Part shown: positions 1-64,000 of the stretch, piece by piece
Layout of the letters: every line of letters starts with the position of its first letter
How positions within the stretch are numbered: the first letter of the stretch is position 1
Assembly (NCBI RefSeq): GCF_945957265.1
Contig: NZ_CAMFKO010000022.1
Location: forward strand, 1 to 64,000
Reading direction: 5' to 3'
DNA from: an uncultured Dechloromonas sp.
GTDB taxonomy: Bacteria; Pseudomonadota; Gammaproteobacteria; Burkholderiales; Rhodocyclaceae
DNA: 64,000 nucleotides
Program-made: the position numbers and the translations under genes
The notes under the pieces: generated by a model
What the model was told of the DNA's origin: nothing
What the model saw: only the letters and a program-made list of their open reading frames with translations
The model's database searches: none

Positions 1-30
1 TAGTGCGTCTACCAATTCCGCCACCTGGGC
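1..30 (-). tRNA. tRNA-Leu, 5' part only (cut by window start)
   Basis: Read on the minus strand, these 30 bases begin GCCCAGGTGGCGGAATTGGT and continue AGACGCACTA. This is the acceptor 5' strand, D-arm and D-loop of a bacterial tRNA-Leu, with the usual GGTGGCGGAATTGGTAGACGC signature. The anticodon and variable arm lie outside the window, so the isoacceptor cannot be named. The gene points away from rnr and has its own promoter-like sequence just upstream. Confidence 0.9.
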
Positions 31-49
31 ACAGATGCGAAGAGCGCGC

Positions 50-77
50 ATTTTAGAGGAAATACCGTTAATGTCAA
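50..77 (-). promoter_or_regulatory. Candidate sigma70 promoter of tRNA-Leu, overlapping the rnr start
   Basis: On the minus strand a perfect -35 TTGACA (77-72) is followed by a 16-bp spacer and a -10 TAAAAT (55-50). The next bases, GCGCGCT, form a GC-rich discriminator of the type seen at stringently controlled stable-RNA promoters. Transcription would start near 43, about 13 bases before the mature tRNA 5' end. The -35 covers the rnr start codon and the -10 touches the rnr Shine-Dalgarno region. The hexamers are seen directly; the promoter function is inferred. Confidence 0.6.
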
Positions 78-2548
78 GAAAGAAGCTGTCCAAGGTCCGC
101 CGGGCCGATCCCTTTTTCGAGCGCGAGTCGGCGCGCTATGATTTTCCGCTGCCGTCGCGCGAGTATGTTTCGCAGATGCTCGCCGACGAGGGGCGGCCGC
201 TCAGTTTCGTCGAATTGACCGAATTGCTCGACATCGCCGGCAGCGAGCGCGACATGTTCCAGCGCCGGCTGGGCGCCATGGAGCGGGAAGGGCAGCTGAT
301 GCGCAACCGCAAGGGCGGCTACATCCTGCCCGAGCGGGCCAGCCTGACGCCGGGCAAGATCCAGGGGCATCCCGATGGCTTCGGCTTCCTGATTCCCGAC
401 GACGGCAGTGCCGACATCTTTCTCGACCAGCACCAGATGGGCAAGGTGCTGCACGGCGACCGGGCCCTGGTCCGGGTCGTCGGCATCGACCGCAAGGGGC
501 GCCCGGAGGGCAGCATCGTCGAGGTGACCGAGCGGGTGAATACGCGGGTGGTCGGCCGGGTCTTCGTCGAGCACGGCGTGGTCGTCGTGGTGCCGGAGAA
601 CAAGCGCATTTCGCAGGACATCCTGGTGCCGCCCGAGAAGAAGGCCAAGGACAAGCCGCAGTCCGGGCAGGTGGTGATGGTCGAGATCATCGAGCAGCCG
701 AGCAAGTTCTCGCAGCCGATCGGCAGGATCATCGAGGTGCTCGGCAACTATGCCGATCCGGGCATGGAGATCGAGATCGCGCTGCGCAAGCACGACCTGC
801 CCTTCGAGTTTTCGAAGGCCGCGCTGGACGAGAACAAGAAGCTGCCGGACAAGGTGCGCAAGCTCGACCTGAAGGGGCGCGAGGATCTGCGCGAGCTGCC
901 GCTGGTGACCATCGACGGCGAGACGGCACGCGACTTCGACGACGCCGTGTTCTGCGAGAAGAAGGGTCGCGGCTGGCGCCTGGTGGTGGCGATCGCCGAC
1001 GTGTCGCATTACGTCAAGCCGGGCATGGCGCTCGACCGCGAGGCGCTGGAGCGCGGCAATTCGGTGTATTTCCCGCGCCGGGTCATCCCCATGCTGCCGG
1101 AGAAGCTGTCGAACGGCATCTGTTCGCTGAACCCCGATGTCGAGCGGATGGCCATGGTGTGCGACATGGAGATCAGCGCGGCGGGCAAGATCGGCAAGTA
1201 CCGTTTCTACCCGGCGGTGTTCCGCTCGCATGCCCGGCTGACCTACAACCTGGTGTGGTCCTGGCTGTCCGGCGAGAAGAAGCCGGAAAGCGAGGCGCAC
1301 CAGGCCGTCCTGCCGCACGTGCAGAACCTGTACAAGCTGTTCGGCGCCCTGCACAAGGCGCGGGCCGAGCGCGGCGCCATCGATTTCGAGACGACCGAGA
1401 CGATGATGCTGTTCGACGACCAGAGCAAGATCGAGAACATCGTGCCGGTCGTGCGCAACGACGCGCACCGCATCATCGAGGAGTGCATGCTGGCCGCCAA
1501 CGTCTGCGCCTCGGCCTTCCTCGAGAAGCACAAGCAGACCTGCCTGTATCGCATCCACGAAGGGCCGTCGGAGGACAAGCTGCAGAACCTGCGCGCCTTC
1601 CTTGGCGAATTCGGCCTCGCCCTGGGCGGCGGCGACGATCCGCGCGCCAAGGACTACGGCATCCTGCTCGAAAAGGTCAAGCAGCGTCCGGATTTCCAGC
1701 TGCTGCAGACGGTCATGCTGCGTTCGCTGAAGCAGGCCATGTACAGCCCGGACAACGTCGGCCATTTCGGCCTGGCCTACGAGCACTACACCCATTTCAC
1801 CTCGCCCATCCGGCGCTATCCCGACCTGCTGGTCCATCGCGCCATCAAGGCCGCGCTGGCCGGCGAGCAATACGTTCCGGAGCGCGAATGGGACGATATC
1901 GGCCTGCAGTGCTCGGCCACCGAGCGCCGCGCCGATGAGGCGACGCGCGACGTCGAGAACTGGCTGAAGTGCTTCTTCATGAAGGAACGCATCGGCGAGG
2001 AGTTCGACGGCACGATCTCGGCGGTGACCGCCTTCGGCATCTTCGTGGCGCTCGACGCCATCTACATCGAAGGCCTGGTCCATGTGTCCGAACTCGGCTC
2101 GGATTACTTCCAGTTCGACAACATCAAGCACCAGATGCTGGGCGAGCGGACCGGGCAGCGCTTCCGCCTGGGCGACCGGGTGCGGGTGAAGCTGGTCCGG
2201 GCCGATCTGGAGTCGAACCGTATCGATTTCGTGCTTGCCCAGGAGCTGCGTGGGGCGCTAGCGAAGAAGCCGGCGGGCAAAACTGCCGCGCCGAAGGCTG
2301 CGGCGACGCCGCGCCGGGTCGAGGACAAGCCGGCAGCCAAGGCAAAGCCCCGCAAGGTGGCCGTCAAGGCCGCGCCCAAGGCAGTCCCCAAGGCAGTCCC
2401 CAAGGCAACTCCCAAGGCAACTCCCAAGGCAACTCCCAAGGCAACTCCCAAGGCAACTCCCAAGGCCGGGGCGAAGAAGGCTGCGGCTCCGAAAGCCAAG
2501 CCGGCCTCCCGTAAGACGTCCGCCAAGGCGCCGGCGAAGCGGCGCTGA
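71..2548 (+). CDS. rnr: Ribonuclease R (3'-5' exoribonuclease)
   Basis: Hydrolytic 3'-5' exoribonuclease of the RNase II/RNB family that degrades structured RNA such as rRNA and mRNA decay intermediates. The 825-residue product has an N-terminal winged-helix region (about 25-90), cold-shock/OB domains, an RNB catalytic core with the acidic cluster DGETARDFDDAV and the motif HFTSPIRRYPDL, an S1 domain (about 630-715) and a lysine/alanine/proline-rich tail. I start at ATG 71 rather than the in-frame ATG at 35, because AGAGGA at 55-60 is well spaced from 71 and the protein then begins MSRKKLSK. The tail holds seven near-identical KA(V/T)P units encoded by a 12-bp tandem repeat. The gene ends 14 bases before the converging HDOD gene. 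The family assignment is secure. Confidence 0.96.
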   Translation: MSRKKLSKVRRADPFFERESARYDFPLPSREYVSQMLADEGRPLSFVELTELLDIAGSERDMFQRRLGAMEREGQLMRNRKGGYILPERASLTPGKIQGHPDGFGFLIPDDGSADIFLDQHQMGKVLHGDRALVRVVGIDRKGRPEGSIVEVTERVNTRVVGRVFVEHGVVVVVPENKRISQDILVPPEKKAKDKPQSGQVVMVEIIEQPSKFSQPIGRIIEVLGNYADPGMEIEIALRKHDLPFEFSKAALDENKKLPDKVRKLDLKGREDLRELPLVTIDGETARDFDDAVFCEKKGRGWRLVVAIADVSHYVKPGMALDREALERGNSVYFPRRVIPMLPEKLSNGICSLNPDVERMAMVCDMEISAAGKIGKYRFYPAVFRSHARLTYNLVWSWLSGEKKPESEAHQAVLPHVQNLYKLFGALHKARAERGAIDFETTETMMLFDDQSKIENIVPVVRNDAHRIIEECMLAANVCASAFLEKHKQTCLYRIHEGPSEDKLQNLRAFLGEFGLALGGGDDPRAKDYGILLEKVKQRPDFQLLQTVMLRSLKQAMYSPDNVGHFGLAYEHYTHFTSPIRRYPDLLVHRAIKAALAGEQYVPEREWDDIGLQCSATERRADEATRDVENWLKCFFMKERIGEEFDGTISAVTAFGIFVALDAIYIEGLVHVSELGSDYFQFDNIKHQMLGERTGQRFRLGDRVRVKLVRADLESNRIDFVLAQELRGALAKKPAGKTAAPKAAATPRRVEDKPAAKAKPRKVAVKAAPKAVPKAVPKATPKATPKATPKATPKATPKAGAKKAAAPKAKPASRKTSAKAPAKRR
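2378..2461 (+). repeat. 12-bp tandem repeat in the rnr tail, 7 units
   Basis: Two copies of AAGGCAGTCCCC are followed by five identical copies of AAGGCAACTCCC, in frame, encoding KAVP twice and KATP five times. Because each unit is 12 bp, gain or loss of units keeps the frame. The five identical copies suggest recent expansion by slippage. Confidence 0.95.
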
Positions 2549-2562
2549 ACGCCGCTGCGTCG

Positions 2563-3429
2563 TCAATGGTGGGTCGGATCGAGCAGGTCCGCCGCCTTGG
2601 CGACGATGTGGGGAATTTGTGTTTCGTCGATGCCCGGCAGCTGTTCGGCCAGCCATTCAAGGGTGGCGCCGGGGATGATGTGCTTGGCTTCGGCGATGTC
2701 CGAGGGGAGCGCCGGACTGGTGCTGCCTTCGGCCAGGAGGTGCCGGGCGGTGTCGACGCACAGCCGCGACAGGTTGGATCGGGTATTGTCGATGCCGCGG
2801 ATCAGCTGGGTCAGCAGGGATGGAAGGTGCCAGATGGTGGCGCATTTCAGGGTCAGGTCCTTGAAGCGGAAGCCGCAGGTGTCGAGCTGGGCCTGGATGG
2901 AACGCGGCGACTGCCCGGAGTGCAGCGCGGCCAGGGCGTTTTTCGGAACATCCGGCGCAAAGGACCAGAGCAGCAGTTCGCCCGTCTCGGAGAGCAGGGC
3001 CGCCATCGCGATTTCGTCGGGAGAGATGTCGGCACGCGCCGCTCCCCAGCGCAGGGCGAGACGGCTGGCGAGGTGGGAGCGTGCCTCGCATTCGGCCAGC
3101 CCGGATGCCGACTCGTCGGTCTCCGGACAGTTCAGCAACAGTTTGTGAAAGGTATCCGTTCCCAGTTGCATGACGGCGGCGAGCGGCGTGGTGGTGTCGT
3201 GTCCGAGCCGTTGCACGCGATGGGCTTCGGCTTCGCGCAGGAGTCTCAGGCACAGGAAGGGGTCGGCGGCGGCAATGTCGGCCAGGTCTCGCGCTGCCAG
3301 CTTTTCGCCCTGCGCGGCCTCCAGTTCGATCAGACGCGTTTTGGAGCGCGGCATGCAGGGCAGGTCATGGTTGCTCAAATAGGCAGCCCATTGATCGACA
3401 CCCCAGCGTTTCTGGTTTTCCGGAAGCAC
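2563..3429 (-). CDS. HDOD domain protein
   Basis: About 288 residues resembling the HDOD output domain, a catalytically inactive relative of HD phosphohydrolases found in bacterial signalling proteins. The helical core runs from about residue 20 to 270, with motifs such as AADPFLCLRLLREA and PLAAVMQLGTDTFHKLLLNC that match the first HDOD helices. There is no receiver, EAL or GGDEF domain and no membrane segment, so it is likely a cytoplasmic stand-alone HDOD protein of unknown partner. I chose GTG at 3429 because GGAG sits five bases upstream; an ATG at 3459 would add ten residues but has no ribosome site. It converges on rnr and diverges from the hemerythrin gene. Confidence 0.75.
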   Translation of the reverse strand: MLPENQKRWGVDQWAAYLSNHDLPCMPRSKTRLIELEAAQGEKLAARDLADIAAADPFLCLRLLREAEAHRVQRLGHDTTTPLAAVMQLGTDTFHKLLLNCPETDESASGLAECEARSHLASRLALRWGAARADISPDEIAMAALLSETGELLLWSFAPDVPKNALAALHSGQSPRSIQAQLDTCGFRFKDLTLKCATIWHLPSLLTQLIRGIDNTRSNLSRLCVDTARHLLAEGSTSPALPSDIAEAKHIIPGATLEWLAEQLPGIDETQIPHIVAKAADLLDPTHH

Positions 3430-3570
3430 CTGATCTCCTGTTCCATGCCGATGGATCATTATCGGCAGTATCGCCCAAAACCTGAGTTTCCGCTTGCCAC
3501 CGTCGGCTTCGTCACGCGGCGCTGGCGGGCCGGGGCAGGTCGCTCGGGGATCTCGTCGATTGACACTTCT

Positions 3571-3606
3571 TTACATTGCCACCGGGCAATTGTGCATACA
3601 ATGTAA
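3571..3606. promoter_or_regulatory. Nested inverted repeats upstream of the hemerythrin gene
   Basis: A perfect 8-bp inverted repeat TTACATTG (3571-3578) / CAATGTAA (3599-3606) is separated by 20 bases. Inside its right half lies a second one, ATTGT-GCAT-ACAAT (3589-3602), which overlaps a -10-like TACAAT at 3597-3602. The block is 24 bases from the hemerythrin start at 3630. This arrangement fits an operator over the promoter; the regulator is unknown. Confidence 0.5.
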
Positions 3607-3629
3607 CGTTTGCAATGAGAGGGACTGCG

Positions 3630-4199
3630 ATGACGAAGCAACGAACGGCTCCACTCCCATCCGGGGAAGGGGCGAGCGTCGGCGAGCTTCCGGACATCAT
3701 CGCGTACTGGCGGAGCACGGGCGTTCTGCCGCCCCAGCTGGTTACCGGCCACCGGCTGATCGACATGGAGCACCGCTTTCTGATCGATGCCATCGCGAAT
3801 CTGCAGCGCGTTTGCAAGAACGTGACGGATTTCGAGGACTGCCATGGCTGCGGTCATGTGCAGCAGGCACGTTGCGAAAACAATCTGGTTGGCCTGTTGG
3901 GGGATGTGTTTGCCTTCATCCTGGATCATTTCAGGAGCGAAGAGGAAATCATTCGCAATTCGATGTTGCTGGTCATCGACCGGGCGGTTTGCGAGGCGCA
4001 TATCGAGGATCATGCGGAAATCGCGGCCAAGGTGCAGCAGATCGTTTCGACGCTCGACACGCGGCATGTGGTGCGCCGCATCCGCGAACTCGATGTCCTG
4101 CTGGCGCGCTGGGTGACCAATCACATCGCCCTGCACGACATGTTGCTGTTGCGCTGGATTGCCCGCTACGAACCGCAGCTCCAGCCGAACGACCGCTGA
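3630..4199 (+). CDS. Bacteriohemerythrin with a cysteine cluster
   Basis: Four-helix di-iron protein of the hemerythrin family, expected to bind O2 reversibly or sense it in the cytoplasm. All seven iron ligands can be placed: His48, His100 and Glu104 (HxxxE), His124 and His128, His165 and Asp170. At 189 residues it is longer than single-domain bacteriohemerythrins (about 130), through an N-terminal extension and a loop insert after helix A. The insert holds Cys62, Cys71, Cys74 and Cys82 (a CxxC-x7-C arrangement), with a further Cys121. I start at ATG 3630 because GAGAGGG at 3617-3623 is a good ribosome site for it; ATGs at 3576 and 3615 lie upstream in frame. It stands alone after a divergent promoter region with inverted repeats. 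Confidence 0.87.
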   Translation: MTKQRTAPLPSGEGASVGELPDIIAYWRSTGVLPPQLVTGHRLIDMEHRFLIDAIANLQRVCKNVTDFEDCHGCGHVQQARCENNLVGLLGDVFAFILDHFRSEEEIIRNSMLLVIDRAVCEAHIEDHAEIAAKVQQIVSTLDTRHVVRRIRELDVLLARWVTNHIALHDMLLLRWIARYEPQLQPNDR

Positions 4200-4274
4200 C
4201 CGTCAGCCGCTTGCGGTTTCCGGGCCGGGTCTCCGGCGCGGTAGAATCCGCCATCCCGAATTTCGAAAGCAGCC

Positions 4275-5006
4275 ATGACTTCCCGCCTGATCTACGGCTT
4301 TCACGCCGTCATTTCCAAACTTCGCCATGATCCGGGTTCGATCAAGGAAATCATGGTTGATGCGACGCGCCAGGATGCCCGCGCCCGCGACCTGCTCCAG
4401 CATGCCGAGTTGCAGGGCATTCGCGTCATTGCCACCGACGGCAAGCGGCTTGACGGCATGGCGCCGGACGGCAAGCACCAGGGCGTGGTGGCGCGCATTG
4501 AGGGCGGGCGCAAGGTGGCCCATCTCGACGATGTGCTCGATACCCTGGAGGAGCCGGCCTTCCTGCTCGTTCTCGACGGCATCACCGATCCGCGCAACCT
4601 CGGCGCCTGCCTGCGCGTGGCCGATGCCGCCGGCGTCCATGCCGTCATCGCGCCCAAGGATCGCGCCGTCGGCCTGACCGATGTGGCTGCCAAGACGGCC
4701 TGCGGGGCCGCCGAGACGGTTCCCTACGTGATGGTCACCAACCTGGCGCGTACGCTGCGCGAGTTGCAGGAGCGCGACATCTGGGTCATCGGCACCGCCG
4801 GCGAAGCGCAAAGCGATCTCTATGCCGCCGAATGGCCCAAGGCGACCGCCTGGGTGATGGGGGCCGAGGGCGAAGGCATGCGCCGCCTGACCCGCGAAAA
4901 TTGCGACCAGCTGGTCAAGATTCCCATGCATGGCAGTGTCGAGAGTCTCAATGTCTCGGTGGCGGCGGGCGTCTGCCTGTTCGAGGCCAGACGCCGCCTG
5001 TCCTGA
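4275..5006 (+). CDS. rlmB: 23S rRNA (guanosine-2'-O-)-methyltransferase RlmB
   Basis: SpoU-family methyltransferase that in Escherichia coli methylates the 2'-O of G2251 in 23S rRNA using SAM. The 243-residue protein opens with the substrate-binding L30e-like domain ([16 protein letters not shown]). A knotted SpoU domain follows with the three family motifs: motif 1 in [20 protein letters not shown], motif 2 in [14 protein letters not shown] and motif 3 in [20 protein letters not shown]. Length and motifs match RlmB over TrmH. The gene is followed after three bases by an EamA transporter and may share its transcript. Confidence 0.95.
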
Positions 5007-5009
5007 GCG

Positions 5010-5888
5010 ATGACGCACCGCCGGGCCATGTTGCTGATGGTGCTGGTGACGCTCCTGTGGAGCATTGCCGGCGTCGTCACGCGCCATCTCGAGGCGGCAC
5101 GCGGCTTCGAGGTCACCTTCTGGCGCAGTTTCTTCACGGCCCTTTGCCTGCTGCCCGGCTTGCTTGCCGCCAAGGGCCACGGCCTCTGGAACAGCTTGCG
5201 GCAAGGCGATCGCTGGTTGTGGATGTCGGGCGTGTGCTGGGCCGTGATGTTCTCCGCCTTCATGCTGGCGCTGACCCTGACCAGCGTGGCCAACGTGCTG
5301 GTGGTGATGGCTCTGGGGCCGCTGGTGACGGCCTTGTTCTCCCGGATCTTCCTGGGTTATGACCTGCCCGGAGCAACCTGGGTGGCCATCATGCTGGCCA
5401 GTTGCGGGGTGGCGTGGATGTTTGCCGGCGAGGCCGGCCCGGGCTTTTCGCCGGCCGGTGCGCTGGTCGCCGGCTGCGTGGCGCTGGCCGGCGCGGCCAA
5501 CTGGACGCTGCTGCAGGGGGCCGGGCAGCGCCGGCGTGTCGACATGATGCCGGCGGTGCTGATCGGGGCATGCCTGTCGGCGCTGAGTAGCTTGCCGTTG
5601 GCCTGGCCGGTGACGGCTTCGTTGCACGATGTCGGTTTGCTGGCCTTGCTCGGGGTGGTGCAACTGGCGCTGCCATGCCTGCTGGTCGTGCGCTTGAGCC
5701 GCGAACTGCCGGCTGCCGAGATCGCCCTGCTCGGGCTTCTGGAGGTCGTCTTCGGCGTCACCTGGGCCTGGCTGTGGGGGGGCGAAACGCCGTCGTCACA
5801 GGTTCTGAGCGGTGGCCTGCTGGTTCTCTCGGCGCTGGCCGCGAACGAACTGCTGGGTTTCAGGCGCCGTCAGGCAGCCGCGGCTTAG
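5010..5888 (+). CDS. EamA/DMT-superfamily transporter
   Basis: A 292-residue polytopic inner-membrane protein with about ten hydrophobic helices arranged as two EamA repeats (roughly 5-140 and 155-285). Such proteins export or import small metabolites; the substrate cannot be told from sequence. Family-typical sequences are AMLLMVLVTLLWSIAGVVTR at the start of the first repeat and LLGLLEVVFGVTWAWLW in the second. It starts three bases after rlmB, suggesting cotranscription. Its stop overlaps by four bases the stop of the converging aminopropyltransferase-like gene. Confidence 0.85.
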   Translation: MTHRRAMLLMVLVTLLWSIAGVVTRHLEAARGFEVTFWRSFFTALCLLPGLLAAKGHGLWNSLRQGDRWLWMSGVCWAVMFSAFMLALTLTSVANVLVVMALGPLVTALFSRIFLGYDLPGATWVAIMLASCGVAWMFAGEAGPGFSPAGALVAGCVALAGAANWTLLQGAGQRRRVDMMPAVLIGACLSALSSLPLAWPVTASLHDVGLLALLGVVQLALPCLLVVRLSRELPAAEIALLGLLEVVFGVTWAWLWGGETPSSQVLSGGLLVLSALAANELLGFRRRQAAAA

Positions 5889-7228
5889 CGAGAGCGCGCG
5901 CGATCCACGTCGGCGCGGTTCGTCTCGTCGCTATAGACCAGGCCGCTGCCCGGTCGGCTGCTGGCGAAGCAGGCGACTTCGACGTTGGCCAGCGGCTTGC
6001 CCTTGTGCAGCACATCGACGGCGCAACGCCCGAATACGCGCTCCATGGTGTTCAGCAGGTTGCGGGCGTAGGGCGTTTCCAGCTTGCCGTCGAGGATCAG
6101 GTTGGCGAGCAGAACGCCGTCCGGTTTCAGCACCTTGCGGGCGTCGGCCCAGAATTCGAGGGTCACCAGGTGGCTGGGGATCGAGGTGTGCGAGCTGTAG
6201 ACATCGACGACCACGGCATCGAAACGCCGCTCCGTGGTGGCGACGAAGCGCCGGGCATCGTCGGCGATGAACTCGCCGCGCACGGTATCCCGCAGGAAAT
6301 GCCGTTCGGCGATATCGCGGATTTTCGGATCGATGTCGACATAGGTGTAGCGGTTGGACGGCTCCCGGTGCGACAGGGTGAAGCCGCCTGCCCCCAGGAC
6401 CAGGATGTCCCGCTCGCGGTAGCCGAGATCGTCGAGCAGGATCTTGCGCAGGTGCTGGATGTAGCGCGTGTAGCGGGGCGGCTCGCTGTCGTCGATCAGC
6501 GAGGCGAGGGACTTGTTGACCATGAAGGCGCGCGGATTCAGCTGTCCGTCGAGCACCACGCTGCTGACTTCGTATTCGGCGTAGGCGGTGTCCGCCGTCA
6601 GCGTTTGCCGGATATTCAGCGCACCGGCCGCGACCAGGGTGGCCAGCGACAGCGCCGCCATCCCGGCTTGCCGGCCGGCGAGCAGCAGGACGCCGACGAG
6701 CAGGCCGCCGCAGCAGGCGAGAATCGCCGCGGCAACCCCCAGCCACTGCATGACCAGCAAGGACAGCGACAGCGAACCGAGGAATGAACCCAGCGTCGAC
6801 CAGTAGAGCGCCATGCCGCTGGCCTCGCCGCTGCGCTCGGTCTGCATCAGGTTGGTCAGGATGGGCACGGTCTGGCCGAGGAGCCAGGCCAGGGGGCAGA
6901 GAATAACGGCGATGAAGCACAGGTAGGCGAACCAGGTCGGCTGCAGGTGGGCAAACAGGCCGTCGACGCTGGCGCCGGCCAGCCCCACGCCGGCCAGCAG
7001 GGCCGCGATCAGGAAATTGCGGGCGACGATGCGGCGGTAGTCGGCGGCCACCCGGGCGCCGGCAGCGTAGCCGAGCGCCAGGGCGAGCAGGAAGAAGCCG
7101 ATGGTCGGCGCGGTGACGACGATGGAACTGCCGACATGCGGCACCAGGCGGCGGAGGGCGATGACTTCGGCGCCGAGCGAGCAGAAGCCTTCGATGAAGA
7201 CGATGGCGTACAGGAGGGCGCGCGACAT
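5885..7228 (-). CDS. Membrane-fused spermidine synthase-like protein
   Basis: A 447-residue fusion: about six or seven membrane helices fill residues 1-210, and a spermidine/spermine synthase-like Rossmann domain fills about 230-447. The nucleotide-binding glycine motif ILVLGAGGFTL, the acidic strand end YVDIDP and the second acidic motif ADDARRF are present. Families of this design are annotated as spermidine synthase or fused MFS/spermidine synthase, but whether they make polyamines is often unproven. I start at ATG 7228, which overlaps the rarD stop as ATGA, so translation is probably coupled. It forms the 3' end of a leftward DUF599-rarD cluster. Confidence 0.8.
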   Translation of the reverse strand: MSRALLYAIVFIEGFCSLGAEVIALRRLVPHVGSSIVVTAPTIGFFLLALALGYAAGARVAADYRRIVARNFLIAALLAGVGLAGASVDGLFAHLQPTWFAYLCFIAVILCPLAWLLGQTVPILTNLMQTERSGEASGMALYWSTLGSFLGSLSLSLLVMQWLGVAAAILACCGGLLVGVLLLAGRQAGMAALSLATLVAAGALNIRQTLTADTAYAEYEVSSVVLDGQLNPRAFMVNKSLASLIDDSEPPRYTRYIQHLRKILLDDLGYRERDILVLGAGGFTLSHREPSNRYTYVDIDPKIRDIAERHFLRDTVRGEFIADDARRFVATTERRFDAVVVDVYSSHTSIPSHLVTLEFWADARKVLKPDGVLLANLILDGKLETPYARNLLNTMERVFGRCAVDVLHKGKPLANVEVACFASSRPGSGLVYSDETNRADVDRARSR

Positions 7229-8115
7229 CAGGCGGCGGCCCGGTACTTTTGCCAGGTGCTCCAGCTGAAGACGAAGAGGCCGGCCCAGATCAGGCCGAAG
7301 CTGATCAGGCGGGCCGTTTGCAGCGGTTCGTCGAACAGGTAGATGGCCGTCAGGAACTGCATGGTCGGGTTGATGTACATCAGCATGCCGACGGTCGCCA
7401 GGTCGAGGCGTTGCGTGGCGGCGGCGAAGGCCATCAAGGGCAGGGCGGTCAGTATGCCGGCGCCGACCAGCCAGCCTGCCGTCGCTACGGAAGGGACGGC
7501 AAAGACGGCATGGCCGGCCTGCGCCATCCACAGGGCGTAGAGGCCGCACACCGGCAGCATGCAGAGCGTTTCCAGCCACAGGCCGGACAGCGCATCGACC
7601 GGCACCTGCTTGCGTACCAGCCCGTAGGTGCCGAAGGTGCCGGCGAGAAAGAGGGATACCCAGGGCAGGCTGCCCAGCGTCGCCACCTCGTTGCCGATGG
7701 CGGCGACGGCCAGCGCGACCGATATCCATTCGAGGCGGTTGAGTCTTTCCTTGAGCACCAGCAGGCCGAGGAGGATATTGACCAGCGGCGTCAGGAAGTA
7801 GCCGAGGCTGGAGGCGACGACCTGCTGGTTGGCCACGGCCCACAGGAAGACCAGCCAGTTGCTGCCGACCAGGAGGGCGGCAAGGGCCAGCATGCCCAGC
7901 TGTTGTGGCGTTTTGAGAATGGCGGAAACCTTGGTCCAGCGGCCGCGCAGCGTGAGCAGCAGGCCGACGAAGACGCAGGCCCAGACGGCGCGATGCGACA
8001 GCACATCCATCGGCGGAACGTGCGACAGCTGCCGGAAGTAGAGCGGGAAGAATCCCCAGATGCCGTAGGCCAGCAGGCCGTAGCCGATGCCGGCCGCCGA
8101 GAACGATGCGCGCAC
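7228..8115 (-). CDS. rarD: RarD-type EamA transporter
   Basis: Ten-helix EamA-family permease of the RarD subgroup, about 295 residues. The start region YGLLAYGIWGFFPLYFRQL and the following MDVLSHRAVWA match the RarD signature, in which a short N-terminus leads directly into the first helix. A GTG at 8115 gives the normal RarD length; the reading frame stays open upstream, but that part overlaps the DUF599 gene and has no RarD character. Only a weak GAGG lies close to the GTG, so expression probably depends on coupling to the upstream gene four bases away. RarD was named for chloramphenicol sensitivity; its physiological substrate is unsettled. Confidence 0.85.
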   Translation of the reverse strand: MRASFSAAGIGYGLLAYGIWGFFPLYFRQLSHVPPMDVLSHRAVWACVFVGLLLTLRGRWTKVSAILKTPQQLGMLALAALLVGSNWLVFLWAVANQQVVASSLGYFLTPLVNILLGLLVLKERLNRLEWISVALAVAAIGNEVATLGSLPWVSLFLAGTFGTYGLVRKQVPVDALSGLWLETLCMLPVCGLYALWMAQAGHAVFAVPSVATAGWLVGAGILTALPLMAFAAATQRLDLATVGMLMYINPTMQFLTAIYLFDEPLQTARLISFGLIWAGLFVFSWSTWQKYRAAA

Positions 8116-8119
8116 GGCC

Positions 8120-8830
8120 TCAGTCCGGGGCGCTGAGCATGGCCAGCGTCGCCGACTGGTAGTCGCGCCGATAAAGCACGACGAGCACGAGCAAGGCGAG
8201 CGCGGCAAGCACCATCGGGCTGAGCAGCCAGCCCGAGGCGGCCAGGCCGAAGTAATAGGCGCGGATGCCCCGGTTGAAATCGTCGCCGGCCAGGTTGTTG
8301 GCGCCCGCCACCCGCCGCGCATAGCCATCGATGCCGGCTTCGCCCGCCTTGCCGGTCGGCGCGGCGCCGACGAGGATGGAAAGCAGGTTGAACTGGCGCA
8401 GGGACCAGGTGAACTTGAAATAGGCAAAGACGAAGCTGGCGAGCAGCAGCATCAGCTTGACCTCGAGCAGCTCGCGGTTGCCGGCGCCGCCGAAAGGCAG
8501 GTCGGCGGTGACGCTGAGGAGCTTGTCCGCGGCGCCCAGTGCCGCGACCAGGCCGGCGATGATGTAGATGGTGGTGTTGGCGTAGAAGGAGACCGAATTG
8601 ACCAGGTTGCCGATCAGCGTGGAATCCATCACCCGGACGTCGCGTTCCAGCATGCGGTAGGCCCAGAGCAGGCGGTACTGCTGGCTGGTGCCGATCAGTC
8701 CGCGGGCGCCCCGGCGGCTATGTTCGGAAAACCAGGCGTAGCCTGCCCAGCAGGCAAAGAAGGCGATCAGCGCCAGCCAATCGACCGCGGCAAGATGGGG
8801 CAAGGCATGCATTCCTGCATATTGCCACAT
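8120..8830 (-). CDS. DUF599 family membrane protein
   Basis: A 236-residue inner-membrane protein with four to five hydrophobic helices, matching DUF599. The opening WLALIAFFACWAGYAWFSE, the conserved ERDVRVMDSTLIGNLVNSV and the central MLLLASFVFAYFKFTWSLRQFN are characteristic. Function is unknown. It is the first gene of a leftward cluster with rarD and the spermidine synthase-like gene. An internal ATG at 8812 would give a start six residues later; neither site has a clear ribosome site. It diverges from the diguanylate cyclase at 8958. Confidence 0.8.
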   Translation of the reverse strand: MWQYAGMHALPHLAAVDWLALIAFFACWAGYAWFSEHSRRGARGLIGTSQQYRLLWAYRMLERDVRVMDSTLIGNLVNSVSFYANTTIYIIAGLVAALGAADKLLSVTADLPFGGAGNRELLEVKLMLLLASFVFAYFKFTWSLRQFNLLSILVGAAPTGKAGEAGIDGYARRVAGANNLAGDDFNRGIRAYYFGLAASGWLLSPMVLAALALLVLVVLYRRDYQSATLAMLSAPD

Positions 8831-8957
8831 CGGCGGGGCTTGCGATATTGGGGAAACCCGCGCTGTTCCGGTCGGTCATAGTGCTATTCTGGGCCACGTA
8901 TCGCCTGGCCTGGCCGGCGAAAGCACCCGACAAGAGACCGATCTGGACGCGTCGATA

Positions 8958-10100
8958 ATGACGAGAATGCACCTGCTGACGCTCGGATTCCACGACTCCG
9001 CCACGGAGCTGGCCTTCGTTCGCCATATCTTGCCGCGACTGCGCCTGCAGGGCCGGGCGGCGATCATCCTGGGGGCCGTCGTCTATTTCCTTTACGGTGC
9101 GGTGGATCACCTGTTCGTGCCGGCGAATCTGCTCGGCCAGGTGTGGCTGGTGCGCGTGCTGGCGCTGATCGTCCCGCTTGGCGTGCTGATCCTTAGCTAC
9201 CTGCCGTGGTTCGCCCGGCACAATCAGCTGCCGCTCGGGCTGGTCGGCCTGTCGGCGGCGCTGGGCCTGATCGCCATGCTGTGGTACCTGCCGCTCGAGA
9301 GCGCCGCCTACTGCTTTCCGGGCATGATGCTGGCGACGTTTTATACCTACAACCTGCTCGGTACCCGCTTCATCCATGCCCTGCTGATCAATGTCGCGGT
9401 GCTGCTGCTCTATAACGTCTTGTTCGGCGTCGTCCGGGAGTTTCCCGAAGCAGTGCTGCTCAGCCAGAATTTCTTCCTGATCTCGGCCAACCTGATCGGC
9501 GGGGCTGCCGGCTATCTGGCCGAGTTCCACCGTCGGCAGCTGTTCTTGCGCGAAGTGCAGCTCGACGACGAACGTCAGTTGCACCTCAACCGCTCGCTGC
9601 ATGATCGCCTGACCGGCCTGCCCAATCGCGATCTGCTCGACGACCGCATCAACCAGGCGCTGGCGCTGGCGCGGCGCGACCAGGCGCGCCATGCCGGGTT
9701 TTTCGTCGATCTGGACGGCTTCAAGAACATCAACGACCGCCTGGGCCACGACCATGGCGACATCGTCCTGCGTAGCGTCGCCCGTCGGCTCGAATCGGTG
9801 ATGCGCGAGACGGATACCATTTCGCGCATTGGCGGCGACGAGTTTTTCGTCCTCATTCAGGATATCGGCTCCTGCGACAGCGCCGCGCATCTGGCCGAGA
9901 AACTGATCGCGGTGATCGAGCAACCGATTCCCGAGCTGCCGGGGCGCCACGAACTGAGCGCCAGCATCGGCATCTGCCTTTTTCCGCGAGCCGGGCTGGC
10001 CAACACGCCGGACAGCATCATTCGCAGCGCCGACCTGGCCATGTATCAGGCCAAGGCGGATGGCAGGCGTTGCCACCGCTTCGCCGAAATGCTGGCGTGA
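8958..10100 (+). CDS. Membrane diguanylate cyclase (6 TM plus GGDEF)
   Basis: Predicted inner-membrane diguanylate cyclase that makes c-di-GMP from two GTP. Residues 34-190 contain six hydrophobic helices forming an N-terminal membrane sensor of unknown ligand. After a short charged linker the GGDEF domain runs from about 210 to 378 with an intact signature GGDEF at 292-296. An inhibitory I-site RxxD (Arg283-Asp286) lies five residues upstream, as in enzymes under product inhibition. There is no EAL domain. A second ATG three codons on could be used instead. It is monocistronic and diverges from DUF599. Confidence 0.88.
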   Translation: MTRMHLLTLGFHDSATELAFVRHILPRLRLQGRAAIILGAVVYFLYGAVDHLFVPANLLGQVWLVRVLALIVPLGVLILSYLPWFARHNQLPLGLVGLSAALGLIAMLWYLPLESAAYCFPGMMLATFYTYNLLGTRFIHALLINVAVLLLYNVLFGVVREFPEAVLLSQNFFLISANLIGGAAGYLAEFHRRQLFLREVQLDDERQLHLNRSLHDRLTGLPNRDLLDDRINQALALARRDQARHAGFFVDLDGFKNINDRLGHDHGDIVLRSVARRLESVMRETDTISRIGGDEFFVLIQDIGSCDSAAHLAEKLIAVIEQPIPELPGRHELSASIGICLFPRAGLANTPDSIIRSADLAMYQAKADGRRCHRFAEMLA

Positions 10101-10168
10101 GCGGGCGCGACGTCGGCCGCGGGAAACTCCTGTATCCTGCTCGCCTTTGATCGACAGGGGAGATGAAC

Positions 10169-10486
10169 ATGGGACAAGCCAAACAGCGTGGCACGCTGGC
10201 GCAGCGGGTCGAACAGGCGCAGGCCAAGATCGAGGCGACACGCCCGGAAAAGCTGGTCTGCAACCATTGCAGCGCCGACGTGACGCAGATCAATCCGGTC
10301 AGCACGCGCGGTCTGCGCGGCCTCGAGGCGATCTGGGTCGGCCAGTGCGAGTGCGGCCACACCACGTTCGCCGCTTCCGGCGATCCCAAGGCGGTCGAAG
10401 CCTTTTTCTTCGCGCTCAGCGAGAACACCGAACTGATGCTGGGCAGCCAGAGCAAGGACGGCAGCCAGCACGAAACCGCTGAGTGA
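10169..10486 (+). CDS. Small zinc-ribbon-like protein
   Basis: A 105-residue protein opening MGQAKQRGT, a start seen in a conserved but uncharacterised proteobacterial family. The middle has CNHCSADV and then GQCECGHTTF, giving a CxxC and a CxC pair that could bind zinc. The C-terminus carries the helix PKAVEAFFFALSENTELM. I place the start at 10169 since AGGGGAG ends six bases earlier; an ATG at 10163 overlaps that site. It is followed by a hairpin shared with the converging receiver gene. Function is not recognised. Confidence 0.65.
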   Translation: MGQAKQRGTLAQRVEQAQAKIEATRPEKLVCNHCSADVTQINPVSTRGLRGLEAIWVGQCECGHTTFAASGDPKAVEAFFFALSENTELMLGSQSKDGSQHETAE

Positions 10487-10494
10487 GGTTGTAA

Positions 10495-10520
10495 GGGCTT
10501 TCGGCGCGCGCCGAAGGCCC
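10495..10520. terminator. Hairpin between converging genes
   Basis: Thirteen-base arms GGGCTTTCGGCGC and GCGCCGAAGGCCC pair with one G-T mismatch and no unpaired loop, between the converging genes ending at 10486 and 10528. No T-run follows on either strand, so it may be a weak bidirectional terminator or an RNA 3' end stabiliser. Confidence 0.5.
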
Positions 10521-10527
10521 GCCGCGC

Positions 10528-11082
10528 TCAGTGCGTTCCGGCGACTTCGGCGGCGCGCTGCTCGCCCGCCGCAATGGCGCGGCGAGGCACCTGGTTGTCG
10601 TCGAGCAGGCGCTCGATGCGGAAGAAAATCTCGTAACGCGAGAACGGTTTTTTCATGAAGTCGTCGGCCCCGATGCGGGTGCCGAAGAATTGCTCCATGG
10701 CCTGTTCGTTGCCGCTCATCATGATGACCGGAATGTCGCGTGTCGCCGGGTCGCGGCGAATGGCGCGCAGCGCGGCGAAGCCATTCATGCCGGGCAGCAC
10801 GATATCGAGGAAGATCAGGTCCGGCTTGTGTTCGCGCAGCTGCTCCAGCCCGGATTCGGCATCCAGCGCTTCCAGGGTTTCGTAGCCGGCCGAGCGCAGG
10901 AATTTCCTGAGCGCCGTCACGATGGTTTTTGAGTCGTCGACGATGAGAACCCGGGTGCCCTCGCGGGCATTGACGCGGGCTCGCTTGCGCCGCTCCACAA
11001 CGCTCTCCGAGACGTTCGGAAGCGTCGTCTCCTTCGCTTCGCTTTGTCCGAGCAAGGCCCGGATCTGGTCAAGTATGCCCAC
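10528..11082 (-). CDS. Single-domain response regulator with N-terminal extension
   Basis: A 184-residue CheY-like receiver without a DNA-binding or enzymatic output domain. The receiver runs from about residue 43 to 165. VLIVDDSK supplies the acidic pair, Asp93 in IFLDIVLPG is the phosphorylation site, and FMKKPF carries the conserved lysine. The first 40 residues (ILDQIRALLGQ and a basic stretch ERRKRAR) are a variable extension. I use GTG at 11082, preceded by GGGGGA; the frame upstream is open but has no family character. Its partner kinase is not evident nearby. Confidence 0.82.
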   Translation of the reverse strand: MGILDQIRALLGQSEAKETTLPNVSESVVERRKRARVNAREGTRVLIVDDSKTIVTALRKFLRSAGYETLEALDAESGLEQLREHKPDLIFLDIVLPGMNGFAALRAIRRDPATRDIPVIMMSGNEQAMEQFFGTRIGADDFMKKPFSRYEIFFRIERLLDDNQVPRRAIAAGEQRAAEVAGTH

Positions 11083-11151
11083 CCTGTTCCCCCGTGAAGT
11101 CCGGTCGCCCGATGGCTGACCGAACAGGCAGCATTTTATGATCGAATCATG

Positions 11152-11165
11152 GCCTTCCGGAAGGC
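11152..11165. repeat. Perfect 14-bp palindrome
   Basis: GCCTTCCGGAAGGC is a perfect palindrome between the DUF4124 gene and the receiver gene on the leftward strand. It has no adjacent T-run. It could be an operator or a hairpin behind the DUF4124 gene. Confidence 0.4.
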
Positions 11166-11209
11166 ATGGTCGGAAAAAATGCCGGTTTGTCGGGCGGGCC
11201 GGCAAGTGC

Positions 11210-11797
11210 TCAGCGAATGCAGGGCTTGCCCGGGGCGCAGATCACCATGCCCTGGCCGCCCGATGGCGCCGTCACCGGCGCCTGGGGTGCCGGCGGCCGC
11301 GGTTGGGGCTGGGGGCGCGGATAGTGGGGATAGACCGGCGGCGCGCCATAGACCGGGACATAAACCGTCTGGGGCGGCTCGGGCGGGCGCACCAGGTTGC
11401 GGCACTCGGCCTCCAGCTGTGCCCGCTGGCCGGCTTCGAGCGCGCGCTGGGCGATATCGCGCAGGCAGGCATCGGGGTCGCCGTAGCTGCGTGCCGGGTT
11501 GGCCGTGGCGGCCTGCTTCTGGCTCTGGGCCTGTCGCTCGGCGGCCAGGTCGGCGCGCTGGGCGCTTTCGCGCTTGTCGACATAATTGCGCATGCGTTCG
11601 ACGTCGCGTTCGGCCTGCTGGCGATTGGTCTCGGATACCGTCTCGTCGGGGCGCACGGCCAGCGTGCCGCTGCCGCCCGGGCAAGGCGAATTGGAAATGA
11701 CGGTCTTGCCGTCCGCCTGGCGGCATTTGTAGATGTCGGCGCCAGCCGGCTGGATGAGCAGCAGGCCGGCAAGAAGGGGCAGGAGTATCCGGTACAT
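11210..11797 (-). CDS. DUF4124 domain exported protein
   Basis: A 195-residue secreted protein. A signal peptide (MYRILLPLLAGLLLIQPAGA) is followed directly by a DUF4124 motif, DIYKCRQADGKTVISNSPCP, with the two cysteines typical of this small periplasmic domain. The middle is charged and probably coiled-coil (QQAERDVERMRNYVDKRESAQRA), and the end is proline/tyrosine-rich with a closing CAPGKPCIR. Function is unknown. The ATG at 11797 is the first before the signal peptide. Neighbours are the RND permease upstream and the receiver gene downstream on the same strand. Confidence 0.82.
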   Translation of the reverse strand: MYRILLPLLAGLLLIQPAGADIYKCRQADGKTVISNSPCPGGSGTLAVRPDETVSETNRQQAERDVERMRNYVDKRESAQRADLAAERQAQSQKQAATANPARSYGDPDACLRDIAQRALEAGQRAQLEAECRNLVRPPEPPQTVYVPVYGAPPVYPHYPRPQPQPRPPAPQAPVTAPSGGQGMVICAPGKPCIR

Positions 11798-11832
11798 GGT
11801 TTCGTTATAGCTTAAACGCCGCACGAGACAAC

Positions 11833-14800
11833 TCAGTTGACCGGGTTTTCCGCTGCCTCGATGGCCGGTTCCGGGCCGGATTTGTCGGTGTAGCGGTCGA
11901 GGTAGAGGTAGACGACCGGCGTCAGGTACAGCGTCAGCAGTTGCGACACCATCAGGCCGCCGACCACGGCCAGGCCGAGCGGCTGGCGCACCTCGGCGCC
12001 GGCGCCGATGCCCAGCGCGATGGGCAGGGTGCCGACCAGGGCGGCCATGGTGGTCATCATGATCGGCCGGAAGCGGACCAGGCTGGCCTGGAAGATGGCC
12101 TCGCCTGGCGCTGCGCCCTCCTTGCGCTGCTTTTCCAGGGCGAAGTCGATCATCATGATGGCGTTCTTCTTGACGATGCCGATCAGCATGATGACGCCGA
12201 CGAAGGCGTAGAGGCTGAGATCGACCTTGAAGACAAGGAGGGTGATCAGCGCGCCGAGGCCGGCCGAGGGCAGGCCGGAGAGGATGGTCAGCGGGTGGAT
12301 GAAGCTCTCGTACAGCACGCCGAGGACCAGGTAGACGACCAGCACGGCGACCAGCAGCAGGATGCCGAGGCCTTGCAGCGACGACTGGAAGGCCTGCGCC
12401 GTGCCCTGCAGGCTGGTGCTCAGCGAGACCGGGACGCGGATTTCCCGCTCCAGCGCCTTGATGCGGTCGACGGCGTCGCCCAGCGAGACGCCGGGCTGCA
12501 GGTTGAAGGAGATGGTGACCGACGGCAGCTGGCCCTGATGGTTGACGGTCAGCGCCTGCGTCTTGCGCGTGAAGCGGGCGACGGTGTCGAGCGGGATCAG
12601 CTTGCCGCTGCCGCGCACGTAGACGCGCGACAGGGCCTGCGGGTCGGCCTGGTATTCGGGGGCGACTTCGAGGATGACCTGGTACTGCGCGGTCGAGCCG
12701 TAGATGGTCGACACCTGGCGGGCGCTGAAGGCGCTCTGCAGCGCGTCCTCGACCTGGCCGAAGCTGAGGCCGAGCGCGGACAGCTTGTCGCGGTCGATGT
12801 CGATGCCGACGACCGGGCTGAGGTTGCTCAGGTTGTTGGTGACATCGACGAAACCGGGCAGCTGGCGGATCTTCTGGGTCAGCGTCGCGGTCCACTCGTA
12901 CAGTTCGGCGAGGTCGGTGTCCTGCAGGGTGTATTGGTACTGCGCGGCGGTGATCTGGCCGCCGATGCGGATCACCGGCGGGTTCTGCATGTACACCTTG
13001 ATGCCGGGCACCTCGGCCAGCTTGGGGCGCAGGCGCTGGATGATCTGGTCCGGCGTCGATTTTCGCTCGCTGGCCGGCTTGAGGATCATGAACACCGTGC
13101 CGGTATTGGCGGTCGGCCGGATGCCGCCGGCGCCGACCGAGGACATGAAGGAGGCGATGTCCGGCTCCTCGGCGACGATCCGGGCGACGGCGCGCTGGTG
13201 GGCGACCATCGAGGCGAACGAGGCATCCTGCGCGCCTTCGGTGAAGGCGACGATCTGCCCGGAATCGCCGCTCGGGATGAAGTCTTTCGGTACCTGGGTG
13301 AACAGGTATCCGGTGAGCAGCAGGGTGGCGACGAAGCTGGCCAGGACGGTGCGCGGGTGGCTCATGGCCAGCTTCAGCGTTTTTTCGTAGCCGGCGAGCA
13401 GGGCGGCGAAGAAACGCTCGAACAGCTGGAAGACGCGGCCGTGCGAGTCCGGCTCGGCGTGGCGGACGTAGCGGCTGCACAGCATCGGCGTCAGGGTCAG
13501 CGAGACGAAGCCGGAAACCAGGATGGCGACGCAGATGGTGACGGCGAATTCGTGCAGCAGGCGGCCGACGATGCCCTGCATGAAGAGCACCGGGATGAAC
13601 ACGGCGATCAGCGAGATGGTCATCGAGATGATCGTGAAGCCGATCTCCTTCGCTCCCTTGATCGCCGCCTGGAAGGGCGGCTCGCCGGCCTCGACGTGGC
13701 GGACGATGTTCTCCAGCATGACGATGGCGTCGTCCACGACGAAGCCGACCGACAGCGTCAGCGCCAGCAGCGACAGGTTGTCCAGGCTGTAGCCGAGCAC
13801 CGACATGGCGGCGAAGGTGCCGACCACCGAGATGGGCAGCGCCAGGCTGGGGATGACGGTGGCCGACAGGTTGCGCAGGAAGAGCAGGATGACCAGGATG
13901 ACCAGCACGGCCGACAGGACCAGCGTGAATTGCACGTCGTCGATGGCATGGCGGATCGAGTGGCTGCGGTCGAACAGGATGTTCATGTTCACCGCCGCCG
14001 GCAGCTTGGCCTGGAAGGAGGGCAGGATGCGCTTGATGGCATCGACCGTCTCGATGGTGTTGGCGCCCGGCTGGCGCTGCACGGCGAGCACGATGGCGCG
14101 CTTGTCCACGTTCCAGCTGGCGATGCGGATGTTCTCGACGCTGTCGACCGGCGTCGCCACGTCTTCCAGGCGCACCGGCGCGCCATTGCGCCAGCTGACG
14201 ATGAGCGGCCGGTAGGCGGCGGCGTTGCCGAGCTGGCCGTTGTCCTTCAGCGCGAAGGTCTGGCGGCTGCCGTCGAGCTGGCCGACCGGCTGGTTGACGT
14301 TGCCCTGGGCGATGGCCTGCTGCAGCTCGTCGATGCCGATGCCGCGCGCCGCCAGCTGATCCGGGTTGGCCTGGACGCGCACGGCGTATTTCTGCGAGCC
14401 GTAAATCTGCACCTGGGCAACCCCGGGGATGGTCGACAGCCGTTGCGCCAGCTGGGTTTCAGCGTATTCGTGGACGAGCGACAGGGGCAGGGTGGGCGAC
14501 GACATCGCGATGTAGAAGATCGGCGAATCGGCCGGATTGACCTTGCGGAACGACGGCGGCGTCGGCATGTTCGGCGGCAGCTTGCGCTGCGCGGCGGAAA
14601 TGGCCGACTGTACGTCCTGTGCGGCGGCGTCAATATTGCGGTCGAGGGCGAACTGCAGCGTGATGGTGGTCGAGCCCTGGGCGCTGGTCGATGTCATCGA
14701 ATCCAGCCCGGCGATGGTCGAGAACTGGCCTTCGAGCGGCGTGGCGACAGCGGCGGCCATGGTTTCCGGCGAGGCGCCGGGCAGGCTGGCGCTGACCGAA

Positions 14801-14934
14801 ATGGTCGGGAAATCGACGGCCGGCAACTCGGAAACCGGCAGCGAACGGTAGCCGATGATGCCGAAGATGAGCAGCGCCACCATCATCAGGGTGGTCATCA
14901 CCGGCCGGCGGATGCAAAGCTCGGGTAGCGTCAT
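11833..14934 (-). CDS. RND multidrug efflux permease, HAE1/MdtB-MdtC type
   Basis: A 1033-residue inner-membrane proton/drug antiporter of the HAE1 RND family. It has the standard plan of a first helix (about 12-30), a large periplasmic loop, five helices, a second periplasmic loop and the last helices. Proton-relay Asp401-Asp402 lie in GFVVDDAIVMLENIV in the fourth helix. The opening PELCIRRPVMTTLMMVALLIF resembles the MdtB/MdtC and MuxB/MuxC branch rather than AcrB. The adaptor gene lies ten bases upstream. No second RND permease or TolC-like channel is encoded here, so it must use a channel from elsewhere. Substrate cannot be assigned. Confidence 0.92.
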   Translation of the reverse strand: MTLPELCIRRPVMTTLMMVALLIFGIIGYRSLPVSELPAVDFPTISVSASLPGASPETMAAAVATPLEGQFSTIAGLDSMTSTSAQGSTTITLQFALDRNIDAAAQDVQSAISAAQRKLPPNMPTPPSFRKVNPADSPIFYIAMSSPTLPLSLVHEYAETQLAQRLSTIPGVAQVQIYGSQKYAVRVQANPDQLAARGIGIDELQQAIAQGNVNQPVGQLDGSRQTFALKDNGQLGNAAAYRPLIVSWRNGAPVRLEDVATPVDSVENIRIASWNVDKRAIVLAVQRQPGANTIETVDAIKRILPSFQAKLPAAVNMNILFDRSHSIRHAIDDVQFTLVLSAVLVILVILLFLRNLSATVIPSLALPISVVGTFAAMSVLGYSLDNLSLLALTLSVGFVVDDAIVMLENIVRHVEAGEPPFQAAIKGAKEIGFTIISMTISLIAVFIPVLFMQGIVGRLLHEFAVTICVAILVSGFVSLTLTPMLCSRYVRHAEPDSHGRVFQLFERFFAALLAGYEKTLKLAMSHPRTVLASFVATLLLTGYLFTQVPKDFIPSGDSGQIVAFTEGAQDASFASMVAHQRAVARIVAEEPDIASFMSSVGAGGIRPTANTGTVFMILKPASERKSTPDQIIQRLRPKLAEVPGIKVYMQNPPVIRIGGQITAAQYQYTLQDTDLAELYEWTATLTQKIRQLPGFVDVTNNLSNLSPVVGIDIDRDKLSALGLSFGQVEDALQSAFSARQVSTIYGSTAQYQVILEVAPEYQADPQALSRVYVRGSGKLIPLDTVARFTRKTQALTVNHQGQLPSVTISFNLQPGVSLGDAVDRIKALEREIRVPVSLSTSLQGTAQAFQSSLQGLGILLLVAVLVVYLVLGVLYESFIHPLTILSGLPSAGLGALITLLVFKVDLSLYAFVGVIMLIGIVKKNAIMMIDFALEKQRKEGAAPGEAIFQASLVRFRPIMMTTMAALVGTLPIALGIGAGAEVRQPLGLAVVGGLMVSQLLTLYLTPVVYLYLDRYTDKSGPEPAIEAAENPVN

Positions 14935-14943
14935 GCCTGCTCC

Positions 14944-16101
14944 CTATTTTGCGGCGGTTTGGGCAGGCGGGGCTTCCGCGCCGGGCGGCTGCTTGCTGTG
15001 TACCGCGGCGCCGGGGGTCAGTCGCAGCTGACCGTCGGTAACCACCGTTTCGCCGGCGGCGACGCCCTTGCCGATGGCCGTCATGCCACTGTGGCTGGCG
15101 ACGATCTCCAGCTTGCGCAGCTCGACGGTGTCGTCCGCCTTCACCGCATAGAGGAAATTGCCGTCGGCCCCTTGCTGGATCGCCTCGTTGGGAACGAGGA
15201 CGGCATCGTCGAGCCGGTCGAGGACCATGCTGACGTTGAGGAACTGCCCCGGCGTCAGGCGGGCGGAGCGGTTGTCGAGCAGCGCCTTGACCTGGATCGT
15301 TCCCGTCGCGGCGTCGACCGCGTTGTCGATGAACCTGGCCTTGCCCTCGAAGACGGCATCCTTGCCGCCGGGCAGCGAGACCTGGACGCCGAGCGGGCCC
15401 TGGCTGAGGGCGCGGCGCAGCGCTTGCAGGTGGCGCTCGGGGACCGCGAAGGCGACATACAGGGGATCGACCCGATTGACCACGGCCAGCGCGGTGTCGT
15501 TGATCTTGACCGTCGAGCCGGGGAAGACGAGCCGGGCGCCGACGACGCCGGAAATCGGGGCGCGAATCGCGGCGTAGGAGAGCTGCAGGCGCGCCAGTTC
15601 GCGTGTCGCCTGGTCCGCCTTCAGCGTCGCGGCGGCCGCCGCCGCGTTGGTTCGCACTTCATTGACCTTCTCGTCGGAGACGAAGCCGCGGGCCTTCAAG
15701 CCCTGGTAGCGCTCGAGGTCGGCCTGGGCCTTGGCGAGCTGGGCCTCGTCCTTGCCGACGACGGCGTCGGCCTGGGCCAGCCTGGCGTTGAAATCGCCCG
15801 GGTCGAGCTGGACCAGGACCTCGCCCTGCTTCACGAACTGGCCTTCGGCGTAGTTGACCGAGAGGACCTGTCCATCGACGCGGGACTTCACCGTGACGCC
15901 CTCGTAGGCTTCGGCCCGCCCGACCGCGTTGAGGTAGATCGGCATGCTGCCGCTTTGCGCCTTGGCGACGATGACCGGCACCGGCGCGCTGGCCTTGGCT
16001 GCCGGTGCGCCGGGCGTTCTCGTGCTGTTCCAGCCCCAGAACCCGATGCCGATAAGCGCGATGATGCCGATGGCGACGGGTACTCTTTTCGATCTGTTCA
16101 T
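14944..16101 (-). CDS. RND efflux periplasmic adaptor (MdtA-like)
   Basis: Membrane-fusion adaptor of 385 residues that would link the neighbouring RND permease to an outer-membrane channel. An N-terminal signal-anchor (VPVAIGIIALIGIGFWGWN) precedes a lipoyl/barrel-sandwich half-motif (VTVKSRVDGQVLSVNYAEGQFVKQ, shown here in shortened form by its ends VTVKSRVDGQ and GQFVKQGEVL). An alpha-hairpin around 110-165, the second lipoyl half (AIRAPISGVVG), a beta-barrel and a C-terminal membrane-proximal domain follow. The ATG at 16101 is chosen from the anchor; the open frame extending to 16368 upstream has no family similarity. No good ribosome site is visible. Confidence 0.9.
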   Translation of the reverse strand: MNRSKRVPVAIGIIALIGIGFWGWNSTRTPGAPAAKASAPVPVIVAKAQSGSMPIYLNAVGRAEAYEGVTVKSRVDGQVLSVNYAEGQFVKQGEVLVQLDPGDFNARLAQADAVVGKDEAQLAKAQADLERYQGLKARGFVSDEKVNEVRTNAAAAAATLKADQATRELARLQLSYAAIRAPISGVVGARLVFPGSTVKINDTALAVVNRVDPLYVAFAVPERHLQALRRALSQGPLGVQVSLPGGKDAVFEGKARFIDNAVDAATGTIQVKALLDNRSARLTPGQFLNVSMVLDRLDDAVLVPNEAIQQGADGNFLYAVKADDTVELRKLEIVASHSGMTAIGKGVAAGETVVTDGQLRLTPGAAVHSKQPPGAEAPPAQTAAK

Positions 16102-16259
16102 GGGAGGGAATCGTGTTTGGGCCGGCGAGGCAGGGTATTGGCGGCCAAATGGCCGAAAAATGAATGCTACCACCGATGCGCAGGGGGCATGAACGGCCTG
16201 TTTGGGCGCAGGAGAGGCTTTTCGCCGCATTTTTTTCGAGGTTTGGTTAACGGATGCCC

Positions 16260-16324
16260 GGAAGACTGGCAGAATCCATTCCTTTGACATGCCCGTTCGC
16301 GGTGCGAATCCTGCCCAGTCTTCC
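16260..16324. repeat. Long-range inverted repeat between the efflux and TonB genes
   Basis: GGAAGACTGG at 16260-16269 and CCAGTCTTCC at 16315-16324 are perfect 10-bp inverted arms separated by 45 bases, with a further short CTGCCG/CGGCAG hairpin at 16341-16354. They lie in the 277-base divergent region between the adaptor and the TonB receptor, close to the receptor start. An RNA leader or operator is possible; no known riboswitch core was found. Confidence 0.45.
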
Positions 16325-16378
16325 CGGACTCCATGCCGGGCTGCCGCTCGGCAGGCGTTTCGGAACAATGAAGAATAG

Positions 16379-18397
16379 ATGTCGATTCAGATTCGAATGA
16401 AGTCGGGTGGCCGGGCGCGTCGTTCGCCGCTTTTTGGCATGCGGCCAGCGTGCCTGGCGCTCTGTCTGGCCCTGTCGTGCAATCCGTCGTGGGCGGGGAG
16501 CGGCGACGATCTGGGAGCGCTGCCCTTCGAGCAGCTGGTGCGCCGCGAAGTCACGTCCGGGTCGCAGCTGGCGCGGCAGATCAGCGATTCGCCGTCGGCG
16601 GTGGCGATCGTCACCGCCGACGACATTCGTGCCTACGGCTACCGGACCATTGCCGAGGTGATCGGCAGCATGCGGGGGCTGTATACGACCTCGGATCGCC
16701 GCTACACCTACATGGGGGGGCGCGGCTTCGGCGCGCCGGGTGACTACACCGGCCGGATCATGGTCCTGATCGACGGCTACGTCACGCAGGACAGCCTGTT
16801 CAACCAGGCCTATATCGAAGAGTCCGGATTGATCGACCTGGCGCTGGTCGAGCGCGTCGAATACGTCCCGGGCACCGGCTCGGTGACCTACGGCAACAAT
16901 GCCATGCTCGGCATCATCAACATCGTCACCCGCAAGGGCAGCGATTTCAACACGCTGCAGCTGTCCGGCGAAGCCGGCAGCCACGATACCTATCGCCAGC
17001 GCGCGACTTTCGGCAAGCGTTTCGACAACGGCGCCGACCTCCTGCTGTCGGCGTCGTCGCTGCAGTCGCAGGGCCAGAATCTCCATTTCCCGGCCTACGA
17101 CACGCCGGCCAACAACCATGGCTGGGCCAACGGCATCGACGACGAAAGGAACCGGCGCCTTTTCGGCAAGTTCTCCTACGATGGATTCACGGTCGAGGCG
17201 GCGCATGTCGAGCGCCGGAAAACGGTGCCGACCAAGCCGATGAGGCTCGCCGTCTTCAATACGCCCTTCGTCATCGACGACGAGAACAGCTATCTGAACG
17301 CCAGCTACGAGACCGATCTCGGGCTGCACCTGTATGCCGCGTCGCGCTTTTATTTCGGTCGCTATGCCTATGACAGCCAGCGGACCATCAACGATCCGGC
17401 CTCCAATGCCCAGCGCAAGCATCGGGCGGAATGGTGGGGTGTCGACCAGAAGTTCATCGGCAAGTGGTTCGCCAATCATTCGATCATGTTCGGCATGGAG
17501 TACCGGAACGACTACAGCCAGTATCTGAGTCGCTCGTATTTCTACCCCGATGGGCGGATCGATGCGGCGAGCAGCGTCAAGGACAGCTACTCGCGCAACA
17601 CCGCCAGCCTGTACCTGGCCGACGAATACCGCTTCCACGAGCGCTGGCGGCTCAATGTCGGCGCGCGCTACGACAAGGCCAGCGACCTGGAGGGCAACTG
17701 GAGTCCGCGCCTGGCGCTGATTTATCAGCCAAGCTTCCGGACCACGCTGAAGGCCAGCTATAGCGAGGCTTTCCGCATGCCCAACGCCGACGACCGCTCG
17801 TTCTATCACGCGGGCGCGGCTCCCGAATACGTGGCGGCCAAGGAGTTTGTCGTTCAGCACGACCTGGACAGGCAGATGCGGTTGACCGGCACGCTCTACG
17901 AATACCGGCGCAGCAAGCAGCAGGTCTATCTCGGCACGCCGGGGCACTACGCGCCGATCGGCAACAGCCTGGCGCGCGGCCTGGAGCTGGAGTTCGAGGC
18001 GCGCTGGGATAACGGCCTGCGCGCGCGCAGCAGCGGCGCCTGGCAGAACTCGTCCGACGCCACTGGCCTGGATGCGGTGAATTCACCCAACGTGCTGGGC
18101 AAGTTGCAGGTTTCCGCGCCATTGCCCGGCAACGCGGTGCGTGCCGGCCTCGAGGCGCAATACCTCGGCTCCCGCCTGACCGACGAACGCCGCCGCCTGG
18201 GCGGCGTCGCGCTGGCCAACCTGACGTTCTCCAGCGAACGGAAATGGCACGGCATGTCGGCCTCGTTCAGCATTCGCAACCTGTTCGACCGCGACTACGA
18301 GGTCGTCTCGCCCTTCACCTGGGCGCCGGGAACCGGCATCGATGCCTTGCGCATGGATGGCCGGTCGTACTGGTTCCAGATCAACTACGATCTCTGA
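16379..18397 (+). CDS. TonB-dependent outer-membrane receptor
   Basis: A 672-residue outer-membrane beta-barrel with an N-terminal plug. A signal peptide ends near SCNPSWAGS. The plug runs to about residue 190 with typical strings VAIVTADDIRAYGYRTIAEV, RGFGAPGDY, LIDGYV, ERVEYVPGTGSVTYGNNAM and INIVTRKG. The barrel ends in an aromatic-rich strand (SYWFQINYDL). The plug lacks features that identify a siderophore or cobalamin ligand. The gene is followed after eight bases by a YfiR-family gene and then a terminator, a pairing also known where TonB receptors sit with signalling genes. Ligand unknown. Confidence 0.88.
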   Translation: MSIQIRMKSGGRARRSPLFGMRPACLALCLALSCNPSWAGSGDDLGALPFEQLVRREVTSGSQLARQISDSPSAVAIVTADDIRAYGYRTIAEVIGSMRGLYTTSDRRYTYMGGRGFGAPGDYTGRIMVLIDGYVTQDSLFNQAYIEESGLIDLALVERVEYVPGTGSVTYGNNAMLGIINIVTRKGSDFNTLQLSGEAGSHDTYRQRATFGKRFDNGADLLLSASSLQSQGQNLHFPAYDTPANNHGWANGIDDERNRRLFGKFSYDGFTVEAAHVERRKTVPTKPMRLAVFNTPFVIDDENSYLNASYETDLGLHLYAASRFYFGRYAYDSQRTINDPASNAQRKHRAEWWGVDQKFIGKWFANHSIMFGMEYRNDYSQYLSRSYFYPDGRIDAASSVKDSYSRNTASLYLADEYRFHERWRLNVGARYDKASDLEGNWSPRLALIYQPSFRTTLKASYSEAFRMPNADDRSFYHAGAAPEYVAAKEFVVQHDLDRQMRLTGTLYEYRRSKQQVYLGTPGHYAPIGNSLARGLELEFEARWDNGLRARSSGAWQNSSDATGLDAVNSPNVLGKLQVSAPLPGNAVRAGLEAQYLGSRLTDERRRLGGVALANLTFSSERKWHGMSASFSIRNLFDRDYEVVSPFTWAPGTGIDALRMDGRSYWFQINYDL

Positions 18398-18405
18398 GCC
18401 CGGTC

Positions 18406-18945
18406 ATGCGCGCCCTTCTTCTCCTGCTCGGATTCGGAATCAGCCTGGCGGCCAGCGCCCAGGTCGTGTCCGAACACGACATGAAGGCCGCTTACCTGTA
18501 CAACTTCGCCCACCTTTTCGAATGGCCGGAATCGCGGCGGGCCAACTTCCACATCTGCATCCTGGGCGACGAGGAGGTGGGGGCGGCGATGCAGGGATAC
18601 GACGAAAAGCGGGTCAACGGCCAGCGCATGGTCATCGCCCGGCTGAGCACGACGACGCCCATCCGCCTGTGCGACATCCTCTACGTCGGGGCCGCCGAAG
18701 TGGGCAACCTGCCGAAAATCCGCTCGATGCTGGGCGGGCAGCCGACCCTGACCGTTGCCGACAAGGTGCCGCTGCAGTCGGTGGCGGTGGCGCTGGCGCT
18801 GGAAAACCAGCACCTGATGTTCGATGTCAATCTCGAACATTGCGAGCGCGCCAATCTCAAGGCCAGGCAGACCGTGCTCGGCCTGGCGCGCCTGGTGCGC
18901 AAGCCGGCCGACGGCGAAGCGAAAGGGAATGCCGTTTCGCGCTAG
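18406..18945 (+). CDS. YfiR family (DUF4154) periplasmic protein
   Basis: A 179-residue exported protein with a signal peptide (MRALLLLLGFGISLAASAQ) and the YfiR/DUF4154 fold. The conserved opening EHDMKAAYLYNFAHLFEWP is followed by FHICILGD and CDILYVGAAE. In Pseudomonas aeruginosa YfiR is a periplasmic repressor of the membrane diguanylate cyclase YfiN. Here there is no YfiN-like partner next to it; the partner gene is the TonB receptor upstream, so the two may form a sensing unit at the envelope. A strong bidirectional terminator ends the operon. Confidence 0.85.
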   Translation: MRALLLLLGFGISLAASAQVVSEHDMKAAYLYNFAHLFEWPESRRANFHICILGDEEVGAAMQGYDEKRVNGQRMVIARLSTTTPIRLCDILYVGAAEVGNLPKIRSMLGGQPTLTVADKVPLQSVAVALALENQHLMFDVNLEHCERANLKARQTVLGLARLVRKPADGEAKGNAVSR

Positions 18946-18976
18946 CCGAAAGGGTGGGGCAATCGTCGGTGCCAGA

Positions 18977-19004
18977 AAAAACGCTTCCCGGGGGAAGCGT
19001 TTTT
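18977..19004. terminator. Bidirectional rho-independent terminator
   Basis: AAAAACGCTTCCC and GGGAAGCGTTTTT form a perfect 13-bp stem around GG, giving a GC core with a T-run on each strand. It lies between the converging yfiR-like gene and cysN. Confidence 0.9.
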
Positions 19005-19026
19005 GTTGGCCGATACCCGGGTGGAA

Positions 19027-20295
19027 TCAGAGGATCATCCCGGCGCCGACGGTGTTGTTGTTGCTTTCGTCGATGACGATGAAGGCGCCGGTGCCGCGGT
19101 TTTCCAGGTAAGGATCGACGAACAGCGGCTGGGCAAGCTTGAAGCTCACTTCGGCAATGTCGTTCATCGCCAGCTTGTCGGCGGCGACCTTTTCCAGCGT
19201 ATTGACGTCGAGACGGTGGTCGATGCCGGTCAGCTTGGCCTTGGAGTCACGCGTCGTGTGGCGGATCAGGTAGGTGCGGGCGCGGTCGAGCGGGGTTTCG
19301 GCCAGCCAGCAGACGGTGGCGCGGATTTCCTTGACGGCGGCCGGGGCTTCGTCGGTCTTGACGATCATGTCGCCGCGCGAGGTGTCGATCTCGTCGGCCA
19401 GCAGCAGGGTGACCGACTGCTCGGTAAAGGCGGAACCGATCTCGACGCCGCCCAGTTGCACCGACTTGACGGTCGATTCGAGGCCGTTCGGCAGCACGGT
19501 GACCTTGTCGCCGACCTTGATCGAGCCGGATTCGACGCGGCCCATGAAGCCGCGGTAGTCGTGCAGGTCCGGGTTGGCCGAATCCTGCGGGCGGCAGACG
19601 TACTGGACCGGGAAGCGGAAGGGCTCGTCGTGCTCGGTGTGGGCGGCCGGCGCGGCTTCGAGAATCTCGAGCAGGGTCGGGCCTTCGTACCAGTTCAGCG
19701 AGTCGCCGCGATCCACGATCATGTCGCCGTTGAGCGCCGACATCGGCAGGAAGCGGATGTCCTCGATGCCGACCTTGGCGGCGAATTCGAGGTAGTCGGC
19801 CTTGATCTTCTCGTAGGTTTCCTGCGAGTAATCGACCAGGTCCATCTTGTTGATGGCGACGACCAGGTGCGGGATGCCGACCAGCGAAGCCAGCTTGGAG
19901 TGGCGGCGGGTCTGGGTCAGCACGCCCTTGCGCGCGTCGATCAGGATGATGGCCAGGTTGGCGGTCGACGCGGCGGTCACCATGTTGCGGGTGTACTGCT
20001 CGTGGCCCGGCGCGTCGGCGATGATGTACTTGCGCGTGCCGGTCGAGAAGTAGCGGTAGGCGACGTCGATGGTGATGCCCTGTTCGCGCTCGGCCTGCAG
20101 GCCGTCGGTGAGCAACGACAGGTCGACCGCGCCCATGCCGCGCTTCTGCGAGGTTTTCTCGATGGCGTTCAGCGTGTCGGCGAGGATGGTCTTGGTGTCG
20201 AACAGCAGGCGGCCGATCAGCGTGCTCTTGCCGTCATCGACGCTGCCGCAGGTCAGGAAGCGCAGCAGGCCGTGATCTTCAACGTGGGCGGTCAT
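19027..20295 (-). CDS. cysN: Sulfate adenylyltransferase GTPase subunit CysN
   Basis: GTPase subunit of ATP sulfurylase, which couples GTP hydrolysis to APS formation from sulfate and ATP. The 422-residue protein has the translation-factor GTPase fold: P-loop GSVDDGKST near residue 17, DAPGHEQYTRNM as the G3 motif and AINKMD as G4. Two beta-barrel domains follow. There is no fused APS kinase (CysC), so no PAPS branch is encoded here, which agrees with the APS-type CysH in this window. Its start overlaps the cysD stop by one base (TAATG), indicating translational coupling. Confidence 0.95.
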   Translation of the reverse strand: MTAHVEDHGLLRFLTCGSVDDGKSTLIGRLLFDTKTILADTLNAIEKTSQKRGMGAVDLSLLTDGLQAEREQGITIDVAYRYFSTGTRKYIIADAPGHEQYTRNMVTAASTANLAIILIDARKGVLTQTRRHSKLASLVGIPHLVVAINKMDLVDYSQETYEKIKADYLEFAAKVGIEDIRFLPMSALNGDMIVDRGDSLNWYEGPTLLEILEAAPAAHTEHDEPFRFPVQYVCRPQDSANPDLHDYRGFMGRVESGSIKVGDKVTVLPNGLESTVKSVQLGGVEIGSAFTEQSVTLLLADEIDTSRGDMIVKTDEAPAAVKEIRATVCWLAETPLDRARTYLIRHTTRDSKAKLTGIDHRLDVNTLEKVAADKLAMNDIAEVSFKLAQPLFVDPYLENRGTGAFIVIDESNNNTVGAGMIL

Positions 20296-21224
20296 TAGAA
20301 GTAACCCTCTTTCTTGCGTTGTTCCATGGAGGCTTCGCTGGTCTGGTCGTCCAGACGCGTCGCGCCGCGCTCGGTGATGGTGGTGGTGGCGGTCTCGAGG
20401 ACGATCTTGGCGACGTCGTCGGCAGCCGACTCGACCGGTGCCGTGCAGGAAATGTCGCCGACGGTGCGGAAGCGCACCTGCAGGTCGACGATCTCTTCAC
20501 CCGGCTTGGCGACGTTGGTCAGCTCGCCGGAAACCAGCGGCACGTTGACCGGCACGATGGCGCCCTGGCGGATGACCACCGGGCGGGTGTGGGCGAAGTA
20601 GATCGACGGCAGTTCCAGGCCTTCGCGCTCGATGTATTGCCAGACGTCCATTTCCGTCCAGTTCGAGATGGGGAAGGCGCGGATGTTCTCGCCCTTGTGG
20701 CTGCGGGCGTTGTAGAGGTTCCACAGCTCCGGGCGCTGGTTCTTCGGGTCCCATTGGCCGAACTCGTCGCGGAAGCTCATGATGCGTTCCTTGGCGCGGG
20801 CCTTTTCCTCGTCGCGGCGGGCGCCGCCGATGCAGGCGTCGAAGCCGAATTCCTCGATGGCTTCGAGCAGGGTCACCGACTGGTGCTTGTTGCGCGATTC
20901 GCCTTCATGCTTGAGGACCACCGTGCCGCGCTTCATCGAATCCTCGACCGAGCGGACGATCAGGCGCTCGCCGAGTTCGGCGGCGCGCTTGTCGCGGAAG
21001 GCGACGACTTCCCGGTAGTTGTGGCCGGTGTCGATGTGCATCAGCGGGAAGGGGAACTTGCCCGGGCGGAAGGCCTTTTCGGCGATGCGCAGCATGCAGA
21101 TCGAGTCCTTGCCGCCGGAGAAGAGCAGCACCGGGTTGGCGCACTGGCCGGCCACTTCGCGCATGATGTGGATGGCTTCGGCTTCGAGCCAGTCCAGGTG
21201 GGAGAGGGTGGAACGTTGTGTCAT
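20295..21224 (-). CDS. cysD: Sulfate adenylyltransferase subunit CysD
   Basis: ATP-binding adenylyltransferase subunit of ATP sulfurylase (ATP + sulfate to APS + PPi). The 309-residue protein contains the PP-loop motif LLFSGGKDSICML near residue 33 and the CysD signatures HIDTGHNYREVVAFRD and CIGGARRDEEKARAKER. It is the first gene of cysDN. The promoter region upstream holds TTAATT and TACAAT hexamers 17 bases apart and a 13-bp box also present before the cysIH operon, so CysB control is likely. Confidence 0.96.
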   Translation of the reverse strand: MTQRSTLSHLDWLEAEAIHIMREVAGQCANPVLLFSGGKDSICMLRIAEKAFRPGKFPFPLMHIDTGHNYREVVAFRDKRAAELGERLIVRSVEDSMKRGTVVLKHEGESRNKHQSVTLLEAIEEFGFDACIGGARRDEEKARAKERIMSFRDEFGQWDPKNQRPELWNLYNARSHKGENIRAFPISNWTEMDVWQYIEREGLELPSIYFAHTRPVVIRQGAIVPVNVPLVSGELTNVAKPGEEIVDLQVRFRTVGDISCTAPVESAADDVAKIVLETATTTITERGATRLDDQTSEASMEQRKKEGYF

Positions 21225-21260
21225 TGCTGGGTAATCCGCGTGGATTGTCGAATGGACGGC

Positions 21261-21329
21261 ATTGTAGCAAATGCTTAATGCTCAATTAAGAACGAGTGAG
21301 CATCTTGTTATTTCGAATTGTTATAAATA
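21261..21329 (-). promoter_or_regulatory. cysDN promoter with candidate CysB box
   Basis: On the minus strand a -35-like TTAATT (21289-21284) and -10 TACAAT (21266-21261) are 17 bases apart. Upstream, TATTTATAACAAT (21329-21317) is identical, in the same orientation, to the box before the tauE-cysI-cysH operon. Its centre is about 69 bases before the likely transcription start, where LysR-type activators commonly bind. CysB as the binder is an inference from context. Confidence 0.5.
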
Positions 21330-21428
21330 ATTGATCGTCGACTTTGAACGTTCGGCAAACTATCGGGTCCGTTCTGTTACCCGACTCGGGGTGACATTTC
21401 ATAAATTAATGACAAAGAGGAGATAAAG

Positions 21429-21947
21429 ATGATCATGCGTGCCGGTTTTATCATGAGCGCCATTGCGGCCAGCCTGCTGGGCGCCTGTGCCACGACGCCA
21501 GCGGGGCCGATGGCCAGCGCCGACCTGCAGGCCCGTTCGGGGAGTGCGGTGAGCGGCAAGGTGACATTGACCGAGCTGAACGGCCGTTTGCGGGTCGAGG
21601 CGCAGGTTGCCGGCCTGACGCCGGGAGAGCATGGCTTTCACGTTCATGAGGCAGGGGATTGCAGCGCGCCCGATGCCAGTTCCGCGAAGGGGCATTTCAA
21701 TCCGGCCGGCAAGACCCATGGCCATCATGCCGGGAGCGAGCGGCACGGCGGCGACATGCCCAACCTGGTCGCCAACGCAGCCGGCGAGGCCCGTTTTTCC
21801 GGGGATATCGAAGGTCTCGGCCTGAGCGGAACGAACGGCGTCGTCGGGCGCAGCATCGTCATCCACGCCGATCCGGACGACTACAAGTCCCAACCCGCCG
21901 GCAATTCCGGCAAGCGGATTGCCTGCGGCACGATTGTCGCCCGCTAG
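21429..21947 (+). CDS. sodC: Cu/Zn superoxide dismutase, lipoprotein
   Basis: Periplasmic Cu/Zn superoxide dismutase, 172 residues, converting superoxide to O2 and H2O2. A lipobox SLLGAC with Cys20 suggests it is anchored as a lipoprotein. The metal ligands are recognisable: HGFHVHEAGDC (copper and disulfide region), GHFNP, the His-rich HGHHAGSERHGGD zinc loop, and SIVIHADPDDY. The arginine loop and second disulfide cysteine are in NSGKRIACG. A strong ribosome site AGAGGAG sits before the ATG. It diverges from cysDN and stands alone. Confidence 0.93.
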   Translation: MIMRAGFIMSAIAASLLGACATTPAGPMASADLQARSGSAVSGKVTLTELNGRLRVEAQVAGLTPGEHGFHVHEAGDCSAPDASSAKGHFNPAGKTHGHHAGSERHGGDMPNLVANAAGEARFSGDIEGLGLSGTNGVVGRSIVIHADPDDYKSQPAGNSGKRIACGTIVAR

Positions 21948-22038
21948 CAGCGCACTTCGGGGAGAGGGGAGGCGGATGTCGCTTCCCCCGGAAAAAGCGC
22001 CGATTGATGCCTGCGGTTTTTGCTAAATCTATTACTTA

Positions 22039-22070
22039 ATGCATACAATCCACCCATTGGATTAGTGCAT
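22039..22070. promoter_or_regulatory. Imperfect inverted repeat before a hybrid kinase
   Basis: ATGCA-TAC-AATCCA on the left and TGGATT-AG-TGCAT on the right form a two-part inverted repeat around CCCAT. It ends 18 bases before the GTG start of the kinase, in an AT-rich patch. An operator or promoter-associated structure is possible; the binder is unknown. Confidence 0.4.
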
Positions 22071-22088
22071 TGGGTGATTGGAGAGCGC

Positions 22089-24959
22089 GTGAGCCGCCGT
22101 ATACTTTTTTTCGTCACCGGCCTTCTGGCCTGTGGATTGGCGCTGGCGGCCTACTTTGCCGAACGGATCAACCAGTCCCGGCACGAAACGGCGATACGGG
22201 CCTTCGTTCATAACGAGCTCGGGCGGGTGCGCGATTCGCTCGAGGGACACCTGAACGCCGATATCCAGCTGGTTCGCGGCCTGACCAGCCTGGTGGCGCT
22301 GACCCCGAACATCGACCAGGAGCGTTTGAATGTGGCGGCCAAACCCCTGTTCGACGGGCGTTCGCAGCTGCGCAGCCTGGCCCTGGCGCCGGACATGGTC
22401 ATTCGCATGGTTTATCCGGTGGCCGGCAACGAGAAGGCCCTGGGGCTGGAATACCGCGGTATTCCGGAGCAGTTCCGGTCGGTGGAACGGGCGCGCCAGA
22501 GTCGCCAGATCGTCCTCGCCGGGCCGTTCAGGCTGGTGCAAGGGGGCGAGGGGCTGGCCGCCCGCTTGCCGGTATATCTGACGGACAGCGGCGGGCGCGA
22601 GTATTTCTGGGGCATCGTCAGTGCCTTGATCGATTCCGAGAAATTGTTTGCCGCCAGCGGCTTGCGTGACGACAAGCTGTCGGTCGAGATTGCGATTCGC
22701 GGGAAGGATGGCGAAGGCGCGAAGGGCGCCGCCTTTTTTGGACGGCCCGATGTCTTCGCCATGAATCCCGTGCTGGCGGACATCTATCTGCCGACGGGTT
22801 CCTGGCAGTTGGCGGCGATTCCCCGGGGCGGCTGGCAAAGCACGCCGGACAACGTCTGGCTGTTGCGCGGCGGCCTGCTGATGGTTTCCGCCCTGGTCCT
22901 CGGCTCCTTCCTGGCACTGATCCGGGCGTGGGGGCTTCTGGCGCAGGCCGGGGAACGTGTCGAGGCGTCGCGTCAGCAATTGTCGGCAACGCTGGAAAGC
23001 ACGCCCAACGTGGCCGTCCAGTGGTATGACCGGACGGGAAAGATCATCTACTGGAACAAGGCCTCGGAACACCTGTACGGCTGGTCGGCGGAAGAGGCGC
23101 TGGGCAAGACCCTCGATCAGCTGATCCTGAGTCCCGCCGAGACGGCCGAGGCCCAGCGCGCCTCGGAGCAGGTCATGGCGAGCGGGCAGCCGGTCGGCCC
23201 GCTGGAGTACATGGCGCGCAATCGGGACGGGGAGATCATCTGGGTCGAGGCGACCAAGTTCGCCATTCCCGGCGACAACAAGGCGGAACCCATCGTCGTC
23301 TGCATGGATGTCGATATTACCGAGCGCAAGCACACGGCCAGGCAGCTCGCCGATTTCAATCGGGATTTCGAAGCGTTTCTGAACGAGACGATCGACTTCA
23401 TCTATTTCAAGGATGCCGATGGCTGCATCCGCTTCTGCAGCCAGACCATGGCCGTCATGGCGAATCGCGTGAGCTGGCGGGAGATGGTCGGCAAGCGCGA
23501 TGCGGATGTCTTCAGCCCGGAAGTCGCCGTCCGCTACGCAGCATCCGACCGCGTCGTCCTCCGCGAAGGAAAGCCCATTCTGGGCGTCATCGAGTCCTAT
23601 CGCGATGCCCATGGCGACGAGCGGCACGTGCAGACCAGCAAATGGCCGCTGTTCGACGAAAGCCAGCAAGTGGTGGGGGTGTTCGGTATCAGCCACGACA
23701 TTTCCGATCGCATGCAATACGAGGCGGAACTGCATGAGCATCGCCAGGACCTCGAAAAGCAGGTCGCCCGGCGCACGGCCGAACTGGCGCATGCCAAGGC
23801 GGCGGCGGAGTCGGCCAGCATCGCCAAGAGCGCTTTCCTGGCCAACATGTCGCATGAAATACGGACGCCGCTCAATGCCATCACCGGCATGGCCCACCTG
23901 ATCCGCCGTGCCGGGCTCCTGCCCGAGCAGGAAGCCCGGCTGGGCAGGCTCGAGCTGGCTTCGGAGCACCTGCTGGAGATCATCAACGCCATCCTCGACC
24001 TGTCCAAGATCGAGGCCGGAAAATTCGTGCTCGACGAATCGCCGGTGCAGCCCGAGCGGCTACTCGCGAATATCGTCGCCATCCTCGGCGACCGCGCGCA
24101 GGCCAAGCACCTCCAGCTGGTCGTCGACTGCGGCGAGGCGCTTCCCCTGCTGGCGGGGGACGCCACGCGGTTGCAGCAGGCGTTGCTCAACTACGCCACC
24201 AATGCCATCAAGTTTACGGAAACCGGAACGATCACCCTGCGCCTGACCCGTCTCGACGAAAACGAGCAGGGCATCCTGCTGCGTTTCGAGATCCAGGACA
24301 CGGGCATCGGCATCCAGCCCGAGCAGTTGCCCCGCCTGTTCGCCGCCTTCGAGCAGGCGGACAATTCGATTACCCGCCGTTACGGCGGCACCGGCCTGGG
24401 CCTGGCGATCACCCGGAAACTGGCCCATGCGATGGGGGGCGAGGCCGGGGCGGACAGCGTGCCGGGCGCGGGAAGCACCTTCTGGCTGACGGCGCGCTTG
24501 AAGCGCTCGTCCGGAACGAACGAGGCGAGAACGGAAATCGGTCAGGAAGAGGCGGCGGATATCGTCTTGAGCAAGGATTTTGCCGGCAGTCGCATCCTGC
24601 TGGTGGAGGACGAGCCGATCAATCGGGAAATCACGCTCGCCATGCTCGGCGCCATCGGCCTGGTCGCCGACATCGCCGAGGACGGACTGGTCGCGCTGGA
24701 CAAGGTCGAAGCGAACGACTACGACCTGATCCTGATGGACATGCAGATGCCGAGGCTGGATGGCCTGGCCGCCACGCTTCGCCTGCGCGCCATGCCGCGG
24801 GCCGCGCCGGTCCCTATCCTGGCCATGACGGCCAACGCCTTCGCCGACGACAAGGAGCGCTGCCTGCAGGCCGGGATGAACGATTTCATCGCCAAGCCGG
24901 TGCGCCACGAAACCTTCTATGCCACGCTGCTCCGGTGGCTGGCCAAGCCCGCGGAATGA
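22089..24959 (+). CDS. Hybrid histidine kinase (CHASE-PAS-PAS-HisKA-HATPase-REC)
   Basis: Membrane hybrid sensor kinase of 956 residues. Helices at about 5-23 and 260-278 bracket a periplasmic CHASE-like domain (about 45-220). Two PAS domains follow (about 295-415 and 425-540), then HisKA with His589 in [11 protein letters not shown], a HATPase with DTGIGI and GTGLGLAI, and a receiver with Asp884 in [11 protein letters not shown]. There is no Hpt domain, so a separate Hpt protein must complete a relay; one is encoded at 47035. I use GTG 22089, which has GGAGAG just upstream and begins right before the first helix; an in-frame TTG at 22020 is unlikely. The kinase core is closely similar to that of the hybrid kinase at 27560. 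Confidence 0.9.
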   Translation: MSRRILFFVTGLLACGLALAAYFAERINQSRHETAIRAFVHNELGRVRDSLEGHLNADIQLVRGLTSLVALTPNIDQERLNVAAKPLFDGRSQLRSLALAPDMVIRMVYPVAGNEKALGLEYRGIPEQFRSVERARQSRQIVLAGPFRLVQGGEGLAARLPVYLTDSGGREYFWGIVSALIDSEKLFAASGLRDDKLSVEIAIRGKDGEGAKGAAFFGRPDVFAMNPVLADIYLPTGSWQLAAIPRGGWQSTPDNVWLLRGGLLMVSALVLGSFLALIRAWGLLAQAGERVEASRQQLSATLESTPNVAVQWYDRTGKIIYWNKASEHLYGWSAEEALGKTLDQLILSPAETAEAQRASEQVMASGQPVGPLEYMARNRDGEIIWVEATKFAIPGDNKAEPIVVCMDVDITERKHTARQLADFNRDFEAFLNETIDFIYFKDADGCIRFCSQTMAVMANRVSWREMVGKRDADVFSPEVAVRYAASDRVVLREGKPILGVIESYRDAHGDERHVQTSKWPLFDESQQVVGVFGISHDISDRMQYEAELHEHRQDLEKQVARRTAELAHAKAAAESASIAKSAFLANMSHEIRTPLNAITGMAHLIRRAGLLPEQEARLGRLELASEHLLEIINAILDLSKIEAGKFVLDESPVQPERLLANIVAILGDRAQAKHLQLVVDCGEALPLLAGDATRLQQALLNYATNAIKFTETGTITLRLTRLDENEQGILLRFEIQDTGIGIQPEQLPRLFAAFEQADNSITRRYGGTGLGLAITRKLAHAMGGEAGADSVPGAGSTFWLTARLKRSSGTNEARTEIGQEEAADIVLSKDFAGSRILLVEDEPINREITLAMLGAIGLVADIAEDGLVALDKVEANDYDLILMDMQMPRLDGLAATLRLRAMPRAAPVPILAMTANAFADDKERCLQAGMNDFIAKPVRHETFYATLLRWLAKPAE

Positions 24960-24964
24960 GCGCG

Positions 24965-24996
24965 CAGCACCTTTCCGCCGTGGCGGAAAGGTGCTG
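24965..24996. terminator. Strong hairpin between converging genes
   Basis: A 15-bp perfect stem (CAGCACCTTTCCGCC with its complement) around a two-base GT loop lies between the converging hybrid kinase and the kinase/PduL fusion gene. No T-run follows. It probably serves as a bidirectional transcription end or 3' stabiliser. Confidence 0.6.
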
Positions 24997-25008
24997 GCCG
25001 GCGGCGCC

Positions 25009-27330
25009 TCAGGCGCGGCTCTGGATTTCCTCGATGTAGCCCAGCGTGCCGGTCTTCAGGTTGCCGGCATTGCCCTCGTCGGTATCGATGTGCATGGCCA
25101 GGCGGAAGGCCGGGTTCACGCGGACGACGACGTCGCCGAAAATCAGCTCGCGCTCGCCCTCGACACGGACGCGGACGACGTAGTTGTCGCGCACCCGGAA
25201 GCGCATGGCGTCTTCCGGCGACATGTGGATGTGGCGCTGGGCGCAGATCACGCCGCGCTCGATCTGCGAGCTGCCGTACGGCCCTTCCAGCGTCAGGCCG
25301 GGGGTGCCGGCAAGGTCGCCCGACTGGCGGATCGGCGGCTGCACGCCGAGCTTGAACTGCTCGGTCATGGCGATCTCGACCTGGGTTTCCTTGCGTGTCG
25401 GGCCGAGGACGCGGACATTGGCGATGCGGCCCTTGGGGCCGACCAGATGCACCTTTTCCTCGCAGGCATACTGGCCCGGCTGCGACAGTTCGTGCATCGG
25501 CGTCAGCTGGTGGCCGGGGCCGAACAGCGCCTCGACGTCGGCTTGCGCCAGGTGCACGTGGTGGGCGGAGATTTCGACCGGGATCGCCGGCGGTTCGTCG
25601 GCCTTGGCTTCCTGCAGCAACTGGTTGCGCTCGATGGCGCGCAGGGCTTCCCAGGCGACGAGGCGTTCGTCGTCGTTGGTGATGACGAGGATGGTGACCG
25701 GCGAATCGTCGGTGGACACGACCGCGTGCGAGCCGATGGCCGACAGGTTGCGGTTCTTTTCCTCGTCGAGCTTGATGCCCATGTAGCCGAGGCCCTGGCA
25801 GGCCAGGCTGCGCACGGTGGCGCTGGTTTCGCCGATGTCGCCGGTGAACACCAGGACGTCGATGCCGCCCATCGCCGCGACATAGGCGCCGATGTTCTTG
25901 CGCACCTGGTAGCAGAAGGCCTTGTGGGCGAGCAGCGCGCGGTGGTGGCCGTCGGCGGCCTGCGCCTCGATTTCGTGGATGTCGTTGGAAATGCCGGAGA
26001 TGCCCTTGAGGCCGCTCTCGGTATTGATCAGCGCCGACAGCTGCTCCGCCGTCATCTGGTGCTGTTCCATCAGGTGGATCATCACCGCCGGGTCGATGCT
26101 GCCCGAGCGGCTGGGCATGATCAGGCCGTCGGACGGCGTCATGCCCATCGTCGTGTCGATCGAGCGGCCATGGTCGATGGCGCACAGCGAGGCGCCGATG
26201 CCGAGGTGGCAGGAGACGATCTCCAGTTCGCCGAGCGGGCGCTTGAGCACTTCGGCGGCCTTCATCGAGACGTAGCGGTGCGAGGTGCCGTGGAAGCCGT
26301 AGCGGCGGATGCCGTGCTGCTTGTAGAGGTCGTAGGGCAGGCCGTAGAGGTAGGCGTAGGGCGCCAGCGTCTGGTGGAAGGCGGTGTCGAACACGGCGAC
26401 CTGCGGCACGTTCGGGAAATGCTTGAGGGCGACGCGGATGCCGGCGACGTTGACCGGGTTGTGCAGCGGCGCGAAAACCGCGAGTTCCTCGATGTCGGCG
26501 ATCACCGCCGGGGTGATGACGGCCGAGCTGGAGAAGCGGTTGCCGCCATGCACGACGCGGTGGCCGATGGCGGTGACGTCTTCCGGATGGAAGGTAAAGG
26601 CCTTGCCGAGCAGGGCGGTCGCTTCGCTCATCACCGAGAACAGGTCGGAAAGCTTGAACGGCGCGTGTTCCAGGGTCTTCTTCTGGGTTCCGACGCTGAC
26701 CGTGATGTGGGCGAACTGCTTGTCGGCGTTGTCGATGATGCCGTGGATGTCGGCGCCGCTTTCCCGGGTGTCGTAGATGCCGAAGTGGATCTGGCTGATG
26801 CCGACGTTGAGGGCGACGACCTTGCCCGGTGCGTTGGTGTGCATCGACAGCGCGTAGGGATCGTCCGACTTGCTGACGGCGCGGGCCTGGGCGGCGACGA
26901 GGTCGACCGACATGGCGCGCGTGCGGTCGGCGAGCAGGCGGGAGAGGTAGCCGACGGCCTTGGGGTTGGTCAGGATGTGGCTGTTGAACACTTCCTGCGG
27001 GATCATCAGCACGAAGCAGCGGTTGCCGGCGATCACGTCGGCGACGATGCGGTCGCCGGTGAGCAGGGACATCACGCCGAAGACATCGCCGGCTTCGAGC
27101 TGGGCGATCACCGAGCGGGTGCCGGTGTTGTCGGTCATCGAAATCTCGGCGTGGCCCGAGATGACGACGCCGATGGCGTGGCCTTCGTCGCCGGTTTCGA
27201 GGATGGCTTCATTGCCTTCGTAGGTCGCCAGGCGCGACTTGATGACGATTTCCTCGACCTTGTCGGCCGGGAAGTTTTCGAACAGTTTCACCTGCTCGAG
27301 GAAAAAACGTTTCAGATCGATTTCGCTCAT
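25009..27330 (-). CDS. Three-domain fusion: cNMP-binding-like + acetate kinase-like + PduL phosphotransacylase
   Basis: One 773-residue chain with three parts. Residues 1-150 resemble a cyclic-nucleotide-binding domain (GDVFGVMSLLTGD near 81-93), but the usual FGE glutamate is Val86. Residues 170-560 match acetate/propionate kinase: Arg258 in HRVVHGG, Asp315 in FDTAFHQT, His347 in YGFHGTSH, Arg408 in SRSG and Glu501 in GDIGE align with catalytic residues. However, the N-terminal SxSxK metal motif reads ISQIH (178-182) and HLGNG reads HLGIG. Residues 582-773 match PduL, with His590/591/593, QPGQ, VRVLGP, RHIHM (His700, His702) and HIDTDE (His747). Together they would interconvert acetyl-CoA, acetyl phosphate and acetate. 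The gene stands alone between two hybrid kinases. Domain identities are firm; kinase activity and ligand are uncertain. Confidence 0.88.
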   Translation of the reverse strand: MSEIDLKRFFLEQVKLFENFPADKVEEIVIKSRLATYEGNEAILETGDEGHAIGVVISGHAEISMTDNTGTRSVIAQLEAGDVFGVMSLLTGDRIVADVIAGNRCFVLMIPQEVFNSHILTNPKAVGYLSRLLADRTRAMSVDLVAAQARAVSKSDDPYALSMHTNAPGKVVALNVGISQIHFGIYDTRESGADIHGIIDNADKQFAHITVSVGTQKKTLEHAPFKLSDLFSVMSEATALLGKAFTFHPEDVTAIGHRVVHGGNRFSSSAVITPAVIADIEELAVFAPLHNPVNVAGIRVALKHFPNVPQVAVFDTAFHQTLAPYAYLYGLPYDLYKQHGIRRYGFHGTSHRYVSMKAAEVLKRPLGELEIVSCHLGIGASLCAIDHGRSIDTTMGMTPSDGLIMPSRSGSIDPAVMIHLMEQHQMTAEQLSALINTESGLKGISGISNDIHEIEAQAADGHHRALLAHKAFCYQVRKNIGAYVAAMGGIDVLVFTGDIGETSATVRSLACQGLGYMGIKLDEEKNRNLSAIGSHAVVSTDDSPVTILVITNDDERLVAWEALRAIERNQLLQEAKADEPPAIPVEISAHHVHLAQADVEALFGPGHQLTPMHELSQPGQYACEEKVHLVGPKGRIANVRVLGPTRKETQVEIAMTEQFKLGVQPPIRQSGDLAGTPGLTLEGPYGSSQIERGVICAQRHIHMSPEDAMRFRVRDNYVVRVRVEGERELIFGDVVVRVNPAFRLAMHIDTDEGNAGNLKTGTLGYIEEIQSRA

Positions 27331-27382
27331 GCTGTTTCTCGCTTTGATGGCGTTATTTTATGGCTTCAAGACTACCATTTTG

Positions 27383-27396
27383 TTGCGCTGCAGCAA
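27383..27396. promoter_or_regulatory. TGC-rich palindrome before the kinase/PduL fusion gene
   Basis: TTGCGCTGCAGCAA contains an 8-bp perfect palindrome GCTGCAGC flanked by TTGC/GCAA symmetry, 53 bases before the fusion-gene start in an AT-rich promoter region. TGC-rich palindromes of this kind are associated with the polyhydroxybutyrate regulator PhaR in betaproteobacteria. That match is from memory and unverified. Confidence 0.35.
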
Positions 27397-27559
27397 AGTT
27401 TTTGCAATCCGCCTTCAATTGCCGTTAACAGCGCTTATGACGAGGCGATGGTGGGGGCGGACGGAAAAGGGCGGAAAGAAATACGGACGCATTTTCGGCA
27501 CAGTCGCCCGTTCGTCGTTAAGATAGCGGATTAGGCTAAACGTCATATTCGGAGGCGCG

Positions 27560-30500
27560 ATGTCCGGCATAGCTTTTCGGGTTCAGCTTGGCGATCGGCC
27601 GGTGGTGCTTTCCGCCGACGAAGGCTGCGTGGACTTGCTCGGCTTCACGGCGCACGACTTCGCCAGCGGCCGGGTTGCGCTGCCCGCCTGCTTCCACGCC
27701 GACGATGCCGATATCGTTGCCGCGCTGTTCGAGAACTCGGCTGGCGATGCGGAGGGCTGCTTCAATGCCCGCATGCGGCATGCGTCGGGAAAAATCCTCT
27801 GCGTCCGCGGCGAATACCGGAAAAATTCCGCGGGCTCCGGCCAGGCGACGCTCGAGCTGCGCCTGGAGGCGGCGGGAAGCCTGTGGGGCAGGCAGGCATC
27901 CGAGCCGATGATGGCCAATTTCGTGGCCATGATGGAAAACACCGACGATTTCATCTTTTTCAAGGACCGCAACCACGTTCTGACCGGCGCCAGCCAGACG
28001 CTGGTCGCCATCACGCACCAGACCGGACACTGGCGCGACCTGTTGGGCAAGACCGATTACGACCTCTTCCCGGAAGACTATGCCGACATCTACTACCGGC
28101 TCGAGAAGCAGGTGTTTGCCACGGGCAAGCCGGTGCAGGAGGTGCAGGCCTATCTGCACGCCGATGGCCGCACGGGCTGGGTCGACAACCGCAAGTATCC
28201 GATCCGCGACGATGCCGGGGAGATCGTCGGCCTGTTCGGCGTGGCGCGGGATATCACCGACAAGGTCAACGCCGAGCAGGAATTGGCTCGCGAGCGCGAG
28301 AACCTCAAGCTGATCCTCGACCATGCGCCGATCGGCATCTGGCTGCAGAACGGCGGGGGAAGGATCAAGTACGTCAACAACGCCTTCTGCCAGTCGGTCG
28401 GGATTCCCGAGACGCGCTTTCAGGGCGTCGAGCACTACCGCGAGTTCATTCCCGAGCCCTTCCTGCAGCAATGCCTCGATTCCGATGCCCTGGCCCTGGC
28501 CAGCCAGGGGACGAGCATCACGCATGAGCGGCTGCCCTTTGTCGACGGGAAAATCCATGACCTGCGCGTGATCAAGGCCGTCAAGCGCGACGAAACGGGG
28601 GCGCCGCTGGCCCTGGTCGGCCTGAGCCTGGACGTCACCGAGGAACTGAAGCAGGGCGAGGCGCTGCGCCAGGAGCGCGATTACCACCGGAACATCCTGG
28701 AAACCGTCGAAGCCATGATCATCGCCCTCGATCTCGACGGGCGCGTGATGTCGATCAACCGGAAGGCGGGCGAGGTGCTCGGCTACCGGCCGGAGGAGCT
28801 GGTCGGCGAGGACTGGTTCGAAACCTGCCTGCGCCAGAGCCGGAATCCCGAGGGGCGGAGCAAGCTGTTTTATAGCGCGGTTTTCGGTGCGGAAACCCGG
28901 ACGGATTATTTCGAATACCCGATCCAGACGCGGGATGGCGAACAACGCCTGATCGCCTGGCATGCCTGTCCGATCCGCGATGCGAACGGGGTGGTCATCG
29001 GCGCGGTGGGTGTCGGCGAGGACGTCACCCAGCGCCGGGCGACGGAAATGGCGGCGGAGCAGAAGCTCAGGCTGTCGCAGCAGCGCTTTGCCTCGATGTT
29101 CCATGCCAGCCCGGTTGCCGCCTCCATCGTCAGGGTCAGGGATGGCCGCTTCGTCGAGGTGAATCGCAACTACGAACGCGATTTCGGCTGGACGGCCGAC
29201 GATCTGCTCGGACGCACCTCGACCGAGCTGGGATTGTGGCCGGACGAGGCGGACCGCAAGCGCTGGGCCGAGCGCCTGCTCCAGGAAGGCCGCCTGATCG
29301 ACTGGGAGACGCGCTGGCTGCACAAGAACGGCACGCGCCGGCAGGTCAGCCTTTCCGCCGAGGTCACCGAGCTGGACGGCGAGTTGTGCATCCTCGGGTT
29401 CGTCATTGACGTCACCGAACGCCGGCGCGCCGAGCGGATTCTCCGCAATCATCACGCCGAGCTGGAAAACGAGGTGCGGGAACGCACCGCCCAGCTGGCC
29501 GAAGCCAAGGAGGCCGCCGAAAAGGCGAGCCTGGCGAAGAGCGCCTTCCTGGCCAACATGTCCCACGAGATCCGGACCCCGCTCAACGCCATCGCCGGCA
29601 TGGCGCACCTGATCAGGCGGACAGGCCTGAGCGACGAGCAGGAGCGGAAGCTGGACAAGCTGGAGATGGCCAGCGGCCACCTGCTGAACATCATCAACGC
29701 CATACTCGAACTGTCGAAGATCGAGGCCGGCAAGTTCATCCTGGAGGAGCAGACCGTGGATGTGGCCGACCTGCTATCCGGCGTGGTCGCCATTTTCCGC
29801 GAGCGGGCGGTCGAGAAGGGGCTGGAGATCCTGGTCGAAACGGATGCCCTCGCCTGTTCGCTGCTCGGGGATTCGACCCGCCTGAGCCAGGCCTTGATGA
29901 ACTATGTCGGCAATGCCATCAAGTTTACCGAGGTGGGGCGGATCACGGTGCGCGTCCGGAAGATCAGCGAGGAAGAGACCACGGCGACACTGCGTTTCGA
30001 GGTCGTGGATACCGGGATCGGCATCCCGCAGGAAGCGGTCGGGCGCCTGTTTTCGGCATTCGAGCAGGCCGACAATTCGACGACGCGGCGCTATGGCGGC
30101 ACCGGGCTGGGGCTGGCCATCACCCAGAAGCTGGCCCGCCTGATGGGGGGCGATGCCGGCGTCAGCAGCCGCGAAGGCGACGGCAGCACCTTCTGGTTCT
30201 CGGCGTCCCTGCGCAAGTCCGGCGTGGCGGCGCGGGTCGCCGCGACCCAGGGCGAATCGGTTTTCGCTGCCTTGCAGCGACGTTTTGCCGGGCGCCGCAT
30301 CCTGATTGTCGATGACGAGCCGATCAACCAGGAAATAGCCCAGCTGATGCTCGAGGAAGCCGGTCTGCTGGTCGATCTCGCCAGCGACGGCGTGGCCGGC
30401 GTGGCCAGCGTCGAAGAGACCGCCTACGACCTCGTCCTGATGGACATGCAGATGCCGCGCATGGACGGGCTCGAAGCGACGCGGCGCATACGGGGCATGG

Positions 30501-30664
30501 CCGAGCGCGGGCAGGTGCCGATCCTGGCCATGACGGCGAACGCCTTCGTCGAGGACAGGGCGCGCTGTCTGGCGGCCGGGATGAACGATTTCATCGCCAA
30601 GCCGATCAATCCGGACCGCTTGTACGAGCTGGTCGCCCGCTGGTTGAGAGACCCGGGCGCCTAG
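27560..30664 (+). CDS. Soluble hybrid histidine kinase with multiple PAS domains
   Basis: A 1034-residue cytoplasmic hybrid kinase without membrane helices. Four to five PAS-type domains can be placed at about 1-105 (weak), 115-235, 245-362, 372-492 and 503-620. HisKA follows with His669 in [11 protein letters not shown], then a HATPase ([14 protein letters not shown]) and a receiver with Asp962 in [11 protein letters not shown]. The FIFFKDRNH string in the second PAS also occurs, slightly changed, as FIYFKDADG in the kinase at 22089; the catalytic cores are clearly paralogous. GGAGG sits before the ATG. It diverges from the kinase/PduL fusion gene, and its stop overlaps by four bases that of the converging PAS-GGDEF gene. 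Confidence 0.9.
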
Positions 30665-31962
30665 TCGGGCTGGCAGGCGGGAAGGGCGGATTCGACCCGG
30701 TTTCGCCCTTCCGACTTGGCCTTGTAGAGCGCCGAGTCAGCTTCGGAGATGAGCGCCCTGATGTCGATGGCCCGGCCTTGGGCGGCCGAGACGCCGGCGC
30801 TGAGCGTGATCGACATGGGCAGCCCGGGTGTTGCGTCGACGACCGCCTGGCGTACCTTCTCGGCGACCCGGTGCATGTCCTGAAGGGCCGTGTTGGGCGC
30901 CAGGATCAGGAATTCCTCGCCGCCCCAGCGGCAGACCATGTCGGAGCCGCGCACGGTGTTCTTGATCACCACGCCGACCTGGCGCAACACCTGGTCGCCC
31001 GTGAGGTGGCCATGCAGGTCGTTGATCTGCTTGAAATGGTCGATGTCGAGAAAGGCGATGCCGAGCGGCAGATCCATGCGCCGGCAGAACTGCGCCTGGG
31101 TGTCGAGGAAGGCGTTGGCCTCGCGGCGGTTGGGGAGCCCGGTCAGCGGGTCGAAGGACGCGAGTTCCTGGAGCTGGAGCTCGAGCTGCTTGCGGTCGCT
31201 GATGTCCTGGACCATGCCGACGACCCGGGCCGGCTCGCCGTCGGGGCCGAAGGCGCAGACGCGGCCGCGGTCGTGAACCCAGAGATAGTGGCCGTTGCGG
31301 TTGCGCAGCCGGTAGATGACATCGAAGCGGGCGCGCTTGCCCTGCATGTGTTCGCTCAGGACGCCCAGCACATCGGCGACGTCGTCGGGATGAACGTTCA
31401 GCTTCCAGGTATCCAGCACCGGCGCCATTTCATCGGGGCCGTAGCCCAGCATGCGCTTGAGCTGCGGGCTGAAATACAGCTTGCCGGTCGCCACCTCCCA
31501 GTCCCACAGGCCGTCGGTGGCTTCGTTCAAGGCGAACCAGAGCTGCTTTTCCCTGTCCTCGAGATCCTGCTGCTGCGCCAGTTGGCGCGACAGGTTGTGG
31601 GCGACGGAGAGGAAATAGGGACGGCCCGCATGCTCGAACGAGGTGGTGAGCACCTCTACTTCAATCTCGTGGCCATCGCGATGCCGATGCCGGCCGAGGA
31701 AACGATAGCAGTCGCTGGCGCGAATGATCCCGGCGATTTCCGACCACTGCGGCAGACCGTGGATATCCTTCTGCAGGCTGAGGACGCTGTGGTTGAGGAT
31801 GTCTTCCCGCGTCAGGCCGAGGCATTCCCAGGCGATGCGGTTGGCCCAGACGATGTTCGAGGTGTCCGGGTCGATCAGGTAAACCGCATCGGCCAGATGT
31901 TCGAACAGCGTCAGCGTATCGGGCAGGGTGCCGTTCGGTGGGAGGGGGGCGCGCTCTGGCAT
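30661..31962 (-). CDS. PAS-PAS-GGDEF diguanylate cyclase
   Basis: Cytoplasmic diguanylate cyclase of about 433 residues. A first PAS domain ([20 protein letters not shown]) and a second PAS/PAC domain ([20 protein letters not shown]) precede a GGDEF domain. The catalytic signature is GGEEF, and RGSD lies five residues upstream, so the inhibitory I-site is intact. The linker [20 protein letters not shown] is the usual entry to the catalytic domain. I favour ATG 31962; a GTG at 31980 is also in frame, and neither has a clear ribosome site. It is transcribed toward the hybrid kinase at 27560 and its stop overlaps that gene. Confidence 0.88.
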
Positions 31963-32148
31963 GACGGATGGAAATGACACGTGAGCAGGCTATTCTAGCG
32001 GCTTTTTGTGTCAAGGAAGGCGGCGTGGCCTTGTTTTCGGCGGATATCCATTCGCTTTGAATACCCGCCGGTCATGCCGTGCGGGGCCGGCATCCGCCAT
32101 CGGGCCGTTCCTTCGTGCCCGCGGCGGCGACGGTGCAAGCTCGGCCGG

Positions 32149-35100
32149 TCAGCCCTTGCACTTGCCAGTAGCCTGCGGCCGGTCGGCGATCAGCGGCCGC
32201 AGGGCGGGTTCCATTTCCTTGAGGATCTGCACGGGAAGCGCCGACGTGAAATCGTAGGCGGCCGCCTTGGCGCCCGGTACGAAGGCGGTGACCACCCCGT
32301 AGAAACGGTCGCCGATATAGAAGGCGAAGGTGGCGGCGCGATTCATGACCTTGGCGCTGCGCACGCCGCCATCGGCACCGATGACCTTCGAGCGGTGGTC
32401 GCCCGTTCCGGTCTTGCCGCCCACGGCAAGCGGCTTTTCCGCGTCGTCGCGGTAGGTGTCCTTGAGTCGCCGGGCGGTGCCGCTATTGACCACGCGCAGC
32501 AGGGCGCGGCGGGTGACCTGGGCGACTTCGGCCGGCATCACGCGCTCGCCGGCTTCCGGCTGGCGTTCGAGGCGGGTTTCGAAGGGCGTGTCGGCGGCGA
32601 AACGCAGCTGGTCGATGCGCACCGTCGGCCGGCGGATGCCGTCGTTGACGACGATGCCCATCAGTTCGGCGAGGGCGGCCGGGCGGTCGGCGGAGCTGCC
32701 GATCGAGGTGGCCAGCGACGGCACCAGGTGCTCGAACGGGTAGCCCAGGCGCCGCCACTCCTCGGCGATGCGCTCGAAGGCGGCGACCTCGACGACGATG
32801 TTGATGCGCACCTGCTGGGCATGCTTGAAACGGGGGGCGAACAGCCATTTCGAGGCATCGCGGCGGGCTTCGACGCTGGCCGGCACGATATCTTTCAAGG
32901 TCGCCTTCGGCTGGCCTTGCAGGTGGCGGACCAGCCACAGTTCCAGCGGATGCACGCGGGCCAGGTAGCCCTGGTCGGCCAGGCTGTACTGGCGGGCGGC
33001 ATGGGTGTCGAACAGCTTGCGCAGGCCGGCATCGGTGCCCGCCTTGTCGCCGAGTCGCTTGCGCATGAAGGCCGAGAACTCGGCAAAGTCGCTCTTCGGG
33101 CGCACGCTCAGGTAGGCCGCGGCCTGCGGCACCGGGCGACCGGGAACGGAGTCGGCGAGGACTTCCTGGCGGTCCTCCGGCGCCACGTCGCGGTACTTGT
33201 GCCAGTAGGTGCGCAGGAAGCCCAGGCCCTCGCGCTCGGCGAAGCGGTTGAGGAAAGCCTGGCGGGTATCGTCGTCGTCCTTGTCGCGCAGGCCGCGCGC
33301 CGGGGCGTCGGCGGCTTCGTAGGCGTGGTAATGGACGACGTCCTGCATGATGCGGACGAAGGAGAGGTTGACCGACTGTTCCAGCGCTTCGGCGACGCTC
33401 GGGTTCTTGCCGTCGTCCTCGTGCTTGAAGTTGCCGAAGCGGTGGATGCCGCCGCCGGTGAAGAAGGTTTCGCCGGGGTTGGCCGGGTAGCGGCGCTCCA
33501 TGGCCGCCTCGAGCAGGGCTTCGAGCGCGGTGTCCGGCTTGGCGCGCAGGATGTCGATGGCCCAGTTGCTCAGGCGGTCGGCCGGATGGCGCGGCAGTTT
33601 GGCCAGCTCCTCCGCCGGCATGGTGCCGTAGCGCTTGTGCAGGTCGGCGACGACCAGCAAGTAGGAGACCAGGGTGCGGAATTTGGCGCTGGAGCCGAGG
33701 TCGAGCTTGGTGCCGGCATTGATGTCGAGCGGCTGGTCGAGATTGTCGGCCTGGATGCGCAGGACATTGGCGGTCGGCGTGCGTTCGTAGAGCGTGAGGC
33801 TGTAATTGACTTGCCGGGGATCGCCATTGGCCAGCAGGCGGGCCTCCTTGAAACCGGCGCAGGCCAGGAAGGCCGGGTCGGCCAGGCGGTTCAGCACACG
33901 CGTGACCGCCTGCTGGCTGGGGCCGTCCAGGGTGGTGTGCACGTTCAGGTCGTAGCGGTCGAGGGCGTAGAGGTTTTCGACGTCGAGCAGGTCGCTGAGC
34001 GAGCTTCGGATGTCGTTGACCGCCTTGCGTTCGACGAAGGAGACCTCCTCGCCGGGGCGGGCCTGGCGGGCCGGGTGGATGGTCACCCGGAGCGCCGCTT
34101 CGCGGAGATCGGCGGGAATCAGGTGGTCTTCGGCAAGCAGGCGGATGTAGCTGTCGGTGAGCGCATTGAGGCGGCCGGTGGTGTCGCCGAGCAGGCCGGA
34201 CGGGCGGCGCTGGGCGACGAACAGCGACAGCGCCTGCTTGAAGGCCTGGGCGCGCTCGATCAGGTCGGCGCCGGGGTCGTTCAGCAGCTGGTTGACCTTG
34301 GCGAAGTCGTGGCCGTACCAGGCCCACAGGCCGTCGCCCAGGCCATTGACCTCGCCGTAGCCGGGAATGCCGCCGAGCGGCACCGAGTTGATGAAGTCGA
34401 GCACGATGCGCCGGCGCGCCTGCAGGGTCTCTTCGCTGTCCTGGTAGGCGCGCAGGGCGGCCGACATCATCTGGTGGAACTTGTCGTCGGTATCGTGCGT
34501 GCGGCCGCCCGGCGAGTGGCGGAATTTCTCGATCTGCGTCGCCAGGGTGCTGCCGCCGGCGCGACCGCTGCCGCCCAGGTTGACCTGGCGCATGGCCTGT
34601 CCGGCCGCGACGCGGGTCAGGCGCCCCCAGTCGACGGCCGGGTTGCGTTTCGGCGTATTCGGGTCGAGCAGGTCGCGGTTCTCGATGAACAGCAGGGCTT
34701 CCACCAGCACGGGCGGGATGGCGTCGAAGTCGGGGTACTGCAGGCGGGGGTACTGGCTGTCGTACAGCGCCTGGTCGTGGCGGTCGAGAATGGTCAGGCC
34801 GGCCCGCGATTTCTCGCGGTAGATCGGGAAATGTCCTTGTCCGACGATATCGCGGAAGCCCTGGGATTGCCGCGCCTGGGCGGCCACCGTGAAGCCGGCC
34901 GCGGTCATCCGGGGCAGGAAGGCCTTGAGCTGGGCGTAACCGAGCCGCTGGTCGTAGGGTCCGGTGCTCGGCAGCCAGATGTTCGCGTCTGCGCCGGGCT
35001 CCAGCTTCCAGGACGATGTCCGCGCCATCTGGTTGAAATACGTCGCCTGGAAATTCGATTCCTGCAGCTCGATCCAGGCCAGCGTGCCGGCACCGGCGCC

Positions 35101-35178
35101 GAGGGCGAGGATGGTCAGGGAAAGATAGAGTTTCCAGCGGCGCGGCCGGGATTTGTCGTTGGGAGTGATACCGGACAT
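32149..35178 (-). CDS. Large class A penicillin-binding protein-like transglycosylase/transpeptidase
   Basis: A 1009-residue bitopic protein with one N-terminal membrane anchor (about 17-36). A family 51 glycosyltransferase domain (about 150-330) carries ALLFIENRDL and GGSTLATQIEKF, close to the family catalytic EDxxF and GGSTITQQ motifs. A transpeptidase domain follows with Ser496-x-x-Lys499 in LGSSAKF, Ser602-Val-Asn604 and Lys922-Thr-Gly924. About 318 residues separate SxN from KTG, far more than in PBP1a or PBP1b, so an insert of roughly 140 residues or more sits inside the transpeptidase domain. Protein ends in KCKG. It would act in the periplasm on peptidoglycan. It is not the standard mrcA/ponA gene. 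Confidence 0.82.
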   Translation of the reverse strand: MSGITPNDKSRPRRWKLYLSLTILALGAGAGTLAWIELQESNFQATYFNQMARTSSWKLEPGADANIWLPSTGPYDQRLGYAQLKAFLPRMTAAGFTVAAQARQSQGFRDIVGQGHFPIYREKSRAGLTILDRHDQALYDSQYPRLQYPDFDAIPPVLVEALLFIENRDLLDPNTPKRNPAVDWGRLTRVAAGQAMRQVNLGGSGRAGGSTLATQIEKFRHSPGGRTHDTDDKFHQMMSAALRAYQDSEETLQARRRIVLDFINSVPLGGIPGYGEVNGLGDGLWAWYGHDFAKVNQLLNDPGADLIERAQAFKQALSLFVAQRRPSGLLGDTTGRLNALTDSYIRLLAEDHLIPADLREAALRVTIHPARQARPGEEVSFVERKAVNDIRSSLSDLLDVENLYALDRYDLNVHTTLDGPSQQAVTRVLNRLADPAFLACAGFKEARLLANGDPRQVNYSLTLYERTPTANVLRIQADNLDQPLDINAGTKLDLGSSAKFRTLVSYLLVVADLHKRYGTMPAEELAKLPRHPADRLSNWAIDILRAKPDTALEALLEAAMERRYPANPGETFFTGGGIHRFGNFKHEDDGKNPSVAEALEQSVNLSFVRIMQDVVHYHAYEAADAPARGLRDKDDDDTRQAFLNRFAEREGLGFLRTYWHKYRDVAPEDRQEVLADSVPGRPVPQAAAYLSVRPKSDFAEFSAFMRKRLGDKAGTDAGLRKLFDTHAARQYSLADQGYLARVHPLELWLVRHLQGQPKATLKDIVPASVEARRDASKWLFAPRFKHAQQVRINIVVEVAAFERIAEEWRRLGYPFEHLVPSLATSIGSSADRPAALAELMGIVVNDGIRRPTVRIDQLRFAADTPFETRLERQPEAGERVMPAEVAQVTRRALLRVVNSGTARRLKDTYRDDAEKPLAVGGKTGTGDHRSKVIGADGGVRSAKVMNRAATFAFYIGDRFYGVVTAFVPGAKAAAYDFTSALPVQILKEMEPALRPLIADRPQATGKCKG

Positions 35179-35296
35179 CGTCGGGGTTGCGTCAGTGTTA
35201 TGTATGGCTTCTGTCGGCAGGGGCGCCGCTGAGCTTGTTCATCTGCTTCGCATGGTAAATCGGTTTGGCGGCGAGCGCACCATCGCAGAAAAAAGA

Positions 35297-35319
35297 AAGC
35301 CCGGCGTGAAGCCGGGCTT
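35297..35319 (-). terminator. Rho-independent terminator of the cys operon
   Basis: AAGCCCGGC and GCCGGGCTT form a 9-bp stem around GTGAA. On the minus strand it is followed by TTCTTTTTT, so it terminates leftward transcription from tauE-cysI-DUF934-cysH. It lies just beyond the cysH remnant, not next to the intact cysH stop. Confidence 0.85.
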
Positions 35320-35340
35320 GTCGGGGGGAGGCGAGTGCGA

Positions 35341-35382
35341 TCAGCTCTTGACGTGCAGTCCGCATTCCTTCGATTCGGGGTT
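35341..35382 (-). pseudogene. Remnant of a second cysH 3' end (14 codons)
   Basis: On the minus strand this segment reads NPESKECGLHVKS followed by TGA. The intact cysH, whose stop is about 70 bases upstream, ends NADTKECGLHLKAGS, and ECGLH carries the catalytic C-terminal cysteine of APS/PAPS reductases. At DNA level AAGGAATGCGG is identical in both, while the rest differs. Upstream of the 14 codons the frame loses all cysH similarity. The remnant, rather than the intact gene end, sits directly before the operon terminator, suggesting that the present cysH 3' end was brought in later. Confidence 0.7.
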
Positions 35383-35450
35383 TTGTCTCCGGCCGCCGCT
35401 TTGCGGCTCAACATTCGCTGCGCGACGTTAGCCTACGACGAAATGCCGAT

Positions 35451-36176
35451 TTACGAGCCGGCCTTCAAATGAAGGCCGCATTCCTTGGTGTCGGCATTTT
35501 CCCACCACCAGCGCCCGGCCCGCACATCCTCGCCCAGCGAAATGGCGCGCGTGCAGGGGGCACAGCCGATGCTGGGGTAGAACTTGTCGTGCAGGGCGTT
35601 GTAGGGCACGCCATTCTGCTTGATGTAGGTCCAGACTTCCTTTTCCGTCCAGTCGGAAAGCGGGTTGAATTTTTCCAGCTTGTTGCCTTCGTCGTATTCG
35701 CGGGTCGGCAGGCCGACGCGGGTGGCGGCCTGCTGGGCGCGCAGGCCGGTGATCCAGGCCTTCTTGCCGGCGAGGGCGCGTTGCAGCGGCTCGACCTTGC
35801 GGGCATGGCAGCAGGCCTTACGCAGCTCGATGGAGTCGTAGAAGGCGTTGATGCCATGGGCGCGCACGTAGTTCTCGACGGCCTCGGCCTGCGGGAAATA
35901 GACCTTGAGCTTGAGGTCGTAGTGCTTGTGCACGGCGGCCATCAGGTCGTAGGTTTCGAGCGGCAGGCGGCCGGTGTCGAGGCTGAAGATCTCGATGGGC
36001 AGGCCGGACTTGACGATCAGGTCGGTCAGCACCATGTCCTCGGCGCCCAGGCTGTTGGCGAAGGTGGCCGGCGCCCATTCGCCGGCGATGTCGGCGAGCA
36101 GGGCGCGCGCCGCATCGCTCTTGGCGGCGACGCTGGCGGCGAGTTCGGGCGTGACGTTGAGCAGGCTCGGATTCAT
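35451..36176 (-). CDS. cysH: Assimilatory APS reductase CysH (iron-sulfur type)
   Basis: Reduces adenosine 5'-phosphosulfate to sulfite with thioredoxin or glutathione. The 241-residue protein has SLGAEDMVLTDL (nucleotide loop), FSLDTGRLP, the double cysteine Cys122-Cys123 in KACCHARK, the pair Cys205/Cys208 in GCAPC and catalytic Cys233 in ECGLH. The CC...CxxC set marks the [4Fe-4S] APS-reducing type, so no APS kinase is needed. The start is ATG 36176, with GGGAAC upstream; the frame is open further but overlaps DUF934. The 3' end may be a replaced copy, since a second, diverged C-terminal fragment lies 69 bases downstream. Confidence 0.94.
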   Translation of the reverse strand: MNPSLLNVTPELAASVAAKSDAARALLADIAGEWAPATFANSLGAEDMVLTDLIVKSGLPIEIFSLDTGRLPLETYDLMAAVHKHYDLKLKVYFPQAEAVENYVRAHGINAFYDSIELRKACCHARKVEPLQRALAGKKAWITGLRAQQAATRVGLPTREYDEGNKLEKFNPLSDWTEKEVWTYIKQNGVPYNALHDKFYPSIGCAPCTRAISLGEDVRAGRWWWENADTKECGLHLKAGS

Positions 36177-36192
36177 GTTTGTTCCCGGAAGA

Positions 36193-36699
36193 TCAGGCGC
36201 GGCGGCGGAAATAGGGTTGCGGCTGGTCGGTCGCGCCCTGGTAGCCGTCGCTGAACGGAGCGAAACCCTGCTCGATGGCATAGGCCAGGTTCTTGCCGTC
36301 GGTCAGCGCATGGCTGTCGAAGCCGACGCGCTTCATGAAGAACAGCTGGTCGTGCAGCACGTTGCCGACGGCGCGCAGTTCGCCGGTGTAGCCGTAGCGC
36401 TGGCGGAGCAGGGCAGCGGTCGAGTAGCCGCGGCCATCGACGAACTTGGGAAAGTTGACGGCGATCAGCGCGAAGCGGGCGACATCGGCGGCCACGTCCT
36501 CGACCTTGTCGTCCGGCTGCAGCAGCAGGCCGAGGCGTTCGCGGCCGGCGAGTTCCGCCTGGCGGGCCTGCCAGACGGCGAGCGGGAAAAGGATGTCGCC
36601 GGCGGGCAGGGCGACGGTTTCGGGCGTTTCGCCTTCGCCGATTTCCAGCGTTTTCCAGCTATCGGCCGCCGCAGCGCCGTTTTTGATCAGTTGGGACAT
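36193..36699 (-). CDS. DUF934 protein of the sulfite reductase operon
   Basis: A 168-residue cytoplasmic protein of the DUF934 family, which is found beside sulfite reductase genes in many proteobacteria. The conserved region LAVNFPKFVDGRGYS-type string appears here as IAVNFPKFVDGRGYS and is followed by LLRQRYGYTGELRAVGNVLH and FFMKRVGFDS. Its biochemical role is not established; association suggests a helper or electron-transfer accessory to CysI. The ATG overlaps the cysI stop (TAATG) and is preceded by GGAGG, so the genes are coupled. Confidence 0.88.
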   Translation of the reverse strand: MSQLIKNGAAAADSWKTLEIGEGETPETVALPAGDILFPLAVWQARQAELAGRERLGLLLQPDDKVEDVAADVARFALIAVNFPKFVDGRGYSTAALLRQRYGYTGELRAVGNVLHDQLFFMKRVGFDSHALTDGKNLAYAIEQGFAPFSDGYQGATDQPQPYFRRRA

Positions 36700-38372
36700 T
36701 ATGCGGCCTCCTTCTGTGCTGCCTTGGCCTTGCCGTGGGCGCGGCCTTCGTAAACGCGGTTCTTGAACGGGTCGATGCCGATGCGATCGAAGGTGTCGAT
36801 GAAGCGCTCGTCCTCGTGGCGGTTTTCCAGGTAGACCTGAACGATCTTCTCGACGGCGTCCGGCATTTCGTCGGCGGCGAAGGACGGGCCGATCACCTTG
36901 CCGAGCCTGGCATCGTTGCCCTGGCGGCCGCCCAGCGTGACCTGGTAGAACTCGGCATCGTTCTTGTCCACGCCGAGCACGCCGATGTGGCCGACGTGGT
37001 GGTGGCCGCAGGCGTTCATGCAGCCGGAGATGTTGAGGTCGATCTCGCCGATGTCGAAGAGGTAGTCGAGGTTGTCGAAACGGGCCTGGATGGCGGTGGC
37101 GATGGGGATGGACTTGGCGTTGGCCAGGTCGCAGAAGTCGCCGCCCGGGCAGCAGATCATGCCGGTCAGCAGGCCGACGTTGGGCGTCGCCAGGCCGGCC
37201 GCCTTGGCCTTTTGCCAGACTTCGTGGAGCTCGGTCTGCTTGACGTCGGCGAGGATGATGTTCTGCTCGTGGCTGATGCGCAGTTCGCCGAAGCTGTAGC
37301 GGTCGGCCAGGTCGGCGACGGTTTCCATCTGCTCGGAGGTGATGTCGCCCGGCGCGATGCCGTGCTTCTTCAGCGACAGGGTGACGGCGGCATAGCCCGG
37401 CACCTTGTGGGGGTGGGTGTTGCGCGCCAGCCAGTTGAGGAAGGCTTTTTCGTCCGGCAGCGCGACGTCGCCGACCGGCTCGTAGGCCGGCGCGGTGAAG
37501 TGGGCGGCGACGCGGTCGTATTCGGCCTGGGTGATGGTCATCGGACCGCCCTTGCCATGCGCCCATTCGGCCTCGACCTGCTCGCGGAAGGCGTCGATGC
37601 CGAGCGACTGGACAAGAATCTTGATGCGCGCCTTGTAGGCGTTGTCGCGGCGGCCGTAGCGGTTGTAGACGCGGAGCACGGCTTCGCAATAGGAGAGGAT
37701 GTCATGCCAGGGCAGGAAGTCGCGGATCACTTCGCCGCGGATCGGCGTGCGGCCCAGGCCGCCGCCGACGATGACGGTGAAACCGACCTGGCCGTCGACC
37801 ACCTTGAGGTGCAGGCCGATGTCGTGGAACCAGGTGACGGCGCGGTCTTCGCGGGTACCGGAAATGGCGATCTTGAATTTGCGCGGCAGGAAGGCGAATT
37901 CCGGATGGAAGGTGGTCCACTGGCGCATGATCTCGGCCAGCGGGCGCGGGTCGATGATCTCGTCGGCGGCGACGCCGGCGAACTGGTCGGTGGTGATGTT
38001 GCGCAGGCAGTTGCCCGACGTCTGGATGGCGTGCACCTCGACCTCGGCCAGCTCGGCGAGGATGTCCGGCACGTCTTCGACCTTCGGCCAGTTCAGCTGC
38101 AGGTTGTGGCGGGTCGTGAAGTGGCCGTAGCCGCGGTCGTACTTGCGGGCGACCGAGGCCATGGCGCGCAGCTGGGCGGCGTTCAGCATGCCGTAGGGCA
38201 CGGCGATGCGGAACATCGGCGCGTGGCGCTGGATGTAGAGGCCGTTCTGCAGGCGCAGCGGGCGGAATTCGTCATCGGCCAGCTCGCCGGCCTTCCAGCG
38301 GCGAACCTGGTCGCGGAACTGGGCAACGCGCTCGTTGATCAGTTGGCGGTCGATGGCATCGTATTTGTACAT
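36699..38372 (-). CDS. cysI: Sulfite reductase hemoprotein CysI (nitrite/sulfite reductase family)
   Basis: Six-electron reduction of sulfite to sulfide, using siroheme and a [4Fe-4S] cluster. The 557-residue protein has two half-domain repeats. TSGNCLRN lies near 118, and the cluster cysteines are Cys408 and Cys414 in CCPGGDFC and Cys451 and Cys455 in SGCMNAC. No CysJ flavoprotein gene is in the operon, so electrons may come from ferredoxin or another donor. The operon (tauE-cysI-DUF934-cysH) and its linkage to cysB argue for an assimilatory sulfite role over nitrite. GAAGGACG precedes the ATG. Confidence 0.92.
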   Translation of the reverse strand: MYKYDAIDRQLINERVAQFRDQVRRWKAGELADDEFRPLRLQNGLYIQRHAPMFRIAVPYGMLNAAQLRAMASVARKYDRGYGHFTTRHNLQLNWPKVEDVPDILAELAEVEVHAIQTSGNCLRNITTDQFAGVAADEIIDPRPLAEIMRQWTTFHPEFAFLPRKFKIAISGTREDRAVTWFHDIGLHLKVVDGQVGFTVIVGGGLGRTPIRGEVIRDFLPWHDILSYCEAVLRVYNRYGRRDNAYKARIKILVQSLGIDAFREQVEAEWAHGKGGPMTITQAEYDRVAAHFTAPAYEPVGDVALPDEKAFLNWLARNTHPHKVPGYAAVTLSLKKHGIAPGDITSEQMETVADLADRYSFGELRISHEQNIILADVKQTELHEVWQKAKAAGLATPNVGLLTGMICCPGGDFCDLANAKSIPIATAIQARFDNLDYLFDIGEIDLNISGCMNACGHHHVGHIGVLGVDKNDAEFYQVTLGGRQGNDARLGKVIGPSFAADEMPDAVEKIVQVYLENRHEDERFIDTFDRIGIDPFKNRVYEGRAHGKAKAAQKEAA

Positions 38373-38390
38373 GAAACGTCCTTCGGTAAA

Positions 38391-39167
38391 TCAGGCAAAA
38401 ACCAGCTTGGTGCCGATCAGCACCAGCATGGAGGCCAGGATGCGGCGCAGGATGTGCTCCGGTACCTTGGCGGAAAGATGGCTGCCGACCCAGATGCCGG
38501 GCAGCGAACCGAGCAGCAATGCGCCCAGCAGCGACCAGTCGACGCCGCCGAGCATCCAGTGGCCCAGGCCGGCGACCAGGGTCAGCGGCACGGCATGGGC
38601 GACATCCGATCCGACAATTTTAACGGGCGAAAGTTTGGGGTAGAGGAAAAACAGCGCGGCAACGCCCAGCGCGCCGGCTCCGACCGACGAAATGGTGACC
38701 AGCACGCCGAGGATGGCGCCGACGGCGACGGTGATCTTGCCCAGGCAGCACTGGCGCAGCGGGGAGTCTTCGTGCTTGCCGGCGTACTCGCGCAGCTTGC
38801 GGCCGAAGGTGATGGCGATGGCGGTCAGCATCAGCGCGAAGCCCAGGCCGTGGGAAATGATGTCGCCGATGGTGTTGCTGCCCTTGGGCAGCTGGGAGAG
38901 GACGAGGATGGTGATGGCGGCGGCCGGGATACTGCCGGCGGCCAGGCGCAGCGTGATGCCCCAGTCGATATGCCCCTTGCGGCCGTGCGCCACGGTGCCG
39001 CCGGCCTTGGTCATCGCCGCGTAGAGCAGGTCGGTGCCGACGGCCGTGGCCGGATGCACGCCGAACAGCAGCACGAGCAGCGGCGTCATCAGCGAGCCGC
39101 CGCCAACGCCGGTCAGGCCGACGATTGCACCGACCGCGAAGCCGGAAAGGGTATAGAGATAATCCAT
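38391..39167 (-). CDS. TauE/SafE (TSUP) family permease
   Basis: A 258-residue inner-membrane protein with about eight helices in two repeats of the TSUP family. Typical strings are FAVGAIVGLTGVGGGSLMTP in the first repeat and ISSVGAGALGVAALFFLYP in the second. Family members are linked to transport of sulfite, sulfoacetate or other organosulfur anions. As first gene of the cysI-DUF934-cysH operon it may import or export a sulfur oxyanion. A shared 13-bp box lies 52 bases upstream of its start. It diverges from cysB. Confidence 0.87.
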   Translation of the reverse strand: MDYLYTLSGFAVGAIVGLTGVGGGSLMTPLLVLLFGVHPATAVGTDLLYAAMTKAGGTVAHGRKGHIDWGITLRLAAGSIPAAAITILVLSQLPKGSNTIGDIISHGLGFALMLTAIAITFGRKLREYAGKHEDSPLRQCCLGKITVAVGAILGVLVTISSVGAGALGVAALFFLYPKLSPVKIVGSDVAHAVPLTLVAGLGHWMLGGVDWSLLGALLLGSLPGIWVGSHLSAKVPEHILRRILASMLVLIGTKLVFA

Positions 39168-39175
39168 GGGAGCGC

Positions 39176-39231
39176 ATCGTAGCAGCGCCGGTTTGAATCA
39201 AAAAGAATATTGGGTTAGATTGTTATAAATA
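39176..39231 (-). promoter_or_regulatory. tauE-cysIH promoter with candidate CysB box
   Basis: On the minus strand TATTTATAACAAT (39231-39219) repeats exactly, in the same orientation, the box before cysDN. A -10-like TACGAT lies at 39181-39176 with a poor -35. The box centre would be about 55 bases before transcription start. It lies in the intergenic region shared with the divergent cysB gene, so it could also affect cysB. Confidence 0.5.
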
Positions 39232-39304
39232 TTAGTTATTAGCCGATAGTTTCCAGCGACGACGCCATGGCTAATAACTAGCAACTAGGGACTAGCGACC
39301 AGCC

Positions 39305-40246
39305 ATGAAACTCCAGCAACTTCGTTACATCGTCGAAATCCAGCGCCAGGGCCTGAACGTCTCCGAGGCGGCCGAGACGCTCTATACCTCGCAGCCCGGC
39401 ATCTCCAAGCAAGTCAAGCTGCTCGAGGACGAATTGGGGGTGGCCATCTTCGAGCGCAGCGGCAAACGCTTCACCGGGGTCACCGAGCCGGGCAAGGTGG
39501 TGCTGGAAATCGCCGAGCGCATCCTGCGCGAATCCGAAAACCTGAAGCGGGCGAGCGCCGAGTTCGCATCCGGGGAGAGCGGGCGGCTGGTGCTGGCCGC
39601 GACGCATACCCAGGCGCGCTACGCCTTGCCCATCGTGGTGCGGGATTTCGTCGCCCAGCATCCGTCGGTCAAGCTCGAGATGCACCAGGGCAGCCCGACG
39701 CAGATTGCCGAATGGGTGGTGGCCGGCGAGGCCGATATCGGCATTGCCACGGAAGCGCTCGACCAGTACCCGCAACTGATAACCCTGCCGGTGCGCCAAT
39801 GGAGCCATTGCGTGATCGTGCCGGAGAATCACCCGATTCTCGACTGCCAGCCCTTGTCGCTGAACGAACTGGCGCGTTGGCCGCTGATCACCTACGACAC
39901 GGCATTTACCGGCCGCTCGCGCATCAACCGGGCTTTCGAGCGCATCGGAACGCAGCCGAACGTCGCGCTCACCGCGCTGGATGCCGACGTGATCAAGACC
40001 TATGTCGGCCTCGGGCTGGGTTTGGGGATCATCTCCGCGCTGGCGGTCGACCCCCAGCGCGATTCGGGCCTGGTCGCGCTCGATGCCAGCCACCTGTTCG
40101 AATCCAACACGACGCGCCTGGCGCTGCGCCGCGGAACCTACCTGCGGCGCTATGACTTTGATCTGATTGGCTTGTTTGCCCCGCATCTGTCAAGGCGGGT
40201 GGTGGAAATGGCGATGCAGGGCGGCGGTGACGAATACCAGCTATGA
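39305..40246 (+). CDS. cysB: LysR-family sulfur regulator CysB
   Basis: LysR-type activator of sulfate assimilation, 313 residues. The N-terminal winged helix-turn-helix begins MKLQQLRYIVEI and carries SEAAETLYTSQPGISKQVKL, the CysB/Cbl recognition helix. The effector domain contains ATHTQARYALP and VKLEMHQGSPTQIAEWV, motifs shared by CysB and Cbl, which bind N-acetylserine or APS in enterobacteria. The length and position next to the cysI/cysH operon support CysB. It is divergently transcribed from tauE, with two AT-rich boxes in the shared intergenic region. Confidence 0.92.
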   Translation: MKLQQLRYIVEIQRQGLNVSEAAETLYTSQPGISKQVKLLEDELGVAIFERSGKRFTGVTEPGKVVLEIAERILRESENLKRASAEFASGESGRLVLAATHTQARYALPIVVRDFVAQHPSVKLEMHQGSPTQIAEWVVAGEADIGIATEALDQYPQLITLPVRQWSHCVIVPENHPILDCQPLSLNELARWPLITYDTAFTGRSRINRAFERIGTQPNVALTALDADVIKTYVGLGLGLGIISALAVDPQRDSGLVALDASHLFESNTTRLALRRGTYLRRYDFDLIGLFAPHLSRRVVEMAMQGGGDEYQL

Positions 40247-40313
40247 CTTTTGTTATATTTTCCGAGTATGCTGTAAGTGGTAGTCTCTGCTGCAGATTTG
40301 GAGAATGACTCAC

Positions 40314-41159
40314 ATGAACGCCGTCGCGGAAGAGAAGTTGTTGCCCAGCATGTTGAACGGGGTCGATATTCCTCCCTGCCCGGCCATCCTGATCGCGCTC
40401 GACGCCGAGCTGAAGAGGGAGGTGCCGGATCAGCGCGAAGTGGTCCGCCTGATCAGCCAGGATGTCGCCCTCTCCGGTCACGTCATGCTGATCGCCAATT
40501 CGCCAGCCTTCTCGACCGGGCGCAAGGTGGCCTCCGTCGCGCAGGCGATCACGGTGCTGGGCATGCAGAGCGTGTTCAGCATGGTGGTCGGACACTTGCT
40601 GCAGGTTGCACTGGCCAGCGGTAACGACATTTCGATGGAACGTTTCTGGGACAGCTCGGCCCTGACCGCGCGGATTTCGGCCGAGCTTGCCCGGCGCCTG
40701 CGCTGCGCGCGGCCGGACATTGCCTATACCTTCGGGCTGTTTCACGATTGCGGCATTCCGCTGCTGATGAAGCGTTTTCCCCAGACCAAGGACGTGCTGG
40801 CCAAGGCCAATCGCTGCGACGAGCGGCGCTTCACGGATATCGAAGACAGCGAATTGGGCACCAACCACGCGGTGGTCGGCTATTTCCTGGCGAAACGCTG
40901 GCATTTGGCCGACGTGCTCGCCGAAGCGGTCCTCTACCATCACGACTATGCCGCCCTTGCCAAGCCGGACAGCCTGAGCGATACCGCCCGCGCCTTGATC
41001 GGGCTGGGCGTCCTGGCCGAACATATCAGCCGTCTCAAAGGCGTCGGGGGCGGAGACGGGGAGTGGGACAAGGCTGCTCCCGCGATGTGCGCCTATTTCA
41101 ACTTGTCGCTGGGCGCGGTGGACGACCTGATCGAGGACGTTCTCGACGGCCTCGATTGA
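40314..41159 (+). CDS. HDOD domain protein
   Basis: A 281-residue stand-alone HDOD protein. The HDOD core (about 10-215) has LPSMLNGVDIPPCPAILIAL, VRLISQDVALSGHVMLIANS and SVAQAITVLGMQSVFSMVV. DIAYTFGLFHDCGIPLLMKR keeps an HD pair, and YHHDY is also present, although the domain class generally lacks phosphohydrolase activity. No sensory or output domain is attached. I prefer ATG 40314, ten bases after GGAG; ATG 40305 is only one base from that site. It follows cysB but probably has its own promoter. Role unknown. Confidence 0.83.
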   Translation: MNAVAEEKLLPSMLNGVDIPPCPAILIALDAELKREVPDQREVVRLISQDVALSGHVMLIANSPAFSTGRKVASVAQAITVLGMQSVFSMVVGHLLQVALASGNDISMERFWDSSALTARISAELARRLRCARPDIAYTFGLFHDCGIPLLMKRFPQTKDVLAKANRCDERRFTDIEDSELGTNHAVVGYFLAKRWHLADVLAEAVLYHHDYAALAKPDSLSDTARALIGLGVLAEHISRLKGVGGGDGEWDKAAPAMCAYFNLSLGAVDDLIEDVLDGLD

Positions 41160-41183
41160 GTCCGCCTTCCCGGCGCCGCGCGC

Positions 41184-42392
41184 TTACTTGCGCATGCGCG
41201 GGGCGGTATCCCTGAGAATCAGGCTGGGCGTCGAAAAGGGGGCCAGCCGTTCAAGGAAGTCGAGCAGTTCCAGCACCGGCGAATTCCGGAAGAAGGTCGC
41301 GCTCGGCGTTTCCATCCAGATGCGGTCGGCCCAGGCGTGCAACTCGTGCGGCTTGTCGCCGAAACCGTCGCCATCGAGGTCGAAGCCTTCGTAGGTGTCC
41401 CAGCGGTTGCCCCACCAGGTGTCGTTCATCGGGTCGCCGTCGCCGATGATGGTGACCGGCCACAGATTGCTCTTGAAGGTGTTGTTGATGGCGATGTGGC
41501 CGCCCTTGGCGCCATAGAAATAGATGCCGGTGATGTTGTGGGCGATGGTGTTGTCGATGAAGACGATGCGGTTGATCGGGTTCATCGGCGAGTCGGCCAT
41601 GATGCCGTGCGCGCAATGCACGATTTCGTTGCCCTGGATCAGCGCAGCCGAGGTTTCCTTGAGGGCGACGCCGGCCCCCGAGGCATCCATGGCATGCAGG
41701 ATGCGGTTGTTGCGGATGATCAGGCCGTCGGAATTGAGGGCGACGATGCCGGTCGAGTTCTTTTCGAGCAGGTTGCCTTCGATCAGGCTGCGGTGGGCGA
41801 ACAGGAAGTTGAAGGCGCGCCGGCTGTCGCGGATGGTGTTTCCGGTGTAGCGGTTGCGCGGCGAATTGCTGACGGTGACATCCCGGATCTGCGCGATGTC
41901 GTTGTTCTCGATGCGGTTTCCCGTGCTGTACCAGAGGCGGATGCCGTCGCCGCGGTCGGCGGAATCGACGGGGCGGGAGCGGATGCGGTTGCCGCGCACG
42001 ACGCTGTCCTTGGTTTTGTGCAGCGAAATGCCGAACAGCACGTCTTCGACCACGTTGTTCTCGATCAGCAGGTCGTTGCCTTCGGCCATGATGCCGCCGT
42101 CGATGCTGTCATGCGAGCCGCCGCTGCCGCGGATGACGAGGCCGCGCACGGTGACCCGGTCGGATTTGATGGTCAGCACCGTGCCTTTGCCGCCGCCGTC
42201 GATGACGACCTTGCCCTGGGCTTCCAGGGTCAGCGGCTTGCTGATCGTCGCCGGGCCGCGGTACTGGCCGGCGGGCAGGCGCAGGACAGTGCCCGGCAGC
42301 GCCATGTCCAGCCATGTCTGCAGGGACTGCTCGGCGGCTGCCGCCAGGGGCAGGCCGAGCAGCGGGAGAATCAGGAGGAATCGGAGGCGCAT
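41184..42392 (-). CDS. nosD: NosD-like periplasmic right-handed beta-helix protein
   Basis: A 402-residue exported protein with a signal peptide (ending LAAAAEQ) and repeated beta-helix turns of the form GNxI/NNxI from about 50 to 310. The C-terminal half has NRWDTYEGFDLDGDGFGDKP, close to the NosD signature, in which NosD helps to mature the copper sites of nitrous oxide reductase. No nosZ, nosF, nosY or nosL is in the window, so this is an orphan copy or a relative with another client. Spacing of 70 bases to the next leftward gene upstream suggests separate transcription. The call as NosD-family is good; function in N2O reduction is inferred. Confidence 0.75.
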   Translation of the reverse strand: MRLRFLLILPLLGLPLAAAAEQSLQTWLDMALPGTVLRLPAGQYRGPATISKPLTLEAQGKVVIDGGGKGTVLTIKSDRVTVRGLVIRGSGGSHDSIDGGIMAEGNDLLIENNVVEDVLFGISLHKTKDSVVRGNRIRSRPVDSADRGDGIRLWYSTGNRIENNDIAQIRDVTVSNSPRNRYTGNTIRDSRRAFNFLFAHRSLIEGNLLEKNSTGIVALNSDGLIIRNNRILHAMDASGAGVALKETSAALIQGNEIVHCAHGIMADSPMNPINRIVFIDNTIAHNITGIYFYGAKGGHIAINNTFKSNLWPVTIIGDGDPMNDTWWGNRWDTYEGFDLDGDGFGDKPHELHAWADRIWMETPSATFFRNSPVLELLDFLERLAPFSTPSLILRDTAPRMRK

Positions 42393-42461
42393 CGGGCGGG
42401 ATTGTGCCGTTTGCCTCGGCGATTCGCCGCAATCTGAATCAAGTTTCTGCCGATCGGCCGG

Positions 42462-43790
42462 TCATTCCCAGTACTCGGTCACTTCGCTGGCCCACGCCGT
42501 GGCGGCGAGCAGGGCGCGGTTGACCATGTCCGGGCCGACCCCGGCGCCTTGCGCCGCGGCGGACATGCCCGACTGGTCGAGCGCTTCCGATTGTTCGGCG
42601 ACGGCCAGCAGCGACGCGTAGGGGCCGCTGCGTTCGAGCAGCGCCTGGCGGATTTCGTCGGCGATCGGCATGGTGGCGAGAATGTCGGCGAGCGGACGGT
42701 GCAGCAGGCGATCGAGGCAGGAGAAGATGCCGGTCAGGAAGAAGGGATCGTGCGCCTGCCCCGGCACCAGGCGTTCGGCCAGGAGTTCCATCAGGCGGCC
42801 GCGGGTCAGCGCGTTCTCGACCAGCAACCAGTCGCTCATCTGCGGTTCGCGAACCGAGAACAGCAGCACCGCCAGCCAGCGGGTGAGGCGCTGCCGGCCG
42901 AGGATGATCAAGGCCTGCTCGAGCGAGTCGATCCGCCGCGTCAGTCCGAGCATCGGCGAGTTGAGATAGCGCAGGACGCGAAAGCTGAGTACCGGGTCCT
43001 GCTTCATCGCGTCGGCGATCTCGGCGGTTTCCGCATCGCCCTGGACGAGACGCAGCAGGTTCAGCAATTGCGCCTTGTGCGGGTCGCCGCCGGGGTCCTG
43101 CTGCCGGGTGGCGGAGCGTTCGGCGAAGCGCCCATGGCAGGCGTCGAAATGCCATTGCAGGCAGAGCTGGAGGTCGTCGTCGGTATCGATGTTGCAAGCC
43201 AGGAGGTGGATGGCGTTCTCCCGGACACCGGCCCGCACCGCCGCCGAAAAGTCGCGGATCGAGCCGGGTTCGCTGCCGGCCACGTCGATGGCGGCGCAAT
43301 CGACTTTCTGGATGATCTTGGTGAAGGCCGGATTCTTCGGTTGCCGGAACAGCCCGAAGCGGTAGTCGCGTTCGCGCAGGCGGGCGATGGCCTCGGCAAC
43401 CAGGTCGGCTTCCGCATCGGGGGCAAGCTGGATGAGCAGCATCACGTTGCTGCCGGCGAGCTTCTCGAGCACGGGCGAGTCGAGGCTGGCCGAGCTGAGC
43501 GGAAGGTAGGCCAGGGTCTTGTTCCACGCCTCGTCGCTGGCGAGCAGCGCCGCGAGCAGGGCGTCGTCGTGGTCGCGTTGCAGGCTGGCGGCGGCATCGG
43601 CCGCGGTGGAGGCGTGCTGCAGCCGGAAAACGTGGCCGGCCAGGCGGTTGTTGCGATCGAACACGGCTTCGCGGCGCAGGAAGGGCGTCTGGCTGGCCAG
43701 GCCCGGCCCGCCGTTGCCGCCGTCGGCGGTTTCGTTGTCGCTGCGGGTGTCGGCGGATTTGCCGAACAGGTTTTTCAGGCGGCTGAACAC
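42462..43790 (-). CDS. EAL-like/HDOD signalling protein
   Basis: A 442-residue protein of the YuxH type. The N-terminal part (about 35-215) resembles a degenerate EAL domain: FLRREAVFDRNNRLAGHVFR matches the usual entry strand, but no EAL or DDFGTG motif remains, so it should not hydrolyse c-di-GMP. The C-terminal HDOD domain (about 235-420) has LLNLLRLVQGDAETAEIADAM and SFRVLRYLNSPMLGL. I use GTG 43790, five bases after GGGAGAGAAG. The longer frame to 43844 would start inside the terminator of the upstream ppiC gene and is unlikely. Confidence 0.82.
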   Translation of the reverse strand: MFSRLKNLFGKSADTRSDNETADGGNGGPGLASQTPFLRREAVFDRNNRLAGHVFRLQHASTAADAAASLQRDHDDALLAALLASDEAWNKTLAYLPLSSASLDSPVLEKLAGSNVMLLIQLAPDAEADLVAEAIARLRERDYRFGLFRQPKNPAFTKIIQKVDCAAIDVAGSEPGSIRDFSAAVRAGVRENAIHLLACNIDTDDDLQLCLQWHFDACHGRFAERSATRQQDPGGDPHKAQLLNLLRLVQGDAETAEIADAMKQDPVLSFRVLRYLNSPMLGLTRRIDSLEQALIILGRQRLTRWLAVLLFSVREPQMSDWLLVENALTRGRLMELLAERLVPGQAHDPFFLTGIFSCLDRLLHRPLADILATMPIADEIRQALLERSGPYASLLAVAEQSEALDQSGMSAAAQGAGVGPDMVNRALLAATAWASEVTEYWE

Positions 43791-43808
43791 GATCTTCTCT
43801 CCCAAAAG

Positions 43809-43835
43809 AAAATGCCCACCGAGGGTGGGCATTTT
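43809..43835 (-). terminator. Rho-independent terminator after the PpiC gene
   Basis: AAAATGCCCACC and GGTGGGCATTTT form a perfect 12-bp stem around GAG. On the minus strand the right side continues TTTTCTTTTGGG, giving a T-run for leftward transcripts coming from ppiC. The next leftward gene starts 19 bases beyond. Confidence 0.88.
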
Positions 43836-43880
43836 CCGGACCACACTGGGTGTGGCGATTTTCGCACGCGGGGCCGGGTT

Positions 43881-44672
43881 TTAGTCGACCTTCGCCTTGC
43901 CGCGCAGTTCCTTGACCAGGGTCTCGATCTGCTGCTGGCTGGCGCGCTGCTGCAGTTGCGGCTTGACCTGGTCGAACGGCGGCGGCGTGGCCGGACGGGA
44001 GTCTTCGAGCTGGATGACGTGATAGCCGAAGTCGGACTTGACCGGAGCCTTGGTGTATTCACCCTTCTTCAGCTTGGTCAGCGCTTCGCCGAACGGCTTG
44101 ACGTAGGCGGCCGGGGAGCTCCAGCCGAGGTCGCCGCCCTTGTCCTTGGAACCCGGGTCCTTGGACTGCTTGGCCAGTTCGGAGAACTTTTCGCCCTTGT
44201 CGAGCTTGGCGATGATGGCCTTGGCGTCCTCTTCCTTTTCGACCAGGACGTGGCGGGACTTGTACTCGGTGCTGCCGAGGTTGGTCTTGATCAGTTCGTA
44301 TTCGGCCTTGAGCTGGGCTTCGCTGATCGGGTGGGCCTTGACGTAGTCGGAGAGGAAGGCGCGGATGAGCACGGCCTGCTTGGCCAGTTCGATCTGCCCC
44401 TGAATGTTCGGGTTCTTGTCCAGGCCCTTCTTCTTGGCTTCCTGGGCGAGGATTTCGCGGCGAACCAGTTCTTCCTTGATGGCGTCCTTCAGTTCCGGCG
44501 AATCCGGGGCGCCCTGGGCCTGCTGCTCGGCGGTGAAGGCGTTGAAGACGGTTTGCGAAATCGGCTGGCCGTTGACGGTGGCGAAAGCCTTGCCCTTTTC
44601 GGCAGCCAGTGCCGGGGCGGAAACGATGGCGCCGGCGACGAGCAGGGCGGCCAAACGGGAGAGCTTATGCAT
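43881..44672 (-). CDS. Periplasmic parvulin-type peptidyl-prolyl isomerase
   Basis: A 263-residue exported foldase of the PpiC/PrsA/SurA type. A signal peptide (LAALLVAGAIVSAPALA) precedes a helical chaperone segment with ISQTVFNAF and NIQGQIELAKQAVLIRAFL. A rotamase domain (about 140-235) carries SRHVLVEKEEDAKAII, GGDLGWSSP and SDFGYHVIQLED. It would help fold outer-membrane or periplasmic proteins. ATG 44672 has AAGGATAAG upstream. A -10-like TATAAT (44711-44706) overlaps the bolA stop, so it can be expressed apart from bolA-yciI-yciB. A terminator ends the unit. Confidence 0.9.
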   Translation of the reverse strand: MHKLSRLAALLVAGAIVSAPALAAEKGKAFATVNGQPISQTVFNAFTAEQQAQGAPDSPELKDAIKEELVRREILAQEAKKKGLDKNPNIQGQIELAKQAVLIRAFLSDYVKAHPISEAQLKAEYELIKTNLGSTEYKSRHVLVEKEEDAKAIIAKLDKGEKFSELAKQSKDPGSKDKGGDLGWSSPAAYVKPFGEALTKLKKGEYTKAPVKSDFGYHVIQLEDSRPATPPPFDQVKPQLQQRASQQQIETLVKELRGKAKVD

Positions 44673-44706
44673 GTATCTTATCCTTGGGTGGAGAACAACC
44701 TGAAAA

Positions 44707-44976
44707 TTATACTGCGCCGGGCACTTCCGCGCAGATGCTGAGCGCATGGATCGGGCCGCGCATCAGATCACCGGCAGCATCATAAATCAAGCGATGGCGG
44801 GCGACGGTGTTTTTGCCGGCAAAAACCATGGCGACGATGTCGACATGGTAATGGCCGCCGCCATCGCGGGCGCCGGCATGGCCGGCATGCAGGTGCGAAT
44901 CGTCGCGGATGGCCAGGGATGCCGGTTGCAGCACGCTCAGGCGCTGGCGGAGCAGTTCGACCGTCGCGCTGCTCAC
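44707..44976 (-). CDS. BolA family protein
   Basis: An 89-residue BolA/IbaG-type protein. Members work with monothiol glutaredoxins in iron-sulfur cluster and iron handling, or affect cell shape. The class II KH-like fold is marked by [31 protein letters not shown] and [13 protein letters not shown]. The two histidine groups fit the metal-binding positions of the family. Its start overlaps the yciI-like stop as ATGA, and the order yciB-yciI-bolA-ppiC is a familiar betaproteobacterial arrangement. Confidence 0.9.
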
Positions 44977-45275
44977 GCCGGCAGGGCCTTCTTGAACGGT
45001 TTGACGGTGACCTTCTCGTATACGCCGGCCGCGATGTAGGGGTCGGCGTCGGCCCAGGCCTTGGCGGCATCGAGCGAGGCGAATTCGGCGATGATGATGC
45101 TGCCCGAGAAACCGGCGGGGCCGGGGTCCGGCGAGTCGATGGCCGGGCAGGGGCCGGCCAGGATCAGGCGAGCTTCCGCCTGCAAGGCCTGCAGGCGCTC
45201 CAGATGGGCCGGGCGCGAGGCCAGGCGCTGATCGAGGCTGCCGGCGCGGTCTTCACCGATGATGACGTAGAGCAT
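44973..45275 (-). CDS. YciI-like protein
   Basis: A 100-residue ferredoxin-like-fold protein of the YCII family. The start [19 protein letters not shown], the central [20 protein letters not shown] and [20 protein letters not shown], with the aspartate in ADADPY, match the family. The biochemical role is not settled. It is coupled on both sides, overlapping the yciB stop by one base and the bolA start by four bases. Confidence 0.9.
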
Positions 45276-45883
45276 TACTTTTCTTCCTCCATGTATTTGG
45301 ACAGGAACATGCCTTGGGCGAGCACGAAGACCAGCATCAGGCCCATGCCGCCGAAGAGTTTGAAATTGACCCAGGTGTCGGTCGGGAAATTGAAGGCAAT
45401 CACCAGGTTGAGCACGCCCATGATTGTGAAGAAGGCGATCCACGACAGGTTGACCTTGCCCCAGACCGCGTCGGGCAGGGTCAGTTGCTCGCCGAGCATC
45501 GCCTTCATCGGGTTCTTCCGGAGGACCAGCGCGCTGAAGCCCATGCTGACGGCGAACACCCAGTAGAGGATGGTCGGTTTCCACTTGATGAAGGCTTCGT
45601 TCTGGAAAGCCAGGGTCAGGCCGCCGAAGACGACGACCAGGCCAAGGCTGATCCACAGCATCTTGTCCACCTTGCCGTGGCGGAAGTGCACCCAGACGAT
45701 CTGGGCGACGGTGGCCGCGATGACGACGACGGTGGCGAGCAGGATCGGCGCCTGCTTGGCATCGACCAGGGCCGATCCGAGCAGCGTGGCGACCCAGCTG
45801 GCGGCGGTTTCCGGATTCTTTTCCGAGTATTTGAAAGCCGCGAAAAAGAGGATGACGGGGAAGAGATCGAAGAGCAGTTTCAT
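45275..45883 (-). CDS. yciB: Inner-membrane septation protein YciB (IspZ-like)
   Basis: A 202-residue polytopic inner-membrane protein with five to six helices. The start [20 protein letters not shown] and the central [29 protein letters not shown] and [11 protein letters not shown] match YciB/IspZ. Family members are linked to cell envelope integrity and, in Shigella, intracellular septation. It leads a coupled yciB-yciI-bolA unit. A TATAAT lies only nine bases before the ATG on this strand, so a transcript starting there would have almost no leader. Confidence 0.92.
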
Positions 45884-45891
45884 GGCGGGGC

Positions 45892-45901
45892 ATTATATAC
45901 T
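45892..45901. promoter_or_regulatory. Overlapping divergent -10 elements
   Basis: In the 52-base gap between yciB and the HD-GYP gene, TATAAT on the minus strand (45897-45892) and TATACT on the plus strand (45896-45901) overlap by two bases. Transcription from the two may be mutually exclusive. The -35 elements are weak and the call rests on the -10 hexamers. Confidence 0.35.
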
Positions 45902-45935
45902 CGCAGCGATTACTCCCCTGCAAGCCGAATTTGCC

Positions 45936-46988
45936 ATGCACACCGTCTTGATCATCGACGACAGCGACATCAACCTGACCCTGATCAAGGCTCTGGTGCT
46001 CAAGCTTGGCGAGTGCAGCCCGGTGCTTTTCGACAATCCGCTCAAGGCGCTCGAGTGGTGTCGGGAAAACGAGCCCGATCTGGTCATTGTCGACTACATG
46101 ATGCCGGAGATGGACGGTCTCCGTTTCATCGGCGCCTTCCGCGCCTTGCACGGCCGGGACGAGATCCCGGTGCTGATGATCACCGCCAACGACCAGAAGG
46201 ACGTTCGTTACGAAGCGCTGCTCGGCGGCGCCAACGATTTCCTGACCAAGCCGATCGACCGCGTCGAGTTTTCGGCGCGGGCCCGCAACATGCTGTCGCT
46301 GCGCACCGGCCAGAAGTTCCTGGCGGATCGCGCCAAGCATCTTGAAAAGCTGGTCGATGAACGAACCAGCGACATCCGCCAGCGGGAAAAGGAACTGATC
46401 TTCCGCATGTCGCGGGCCGCCGAGTTCCGCGACCCGGAAACCGGCGCCCATATCCAGCGCATGGCGCACTACTCGCAGATCATCGCGCGCGGGCTGGATC
46501 TCGGCCCGGCCATGGAGAAGCTGATTCTCGAGGCGGCGCCGATGCACGATGTCGGCAAGATCGGCATCCCGGACTACATTCTCCTGAAGCCGGGCAAGCT
46601 GACGCCCGAGGAGTTCGAGGTGATGAAGGGCCATGCCCGGATCGGCTACGAGCTGCTCAAGGACAGCGGCTCGGAAATCCTGCGGGCCGGCGCCGAGGTG
46701 GCGCTTTCGCACCACGAGAAATACGATGGCACCGGCTATCCGCAAGGCTTGAAGGGCGGCCAGATTCCCCAGTTCGGCCGCATTGTGGCGGTGGCCGATG
46801 TCTTCGATGCGCTGACGTCGGAACGCCCCTACAAGCGCGCCTGGTCCCTGGACGATGCCTGCCGCTTTCTCGAAGACGGGAGGGGCAAGCATTTCGACCC
46901 GATGTGCGTCGAGGCTTTTCTCGCCGGCTGGGAAGACGTCATCGAGGTGCGCCAGCGTTTTCGCGACGAGGAAATACCCCAGATCTGA
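45936..46988 (+). CDS. HD-GYP response regulator (c-di-GMP phosphodiesterase)
   Basis: A 350-residue RpfG-like two-domain protein. A receiver (about 2-120) has IIDDSD and Asp53 in [10 protein letters not shown]. After a helical linker the HD-GYP domain (about 145-340) has [10 protein letters not shown], the metal pair in [22 protein letters not shown] with the GYP loop, and [15 protein letters not shown]. Such enzymes hydrolyse c-di-GMP to GMP or pGpG when phosphorylated. I start at ATG 45936 from domain alignment; the frame runs further upstream, where it overlaps yciB. An Hpt gene lies 46 bases downstream. Confidence 0.92.
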
Positions 46989-47034
46989 TCCGGACCGGGG
47001 CGGCAGCTACAAAAAGAATTCAGTGGAGGGAGAC

Positions 47035-47373
47035 ATGGCGGGACCTTTCGTTCTTGATCGCGCATCCATTCTTGACCGGCTGGGCGGGGACGAGGAAATC
47101 TATTCGATGATGGTCGACATGTTCCTCGACGACGTGGAGGCCAACAGCGCCGCGCTGGCTAGCGCCTTCGCCTCCGGCGAGGCGACGGTGGTCCAGCGCG
47201 AGGCGCACACCATCAAGGGTTTGCTGGCCACTTTTTCCGACGACGACGGGGCTGCCGAGGCGCTGGCTGTGGAAAAGAAGGCCAGGGCCGGCGACCTGGC
47301 CAGGCTGGGCGACGCCGTCGGCGATCTCCAGCGCCGTTTGCGCGAAGTGGCTAACGCGCTACGCGCCGGGTAG
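47035..47373 (+). CDS. Histidine phosphotransfer (Hpt) protein
   Basis: A 112-residue four-helix Hpt domain protein that carries phosphate between receivers. The phosphoacceptor is His58 in [13 protein letters not shown]. The N-terminal [20 protein letters not shown] is the usual entry helix. GGAGGGAG precedes the ATG. It follows the HD-GYP regulator in the same direction, and the hybrid kinases in the window lack Hpt domains, so a relay from a hybrid kinase through this protein to Asp53 of the regulator is plausible. Its 3' end overlaps that of the converging bioD. Confidence 0.88.
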
Positions 47374-48024
47374 CTTGAGGTAAGCGGCGGCGCCCTCAGC
47401 GCCGCCCACCGGGGCGTGGGGGACCACGCCGAGCAGCGGGGCCTGCAGACGGGCCTGCAGCGCTGCCAGGTTTTCATCGAAGCGCGACATTGCCGGGTCG
47501 ATCCGGTTGGCCACCCAGCCGGCCAGCGCCAGGCCGCGGGCGGCGATGGCTTCGGCGGTCAGCAGGGCGTGGTTGATGCAGCCCAGGCGCATGCCGACAA
47601 CCAGCAGGACGGGAAGCCCGAGGCCGACCGCGAGATCGTCGAAGCCCCTGTCCTCGCTCAGGGGCACGCAGAACCCGCCGGCCCCTTCGACGATGACCAG
47701 GTCGGCCTGTCGCCGGGCCTGCTCGACCGTCCGCTCTATCGTCGGGAAATCGATGGCCAGGCCGCTTTCGGCCGCCGCGATGTGCGGCGCGATCGGCGGC
47801 GCGAAGCAATACGGATTGATCAACTCGTCGGCCAACGCGACGTTGCTGGCCGCCCGGATGTTTTCGACATCCTCGTTCCGGCCGTCGGCATCGGTGCCGG
47901 CGGCGATCGGCTTCAGGCCGGCGGCGCGCAGGCCGTGGCGGCGGGCGAGGTGGAGCAGGGCGCAGGTGATGAAGGTCTTGCCGATCTCGGTATCGGTGCC
48001 GGTCAGGAAATACGCTCGGTTCAT
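47359..48024 (-). CDS. bioD: Dethiobiotin synthetase BioD
   Basis: ATP-dependent carboxylation of 7,8-diaminopelargonate to dethiobiotin. The 221-residue protein begins with the extended P-loop [14 protein letters not shown] and has [18 protein letters not shown] and GWVANRID, all family motifs. It is the last gene of the leftward operon in this window, and its start overlaps the bioC stop by four bases. BioB is not in the window. Confidence 0.95.
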
Positions 48025-48782
48025 GCGTGGGCGATCAGGGTGATGACGTCGTAGGTCAGCGGCAGGCCGTCGGGCGTGCGCTGCGTTTCGTAGGCCGCTT
48101 CGGCTTTCTCGAAGGCGCTGCGGCTCATCAGGCTGGTCCGTCGGCCGCTGCCGACCTGGTTGGCGCCGATGGCCTTGACGGCGCGCAGCAGCGACTTGAA
48201 GTCGGCGTAGCAGGCGACCTGCGGGTATTGCTCGAGCGACGCGGCCTGCAGCCCGGCGTCGTCGGCCATGCGGCGGACATCATCGATGCCGTGGAAGGCC
48301 AGCGTGTGCCGGTAATCGTCGACGCCGGCGAAAGCCTGGCGCAACTCATGGAAGGTGGCCGGGCCGAGGCTGGCCAGCGCCAATGTGCCGCCCGGTTTCA
48401 GGATGCGCCGGGCCTCGCGCAGGGTGGCCGCAAGGTCGCACCACTGCACGGCCAGGCTGGACCAGAACAGGTCGCAGCTGGCAGCGGCCAGCGGCAGATG
48501 TTCGAGGTCGGCCGCGACGCGACAGCACGGTTCGGCGACATGGCGCAGCATGGCCGGCGACAGGTCGAGCCCGACGGCATGGGCCTGCGGGAAACGCCGG
48601 CGCAGCAGCGGCAGGGCGTAGCCGGTGCCGCAGCCGGCGTCGAGCAGGCGCAGTACCGGCCGGGGCGGCAGCCGGTCGACCAGGTCGTGGCAGATGCGGC
48701 GCTGGACGGCGGCGGCGCTGTCGTAGGTGCCGGCCGCCCGCTCGAAGGATTGCCGGATGCGCGCCTTGCTCGGTTTAGTCAT
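48021..48782 (-). CDS. bioC: Malonyl-ACP O-methyltransferase BioC
   Basis: SAM-dependent methyltransferase that methylates malonyl-ACP to start pimeloyl synthesis for biotin. The 253-residue protein has [20 protein letters not shown] at its start, motif [21 protein letters not shown] and [12 protein letters not shown], all typical of BioC. Its start overlaps the bioH end by eight bases (ATGACTAA). BioC with BioH in one operon supports the E. coli-type pimelate pathway. Confidence 0.93.
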
Positions 48783-49488
48783 TCAGGAAACTGCGGGCCC
48801 GGGCCAGGAAATCGTCCGGACGGGACAGGAAGGGGGCGTGGGCGCAGTCGTCGAAGCGGGCGAGCTGCGCGCCGGGGATCAGGGCAGCCAGGGCTTCGGC
48901 GGCAGCCAGCGGCATCAGCGGGTCGGCGGCGCCATGGACGAGCAGGGTCGGGCAGGCGACCTTGGCGGCATCGGCGCGCAGATCGACGTCGCGCAGCCAG
49001 TTCAGGCCGCTCGCCAGCACGGCGCCGGATGGCCGGGGATCGGCCAGTTCGAGCAGTTCGGCGGTCACCGCCTTGGCGCGGGCGTCGCCGCGGTTGAAGC
49101 CGCCGACGAAGCGCGGCAGCATGGCCTCGGCGTCGGCCGCGATGCCGGCGGCGAACTCGGCGAGCATGGCCGGCGGCATGGCGTGCGGCCAGCCGTCGCG
49201 CTGGACGAAGGAGGTGGTGCCGGCGACCAGCAGCAGCTTGCCGACCTTGTCCGGGTGGCGGGCGGCAATGGCCAGCGCCATCTGCGCGCCGAGCGACCAG
49301 CCGCCCAGTGTGGTGCCGGGTTGCAGGCGGGCCGCATAGGCGTCGATGGCGGCGTCGAAGTCGTCGATCGGCGCTGCGCTGCCGTAGCCCGGCAGGTCGA
49401 CGATGCTGCCGCCCAAGGCGTTGACGGCGGCGGCAACCGGGGTGCGACCGACGCACCAGCCGGGCAGGAAGACAAAGGGAGCGCTCAT
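48775..49488 (-). CDS. bioH: Pimeloyl-ACP methyl ester esterase BioH
   Basis: Alpha/beta hydrolase that cleaves pimeloyl-ACP methyl ester. The 237-residue protein has FVFLPGWCVG (oxyanion region), the nucleophile elbow GGWSLGAQMAL, LLVHGAADPLMP with the catalytic Asp, and CAHAPFLSRPDDF with the catalytic His. The ATG at 49488 lies four bases inside bioF. The context between bioF and bioC decides BioH over other hydrolases. Confidence 0.93.
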   Translation of the reverse strand: MSAPFVFLPGWCVGRTPVAAAVNALGGSIVDLPGYGSAAPIDDFDAAIDAYAARLQPGTTLGGWSLGAQMALAIAARHPDKVGKLLLVAGTTSFVQRDGWPHAMPPAMLAEFAAGIAADAEAMLPRFVGGFNRGDARAKAVTAELLELADPRPSGAVLASGLNWLRDVDLRADAAKVACPTLLVHGAADPLMPLAAAEALAALIPGAQLARFDDCAHAPFLSRPDDFLARARSFLND

Positions 49489-50654
49489 GCAAGTTCCTTC
49501 AGGGCGGACAGCAGTTGGTCGATATCGGCGGCGGTATGCGCCGCCGAGACGGAAATGCGCAGCCGCGCCGTGTCCTTGGGAACCGTCGGCGGGCGGATGG
49601 CGGGCACCCACAGGCCGCGCTCCCACAGGGCTTTCGACAGGGCGACGGCGGGCTCGTTGGCGCCGACGATGTAGGGCTGGATGGCGGTGGCCGAGGGCAG
49701 CAGCGGCTTGCCGGCCAGTCCGTCGCGCAACTGGGCGATGCGGGCCATCAGCTTGGCGCGCAGGGCGTCGCCGTCGCGGATGATGCGCAGGCTGGCCGAC
49801 AGCGCGCAGGCGACGGCGGGCGGGGCGGCGGTGGTGAAGATGTAGCTGCGCCCCTTCTGCAGCAGGTATTCGATGGCCGTGTCCGAACCGGCGACAAAGG
49901 CGCCGCCGACGCCTGCCGCCTTGCCCAGCGTGCCCATGAGCAGGATGCGCGGCGAGGCCGGCAGGTTGAAATGGGCCAGGCTGCCTTCGCCGTGCCGGCC
50001 GAGCACGCCGAAACCGTGGGCGTCGTCGATGACCAGCCAGGCGTCGTGGCGTTCGGCCAAATCGAAGATGAGCGGCAGCGGGGCGAGGTCGCCGTCCATG
50101 CTGAACACGGCATCGGTGACGATCACCTTGCGCCTCGCCGTGCTGGCGGCCAGCATGCGCTCCAGCGCGGCGACGTCGTTGTGCGGGTAGCGCTGCACCT
50201 CGGCGCCGTTGGCCTTGGCCAGCTGCATGGCGTCGATCAGCGAGGCGTGGTTGAGCTTGTCGGCGAACACCGCGTCGCCGCGGCCGGCCAGCGTCGGGGT
50301 GACGGCGAGGTTGGCCAGGTAACCGGTGGAGAAGGTCAGGGCGCGCGGAAAGCCGGTGAAGGCGGCGATTTCCTCTTCCAGCTGCTGGTGCGGCGTCAGG
50401 TGGCCGCTGACCAGGTGCGAGGCGCCGCTGCCGGCGCCCCATTGCGTCGCCCCGGCGGCCAGGGCGGCGGCGATGTCGGCATTGCCGGCCAGGCCGAGAT
50501 AGTCGTTGCTGGCGAAATTGAGCAGCTGCCGGCCATCGACCGTGGCGATGCGCCCGGCCGGGGAATCCAGCACGCGGCGGCGGCGGGTCAGGCCGGCGGC
50601 GGCGATGTCGGCCAGCTCTGCGCCGAGTTGGGTGTCAAGGTGGGATGCGCTCAT
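49485..50654 (-). CDS. bioF: 8-amino-7-oxononanoate synthase BioF
   Basis: PLP-dependent condensation of pimeloyl-ACP with alanine to give 8-amino-7-oxononanoate. The 389-residue protein has FASNDYLGLA, GSGASHLVSGHL, VIDDAHGFGVLG and the PLP lysine in MGTLGKAAGVGGAFV. Its start follows the PIN toxin stop by one base, so its translation appears coupled to the toxin gene. It is separated from bioA by the toxin-antitoxin pair. Confidence 0.95.
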   Translation of the reverse strand: MSASHLDTQLGAELADIAAAGLTRRRRVLDSPAGRIATVDGRQLLNFASNDYLGLAGNADIAAALAAGATQWGAGSGASHLVSGHLTPHQQLEEEIAAFTGFPRALTFSTGYLANLAVTPTLAGRGDAVFADKLNHASLIDAMQLAKANGAEVQRYPHNDVAALERMLAASTARRKVIVTDAVFSMDGDLAPLPLIFDLAERHDAWLVIDDAHGFGVLGRHGEGSLAHFNLPASPRILLMGTLGKAAGVGGAFVAGSDTAIEYLLQKGRSYIFTTAAPPAVACALSASLRIIRDGDALRAKLMARIAQLRDGLAGKPLLPSATAIQPYIVGANEPAVALSKALWERGLWVPAIRPPTVPKDTARLRISVSAAHTAADIDQLLSALKELA

Positions 50655-50655
50655 G

Positions 50656-51060
50656 TCAGGCCAGTGTGAAATGTTTGCGCCCGGGCAGGCGGTAGGTTTC
50701 GAAATCGGCGCGGTCGAGCGTCCAGATATCGGTACAGCCGGTTTTCAGCGCGGCGACGACCAGCGAGGCATCGGCCAGGTCCATCGGGCGGTCGGCATAG
50801 CGTTCGATCCAGTCGATGGCCGAGACCAGTTCCTCGCGGCCGAGCGGCAGCAGCTCGAGGCCGCCGCGTTCGATCCAGTGGTACAGCGGCAGCGTGGCGC
50901 CCACCGTATCGGTCAGGTGGGCGAACTCGGTCAGCACGGCCCAGGTGGTGAGCAGGCGCCCCCGGTGCTGCTTGAGGCGGGCCGTGCACGCGGCATGGTG
51001 CTTGTCGCGCCGGTTGGCCAGGGCGACCAGCGGGCCGGTGTCGACCAGCAGCAGGTTCAT
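50656..51060 (-). CDS. PIN-domain toxin (VapC-like)
   Basis: A 134-residue PIN-domain RNase, probably the toxin of a type II toxin-antitoxin pair. The acidic residues fit the PIN active site: Asp7 in LLVDTGPLVAL, a glutamate in VLTEFAHL, and aspartates in MDLADASLVVAA and DIWTLDRADF. Its start overlaps the RHH antitoxin stop by four bases, and its stop is one base from the bioF start. The pair is inserted inside the biotin operon. Target RNA unknown. Confidence 0.85.
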   Translation of the reverse strand: MNLLLVDTGPLVALANRRDKHHAACTARLKQHRGRLLTTWAVLTEFAHLTDTVGATLPLYHWIERGGLELLPLGREELVSAIDWIERYADRPMDLADASLVVAALKTGCTDIWTLDRADFETYRLPGRKHFTLA

Positions 51061-51320
51061 TCGCCGACCTGGCCGTGTTTGCGGGCGATGGCGGCGCGCA
51101 CGGCATGGCGGCTGTTTTCCGCGGCCTGCTCGTCGAGCTCCAGGGCGCCGACGAAGCCGGTTTCGCAGGCCAGTTCGTACGGCGTGCGGGGCGGGGCTTC
51201 GGCGATGAAATGCTTTTCCAGCAGTTCGATGATGACCTCGGACTTGCTCCGCCGCGTTTCGACGCAATAGCGCGCCAAGGCCTGTTCGAGGCGCGGAGGA
51301 ATGCGGACGGTGGTGGTCAT
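51057..51320 (-). CDS. Ribbon-helix-helix antitoxin
   Basis: An 87-residue protein with an N-terminal ribbon-helix-helix fold (TTTVRIPPRLEQALARYC and RSKSEVIIELLEKHF) and a C-terminal tail that would cover the toxin. CopG-like antitoxins of this layout bind their own operator. A perfect inverted repeat lies 21 bases upstream of the ATG. It is translationally coupled to the PIN toxin. Confidence 0.85.
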   Translation of the reverse strand: MTTTVRIPPRLEQALARYCVETRRSKSEVIIELLEKHFIAEAPPRTPYELACETGFVGALELDEQAAENSRHAVRAAIARKHGQVGE

Positions 51321-51332
51321 GGGCGAACTCCC

Positions 51333-51358
51333 GTTAAGCGTGTATTAACGGTAATACA
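51333..51358. promoter_or_regulatory. Candidate toxin-antitoxin operator
   Basis: TGTATTA-ACGG-TAATACA (51341-51358) is a perfect inverted repeat with 7-bp arms. GTTAA (51333-51337) and TTAAC (51345-51349) form a second, overlapping one. The block is just upstream of the antitoxin ATG at 51320, in the 134-base gap after bioA, as expected for an autoregulatory RHH operator. Confidence 0.65.
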
Positions 51359-51454
51359 TGCCCGATGGAAAGGCAAGCCTGCCGGATGGCCCGGGTGGAA
51401 CGGCGGCATCCGGTCGACGTTTTCATTCAGTTCCGCCAATGACGAAGCAGACCA

Positions 51455-52801
51455 CTAGCGGCCGAGCGCTTCGCACAGCGCGCCCTGGATGGCCTGGGTG
51501 AGACGGGCAATCTCGTCGTCGCCGACGATGTACGGCGGCATCAGGTACACCGTGTTGCCGATGGGGCGGATCAGCGCCTCGCGGGCCAGGGCGGCGCGGT
51601 AGAAGCGGCGGGAGAAATGCGGGTCGTCGGTGGCGATGTCGAAGGCGGCGATCATGCCACGCTGGCGCAGGTGGCGGACTTGCGGATGATCGGCCAGCGG
51701 CGCGAGGGCGTCGCCGATGCGCTGCGCCTTGCTCCGGTTGGCGGCGATCACGTCGTCCTCCTCGAAGATGTCGAGGGTGGCCAGCGCGGCGCGGCAGGCC
51801 AGCGGGTTGCCGGTGTAGCTGTGCGAATGCAGGAAGGCGCGGGCCACCGAGTCGTCGAGGAAGGCGGCGTAGAGGGTGTCGCTGCACAGCACGATGGACA
51901 GCGGCAGGTAGCCGCCGGAAATGCCTTTCGACAGGCACATCAGGTCGGGGCGAATCTCCGACTGCTCATGGGCGAAGAAAGTGCCGGTACGGCCGCAGCC
52001 GACGGCGATCTCGTCGCAGATCAGGTGCACCTCGTGGCGGTCGCACAGCTGGCGGGCGAGGCGCAGGTATTCCGGGTCGTACATCGCCATGCCGGCAGCG
52101 CCCTGCACCAGCGGCTCGACGATCAGCGCGGCGATGCGCTCGCCGTGCCGTTCAAGGTGTTTCTCAAGGGCGGATGCGGCGCGCCGGGCGACATCGGCCG
52201 GCGTTTCGCCGGCTTCGGCGAGGCGGAAGTCGGGCGACGGCACGACCGTCGCGGCGCGGACCAGTGGCGCGTAGGCATCCTTGAAAATGGCGACGTCGGT
52301 GACGGCCAGCGCGCCGACCGTTTCGCCGTGGTAGCTGCCGGCCAGGCACAGGAATTCGCTCTTTTCAGGGCGCCCGACGTTGCGCCAGTAGTGGAAGCTC
52401 ATCTTCAGCGCGATCTCGGTCGCCGAGGCGCCGTCCGAGGCGTAGAAGGCGTGGCCGAGGGCGCCGCCGGTCAGGGCCGACAGGCGCTCGGACAGCTCGA
52501 CCACCGGCTGGTGGGTGAAGCCGGCGAGCATCACGTGTTCCAGCGTTTCCAGCTGTTCCTTCAATGCCGCATTAATGCGCGGGTTGGCGTGGCCGAACAG
52601 GTTGGTCCACCACGAGCTGATGCCGTCGAGGTAGCGCCTGCCGTCGAAATCGAACAGCCAGGCACCCTGGCCGCGGGCAATCGGCACCAGCGGCAGGTAG
52701 GCCGGCGAGCCGGGCTGCGCGTGGTGCTGCATCTGCGTGCAGGGGTGCCAGACGGCGGCCTGGCTGCGGGCCAGCCAGTCTTCGTTCGACGACATGCCCA
52801 T
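51455..52801 (-). CDS. bioA: Adenosylmethionine-8-amino-7-oxononanoate aminotransferase BioA
   Basis: PLP aminotransferase converting 8-amino-7-oxononanoate to 7,8-diaminopelargonate with SAM as amino donor. The 448-residue protein has AVWHPCTQM, SSWWTNLFGHANPRI, SYHGETVGALAVTD, CDEIAVGCGRTGTFFA and the lysine in LSKGISGGYLPLS, all diagnostic of BioA. The start at 52801 overlaps the DUF2863 stop (TGATG); a second ATG lies two codons in. A 134-base gap with the toxin-antitoxin operator separates it from the next gene. Confidence 0.95.
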   Translation of the reverse strand: MGMSSNEDWLARSQAAVWHPCTQMQHHAQPGSPAYLPLVPIARGQGAWLFDFDGRRYLDGISSWWTNLFGHANPRINAALKEQLETLEHVMLAGFTHQPVVELSERLSALTGGALGHAFYASDGASATEIALKMSFHYWRNVGRPEKSEFLCLAGSYHGETVGALAVTDVAIFKDAYAPLVRAATVVPSPDFRLAEAGETPADVARRAASALEKHLERHGERIAALIVEPLVQGAAGMAMYDPEYLRLARQLCDRHEVHLICDEIAVGCGRTGTFFAHEQSEIRPDLMCLSKGISGGYLPLSIVLCSDTLYAAFLDDSVARAFLHSHSYTGNPLACRAALATLDIFEEDDVIAANRSKAQRIGDALAPLADHPQVRHLRQRGMIAAFDIATDDPHFSRRFYRAALAREALIRPIGNTVYLMPPYIVGDDEIARLTQAIQGALCEALGR

Positions 52802-53973
52802 CAGTGCAGGATCTGCGACCCGGTGGCCGGCTGCTCGGGCATTTCGGCATGCACCAGCTCGCCCTCGCGGTTGGGGAAGAGCGGAGCGCCGCAGTCGTCG
52901 CAGAATTCCATCGGGAAATGGTGATCGAGGAAGAGCACTTCCTTGACGCCGGTTTCGCGCAGCACGGTCTCGATCTCGCCGGCCGCGTCGGTGGCTTCGT
53001 CCTCGGCGCCGAGCAGCGGCCAGACGATGCCGTGATAGACCTCGTCGCCGGTGGTCGGGCCGAGGCTGACGCGGTATTCCTCCATGCGGCGGTCGTAGCA
53101 CGGGCCGACGACGGCGCGGATGTCGGCGGGCATGAGGCCGAGCATGGTCTGCAGGAAGGCGACCGAGGCCTTCACCGAGTAGGGGCGCGACAGGCGGTCG
53201 GCATTGCGGCAGGCGGCGTGGTAGGCGTCCGGCAGCAGCGGTTGCCAGGCGCAGCCGGTGAGCAGCGGCTCGAGGCTGGGGCTGCCCTGCTTGAGCCATT
53301 CCTTGAGTGCCGTTTCCCGGTTGCCGTCGGCTTCGTTCCAGCGGAACAGCGGCTTGCCGCGCGGGATGGCGATGGTGCCGACGAGGTAGCGCACGTCGGA
53401 CAGGAAGCGGTTGGTTTCCGGCATGCCGGCGGCGTCGATGCCAAGGTGGCTGCCGGCCAGCGCGGCTTCGCCCAGTTGCCTGGTCAGCTGCCAGGTGTCG
53501 CAGAAGCTGCGCGGCAGCTGGTCGGGGCTGAACAGGAAATCGGCCAGCGCCAGCTTGGCCTGGCCGCCGAAGACATGGGCGCCGAGCTGCACGGCCAGGG
53601 CCTGCAGGGTGTTTGGGGACAGTGGGCTGGCGGGGATGGAGAAGCGCGACCAGGCGAGGACCGGGGCGGCGAAGAGCTGGATGTCGAATTCCTGGCCATG
53701 GGCTTCCACGCGATGCGTTTCGGCGCGCGATTCGACCATGTCGGCCAGTTCGTCGTGGGCACGCGGGTTGGCTTCGAACAGGCGGTCGAGGGCGGTGTTG
53801 ATGTCGTCTTCGGCGCCGTTCTTGAGCAGACCATCGACGGTGTCGGCCAGTTGGGCTTCCCAGTAGCTGTCTTCCAGCTTGCCGCCGGATTCGGAAAGGC
53901 CGGTGGCCAGGCGTTGCAGTTCTGCCGCTTCGCGGGAAAGTCGGTCGCGCGAACCAAAGCGGGTGCGTTTCAT
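52801..53973 (-). CDS. DUF2863 family protein
   Basis: A 390-residue cytoplasmic protein of the betaproteobacterial DUF2863 family, recognised from KRTRFGSRDRLSREAAELQR, LEDSYWEAQL and the C-terminal FPMEFCDDCGAPLFPNREGE. That tail has a CxxC pair and a nearby LDHHFPME, so metal binding is possible. No function is known. Its stop overlaps the bioA start by one base, which ties its translation to the biotin operon. The region upstream is AT-rich and may hold the operon promoter. Confidence 0.85.
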   Translation of the reverse strand: MKRTRFGSRDRLSREAAELQRLATGLSESGGKLEDSYWEAQLADTVDGLLKNGAEDDINTALDRLFEANPRAHDELADMVESRAETHRVEAHGQEFDIQLFAAPVLAWSRFSIPASPLSPNTLQALAVQLGAHVFGGQAKLALADFLFSPDQLPRSFCDTWQLTRQLGEAALAGSHLGIDAAGMPETNRFLSDVRYLVGTIAIPRGKPLFRWNEADGNRETALKEWLKQGSPSLEPLLTGCAWQPLLPDAYHAACRNADRLSRPYSVKASVAFLQTMLGLMPADIRAVVGPCYDRRMEEYRVSLGPTTGDEVYHGIVWPLLGAEDEATDAAGEIETVLRETGVKEVLFLDHHFPMEFCDDCGAPLFPNREGELVHAEMPEQPATGSQILH

Positions 53974-54078
53974 CGGTGATCCAGAAAATACAAAAATAGG
54001 ATTTTACCAGCCGCGTATCGGCTTGCGCGGCTCAATCGGCATCATGGGAATGCTTCCCCGTCGAGACGCCGGTCCCGG

Positions 54079-56421
54079 TCAATGGTTCTCCAGCCTGCTG
54101 TAGTCGAGGATGCCGAATTCGACCGGGCGTGCCGCCCGGTAGGCGTCGTGGATGGCATCGCTGGTCGGCCAGAAGCGGCGGTCGGTGCGGCGTATGCCGT
54201 AGCTGTCGGTGAGGCGGACCAGGTCGGCCTCGCTGCGCAGGGCGGCGACCGCGTCGGCGAAGCGGCCGGCGTTTTGCGGATCGATGGCGAAGATCGCGTT
54301 CGGATAGGCGCCGACGATGCCGCTCATGGCCAGCAGTGTGTCTTCCTCCGGCAGCCGGCGGTCGGCCTCGCTGAAGATTTCGGCGACGTTGGTGTGGGCG
54401 CTGTTGCGGATCAGCGAAAAGATGCGGGGTTTGCCGGCGGCCGGCTGATAGACGATCAGGCTGTCCTCCGGCATCTGCGCCGCGGCCAGGCCGCGGATGG
54501 CGGATAGCCGGCGCAGGGCGGCCAGCTCGCTTTCCGGCAGCCCGCCGGCCTCCAGCTCGCGAGATCGGTCGCGGGATCTGGCGGTGCGCTGGCCGAGCAG
54601 CTCGTAGAGTTCGTTCAGCGTGTCCTTGCTGCGGTAGCGGATGCCGGTTTCCACCGGGAAGTAGCGCGCGGCATCGGCGAGGTAGTCGTTGTGCGGCTTG
54701 CTGCGCTGGCGATACCAGTGGTCGAGGATGGGCTGACGATCCTTGATCGGCAGCAGGGCGAGGAAATTCAGCTCGCTCTCCATGCGCAGGAAGTCCATGT
54801 ACAGGCGGGTCGCCAGCTGGTGGCCGATGTTGCCGTAGACGTCGAAGCCGGCGACCAGCAGGTAATGCATGCGCTCGAGCACCGGGTAGCCGATGACGAA
54901 GCTGGTTTGCGGCCGTTCGCCGGCCAGACCCTTGATCACCGATGCGCTGTCGAAGTGGCGGAAGACGGTGAGCGCGACGTTGGGGTTGCCGCCGTCGCCG
55001 TCCCAGATGTCGTTCAGCGTCGGGCGGGTGTCGCCGTACTTGAACTTGGCGGTGATGCGGCTGCGTTCCTCGGTGTATTTCCGTTGCAGGCGGGAGTATT
55101 CCTGCCAGGCCAGCAGGCCGGCCGTGCTGTCGCGCTCGGCCGGCAGGCGCAGTACCGGGCTGGCGGCGTCGATGATCGCCTGCATGAATCGGGAACCCTT
55201 GTCGTTGGGGGCGACGAAGTAGACCCAGAAGTGATCGTTGATCGAGTTGAGCGCGAACTGGCCGCGGCAGACAGGGCCTTTCATGAAGCCGGCCAGCGTG
55301 AACTGCGCTTCGTCGAGCATCAGGCGGTAGCGCGCGACCAGCGGCAGTTCGCGGAAGGTGACGAAGGGATTGGCGGCACTTTCCGGATCGTAGCCGGGCA
55401 GGCGCGTCACGCTGTAGTCGGGCTTCAGGAACCAGTCGCGCAGGCGTTCCATGCGCGCGGCGTCGAGCAGCATCGGCATGTGGGTCTTGGCGGCCGGGGT
55501 GGATTCGATGCGGCGCAGGCGATACCAGACCCGGTCGACGCCGGGGTCGTCGTAGGGGCGGCGGGTGGCGATCAGGTCGATGGGCTGGCCCGGCGGCGTA
55601 CGGCTGCGCACCAGCTCGAAATAGGTGCCGGGCTGTTCGGCGAACCACAGCTGGCCGATGAACCAGTGTTCGTAGATGTAGCGGGCGGCGAGCCGGCTTT
55701 TGGCGTCGTCGGCGTTGAAGAACGCCTCCCAGTCGGCAAGCTGGCGGTGCAGGACGGCCGGCAGCGGTGACGCCGGGCGGTAGGGGGCGCCGGCTTCCAG
55801 CCAGCGGGTCAGCGTGGCGTGTTCGTCGGCGCTGATCGGCGGCAGGCCGAAGGGCATGCCGCGCGTCGGGTGGCGGCGCGCGTATTCGTCCAGTCCTTCG
55901 GCCGGCGTGCAGACTTGCGCGCGGTTGAGGGAGAAGTCGAGATCCGGGTCGTCCAGCGGCCCGCCGTCCGGGCCGGGATGGCTCTGCTTGAGCGCGAGCA
56001 GGCGGGCCATCGCGCTCGCTTCGCGGTTGGCCTGCGGCGTCGGCTGGCGTTCGTTGAGGACCGGGAAAAAGCCCATGTCGCGCCATTGGGCGTTGGTTTG
56101 GGCATCGATGCCGAGGCGGGTCGGCGCGCCGGCCAGCAGGCGGTCGGCAAACACGCGGCTGGTGCTGGCGCCGCGCGTCAGGCCGCTGTAGCTGGCGAGG
56201 TTGAGCTGGCAGGGGGCGTCGTAGCAGGCATGGCAGCTGACGCAGCGGCTGTCGAGCACCGGGCGGACGTCCCGCCAGTAGTCGGGGGCGGCGGTCGATG
56301 CCGGCGGAAGACGGTCGAAACGGGCTGGGTCTGCCGGGCCGAAACGGTCGTCGAGACGCAGCGTGGCCACGGTGGCGCAGGCCGCGAGAAAGAGGGGCAG
56401 CAGTGGGGTGAGGAAGCGCAA
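54079..56421 (-). CDS. cti: Fatty acid cis/trans isomerase Cti (heme c lipoprotein)
   Basis: Periplasmic c-type heme isomerase that turns cis-unsaturated membrane fatty acids to trans, a solvent and stress response known from Pseudomonas and Vibrio. The protein (about 780 residues) has a signal peptide with LAAC, a heme-binding site Cys60-x-x-Cys63-His64 in CVSCHACYDAPC, and family strings YIYEHWFIGQLWF, RYRLMLDEAQFTLAGF and KGPVCRGQFALNSI. I prefer TTG 56421, six bases after GGAG and just before the hydrophobic signal; a GTG at 56463 would add 14 residues without a ribosome site. Diverges from the OB-fold gene at 56611. Confidence 0.9.
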   Translation of the reverse strand: MRFLTPLLPLFLAACATVATLRLDDRFGPADPARFDRLPPASTAAPDYWRDVRPVLDSRCVSCHACYDAPCQLNLASYSGLTRGASTSRVFADRLLAGAPTRLGIDAQTNAQWRDMGFFPVLNERQPTPQANREASAMARLLALKQSHPGPDGGPLDDPDLDFSLNRAQVCTPAEGLDEYARRHPTRGMPFGLPPISADEHATLTRWLEAGAPYRPASPLPAVLHRQLADWEAFFNADDAKSRLAARYIYEHWFIGQLWFAEQPGTYFELVRSRTPPGQPIDLIATRRPYDDPGVDRVWYRLRRIESTPAAKTHMPMLLDAARMERLRDWFLKPDYSVTRLPGYDPESAANPFVTFRELPLVARYRLMLDEAQFTLAGFMKGPVCRGQFALNSINDHFWVYFVAPNDKGSRFMQAIIDAASPVLRLPAERDSTAGLLAWQEYSRLQRKYTEERSRITAKFKYGDTRPTLNDIWDGDGGNPNVALTVFRHFDSASVIKGLAGERPQTSFVIGYPVLERMHYLLVAGFDVYGNIGHQLATRLYMDFLRMESELNFLALLPIKDRQPILDHWYRQRSKPHNDYLADAARYFPVETGIRYRSKDTLNELYELLGQRTARSRDRSRELEAGGLPESELAALRRLSAIRGLAAAQMPEDSLIVYQPAAGKPRIFSLIRNSAHTNVAEIFSEADRRLPEEDTLLAMSGIVGAYPNAIFAIDPQNAGRFADAVAALRSEADLVRLTDSYGIRRTDRRFWPTSDAIHDAYRAARPVEFGILDYSRLENH

Positions 56422-56610
56422 GGCAGTCTCCGCGGAGCAACGGGGGATGTGCCTGTCATGCACACCGACGCGCGCATCCTACCAAAATCCGGGGCCCTGC
56501 TCGCGATCGGCGGCGCAGCGAGGCCCGGGGGAGAGCGTGGCGCCGCAATTGGCGATTGACACCCGGGGATGCGCGGAGGACACTCGCCCCCATTTGCCTA
56601 CGGGAGTTGA

Positions 56611-56982
56611 ATGCACATGAAGAAGATCATTGCCCTGGCCTTGGCGGGCTTGTTGGTGGCGGGCAGCGCGTTGGCCGCCGATCCTGCGCTCAAGTCGGTC
56701 GAGTCGATCAACAAGGAGAAGGCTGCGCTGTCGGGCAAGGAAGTCGCCTTTCAGGGCAAGGTCGTCAAGGTGAACAACGGCATCATGCAGCGCAACTTCG
56801 TGCATGTTCAGGACGGTACGGGCGATGCGTCGACCAACAACCTGATCGCCACCAGCAAGCAGACCGCTGCCGTCGGCCAGACCGTCAGGGTCGCCGGCAA
56901 GGTGACGCTGAATCGCGATTTCGGCATGGGCTACAGCTACCCACTGCTGATCGAGGAAGCGACCATCACCCCGGTCCAGTAA
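56611..56982 (+). CDS. Exported OB-fold protein (NrfJ-like)
   Basis: A 123-residue periplasmic protein with a signal peptide (IIALALAGLLVAGSALAA) and a compact OB-type beta-barrel: EVAFQGKVVKVNNGIMQRNF, VHVQDGTG and GQTVRVAGKVTLNRDFGMGY. Similar proteins include NrfJ, encoded with some cytochrome c nitrite reductase genes, and stand-alone copies. No nrf genes are present here. GGGAG precedes the ATG by five bases. Function and ligand unknown. Confidence 0.75.
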   Translation: MHMKKIIALALAGLLVAGSALAADPALKSVESINKEKAALSGKEVAFQGKVVKVNNGIMQRNFVHVQDGTGDASTNNLIATSKQTAAVGQTVRVAGKVTLNRDFGMGYSYPLLIEEATITPVQ

Positions 56983-57120
56983 GCGTCGGAAGGCGATTCC
57001 GGGAGCCGGCTAAGGGGCGGCTTCCGGCCTCCGGGCGCATGTCCCGGGGCTGCAACACCTGCGGTCGGCTCACGACGGGGGCGTTAGAATGTCGCGCTGT
57101 CCAACAATGGCCCGCCCTCC

Positions 57121-57894
57121 ATGCTGATCTTCCTTTCCCCCGCCAAATCGCTCGACTACAAGACGCCGGCGCATGTCGACGCCTTCACGCAGCCAGCCTA
57201 TCTGGCGCATTCGGAAACCCTGATCGACAGCCTGCGACGCTTGTCACCGGCCGACATCGCCGGCTTGATGAGCCTCTCCGACCCGCTGGCGCTGCTCAAT
57301 TTCAACCGCTATGCCGACTGGTCGCTGCCCTTTTCGCCGGAAAACGCCAAGCAGGCGGTGCTCGCCTTCGATGGCGACGTGTACGACGGGTTGGCGGCGA
57401 AGACCCTGAGCGCCGACGACCTGGCGTTTGCCCAGCGGCATGTGCGCATCCTGTCCGGGCTCTACGGCATCCTGAAGCCGCTCGACCTGATCCAGCCCTA
57501 CCGCCTGGAGATGGGAACGAAATTCGCCAACCGGGCCGGCAAGGACTTGTACGCTTTCTGGGGCGAGACCCTGCTCGATGCGATCAATGCCGAACTGGAG
57601 GCCATGCCGCGGCCGGTGGTGGTCAATCTGGCGTCGGAGGAGTATTTCAAGGCGGCCGTCGGCCGCAAGATCCGGGGGACGGTGATCCACCCGGTGTTCG
57701 AGGACTGGAAGAACGGCAGGTACAAGATCATCAGCTTCTATGCCAAGCGTGCCCGCGGCCTGATGACCCGCCATGCGGTCGCCAACCGGCTGGCCGATCC
57801 GGAAGGGCTCAAGGCTTTCGACGACGACGGCTATGCCTATGCCCCCGAGGTTTCGGATGCGACGACCTGGGTGTTCCGTCGCCGCGCCGGGTAA
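57121..57894 (+). CDS. yaaA: Peroxide stress protein YaaA
   Basis: A 257-residue YaaA (DUF328/UPF0246) protein. In E. coli YaaA lowers free iron and protects DNA during peroxide stress. The conserved start [18 protein letters not shown], the central [40 protein letters not shown] and [13 protein letters not shown] match the family along its full length. A -10-like TAGAAT lies at 57085-57090 without a clear -35. It converges on a thioredoxin gene five bases away. Confidence 0.95.
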
Positions 57895-57899
57895 GTCTT

Positions 57900-58409
57900 T
57901 TACAGCTTCAGCTTGAAGATTTTGGCGATGGCCTCGACGGCCTCGCGGCTGTCCCATTCGTGGGCGCCGTAGTACTTGCCGAGCACCTTGCCGTCGGCAT
58001 CGACCAGGACGGTCAACGGCAGGCGGTTGGCACCGAGCATGTTCTCGAGCGGCCAGGGTTTGTCGTCGATGAACATCGGGAACGCGGTGCCGGATTTCTG
58101 CAGAAAGGCCCTGGCATTTTGCGGGTGGTCGTCGGTGGATATGCCGATGACCGCGAATTGCTTGCCGTAGCGCTTGGCCAGTCGGTCCAGCGAGCCCATC
58201 TCGCTCCGGCAGGGGCCGCACCAGCTGGCCCAGACGTTGATGATCAGCGGTTTGCCCCTGAAGTCCGACGGTTTTTTCGTCGGCCCGTTCAGCCCCTGCA
58301 TCGGCAGGTCGCGCAGCGTGGCGCCGACGTCGACCTCGCCCGGGGTCTTGGCGTGGGCGGGGGATAGCATGGTCAGTGCGGCGACCAGGAAAAGGATGAA
58401 CGGCTTCAT
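57900..58409 (-). CDS. TlpA-type periplasmic thioredoxin
   Basis: A 169-residue exported thiol-disulfide oxidoreductase of the TlpA/ResA type. A signal peptide ends at AHA. The thioredoxin fold carries WASWCGPC with Cys64 and Cys67, the TlpA insertion, and the cis-proline region NRLPLTVLVDADG. Such proteins reduce disulfides in apocytochrome c or other envelope proteins. The hybrid kinase gene is next upstream on the same strand, 74 bases away. Confidence 0.9.
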   Translation of the reverse strand: MKPFILFLVAALTMLSPAHAKTPGEVDVGATLRDLPMQGLNGPTKKPSDFRGKPLIINVWASWCGPCRSEMGSLDRLAKRYGKQFAVIGISTDDHPQNARAFLQKSGTAFPMFIDDKPWPLENMLGANRLPLTVLVDADGKVLGKYYGAHEWDSREAVEAIAKIFKLKL

Positions 58410-58483
58410 GGAAATCCTGCAACGGGTGGTTGGAGGATTGTAGTGGATTCCGCCGGACCCTCCGCAAGCATCGCGCCGACCGG

Positions 58484-61060
58484 TCAAGCCTTCCGTGGCG
58501 CCAGCCACCGGAGGAGGGTGGCGAATAGCAGGTCCGGCTCGACCGGCTTGCCGATGAAGTCGTTCATGCCGGCTTGCCGGCATTTGTTGCGATCTTCGGC
58601 GGCTGCGTTGGCGGTCATGGCGATGATGGGGACGTCGCCGTAACCGCCGATGGCGCGAATTTTCCGGGTGGCCTCCAGGCCATCCAGGACCGGCATCTGG
58701 ATGTCCATCAAGATCAGGTCGAAATGCCGCGCCTCGGCCAGCGCGACGCCGGCTTCTCCGTGGTCGGCGACGGTCACCGCCATGCCGGCCTCGCTGAGGA
58801 ATTCGTTGATGATGCTCTGGTTGATCGGTTCGTCCTCGACCAGCAGGACCTTCGTGCCGCCGTATTCCCAACGCAGGCGAAGGTCGGGGCGGGCGTCCGG
58901 CGCGGCTGCGGCTTGCGGCGAGGCGGAGAAGAGCGGGGCGATCGCGTTCTGCAGGATCGCCTTGTTGATCGGTTTGACCAGCACGTCGGCAAAGCCGGCG
59001 GCCCGTGCCGACATGGCGATGCTGCTGTCTCCCGAGGCGGTGACCAGGATGCATGTCGGGGCGCGTTTCAGGTTCAGCTTCTGGATCGCGGCCAGGGTAT
59101 CCATGCCGCTCTGGTCGGGCATCAGCAGGTCGAGCAGCAGGATGGAAAACGGATCGTTCTCGGCATCCGCCTGCAGGATGGCCGCGATGGCTTCCTTGCC
59201 CGAAGCCACTGCCTGGGGAGTCAGGCCGATCTGGGCGAGCAGGTGGGTGTGCACCATCTGCGTAATTTGCAGGTCGTCGGCCACCAGCGCCCGTCGCCCG
59301 GCCAGTTCGGGCTCGAGCGGCAGCGGCTCCTGGTGCGCCTTGCCCAGGCGGGCCGTCAGCCAGAAGGTGCTGCCTTCGCCCGGCGTGCTGGCGGCGCCCG
59401 TCTCGCCCCCCATCAGGCCGGCAATGTGGCGGGTAATCGCCAGGCCCAGCCCGCTGCCGCGAAACCGCCGCTGCACCGCGGCGCCGGGATGTTCGAAGGC
59501 CCTGAACAGCCAGGGCATGGTCTCGGCCGGGATGCCGCAGCCGGTGTCCTGAACTTCGAAGCGGACCAGCAGCGTGGTGTCGGCCTCGCTTTCGAGCTTG
59601 CCGCGCAGGACGATCGAACCCCGCTCGGTGTATTTGACGGCATTGGTCAGGAAATTGAGCAGGGCCTGCCCCAGCCGCGCGACATCGCCATGCAGGACCG
59701 GGGGCAGGTCGCCGATGTCGACGACCAGTTCGAGCCCCTTGGCCTGGGCGCGTTTGACGACCACGTTGCAGATCCGCTGCAGCATCTCCTCGGGGGAGAA
59801 GTTGGCCGACTCCAGTTCCAGCTTGCCGGCTTCTATTTTCGACAGGTCGAGGATGTCGTTGATCACCGCCAGCAAGTGATCGGCTGCGCCGGCAATGCGC
59901 GCCAGCTTCTCGGACTGCGTCGGGGTGATCCGGTCGCGGCGCAGCAGGTGCGTGAGGCCGATGATGGCGTTCATCGGCGTGCGGATTTCATGGCTCATGC
60001 TGGCCAGGAACTCGCTTTTTGCCTGGCTGGAGACTTCCGCTTGCGCGATCTGGGCTGCCAGGCGCTGCTCGAGGTGGCCGATTTCGCGGGCGCGTCGCTT
60101 GGCGAGCCGGGTCATGGCCAGCAGGGCGGCACCGAAAACCAGCCAGCTGACGAGGTAGAGCGCCGCCTTTTGTCTCCAGGGCGCCAGGAATTCTTCGGGG
60201 GCCAGCCCGATGTTCAGGCTGAGCGGCAGCTCGCCCAACTTTCTGAAGTGATGTATGCGTTCGACCGCGTCGATGGGCGAAACGGCCATGTACGATCCCT
60301 GCCGCTCGCCCTGCTCCCCGGCCACCGGCACATCGCCGGCCGCCAGCGTTTCGCCGGTCCTGGCGTCCGTCTCGGGAAGGCGGGCGACGAGGAGATCGTT
60401 GTCGGAAACCAGCGCGATCGATCCGCGCTTGCCGATGTCGATCCCGCTCAGGATGTTCTTGAAAACCTCGGTGCGGATGGCGGTTTGGGCGAGGCCGGCA
60501 AAGCGGCCATCCGGATGGTTGATGCGCTGGCTGAAGGTCATCACCCACTGGCCGGAGAAGCGGGAAAGAATGGGGTCGGAAACGACCATGGGCAGCTTTT
60601 TGCCATTCTTCTGCATCTGAAAATACGTCCGGTCGCCGACGTTGAACCTCGGGAGCGTCTCGTCGTTTCCTGCGCTGAACAGGATGCCGCCTTGCGCGTC
60701 GATGATGCGCAGGCTGTTGGCCTGGCTTTCCTCGAGCGCCGCTTCGCGCCTCAGCAGGTCGCGGTTTCCCTCGGCTTGTGCCCGCTGGCTGCCGCCGGTG
60801 ACGACCGGCATGTAGTCGTATGCCGCCTCGCGCAGAACGATGTCGATCTTCCGGACGCTGGTGGCCAGCTGCTTCTCCAGCAGGCTGGCCTGGCTTTCGG
60901 CGCTGGCCAGCGTGTTGGCCCGGGCTTGGGCGTAGGACTGGCGCAGGTCGTATCCGAGCAGGGCGGCAAGCCCCAGGATCAGCCCCAGCGCGATCAGCGA
61001 CGGGCCGGATGGCAAGTGTTGGCAGGACGCGGGCGGCGACGGTTCGCGTGTCGTTTCCAT
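58484..61060 (-). CDS. Hybrid histidine kinase (Cache-HisKA-HATPase-REC-REC)
   Basis: Membrane hybrid kinase of about 858 residues. Two helices (about 20-38 and 299-318) bracket a periplasmic dCache-like sensor with [11 protein letters not shown] and [19 protein letters not shown]. HisKA has His357 in [14 protein letters not shown] and the HATPase has DTGCGIP and GSGLGLAI. Two receivers follow: the first with Asp644 in [12 protein letters not shown], the second with Asp786 in [11 protein letters not shown]. There is no HAMP or Hpt. ATG 61060 is chosen; a TTG at 61123 is in frame but adds a basic, non-conserved stretch. It differs in architecture from the other two kinases. Confidence 0.88.
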
Positions 61061-61260
61061 GGCGGACGGAGGCGTCTTCGCCCGTGAATCGTCCCTGCGC
61101 GGGCGACGGGTGTGCAACGCCAAATATGTGATTGGCGTAGCACGATAACATATGGCGGGAGGCGGGGTGCGAGATATTCGGGCGCCCCGGAGAGGCCTGT
61201 GCTGCCGGGAAAGCGGCTGTGGATCGGCCAGCCAGTGCGCTGCGCCCCTGCCGCTGGCGA

Positions 61261-61728
61261 TCAGGCCGGCGGGGCGTTCTGCGGGTATCCGGACGGGGCG
61301 CCGCCGGCGATTTCGGCGATGCGTTTCGAGGCGGCGGCCGGGCCGAGGATCTGGAAGCCGAGCCGGGTCCGTCCGCGCAACTTGAGCAGCGCCTTGTCCT
61401 TGCTGACCAGGAGATCGGCGTTGCAGCGGGCGGCGAGTTCGAGGAACTTCTGGTCGTCGCGGTCCTTGCAGCGCGGCAGCGGCGGCGCCTCGCCTTCCGG
61501 AATTAGCTGTACCAGGCCGCTGTAGCGGGCATAGCGCTCGCTGATCATGTCCGGCGTCAGCTTCAGTTGCGGGTAGGTCAGCACCCGCTGCAGTTCATCC
61601 AGCGTGCGCTCGTCGGCGAAGCAGGCGATGCGGCCGCCTTCGAGGGCGGCCATGATCGGCACCGCATCCACGTTGGCCCAGTGGAAGAGGTCGAGGACGA
61701 CATTGGTGTCTAGAACGATACGCAGCAT
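61261..61728 (-). CDS. Orphan PIN-domain protein
   Basis: A 155-residue PIN-domain protein of the COG1569-like putative toxin type. Acidic active-site residues are in [35 protein letters not shown] and [10 protein letters not shown]. No antitoxin gene is adjacent: the dusC gene lies on the other side, divergent, and the hybrid kinase is downstream. It may act alone, have a partner elsewhere or be a domesticated remnant. Confidence 0.8.
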
Positions 61729-61737
61729 GGGGTGGAT

Positions 61738-61743
61738 TATAAT
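61738..61743 (+). promoter_or_regulatory. -10 element before dusC
   Basis: A perfect TATAAT lies 35 bases before the dusC ATG in the 50-base divergent gap. No good -35 is seen at the expected distance, inside the PIN gene. Confidence 0.4.
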
Positions 61744-61778
61744 CGCCGCCTTTTTAGGCGCTTGCCGAAAGTATCTCG

Positions 61779-62750
61779 ATGTCCCGCATTCTTCTCGCCC
61801 CGATGGAAGGTCTCGCCGATCCGCTGATGCGGAATGTGCTGACGGCCGTTGGCGGCTACGACTGGGGCATCTGCGAATTCATCCGGGTCACCGAAAGCGT
61901 GCTGCCCAACCGCACCTTCCTGCGTACCTGCCCGGAACTGAACAACGCCAGCCTGACCGACAGCGGCACGCCGATGCGCGTCCAGCTGCTCGGGTCCGAC
62001 CCGCATTTCATGGCGGCCAACGCGCGGCGGCTGGTCAAGCACCGGCCGGCCGGCGTGGACATCAATTTCGGCTGCCCGGCGCCGACTGTGTTCCGCCATC
62101 GCGGCGGTTCGGCACTGCTCGGCGAGCCGCAACTGCTGCACGACATCGTCAGCGCCGTGCGCGCCGAAGTGCCGGCCGACATCCCCTTCACCGCCAAGAT
62201 GCGCCTCGGCATCGCCGACAGCAGCCTGGCAGTCGATTGCGCCCAGGCCATCGCGGCCGGCGGGGCCGATGAACTGATCGTGCACGGCCGGACCAAGGTC
62301 GACGGCTACAAGCCGCCGGCCCGCTGGGCGCAGATCGACCGCGTACGCGCGGCGGTCGATATCCCGATCATCGCCAACGGCGAGGTGTGGACGGTGGCCG
62401 ATTTTCGCCAGTGCCAGCTCGAATCGGGCTGCTCCGACGTCATGATCGGCCGCGGCGCGCTGGCCGACCCGCTGCTGCCGCGCAAGGTGCGCGGCGAGGC
62501 AACCGGCGGCTGGGAAGAGCTGTTGCCCTCGGTCGCCACCTACTGGCGCGGCGTGCGCGAGCGGGTGCTGCCGGTGCATGCCGGCGGCCGCCTCAAGCAA
62601 TGGCTGATGCTGCTGCGCCGCCACTATCCGCAGGCCGAGGCGCTCTACCAGCAGCTGCGCCCGGTCAAGGCCGCCGAGGATATCGACCGCCTGCTGGTCG
62701 ACGCCGGCGTGCTCGACGCCATCCCCGACAAGCTGCTGCTCGCCGCCTGA
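61779..62750 (+). CDS. dusC: tRNA-dihydrouridine synthase DusC
   Basis: Flavin enzyme reducing a uridine in tRNA to dihydrouridine (U16 in the E. coli DusC class). The 323-residue protein opens with ILLAPMEGLADPLMRNVLT and has the catalytic Cys99 in INFGCPAPTVFRHRGGSALL, KMRLGI, VHGRTKVDGYKPPA, NGEVWTVADF and MIGRGALADPLL. The APMEG and FGCPAPTV forms and length favour DusC over DusA/B. Its stop overlaps the next gene start (TGATG). Confidence 0.93.
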   Translation: MSRILLAPMEGLADPLMRNVLTAVGGYDWGICEFIRVTESVLPNRTFLRTCPELNNASLTDSGTPMRVQLLGSDPHFMAANARRLVKHRPAGVDINFGCPAPTVFRHRGGSALLGEPQLLHDIVSAVRAEVPADIPFTAKMRLGIADSSLAVDCAQAIAAGGADELIVHGRTKVDGYKPPARWAQIDRVRAAVDIPIIANGEVWTVADFRQCQLESGCSDVMIGRGALADPLLPRKVRGEATGGWEELLPSVATYWRGVRERVLPVHAGGRLKQWLMLLRRHYPQAEALYQQLRPVKAAEDIDRLLVDAGVLDAIPDKLLLAA

Positions 62751-63415
62751 TGGAAGGCAACTCCCGCTTCATCAGCAGCGCCCAGTCCGGCCCGCACGAC
62801 GATCTGGAGGGGCTGGTCCGCCGCCACCTGGCGCATCCCTTCCGCAAGCCCATCCTCGACTACAACCGCGACGCCTTCGTGCTGGCCATGGCCGCCCGCG
62901 CTGCGTGGAACCCCGCCGCGCCGCTCATTCTCGATGCCGGCTGCGGCGTCGGCTGGAGCACGCTGCGCATCGCCGAGGCCTTTCCCGACCACTTCGTGCT
63001 CGGCGTCGACCAGTCGAGCGACCGCATCGGTCGCGGCAAGCCGATGGAACTGCCGGCCAACGCGCTGCTGCTGCGCGCCGACCTGGTCGATTTCTGGCGC
63101 CTGCTCGCCGAGCATGGCGTTCGTCTGGCGCGTCACTACAACCTCTATCCGAATCCCTGGCCGAAAATCGGCCATCTCGCCCGCCGCTGGCACGGGCATG
63201 CCGTGTTTCCGGTGTGGCGCCAACTCGGCGGCGAACTCGAATGCCGCAGCAACTGGCGCATCTACATCGAGGAAATGGCGCAAGCGCTGACCCTGCTCAG
63301 CGGTCAGCCGGTAGCTGCCGAACCTTGGCACACCGACGACCCGATCACGCCCTTCGAGAAGAAATACCTGGCCTCGGGCCACGAACTCTGGCGCTGCCGG
63401 GTAAGCCTGCCGTGA
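62750..63415 (+). CDS. TrmB-like SAM methyltransferase
   Basis: A 221-residue Rossmann methyltransferase related to TrmB, the tRNA m7G46 methyltransferase. Motif I is LILDAGCGVGWSTLRIAEAF; LGVDQS, LLRADLVDFW and NLYPNPWPKIGHLARRWHG correspond to the TrmB motifs, and FEKKYLASGH to its C-terminal signature. It is more diverged than standard TrmB, so it may be a second, paralogous copy. Coupled to dusC upstream and to the cysteine-cluster gene downstream (GTGA overlap), which fits a tRNA-modification operon. Confidence 0.82.
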   Translation: MEGNSRFISSAQSGPHDDLEGLVRRHLAHPFRKPILDYNRDAFVLAMAARAAWNPAAPLILDAGCGVGWSTLRIAEAFPDHFVLGVDQSSDRIGRGKPMELPANALLLRADLVDFWRLLAEHGVRLARHYNLYPNPWPKIGHLARRWHGHAVFPVWRQLGGELECRSNWRIYIEEMAQALTLLSGQPVAAEPWHTDDPITPFEKKYLASGHELWRCRVSLP

Positions 63416-63726
63416 GCGTCTGCCAGAGCTGCGGCGCCTGCTGCGCCAGCTTTCGCGTCGATTTCCACCCGGCCGAACTGGCCGGCGGCGCCTTCGCCTG
63501 GGGCGATGGCGTGCCCGTGGCGCTGACCGTCCCCGTCACCGCCAGCATCGTCCGCCTGCGCGGCACCGACGATCCCGCGCCGCGCTGCATCGCGCTCGCC
63601 GGCGAAGTCGGCGTCGCGGTGAATTGCACCCTCTACGAAGCCCGCCCGTCGCCGTGCCGGGAATTCGACACCGAACACGCCGCCTGCAACCGGGCGCGGC
63701 AGCGGTGTGGGTTGCCGCCGCTTTAA
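63412..63726 (+). CDS. YkgJ-like cysteine-cluster protein
   Basis: A 104-residue protein of the zinc- or iron-chelating YkgJ/CxxCxxCC family. It begins at GTG 63412, which overlaps the upstream stop. The cluster CQSCGACC is followed by RCIALAGEVGVAVNCTLYEA and RPSPCREFD, the usual second and third cysteine groups. Its role is unknown; position in the dusC operon suggests a cofactor or metal task linked to it. Confidence 0.85.
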   Translation: MSVCQSCGACCASFRVDFHPAELAGGAFAWGDGVPVALTVPVTASIVRLRGTDDPAPRCIALAGEVGVAVNCTLYEARPSPCREFDTEHAACNRARQRCGLPPL

Positions 63727-63734
63727 CGCCACGC

Positions 63735-64000
63735 TTATGGGGCCTTGGACGCAAGCGTGACATCCGAGAACCACAGCTCCTTCCAGCGCCCAGCCTTCTC
63801 ATTTGCCGTTAACAGCTTTGGAGAAACCGCTGTCTTCTCTCCGAAGCTTTCGGTGCCTGCGAATGCCGCACTATTCACGGTGGCATACAGCTGGCCGCTT
63901 TCTTGATAAAGAACTCCGATCAAGACGCCGCACCTCAGGCAGAACAGGCACTCAGCGATTTCGCTGCCTTGGCGATACCTTCCAAGAAACTGCGAACTCC
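63735..64000 (-). CDS. GFA-family protein, C-terminal part (cut by window end)
   Basis: The minus-strand frame is open from the window end to the TAA at 63735, giving 88 codons. It contains AECLFCLRCGVLIGVLY, a CxxC with a hydrophobic strand typical of the zinc-binding GFA/CENP-V-type fold, and ends KELWFSDVTLASKAP. The N-terminal zinc ligands lie outside the window, so the glutathione-dependent formaldehyde-activating family call is tentative. Base composition here is less GC-rich than the preceding operon. Confidence 0.6.
   Translation of the reverse strand, partial: SSQFLGRYRQGSEIAECLFCLRCGVLIGVLYQESGQLYATVNSAAFAGTESFGEKTAVSPKLLTANEKAGRWKELWFSDVTLASKAP

Follow-up and report, generated by a model that had tools for sequence, protein, structure and literature searches.

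The window analysed here is a 64,000-nucleotide stretch of DNA from an uncultured Dechloromonas sp. On its minus strand lies an open reading frame of 773 residues in which a Pfam search matches cNMP_binding first, then Acetate_kinase and finally PTAC, going from the N-terminus to the C-terminus:

25009..27330, minus strand: three-domain protein of 773 amino acids with an ATG start, from ORF call, Pfam, homologues and structure model
26974..27225, minus strand: CRP/CNB-fold domain, PF00027, residues 36-119
25654..26823, minus strand: acetate-kinase domain, PF00871, residues 170-559
25057..25581, minus strand: PduL-type phosphotransacylase domain, PF06130, residues 584-758

This is the arrangement that the first-pass annotation had proposed, namely a cNMP-binding-like domain, an acetate kinase and a PduL in one polypeptide. 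It had named a frameshift, a join between separate genes or a missing terminal profile as grounds for doubt, but the frame is intact and both the N-terminal and the C-terminal profiles match. Full-length copies are present in 33 of the 36 genomes of the genus, the window's own included, and in 90 of 395 genomes of the family; therefore the fusion of three domains in a single chain is real, and neither a frameshift nor an assembly join accounts for it. Foldseek ranking of the structure model assigns a CNB fold to the first domain, an acetokinase fold to the second and the PTAC fold to the third, and the protein scores 420.9 against TIGR00016, NCBI's ackA model in NCBIfam (cut-off 293.4). An 871-residue open frame, called mechanically, lies antisense over the whole gene (24919-27534 of the window, plus strand); frames of this kind often occur in coding DNA of high GC content. 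The gene has a hybrid histidine kinase on either side (22020-24959 and 27560-30664, both plus strand), with a PAS-GGDEF protein beyond (30661-31980, minus strand).

The three genus genomes without the three-domain frame include one that is 93% complete and two that are 74-79% complete. The 90 family genomes span 17 of the 68 genera drawn (hand count); one of them holds two tandem copies, and three further genomes show the gene in pieces. No full-length match was found in 24 genomes drawn from the order's other families. A phylum-wide draw of 398 genomes gave, besides the window's own genome, a full-length match in one genome of another class, as well as AckA-PduL without a first-domain match in two genomes; within that other class the three-domain protein occurred in 1 of 240 genomes, which was the query's own. 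Among the matches listed (80 loci), named relatives place the window protein near Azonexus and Dechloromonas, and an uncultured Azonexus has a partial copy 97% identical to it. Three-domain forms among the matches listed also came from Planctomycetota, Verrucomicrobiota, Hydrogenedentes, Chitinivibrionales and Syntrophaceae, and the two-domain AckA-PduL mostly from Rhodobacterales, relatives of Rhizobiales and Granulosicoccaceae. When 60 members were aligned, AckA and PTAC matched in 60/60 and cNMP_binding in 39/60. The architecture is scattered over several phyla, and the form in the window's lineage is derived. Among the matches listed from open-licence papers, no title or abstract opening described the three-domain protein or the altered kinase, which is no proof of absence.

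Two loci illustrate further arrangements. Rhodocyclus purpureus DSM 168 carries a tandem pair of three-domain genes (L095:6564-11357; also L059) that share 76% identity; in each, the pocket is rewritten as described below and Asp replaces Asn7. In another genome of the window's family (G166), ackA and pduL are separate and adjacent (L072:8013-9815), with mostly canonical kinase motifs, and represent an unfused counterpart.

The C-terminal domain was compared across the 122 distinct copies of the Rhodocyclales clade, by which we mean the clade of that name in our tree; a few of its rows are titled only broadly, e.g., Proteobacteria bacterium. Its metal ligands in the window protein are as follows:

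25552..25560, minus strand: PduL Zn1 ligands H591 and H593 (rPduL H48 and H50)
25222..25236, minus strand: PduL RHIHM motif, with Zn2 ligands H700 and H702 (rPduL H157 and H159)
25075..25092, minus strand: PduL HIDTDE motif, with Zn2 ligand H747 (rPduL H204)

In rPduL numbering, H48, H50, R103, E109, H157 and H159 are found in 122/122 clade copies and H204 in 121, the remaining copy being gapped at that position. The roles of the metal ligands, E109 among them, and of R103 as a phosphate contact follow the excerpted text of PMC4784909. With these ligands, Arg103 and the tested CoA contacts all conserved, the domain looks fully catalytic, in agreement with its earlier identification as a phosphotransacylase. 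Compared with Rhodopseudomonas palustris PduL (5cuo), the PduL of the window is the C-terminal part of a larger chain. PF06130 matches this gene alone in the window's genome, where no other PduL was found.

The N-terminal domain had been read as a possible small-molecule switch of the cyclic-nucleotide type. Such receptors are defined by an Arg and a Glu in the phosphate-binding cassette, the equivalent of which is located here:

27040..27081, minus strand: phosphate-binding-cassette equivalent, residues 84-97 (FGVMSLLTGDRIVA), with Val86 at the Glu position, Ile95 at the aligned Arg position and an Arg at 94

The Arg position, set by alignment with 7pza, holds Arg in 0/121 scored clade copies (one more is gapped) and in 0/14 other three-domain proteins. 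The cassette Glu is present in 32/122 clade copies and in all 14 of the outside three-domain proteins. One residue before the aligned position, at Arg94, 93/122 clade copies have Arg, and this residue could bind phosphate if the register differs. The CRP-like fold of the earlier proposal is thus confirmed, but the cassette, with Ile and Val at its two key positions, makes classical cAMP or cGMP binding unlikely; some regulatory role is plausible. In its structure (4avb), the mycobacterial lysine acetyltransferase Rv0998 has cAMP bound, whereas in the window domain the cassette Glu is missing and the aligned position holds no Arg. A CNB domain can also house a different ligand, as in a guanosine-bound trypanosome PKA subunit that appears in the fold list; the cAMP-independent PKA regulatory subunit of Trypanosoma cruzi (6hyq) is a protein unrelated to that of the window. 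In Verrucomicrobium sp. BvORR106, the gene directly upstream of the fusion (L124:4676-6529) encodes a lyase of the fumarase type that has a cNMP_binding domain at its N-terminus, so that two adjoining metabolic enzymes are both headed by CNB modules.

The central domain departs most from its relatives. Residues were numbered as in the acetate kinase of Methanosarcina thermophila (MtACK) by way of the 1tuu alignment, and ten conserved nucleotide-site residues that MtACK shares with its relatives were scored (S10, S12, K14, N211, G239, T240, R285, G331, N335 and E384). T240 entered only as a LOOP3 neighbour, and E384 is counted for a role in acetate kinase that we presume. Nucleotide-site roles of MtACK residues were taken from the excerpted text of PMC4390882. 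The window protein keeps 0/10 of these residues, with the following replacements in the 1tuu mapping:

26785..26808, minus strand: PHOSPHATE1, residues 175-182 NVGISQIH (canonical NxGSSSxK), S10 to I178, S12 to Q180 and K14 to H182
26188..26211, minus strand: PHOSPHATE2, residues 374-381 CHLGIGAS, N211 to I378
26098..26118, minus strand: LOOP3, residues 405-411 MPSRSGS, G239 to P406 and T240 to S407, with R241 kept as R408
25972..25986, minus strand: LOOP4, residues 449-453 NDIHE, R285 to H452
25825..25848, minus strand: ADENOSINE, residues 495-502 FTGDIGET, G331 to D498 and N335 to T502
25660..25677, minus strand: residues 552-557 NDDERL, E384 to D554

Set against MtACK (1g99/1tuy), the window protein therefore differs both in these ten residues and in being fused to two further domains. 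The same condition runs through the clade: at least eight of the ten residues are replaced in every copy (122/122), with none kept in 101, one in 17 and two in 4, and thinning below 90% identity (n=62) left 49, 12 and 1 copies in these classes. Eight positions are kept in 0/122 copies, T240 in 9 and R285 in 16; S10, S12, K14, N211, G239, R285 and G331 are all replaced in the window, and six of these seven are never kept. Many replacements are uniform across the 122 copies (Q180 in 116, P406 in 104, D498 in 98, D554 in 113), and others vary, with Ile, Leu, Val, His or Arg at the S10 site and His (95) or Arg (27) in place of K14. The scored set omits partial or split fusions (L096, L148, L149 and L160), exact duplicates and the three family genomes in which the gene is fragmented (G362, G414 and G429).

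Sequences outside the clade retain the nucleotide site. Three-domain proteins keep 9/10 of the residues in 14/14 cases (nine lack N335 and five N211), two-domain AckA-PduL proteins keep 8-10 (33 scored of 35, two being gapped), and solo kinases keep 9-10 in 12/12. The solo set omits a PduL-only ORF (L072) and an over-long ORF (L066), and of L110, L122 and L123 only L123 was added. Among the 34 genomes of the genus that have a solo kinase match, 20 were sampled for one such kinase each, and these keep 9/10 in 20/20. Five three-domain proteins from Syntrophaceae/Smithella and a deltaproteobacterial MAG (L125-L129) keep 9/10, with Ser at Asn211 in 5/5. Conserved positions were defined on 61 reference kinases: of those conserved at 90% or more, 9/17 in the nucleotide site were switched compared with 6/77 elsewhere (Fisher p 6.6e-5), and at 85% or more the counts were 9/18 and 10/98 (Fisher p 2.6e-4); these p-values are descriptive, as the 19-position site list was partly chosen after the motif differences had been noticed. 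In the excerpted text of PMC4390882, single changes in MtACK (N211A/S/T, G239A/S, G331A/Q) lower activity about 6-200 fold, and G331 is called completely conserved in ATP-dependent acetate kinases in the excerpt of PMC5517563.

The acyl/phosphoryl side of the same domain is fixed. R91, H123, D148, F179, H180 and R241 are present in 122/122 clade copies, the window included, and N7 is kept in the window and in 119/122. We take R91, H123, D148, H180 and R241 to be catalytic residues used for phosphoryl transfer. The loss of nearly all ATP-binding residues beside a preserved acetate/acyl-phosphate site suggests that the clade's kinase domain has probably ceased to function as a normal ATP-forming kinase. 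Median dN/dS over 42 close copies was 0.15 for this domain, 0.17 for the cNMP-like domain and 0.09 for PduL; given this purifying selection and the many uniform replacements, the altered site looks like a maintained change, not decay.

A tree of the AckA-PduL columns, from which the scored pocket columns had been removed, was used to place the change. Rhodocyclales rows form one clade (SH-aLRT 100) that nests among three-domain proteins with intact ATP motifs, and both the loss of Gly331 and that of the cassette Glu need one change each. The tree was built by a quick method with no bootstrap from rows thinned by identity (34/81 clade, 14/14 other three-domain and 25/35 two-domain). Because the three-domain relatives outside the clade keep 9/10 in 14/14, the change arose within a fusion bearing ATP motifs, and the data point to a single event in the Rhodocyclales clade, starting from a three-domain ancestor that would have had those motifs in its kinase. 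Reading this as loss and not gain assumes a root outside the clade, which the two-domain proteins and solo kinases support.

Conservation of the genes around the fusion was not seen across the clade: the most frequent families of neighbours occurred in 7 loci, some shared within the genus; no operon partner was found, and therefore no pathway is implied. This survey used simple gene calling, in which a longer antisense frame took the place of the window's gene and of some other copies, so that these were missed. A simple scan found no promoter-like site, and no microcompartment gene was seen among the seven window neighbours scanned. Recent horizontal acquisition was considered and rejected, as base composition gives no sign of it (GC 0.60-0.68 over the gene and 0.61-0.70 around it) and the gene is genus-wide. 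Elsewhere, the window's genome encodes an acetate kinase apart from the fusion, with an adjoining PTA_PTB-family gene, and two more PTA_PTB matches lie in 765-772 aa frames that may be malic enzymes; a solo AckA match is present in 34/36 genus genomes (hand count). A search for phosphoketolase as a source of acetyl phosphate was negative in the window's genome, which is 91% complete, and positive in 12/40 genus genomes, the window's own being among those searched. Outside the clade, phosphoketolase genes lie near a three-domain fusion (L146:9140-11557) and a two-domain one (L070:5574-7958), profile-checked in those two only, and L139 and L145 lie near the same gene cluster. This proximity fits an ancestral role in acetyl-phosphate metabolism.

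We tentatively read the window protein as a PduL-type phosphotransacylase with two ligand-binding modules, in which the former kinase would sense acyl phosphate or a carboxylate, a reading that may well prove mistaken. The PduL part would catalyse acyl phosphate + CoA <-> acyl-CoA + Pi. Upstream of it would stand a CRP-fold domain, probably no classical cyclic-nucleotide receptor, and an acetate-kinase domain that would be out of ATP service and may still bind acyl phosphate or carboxylate, acting as a sensor that governs the transacylase or its oligomer state. Large bacterial Pta enzymes combine a phosphotransacetylase with an N-terminal regulatory region, and the window protein might work in the same way; the regulatory addition is alike, whereas the catalytic fold and the regulatory domains are unrelated. 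We infer from sequence and fold that ATP/ADP use is absent, that a ligand is sensed and that PduL is controlled. Several features run against a sensor. R91, H123, D148, H180 and R241 would not all be needed for sensing alone, and their invariance makes chemistry with another partner possible; moreover, some positions vary instead of being fixed (S10, K14 with Arg in 27/122, R285 kept in 16/122). The mostly Asp residue at E384 could presumably still hold Mg, and residual ATP activity is possible.

The main rival, which we consider unlikely, is that the domain still transfers phosphoryl groups with a donor or acceptor other than ATP/ADP (PPi/Pi, polyphosphate or a metabolite), making the chain a bifunctional non-ATP acyl-phosphate enzyme. 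Besides the invariant acyl side, it can draw on the PPi-dependent Entamoeba enzyme, which differs at the N211, G239 and G331 positions according to the excerpt of PMC4390882. Loss of the Gly at MtACK 331 is shared with the Entamoeba histolytica PPi-acetate kinase and its Anaerolineaceae relatives, the latter having Asp there as the window protein does, and the excerpted authors leave open whether the Anaerolineaceae kinases use neither ATP nor PPi (PMC5517563). Unlike the Entamoeba enzyme, however, the window protein is fused and lacks both the extra PHOSPHATE2 Gly and Asp at 330. An extended PHOSPHATE2 loop with a second Gly occurs in 0/81 clade copies; of the EhACK signature of Asp at 330 with a non-Gly 331 only the second half is seen, as 330 is Gly in 81/81 and 331 is Asp, Arg, Glu or Ala, and 332 is Ile or Val, not Met. 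The replacements mostly drop hydrogen-bonding or positive groups (S to I, K to H, N to I, R to H) and add an acid (G to D), which would be unhelpful for a polyanion, and EhACK-type substitutions in the E. coli and M. thermophila enzymes gave no PPi use in the excerpt of PMC5517563. A fuller version is somewhat less likely again: the nucleotide site would have been rebuilt for another partner with acyl-phosphate chemistry whole, giving an acyl-phosphate <-> acyl-CoA machine that runs on or reports a non-ATP currency and is gated by a CRP-fold domain reading a non-cyclic ligand, e.g., a nucleoside.

The first-pass annotation had supposed that acetyl phosphate could pass between the sites, with acetyl-CoA/acetate exchange possibly under a small-molecule switch. 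A reading close to it, a bifunctional AckA-PduL that uses ATP in the ordinary way, with its affinity for ATP lowered or retuned and an allosteric switch, appears improbable. Its fold and acyl site are intact, the TIGR00016 score lies above cut-off, and single MtACK substitutions leave measurable activity in the excerpt of PMC4390882. Against this, at least eight positions, G331 included, changed together in every clade copy, and relatives and same-genus solo kinases retain the ATP motifs; the 0/10 score and the separate AckA and PTA_PTB of the genome likewise disfavour ATP-linked channelling of acetyl phosphate. The three-domain forms outside the clade, with 9/10 residues, would suit the bifunctional idea better. 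It is equally improbable that the domain is a mere structural or oligomerisation scaffold for PduL, for although acetate kinases are dimers and the nucleotide site is lost, a scaffold has no need of acyl-pocket residues kept in 122/122. Hydrolysis of acyl phosphate with water as acceptor, setting the acetyl-phosphate pool, would use the retained acyl-phosphate site and explain the lost acceptor site, but it is the least probable reading, being wasteful unless regulated in a chain whose other enzyme forms or consumes acyl phosphate.

The automatic kinase name of the window's lineage is probably wrong about substrate. With the ackA-model match and kinase labels in place, pathway reconstructions would likely credit these organisms with an extra ATP-forming acetate route that is probably absent. 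The order to which the window's organism belongs is abundant in wastewater treatment (PMC7054561, in excerpt). The lineage also offers a natural experiment, with the ATP site replaced once in a widespread fusion, the acyl site fixed and the sisters unchanged, and it opens to testing which phosphoryl partner serves acetate kinases that have Asp in place of Gly331, a question posed in the excerpt of PMC5517563. If PduL is regulated through the former kinase, this would be a new control of the acetyl-phosphate/acetyl-CoA node. Three two-domain plasmid relatives examined were all labelled 'acetate/propionate family kinase'. On plasmid pPNAP02 of Polaromonas naphthalenivorans (L196), where this is the sole annotation, the AckA-PduL gene adjoins ppk2, fabI, a P-type ATPase and a DUF3141 gene. 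On pSmeRU11d of Sinorhizobium meliloti (L197), a kinase-annotated AckA-PduL is followed by a short PduL/EutD fragment, which suggests a split fusion.
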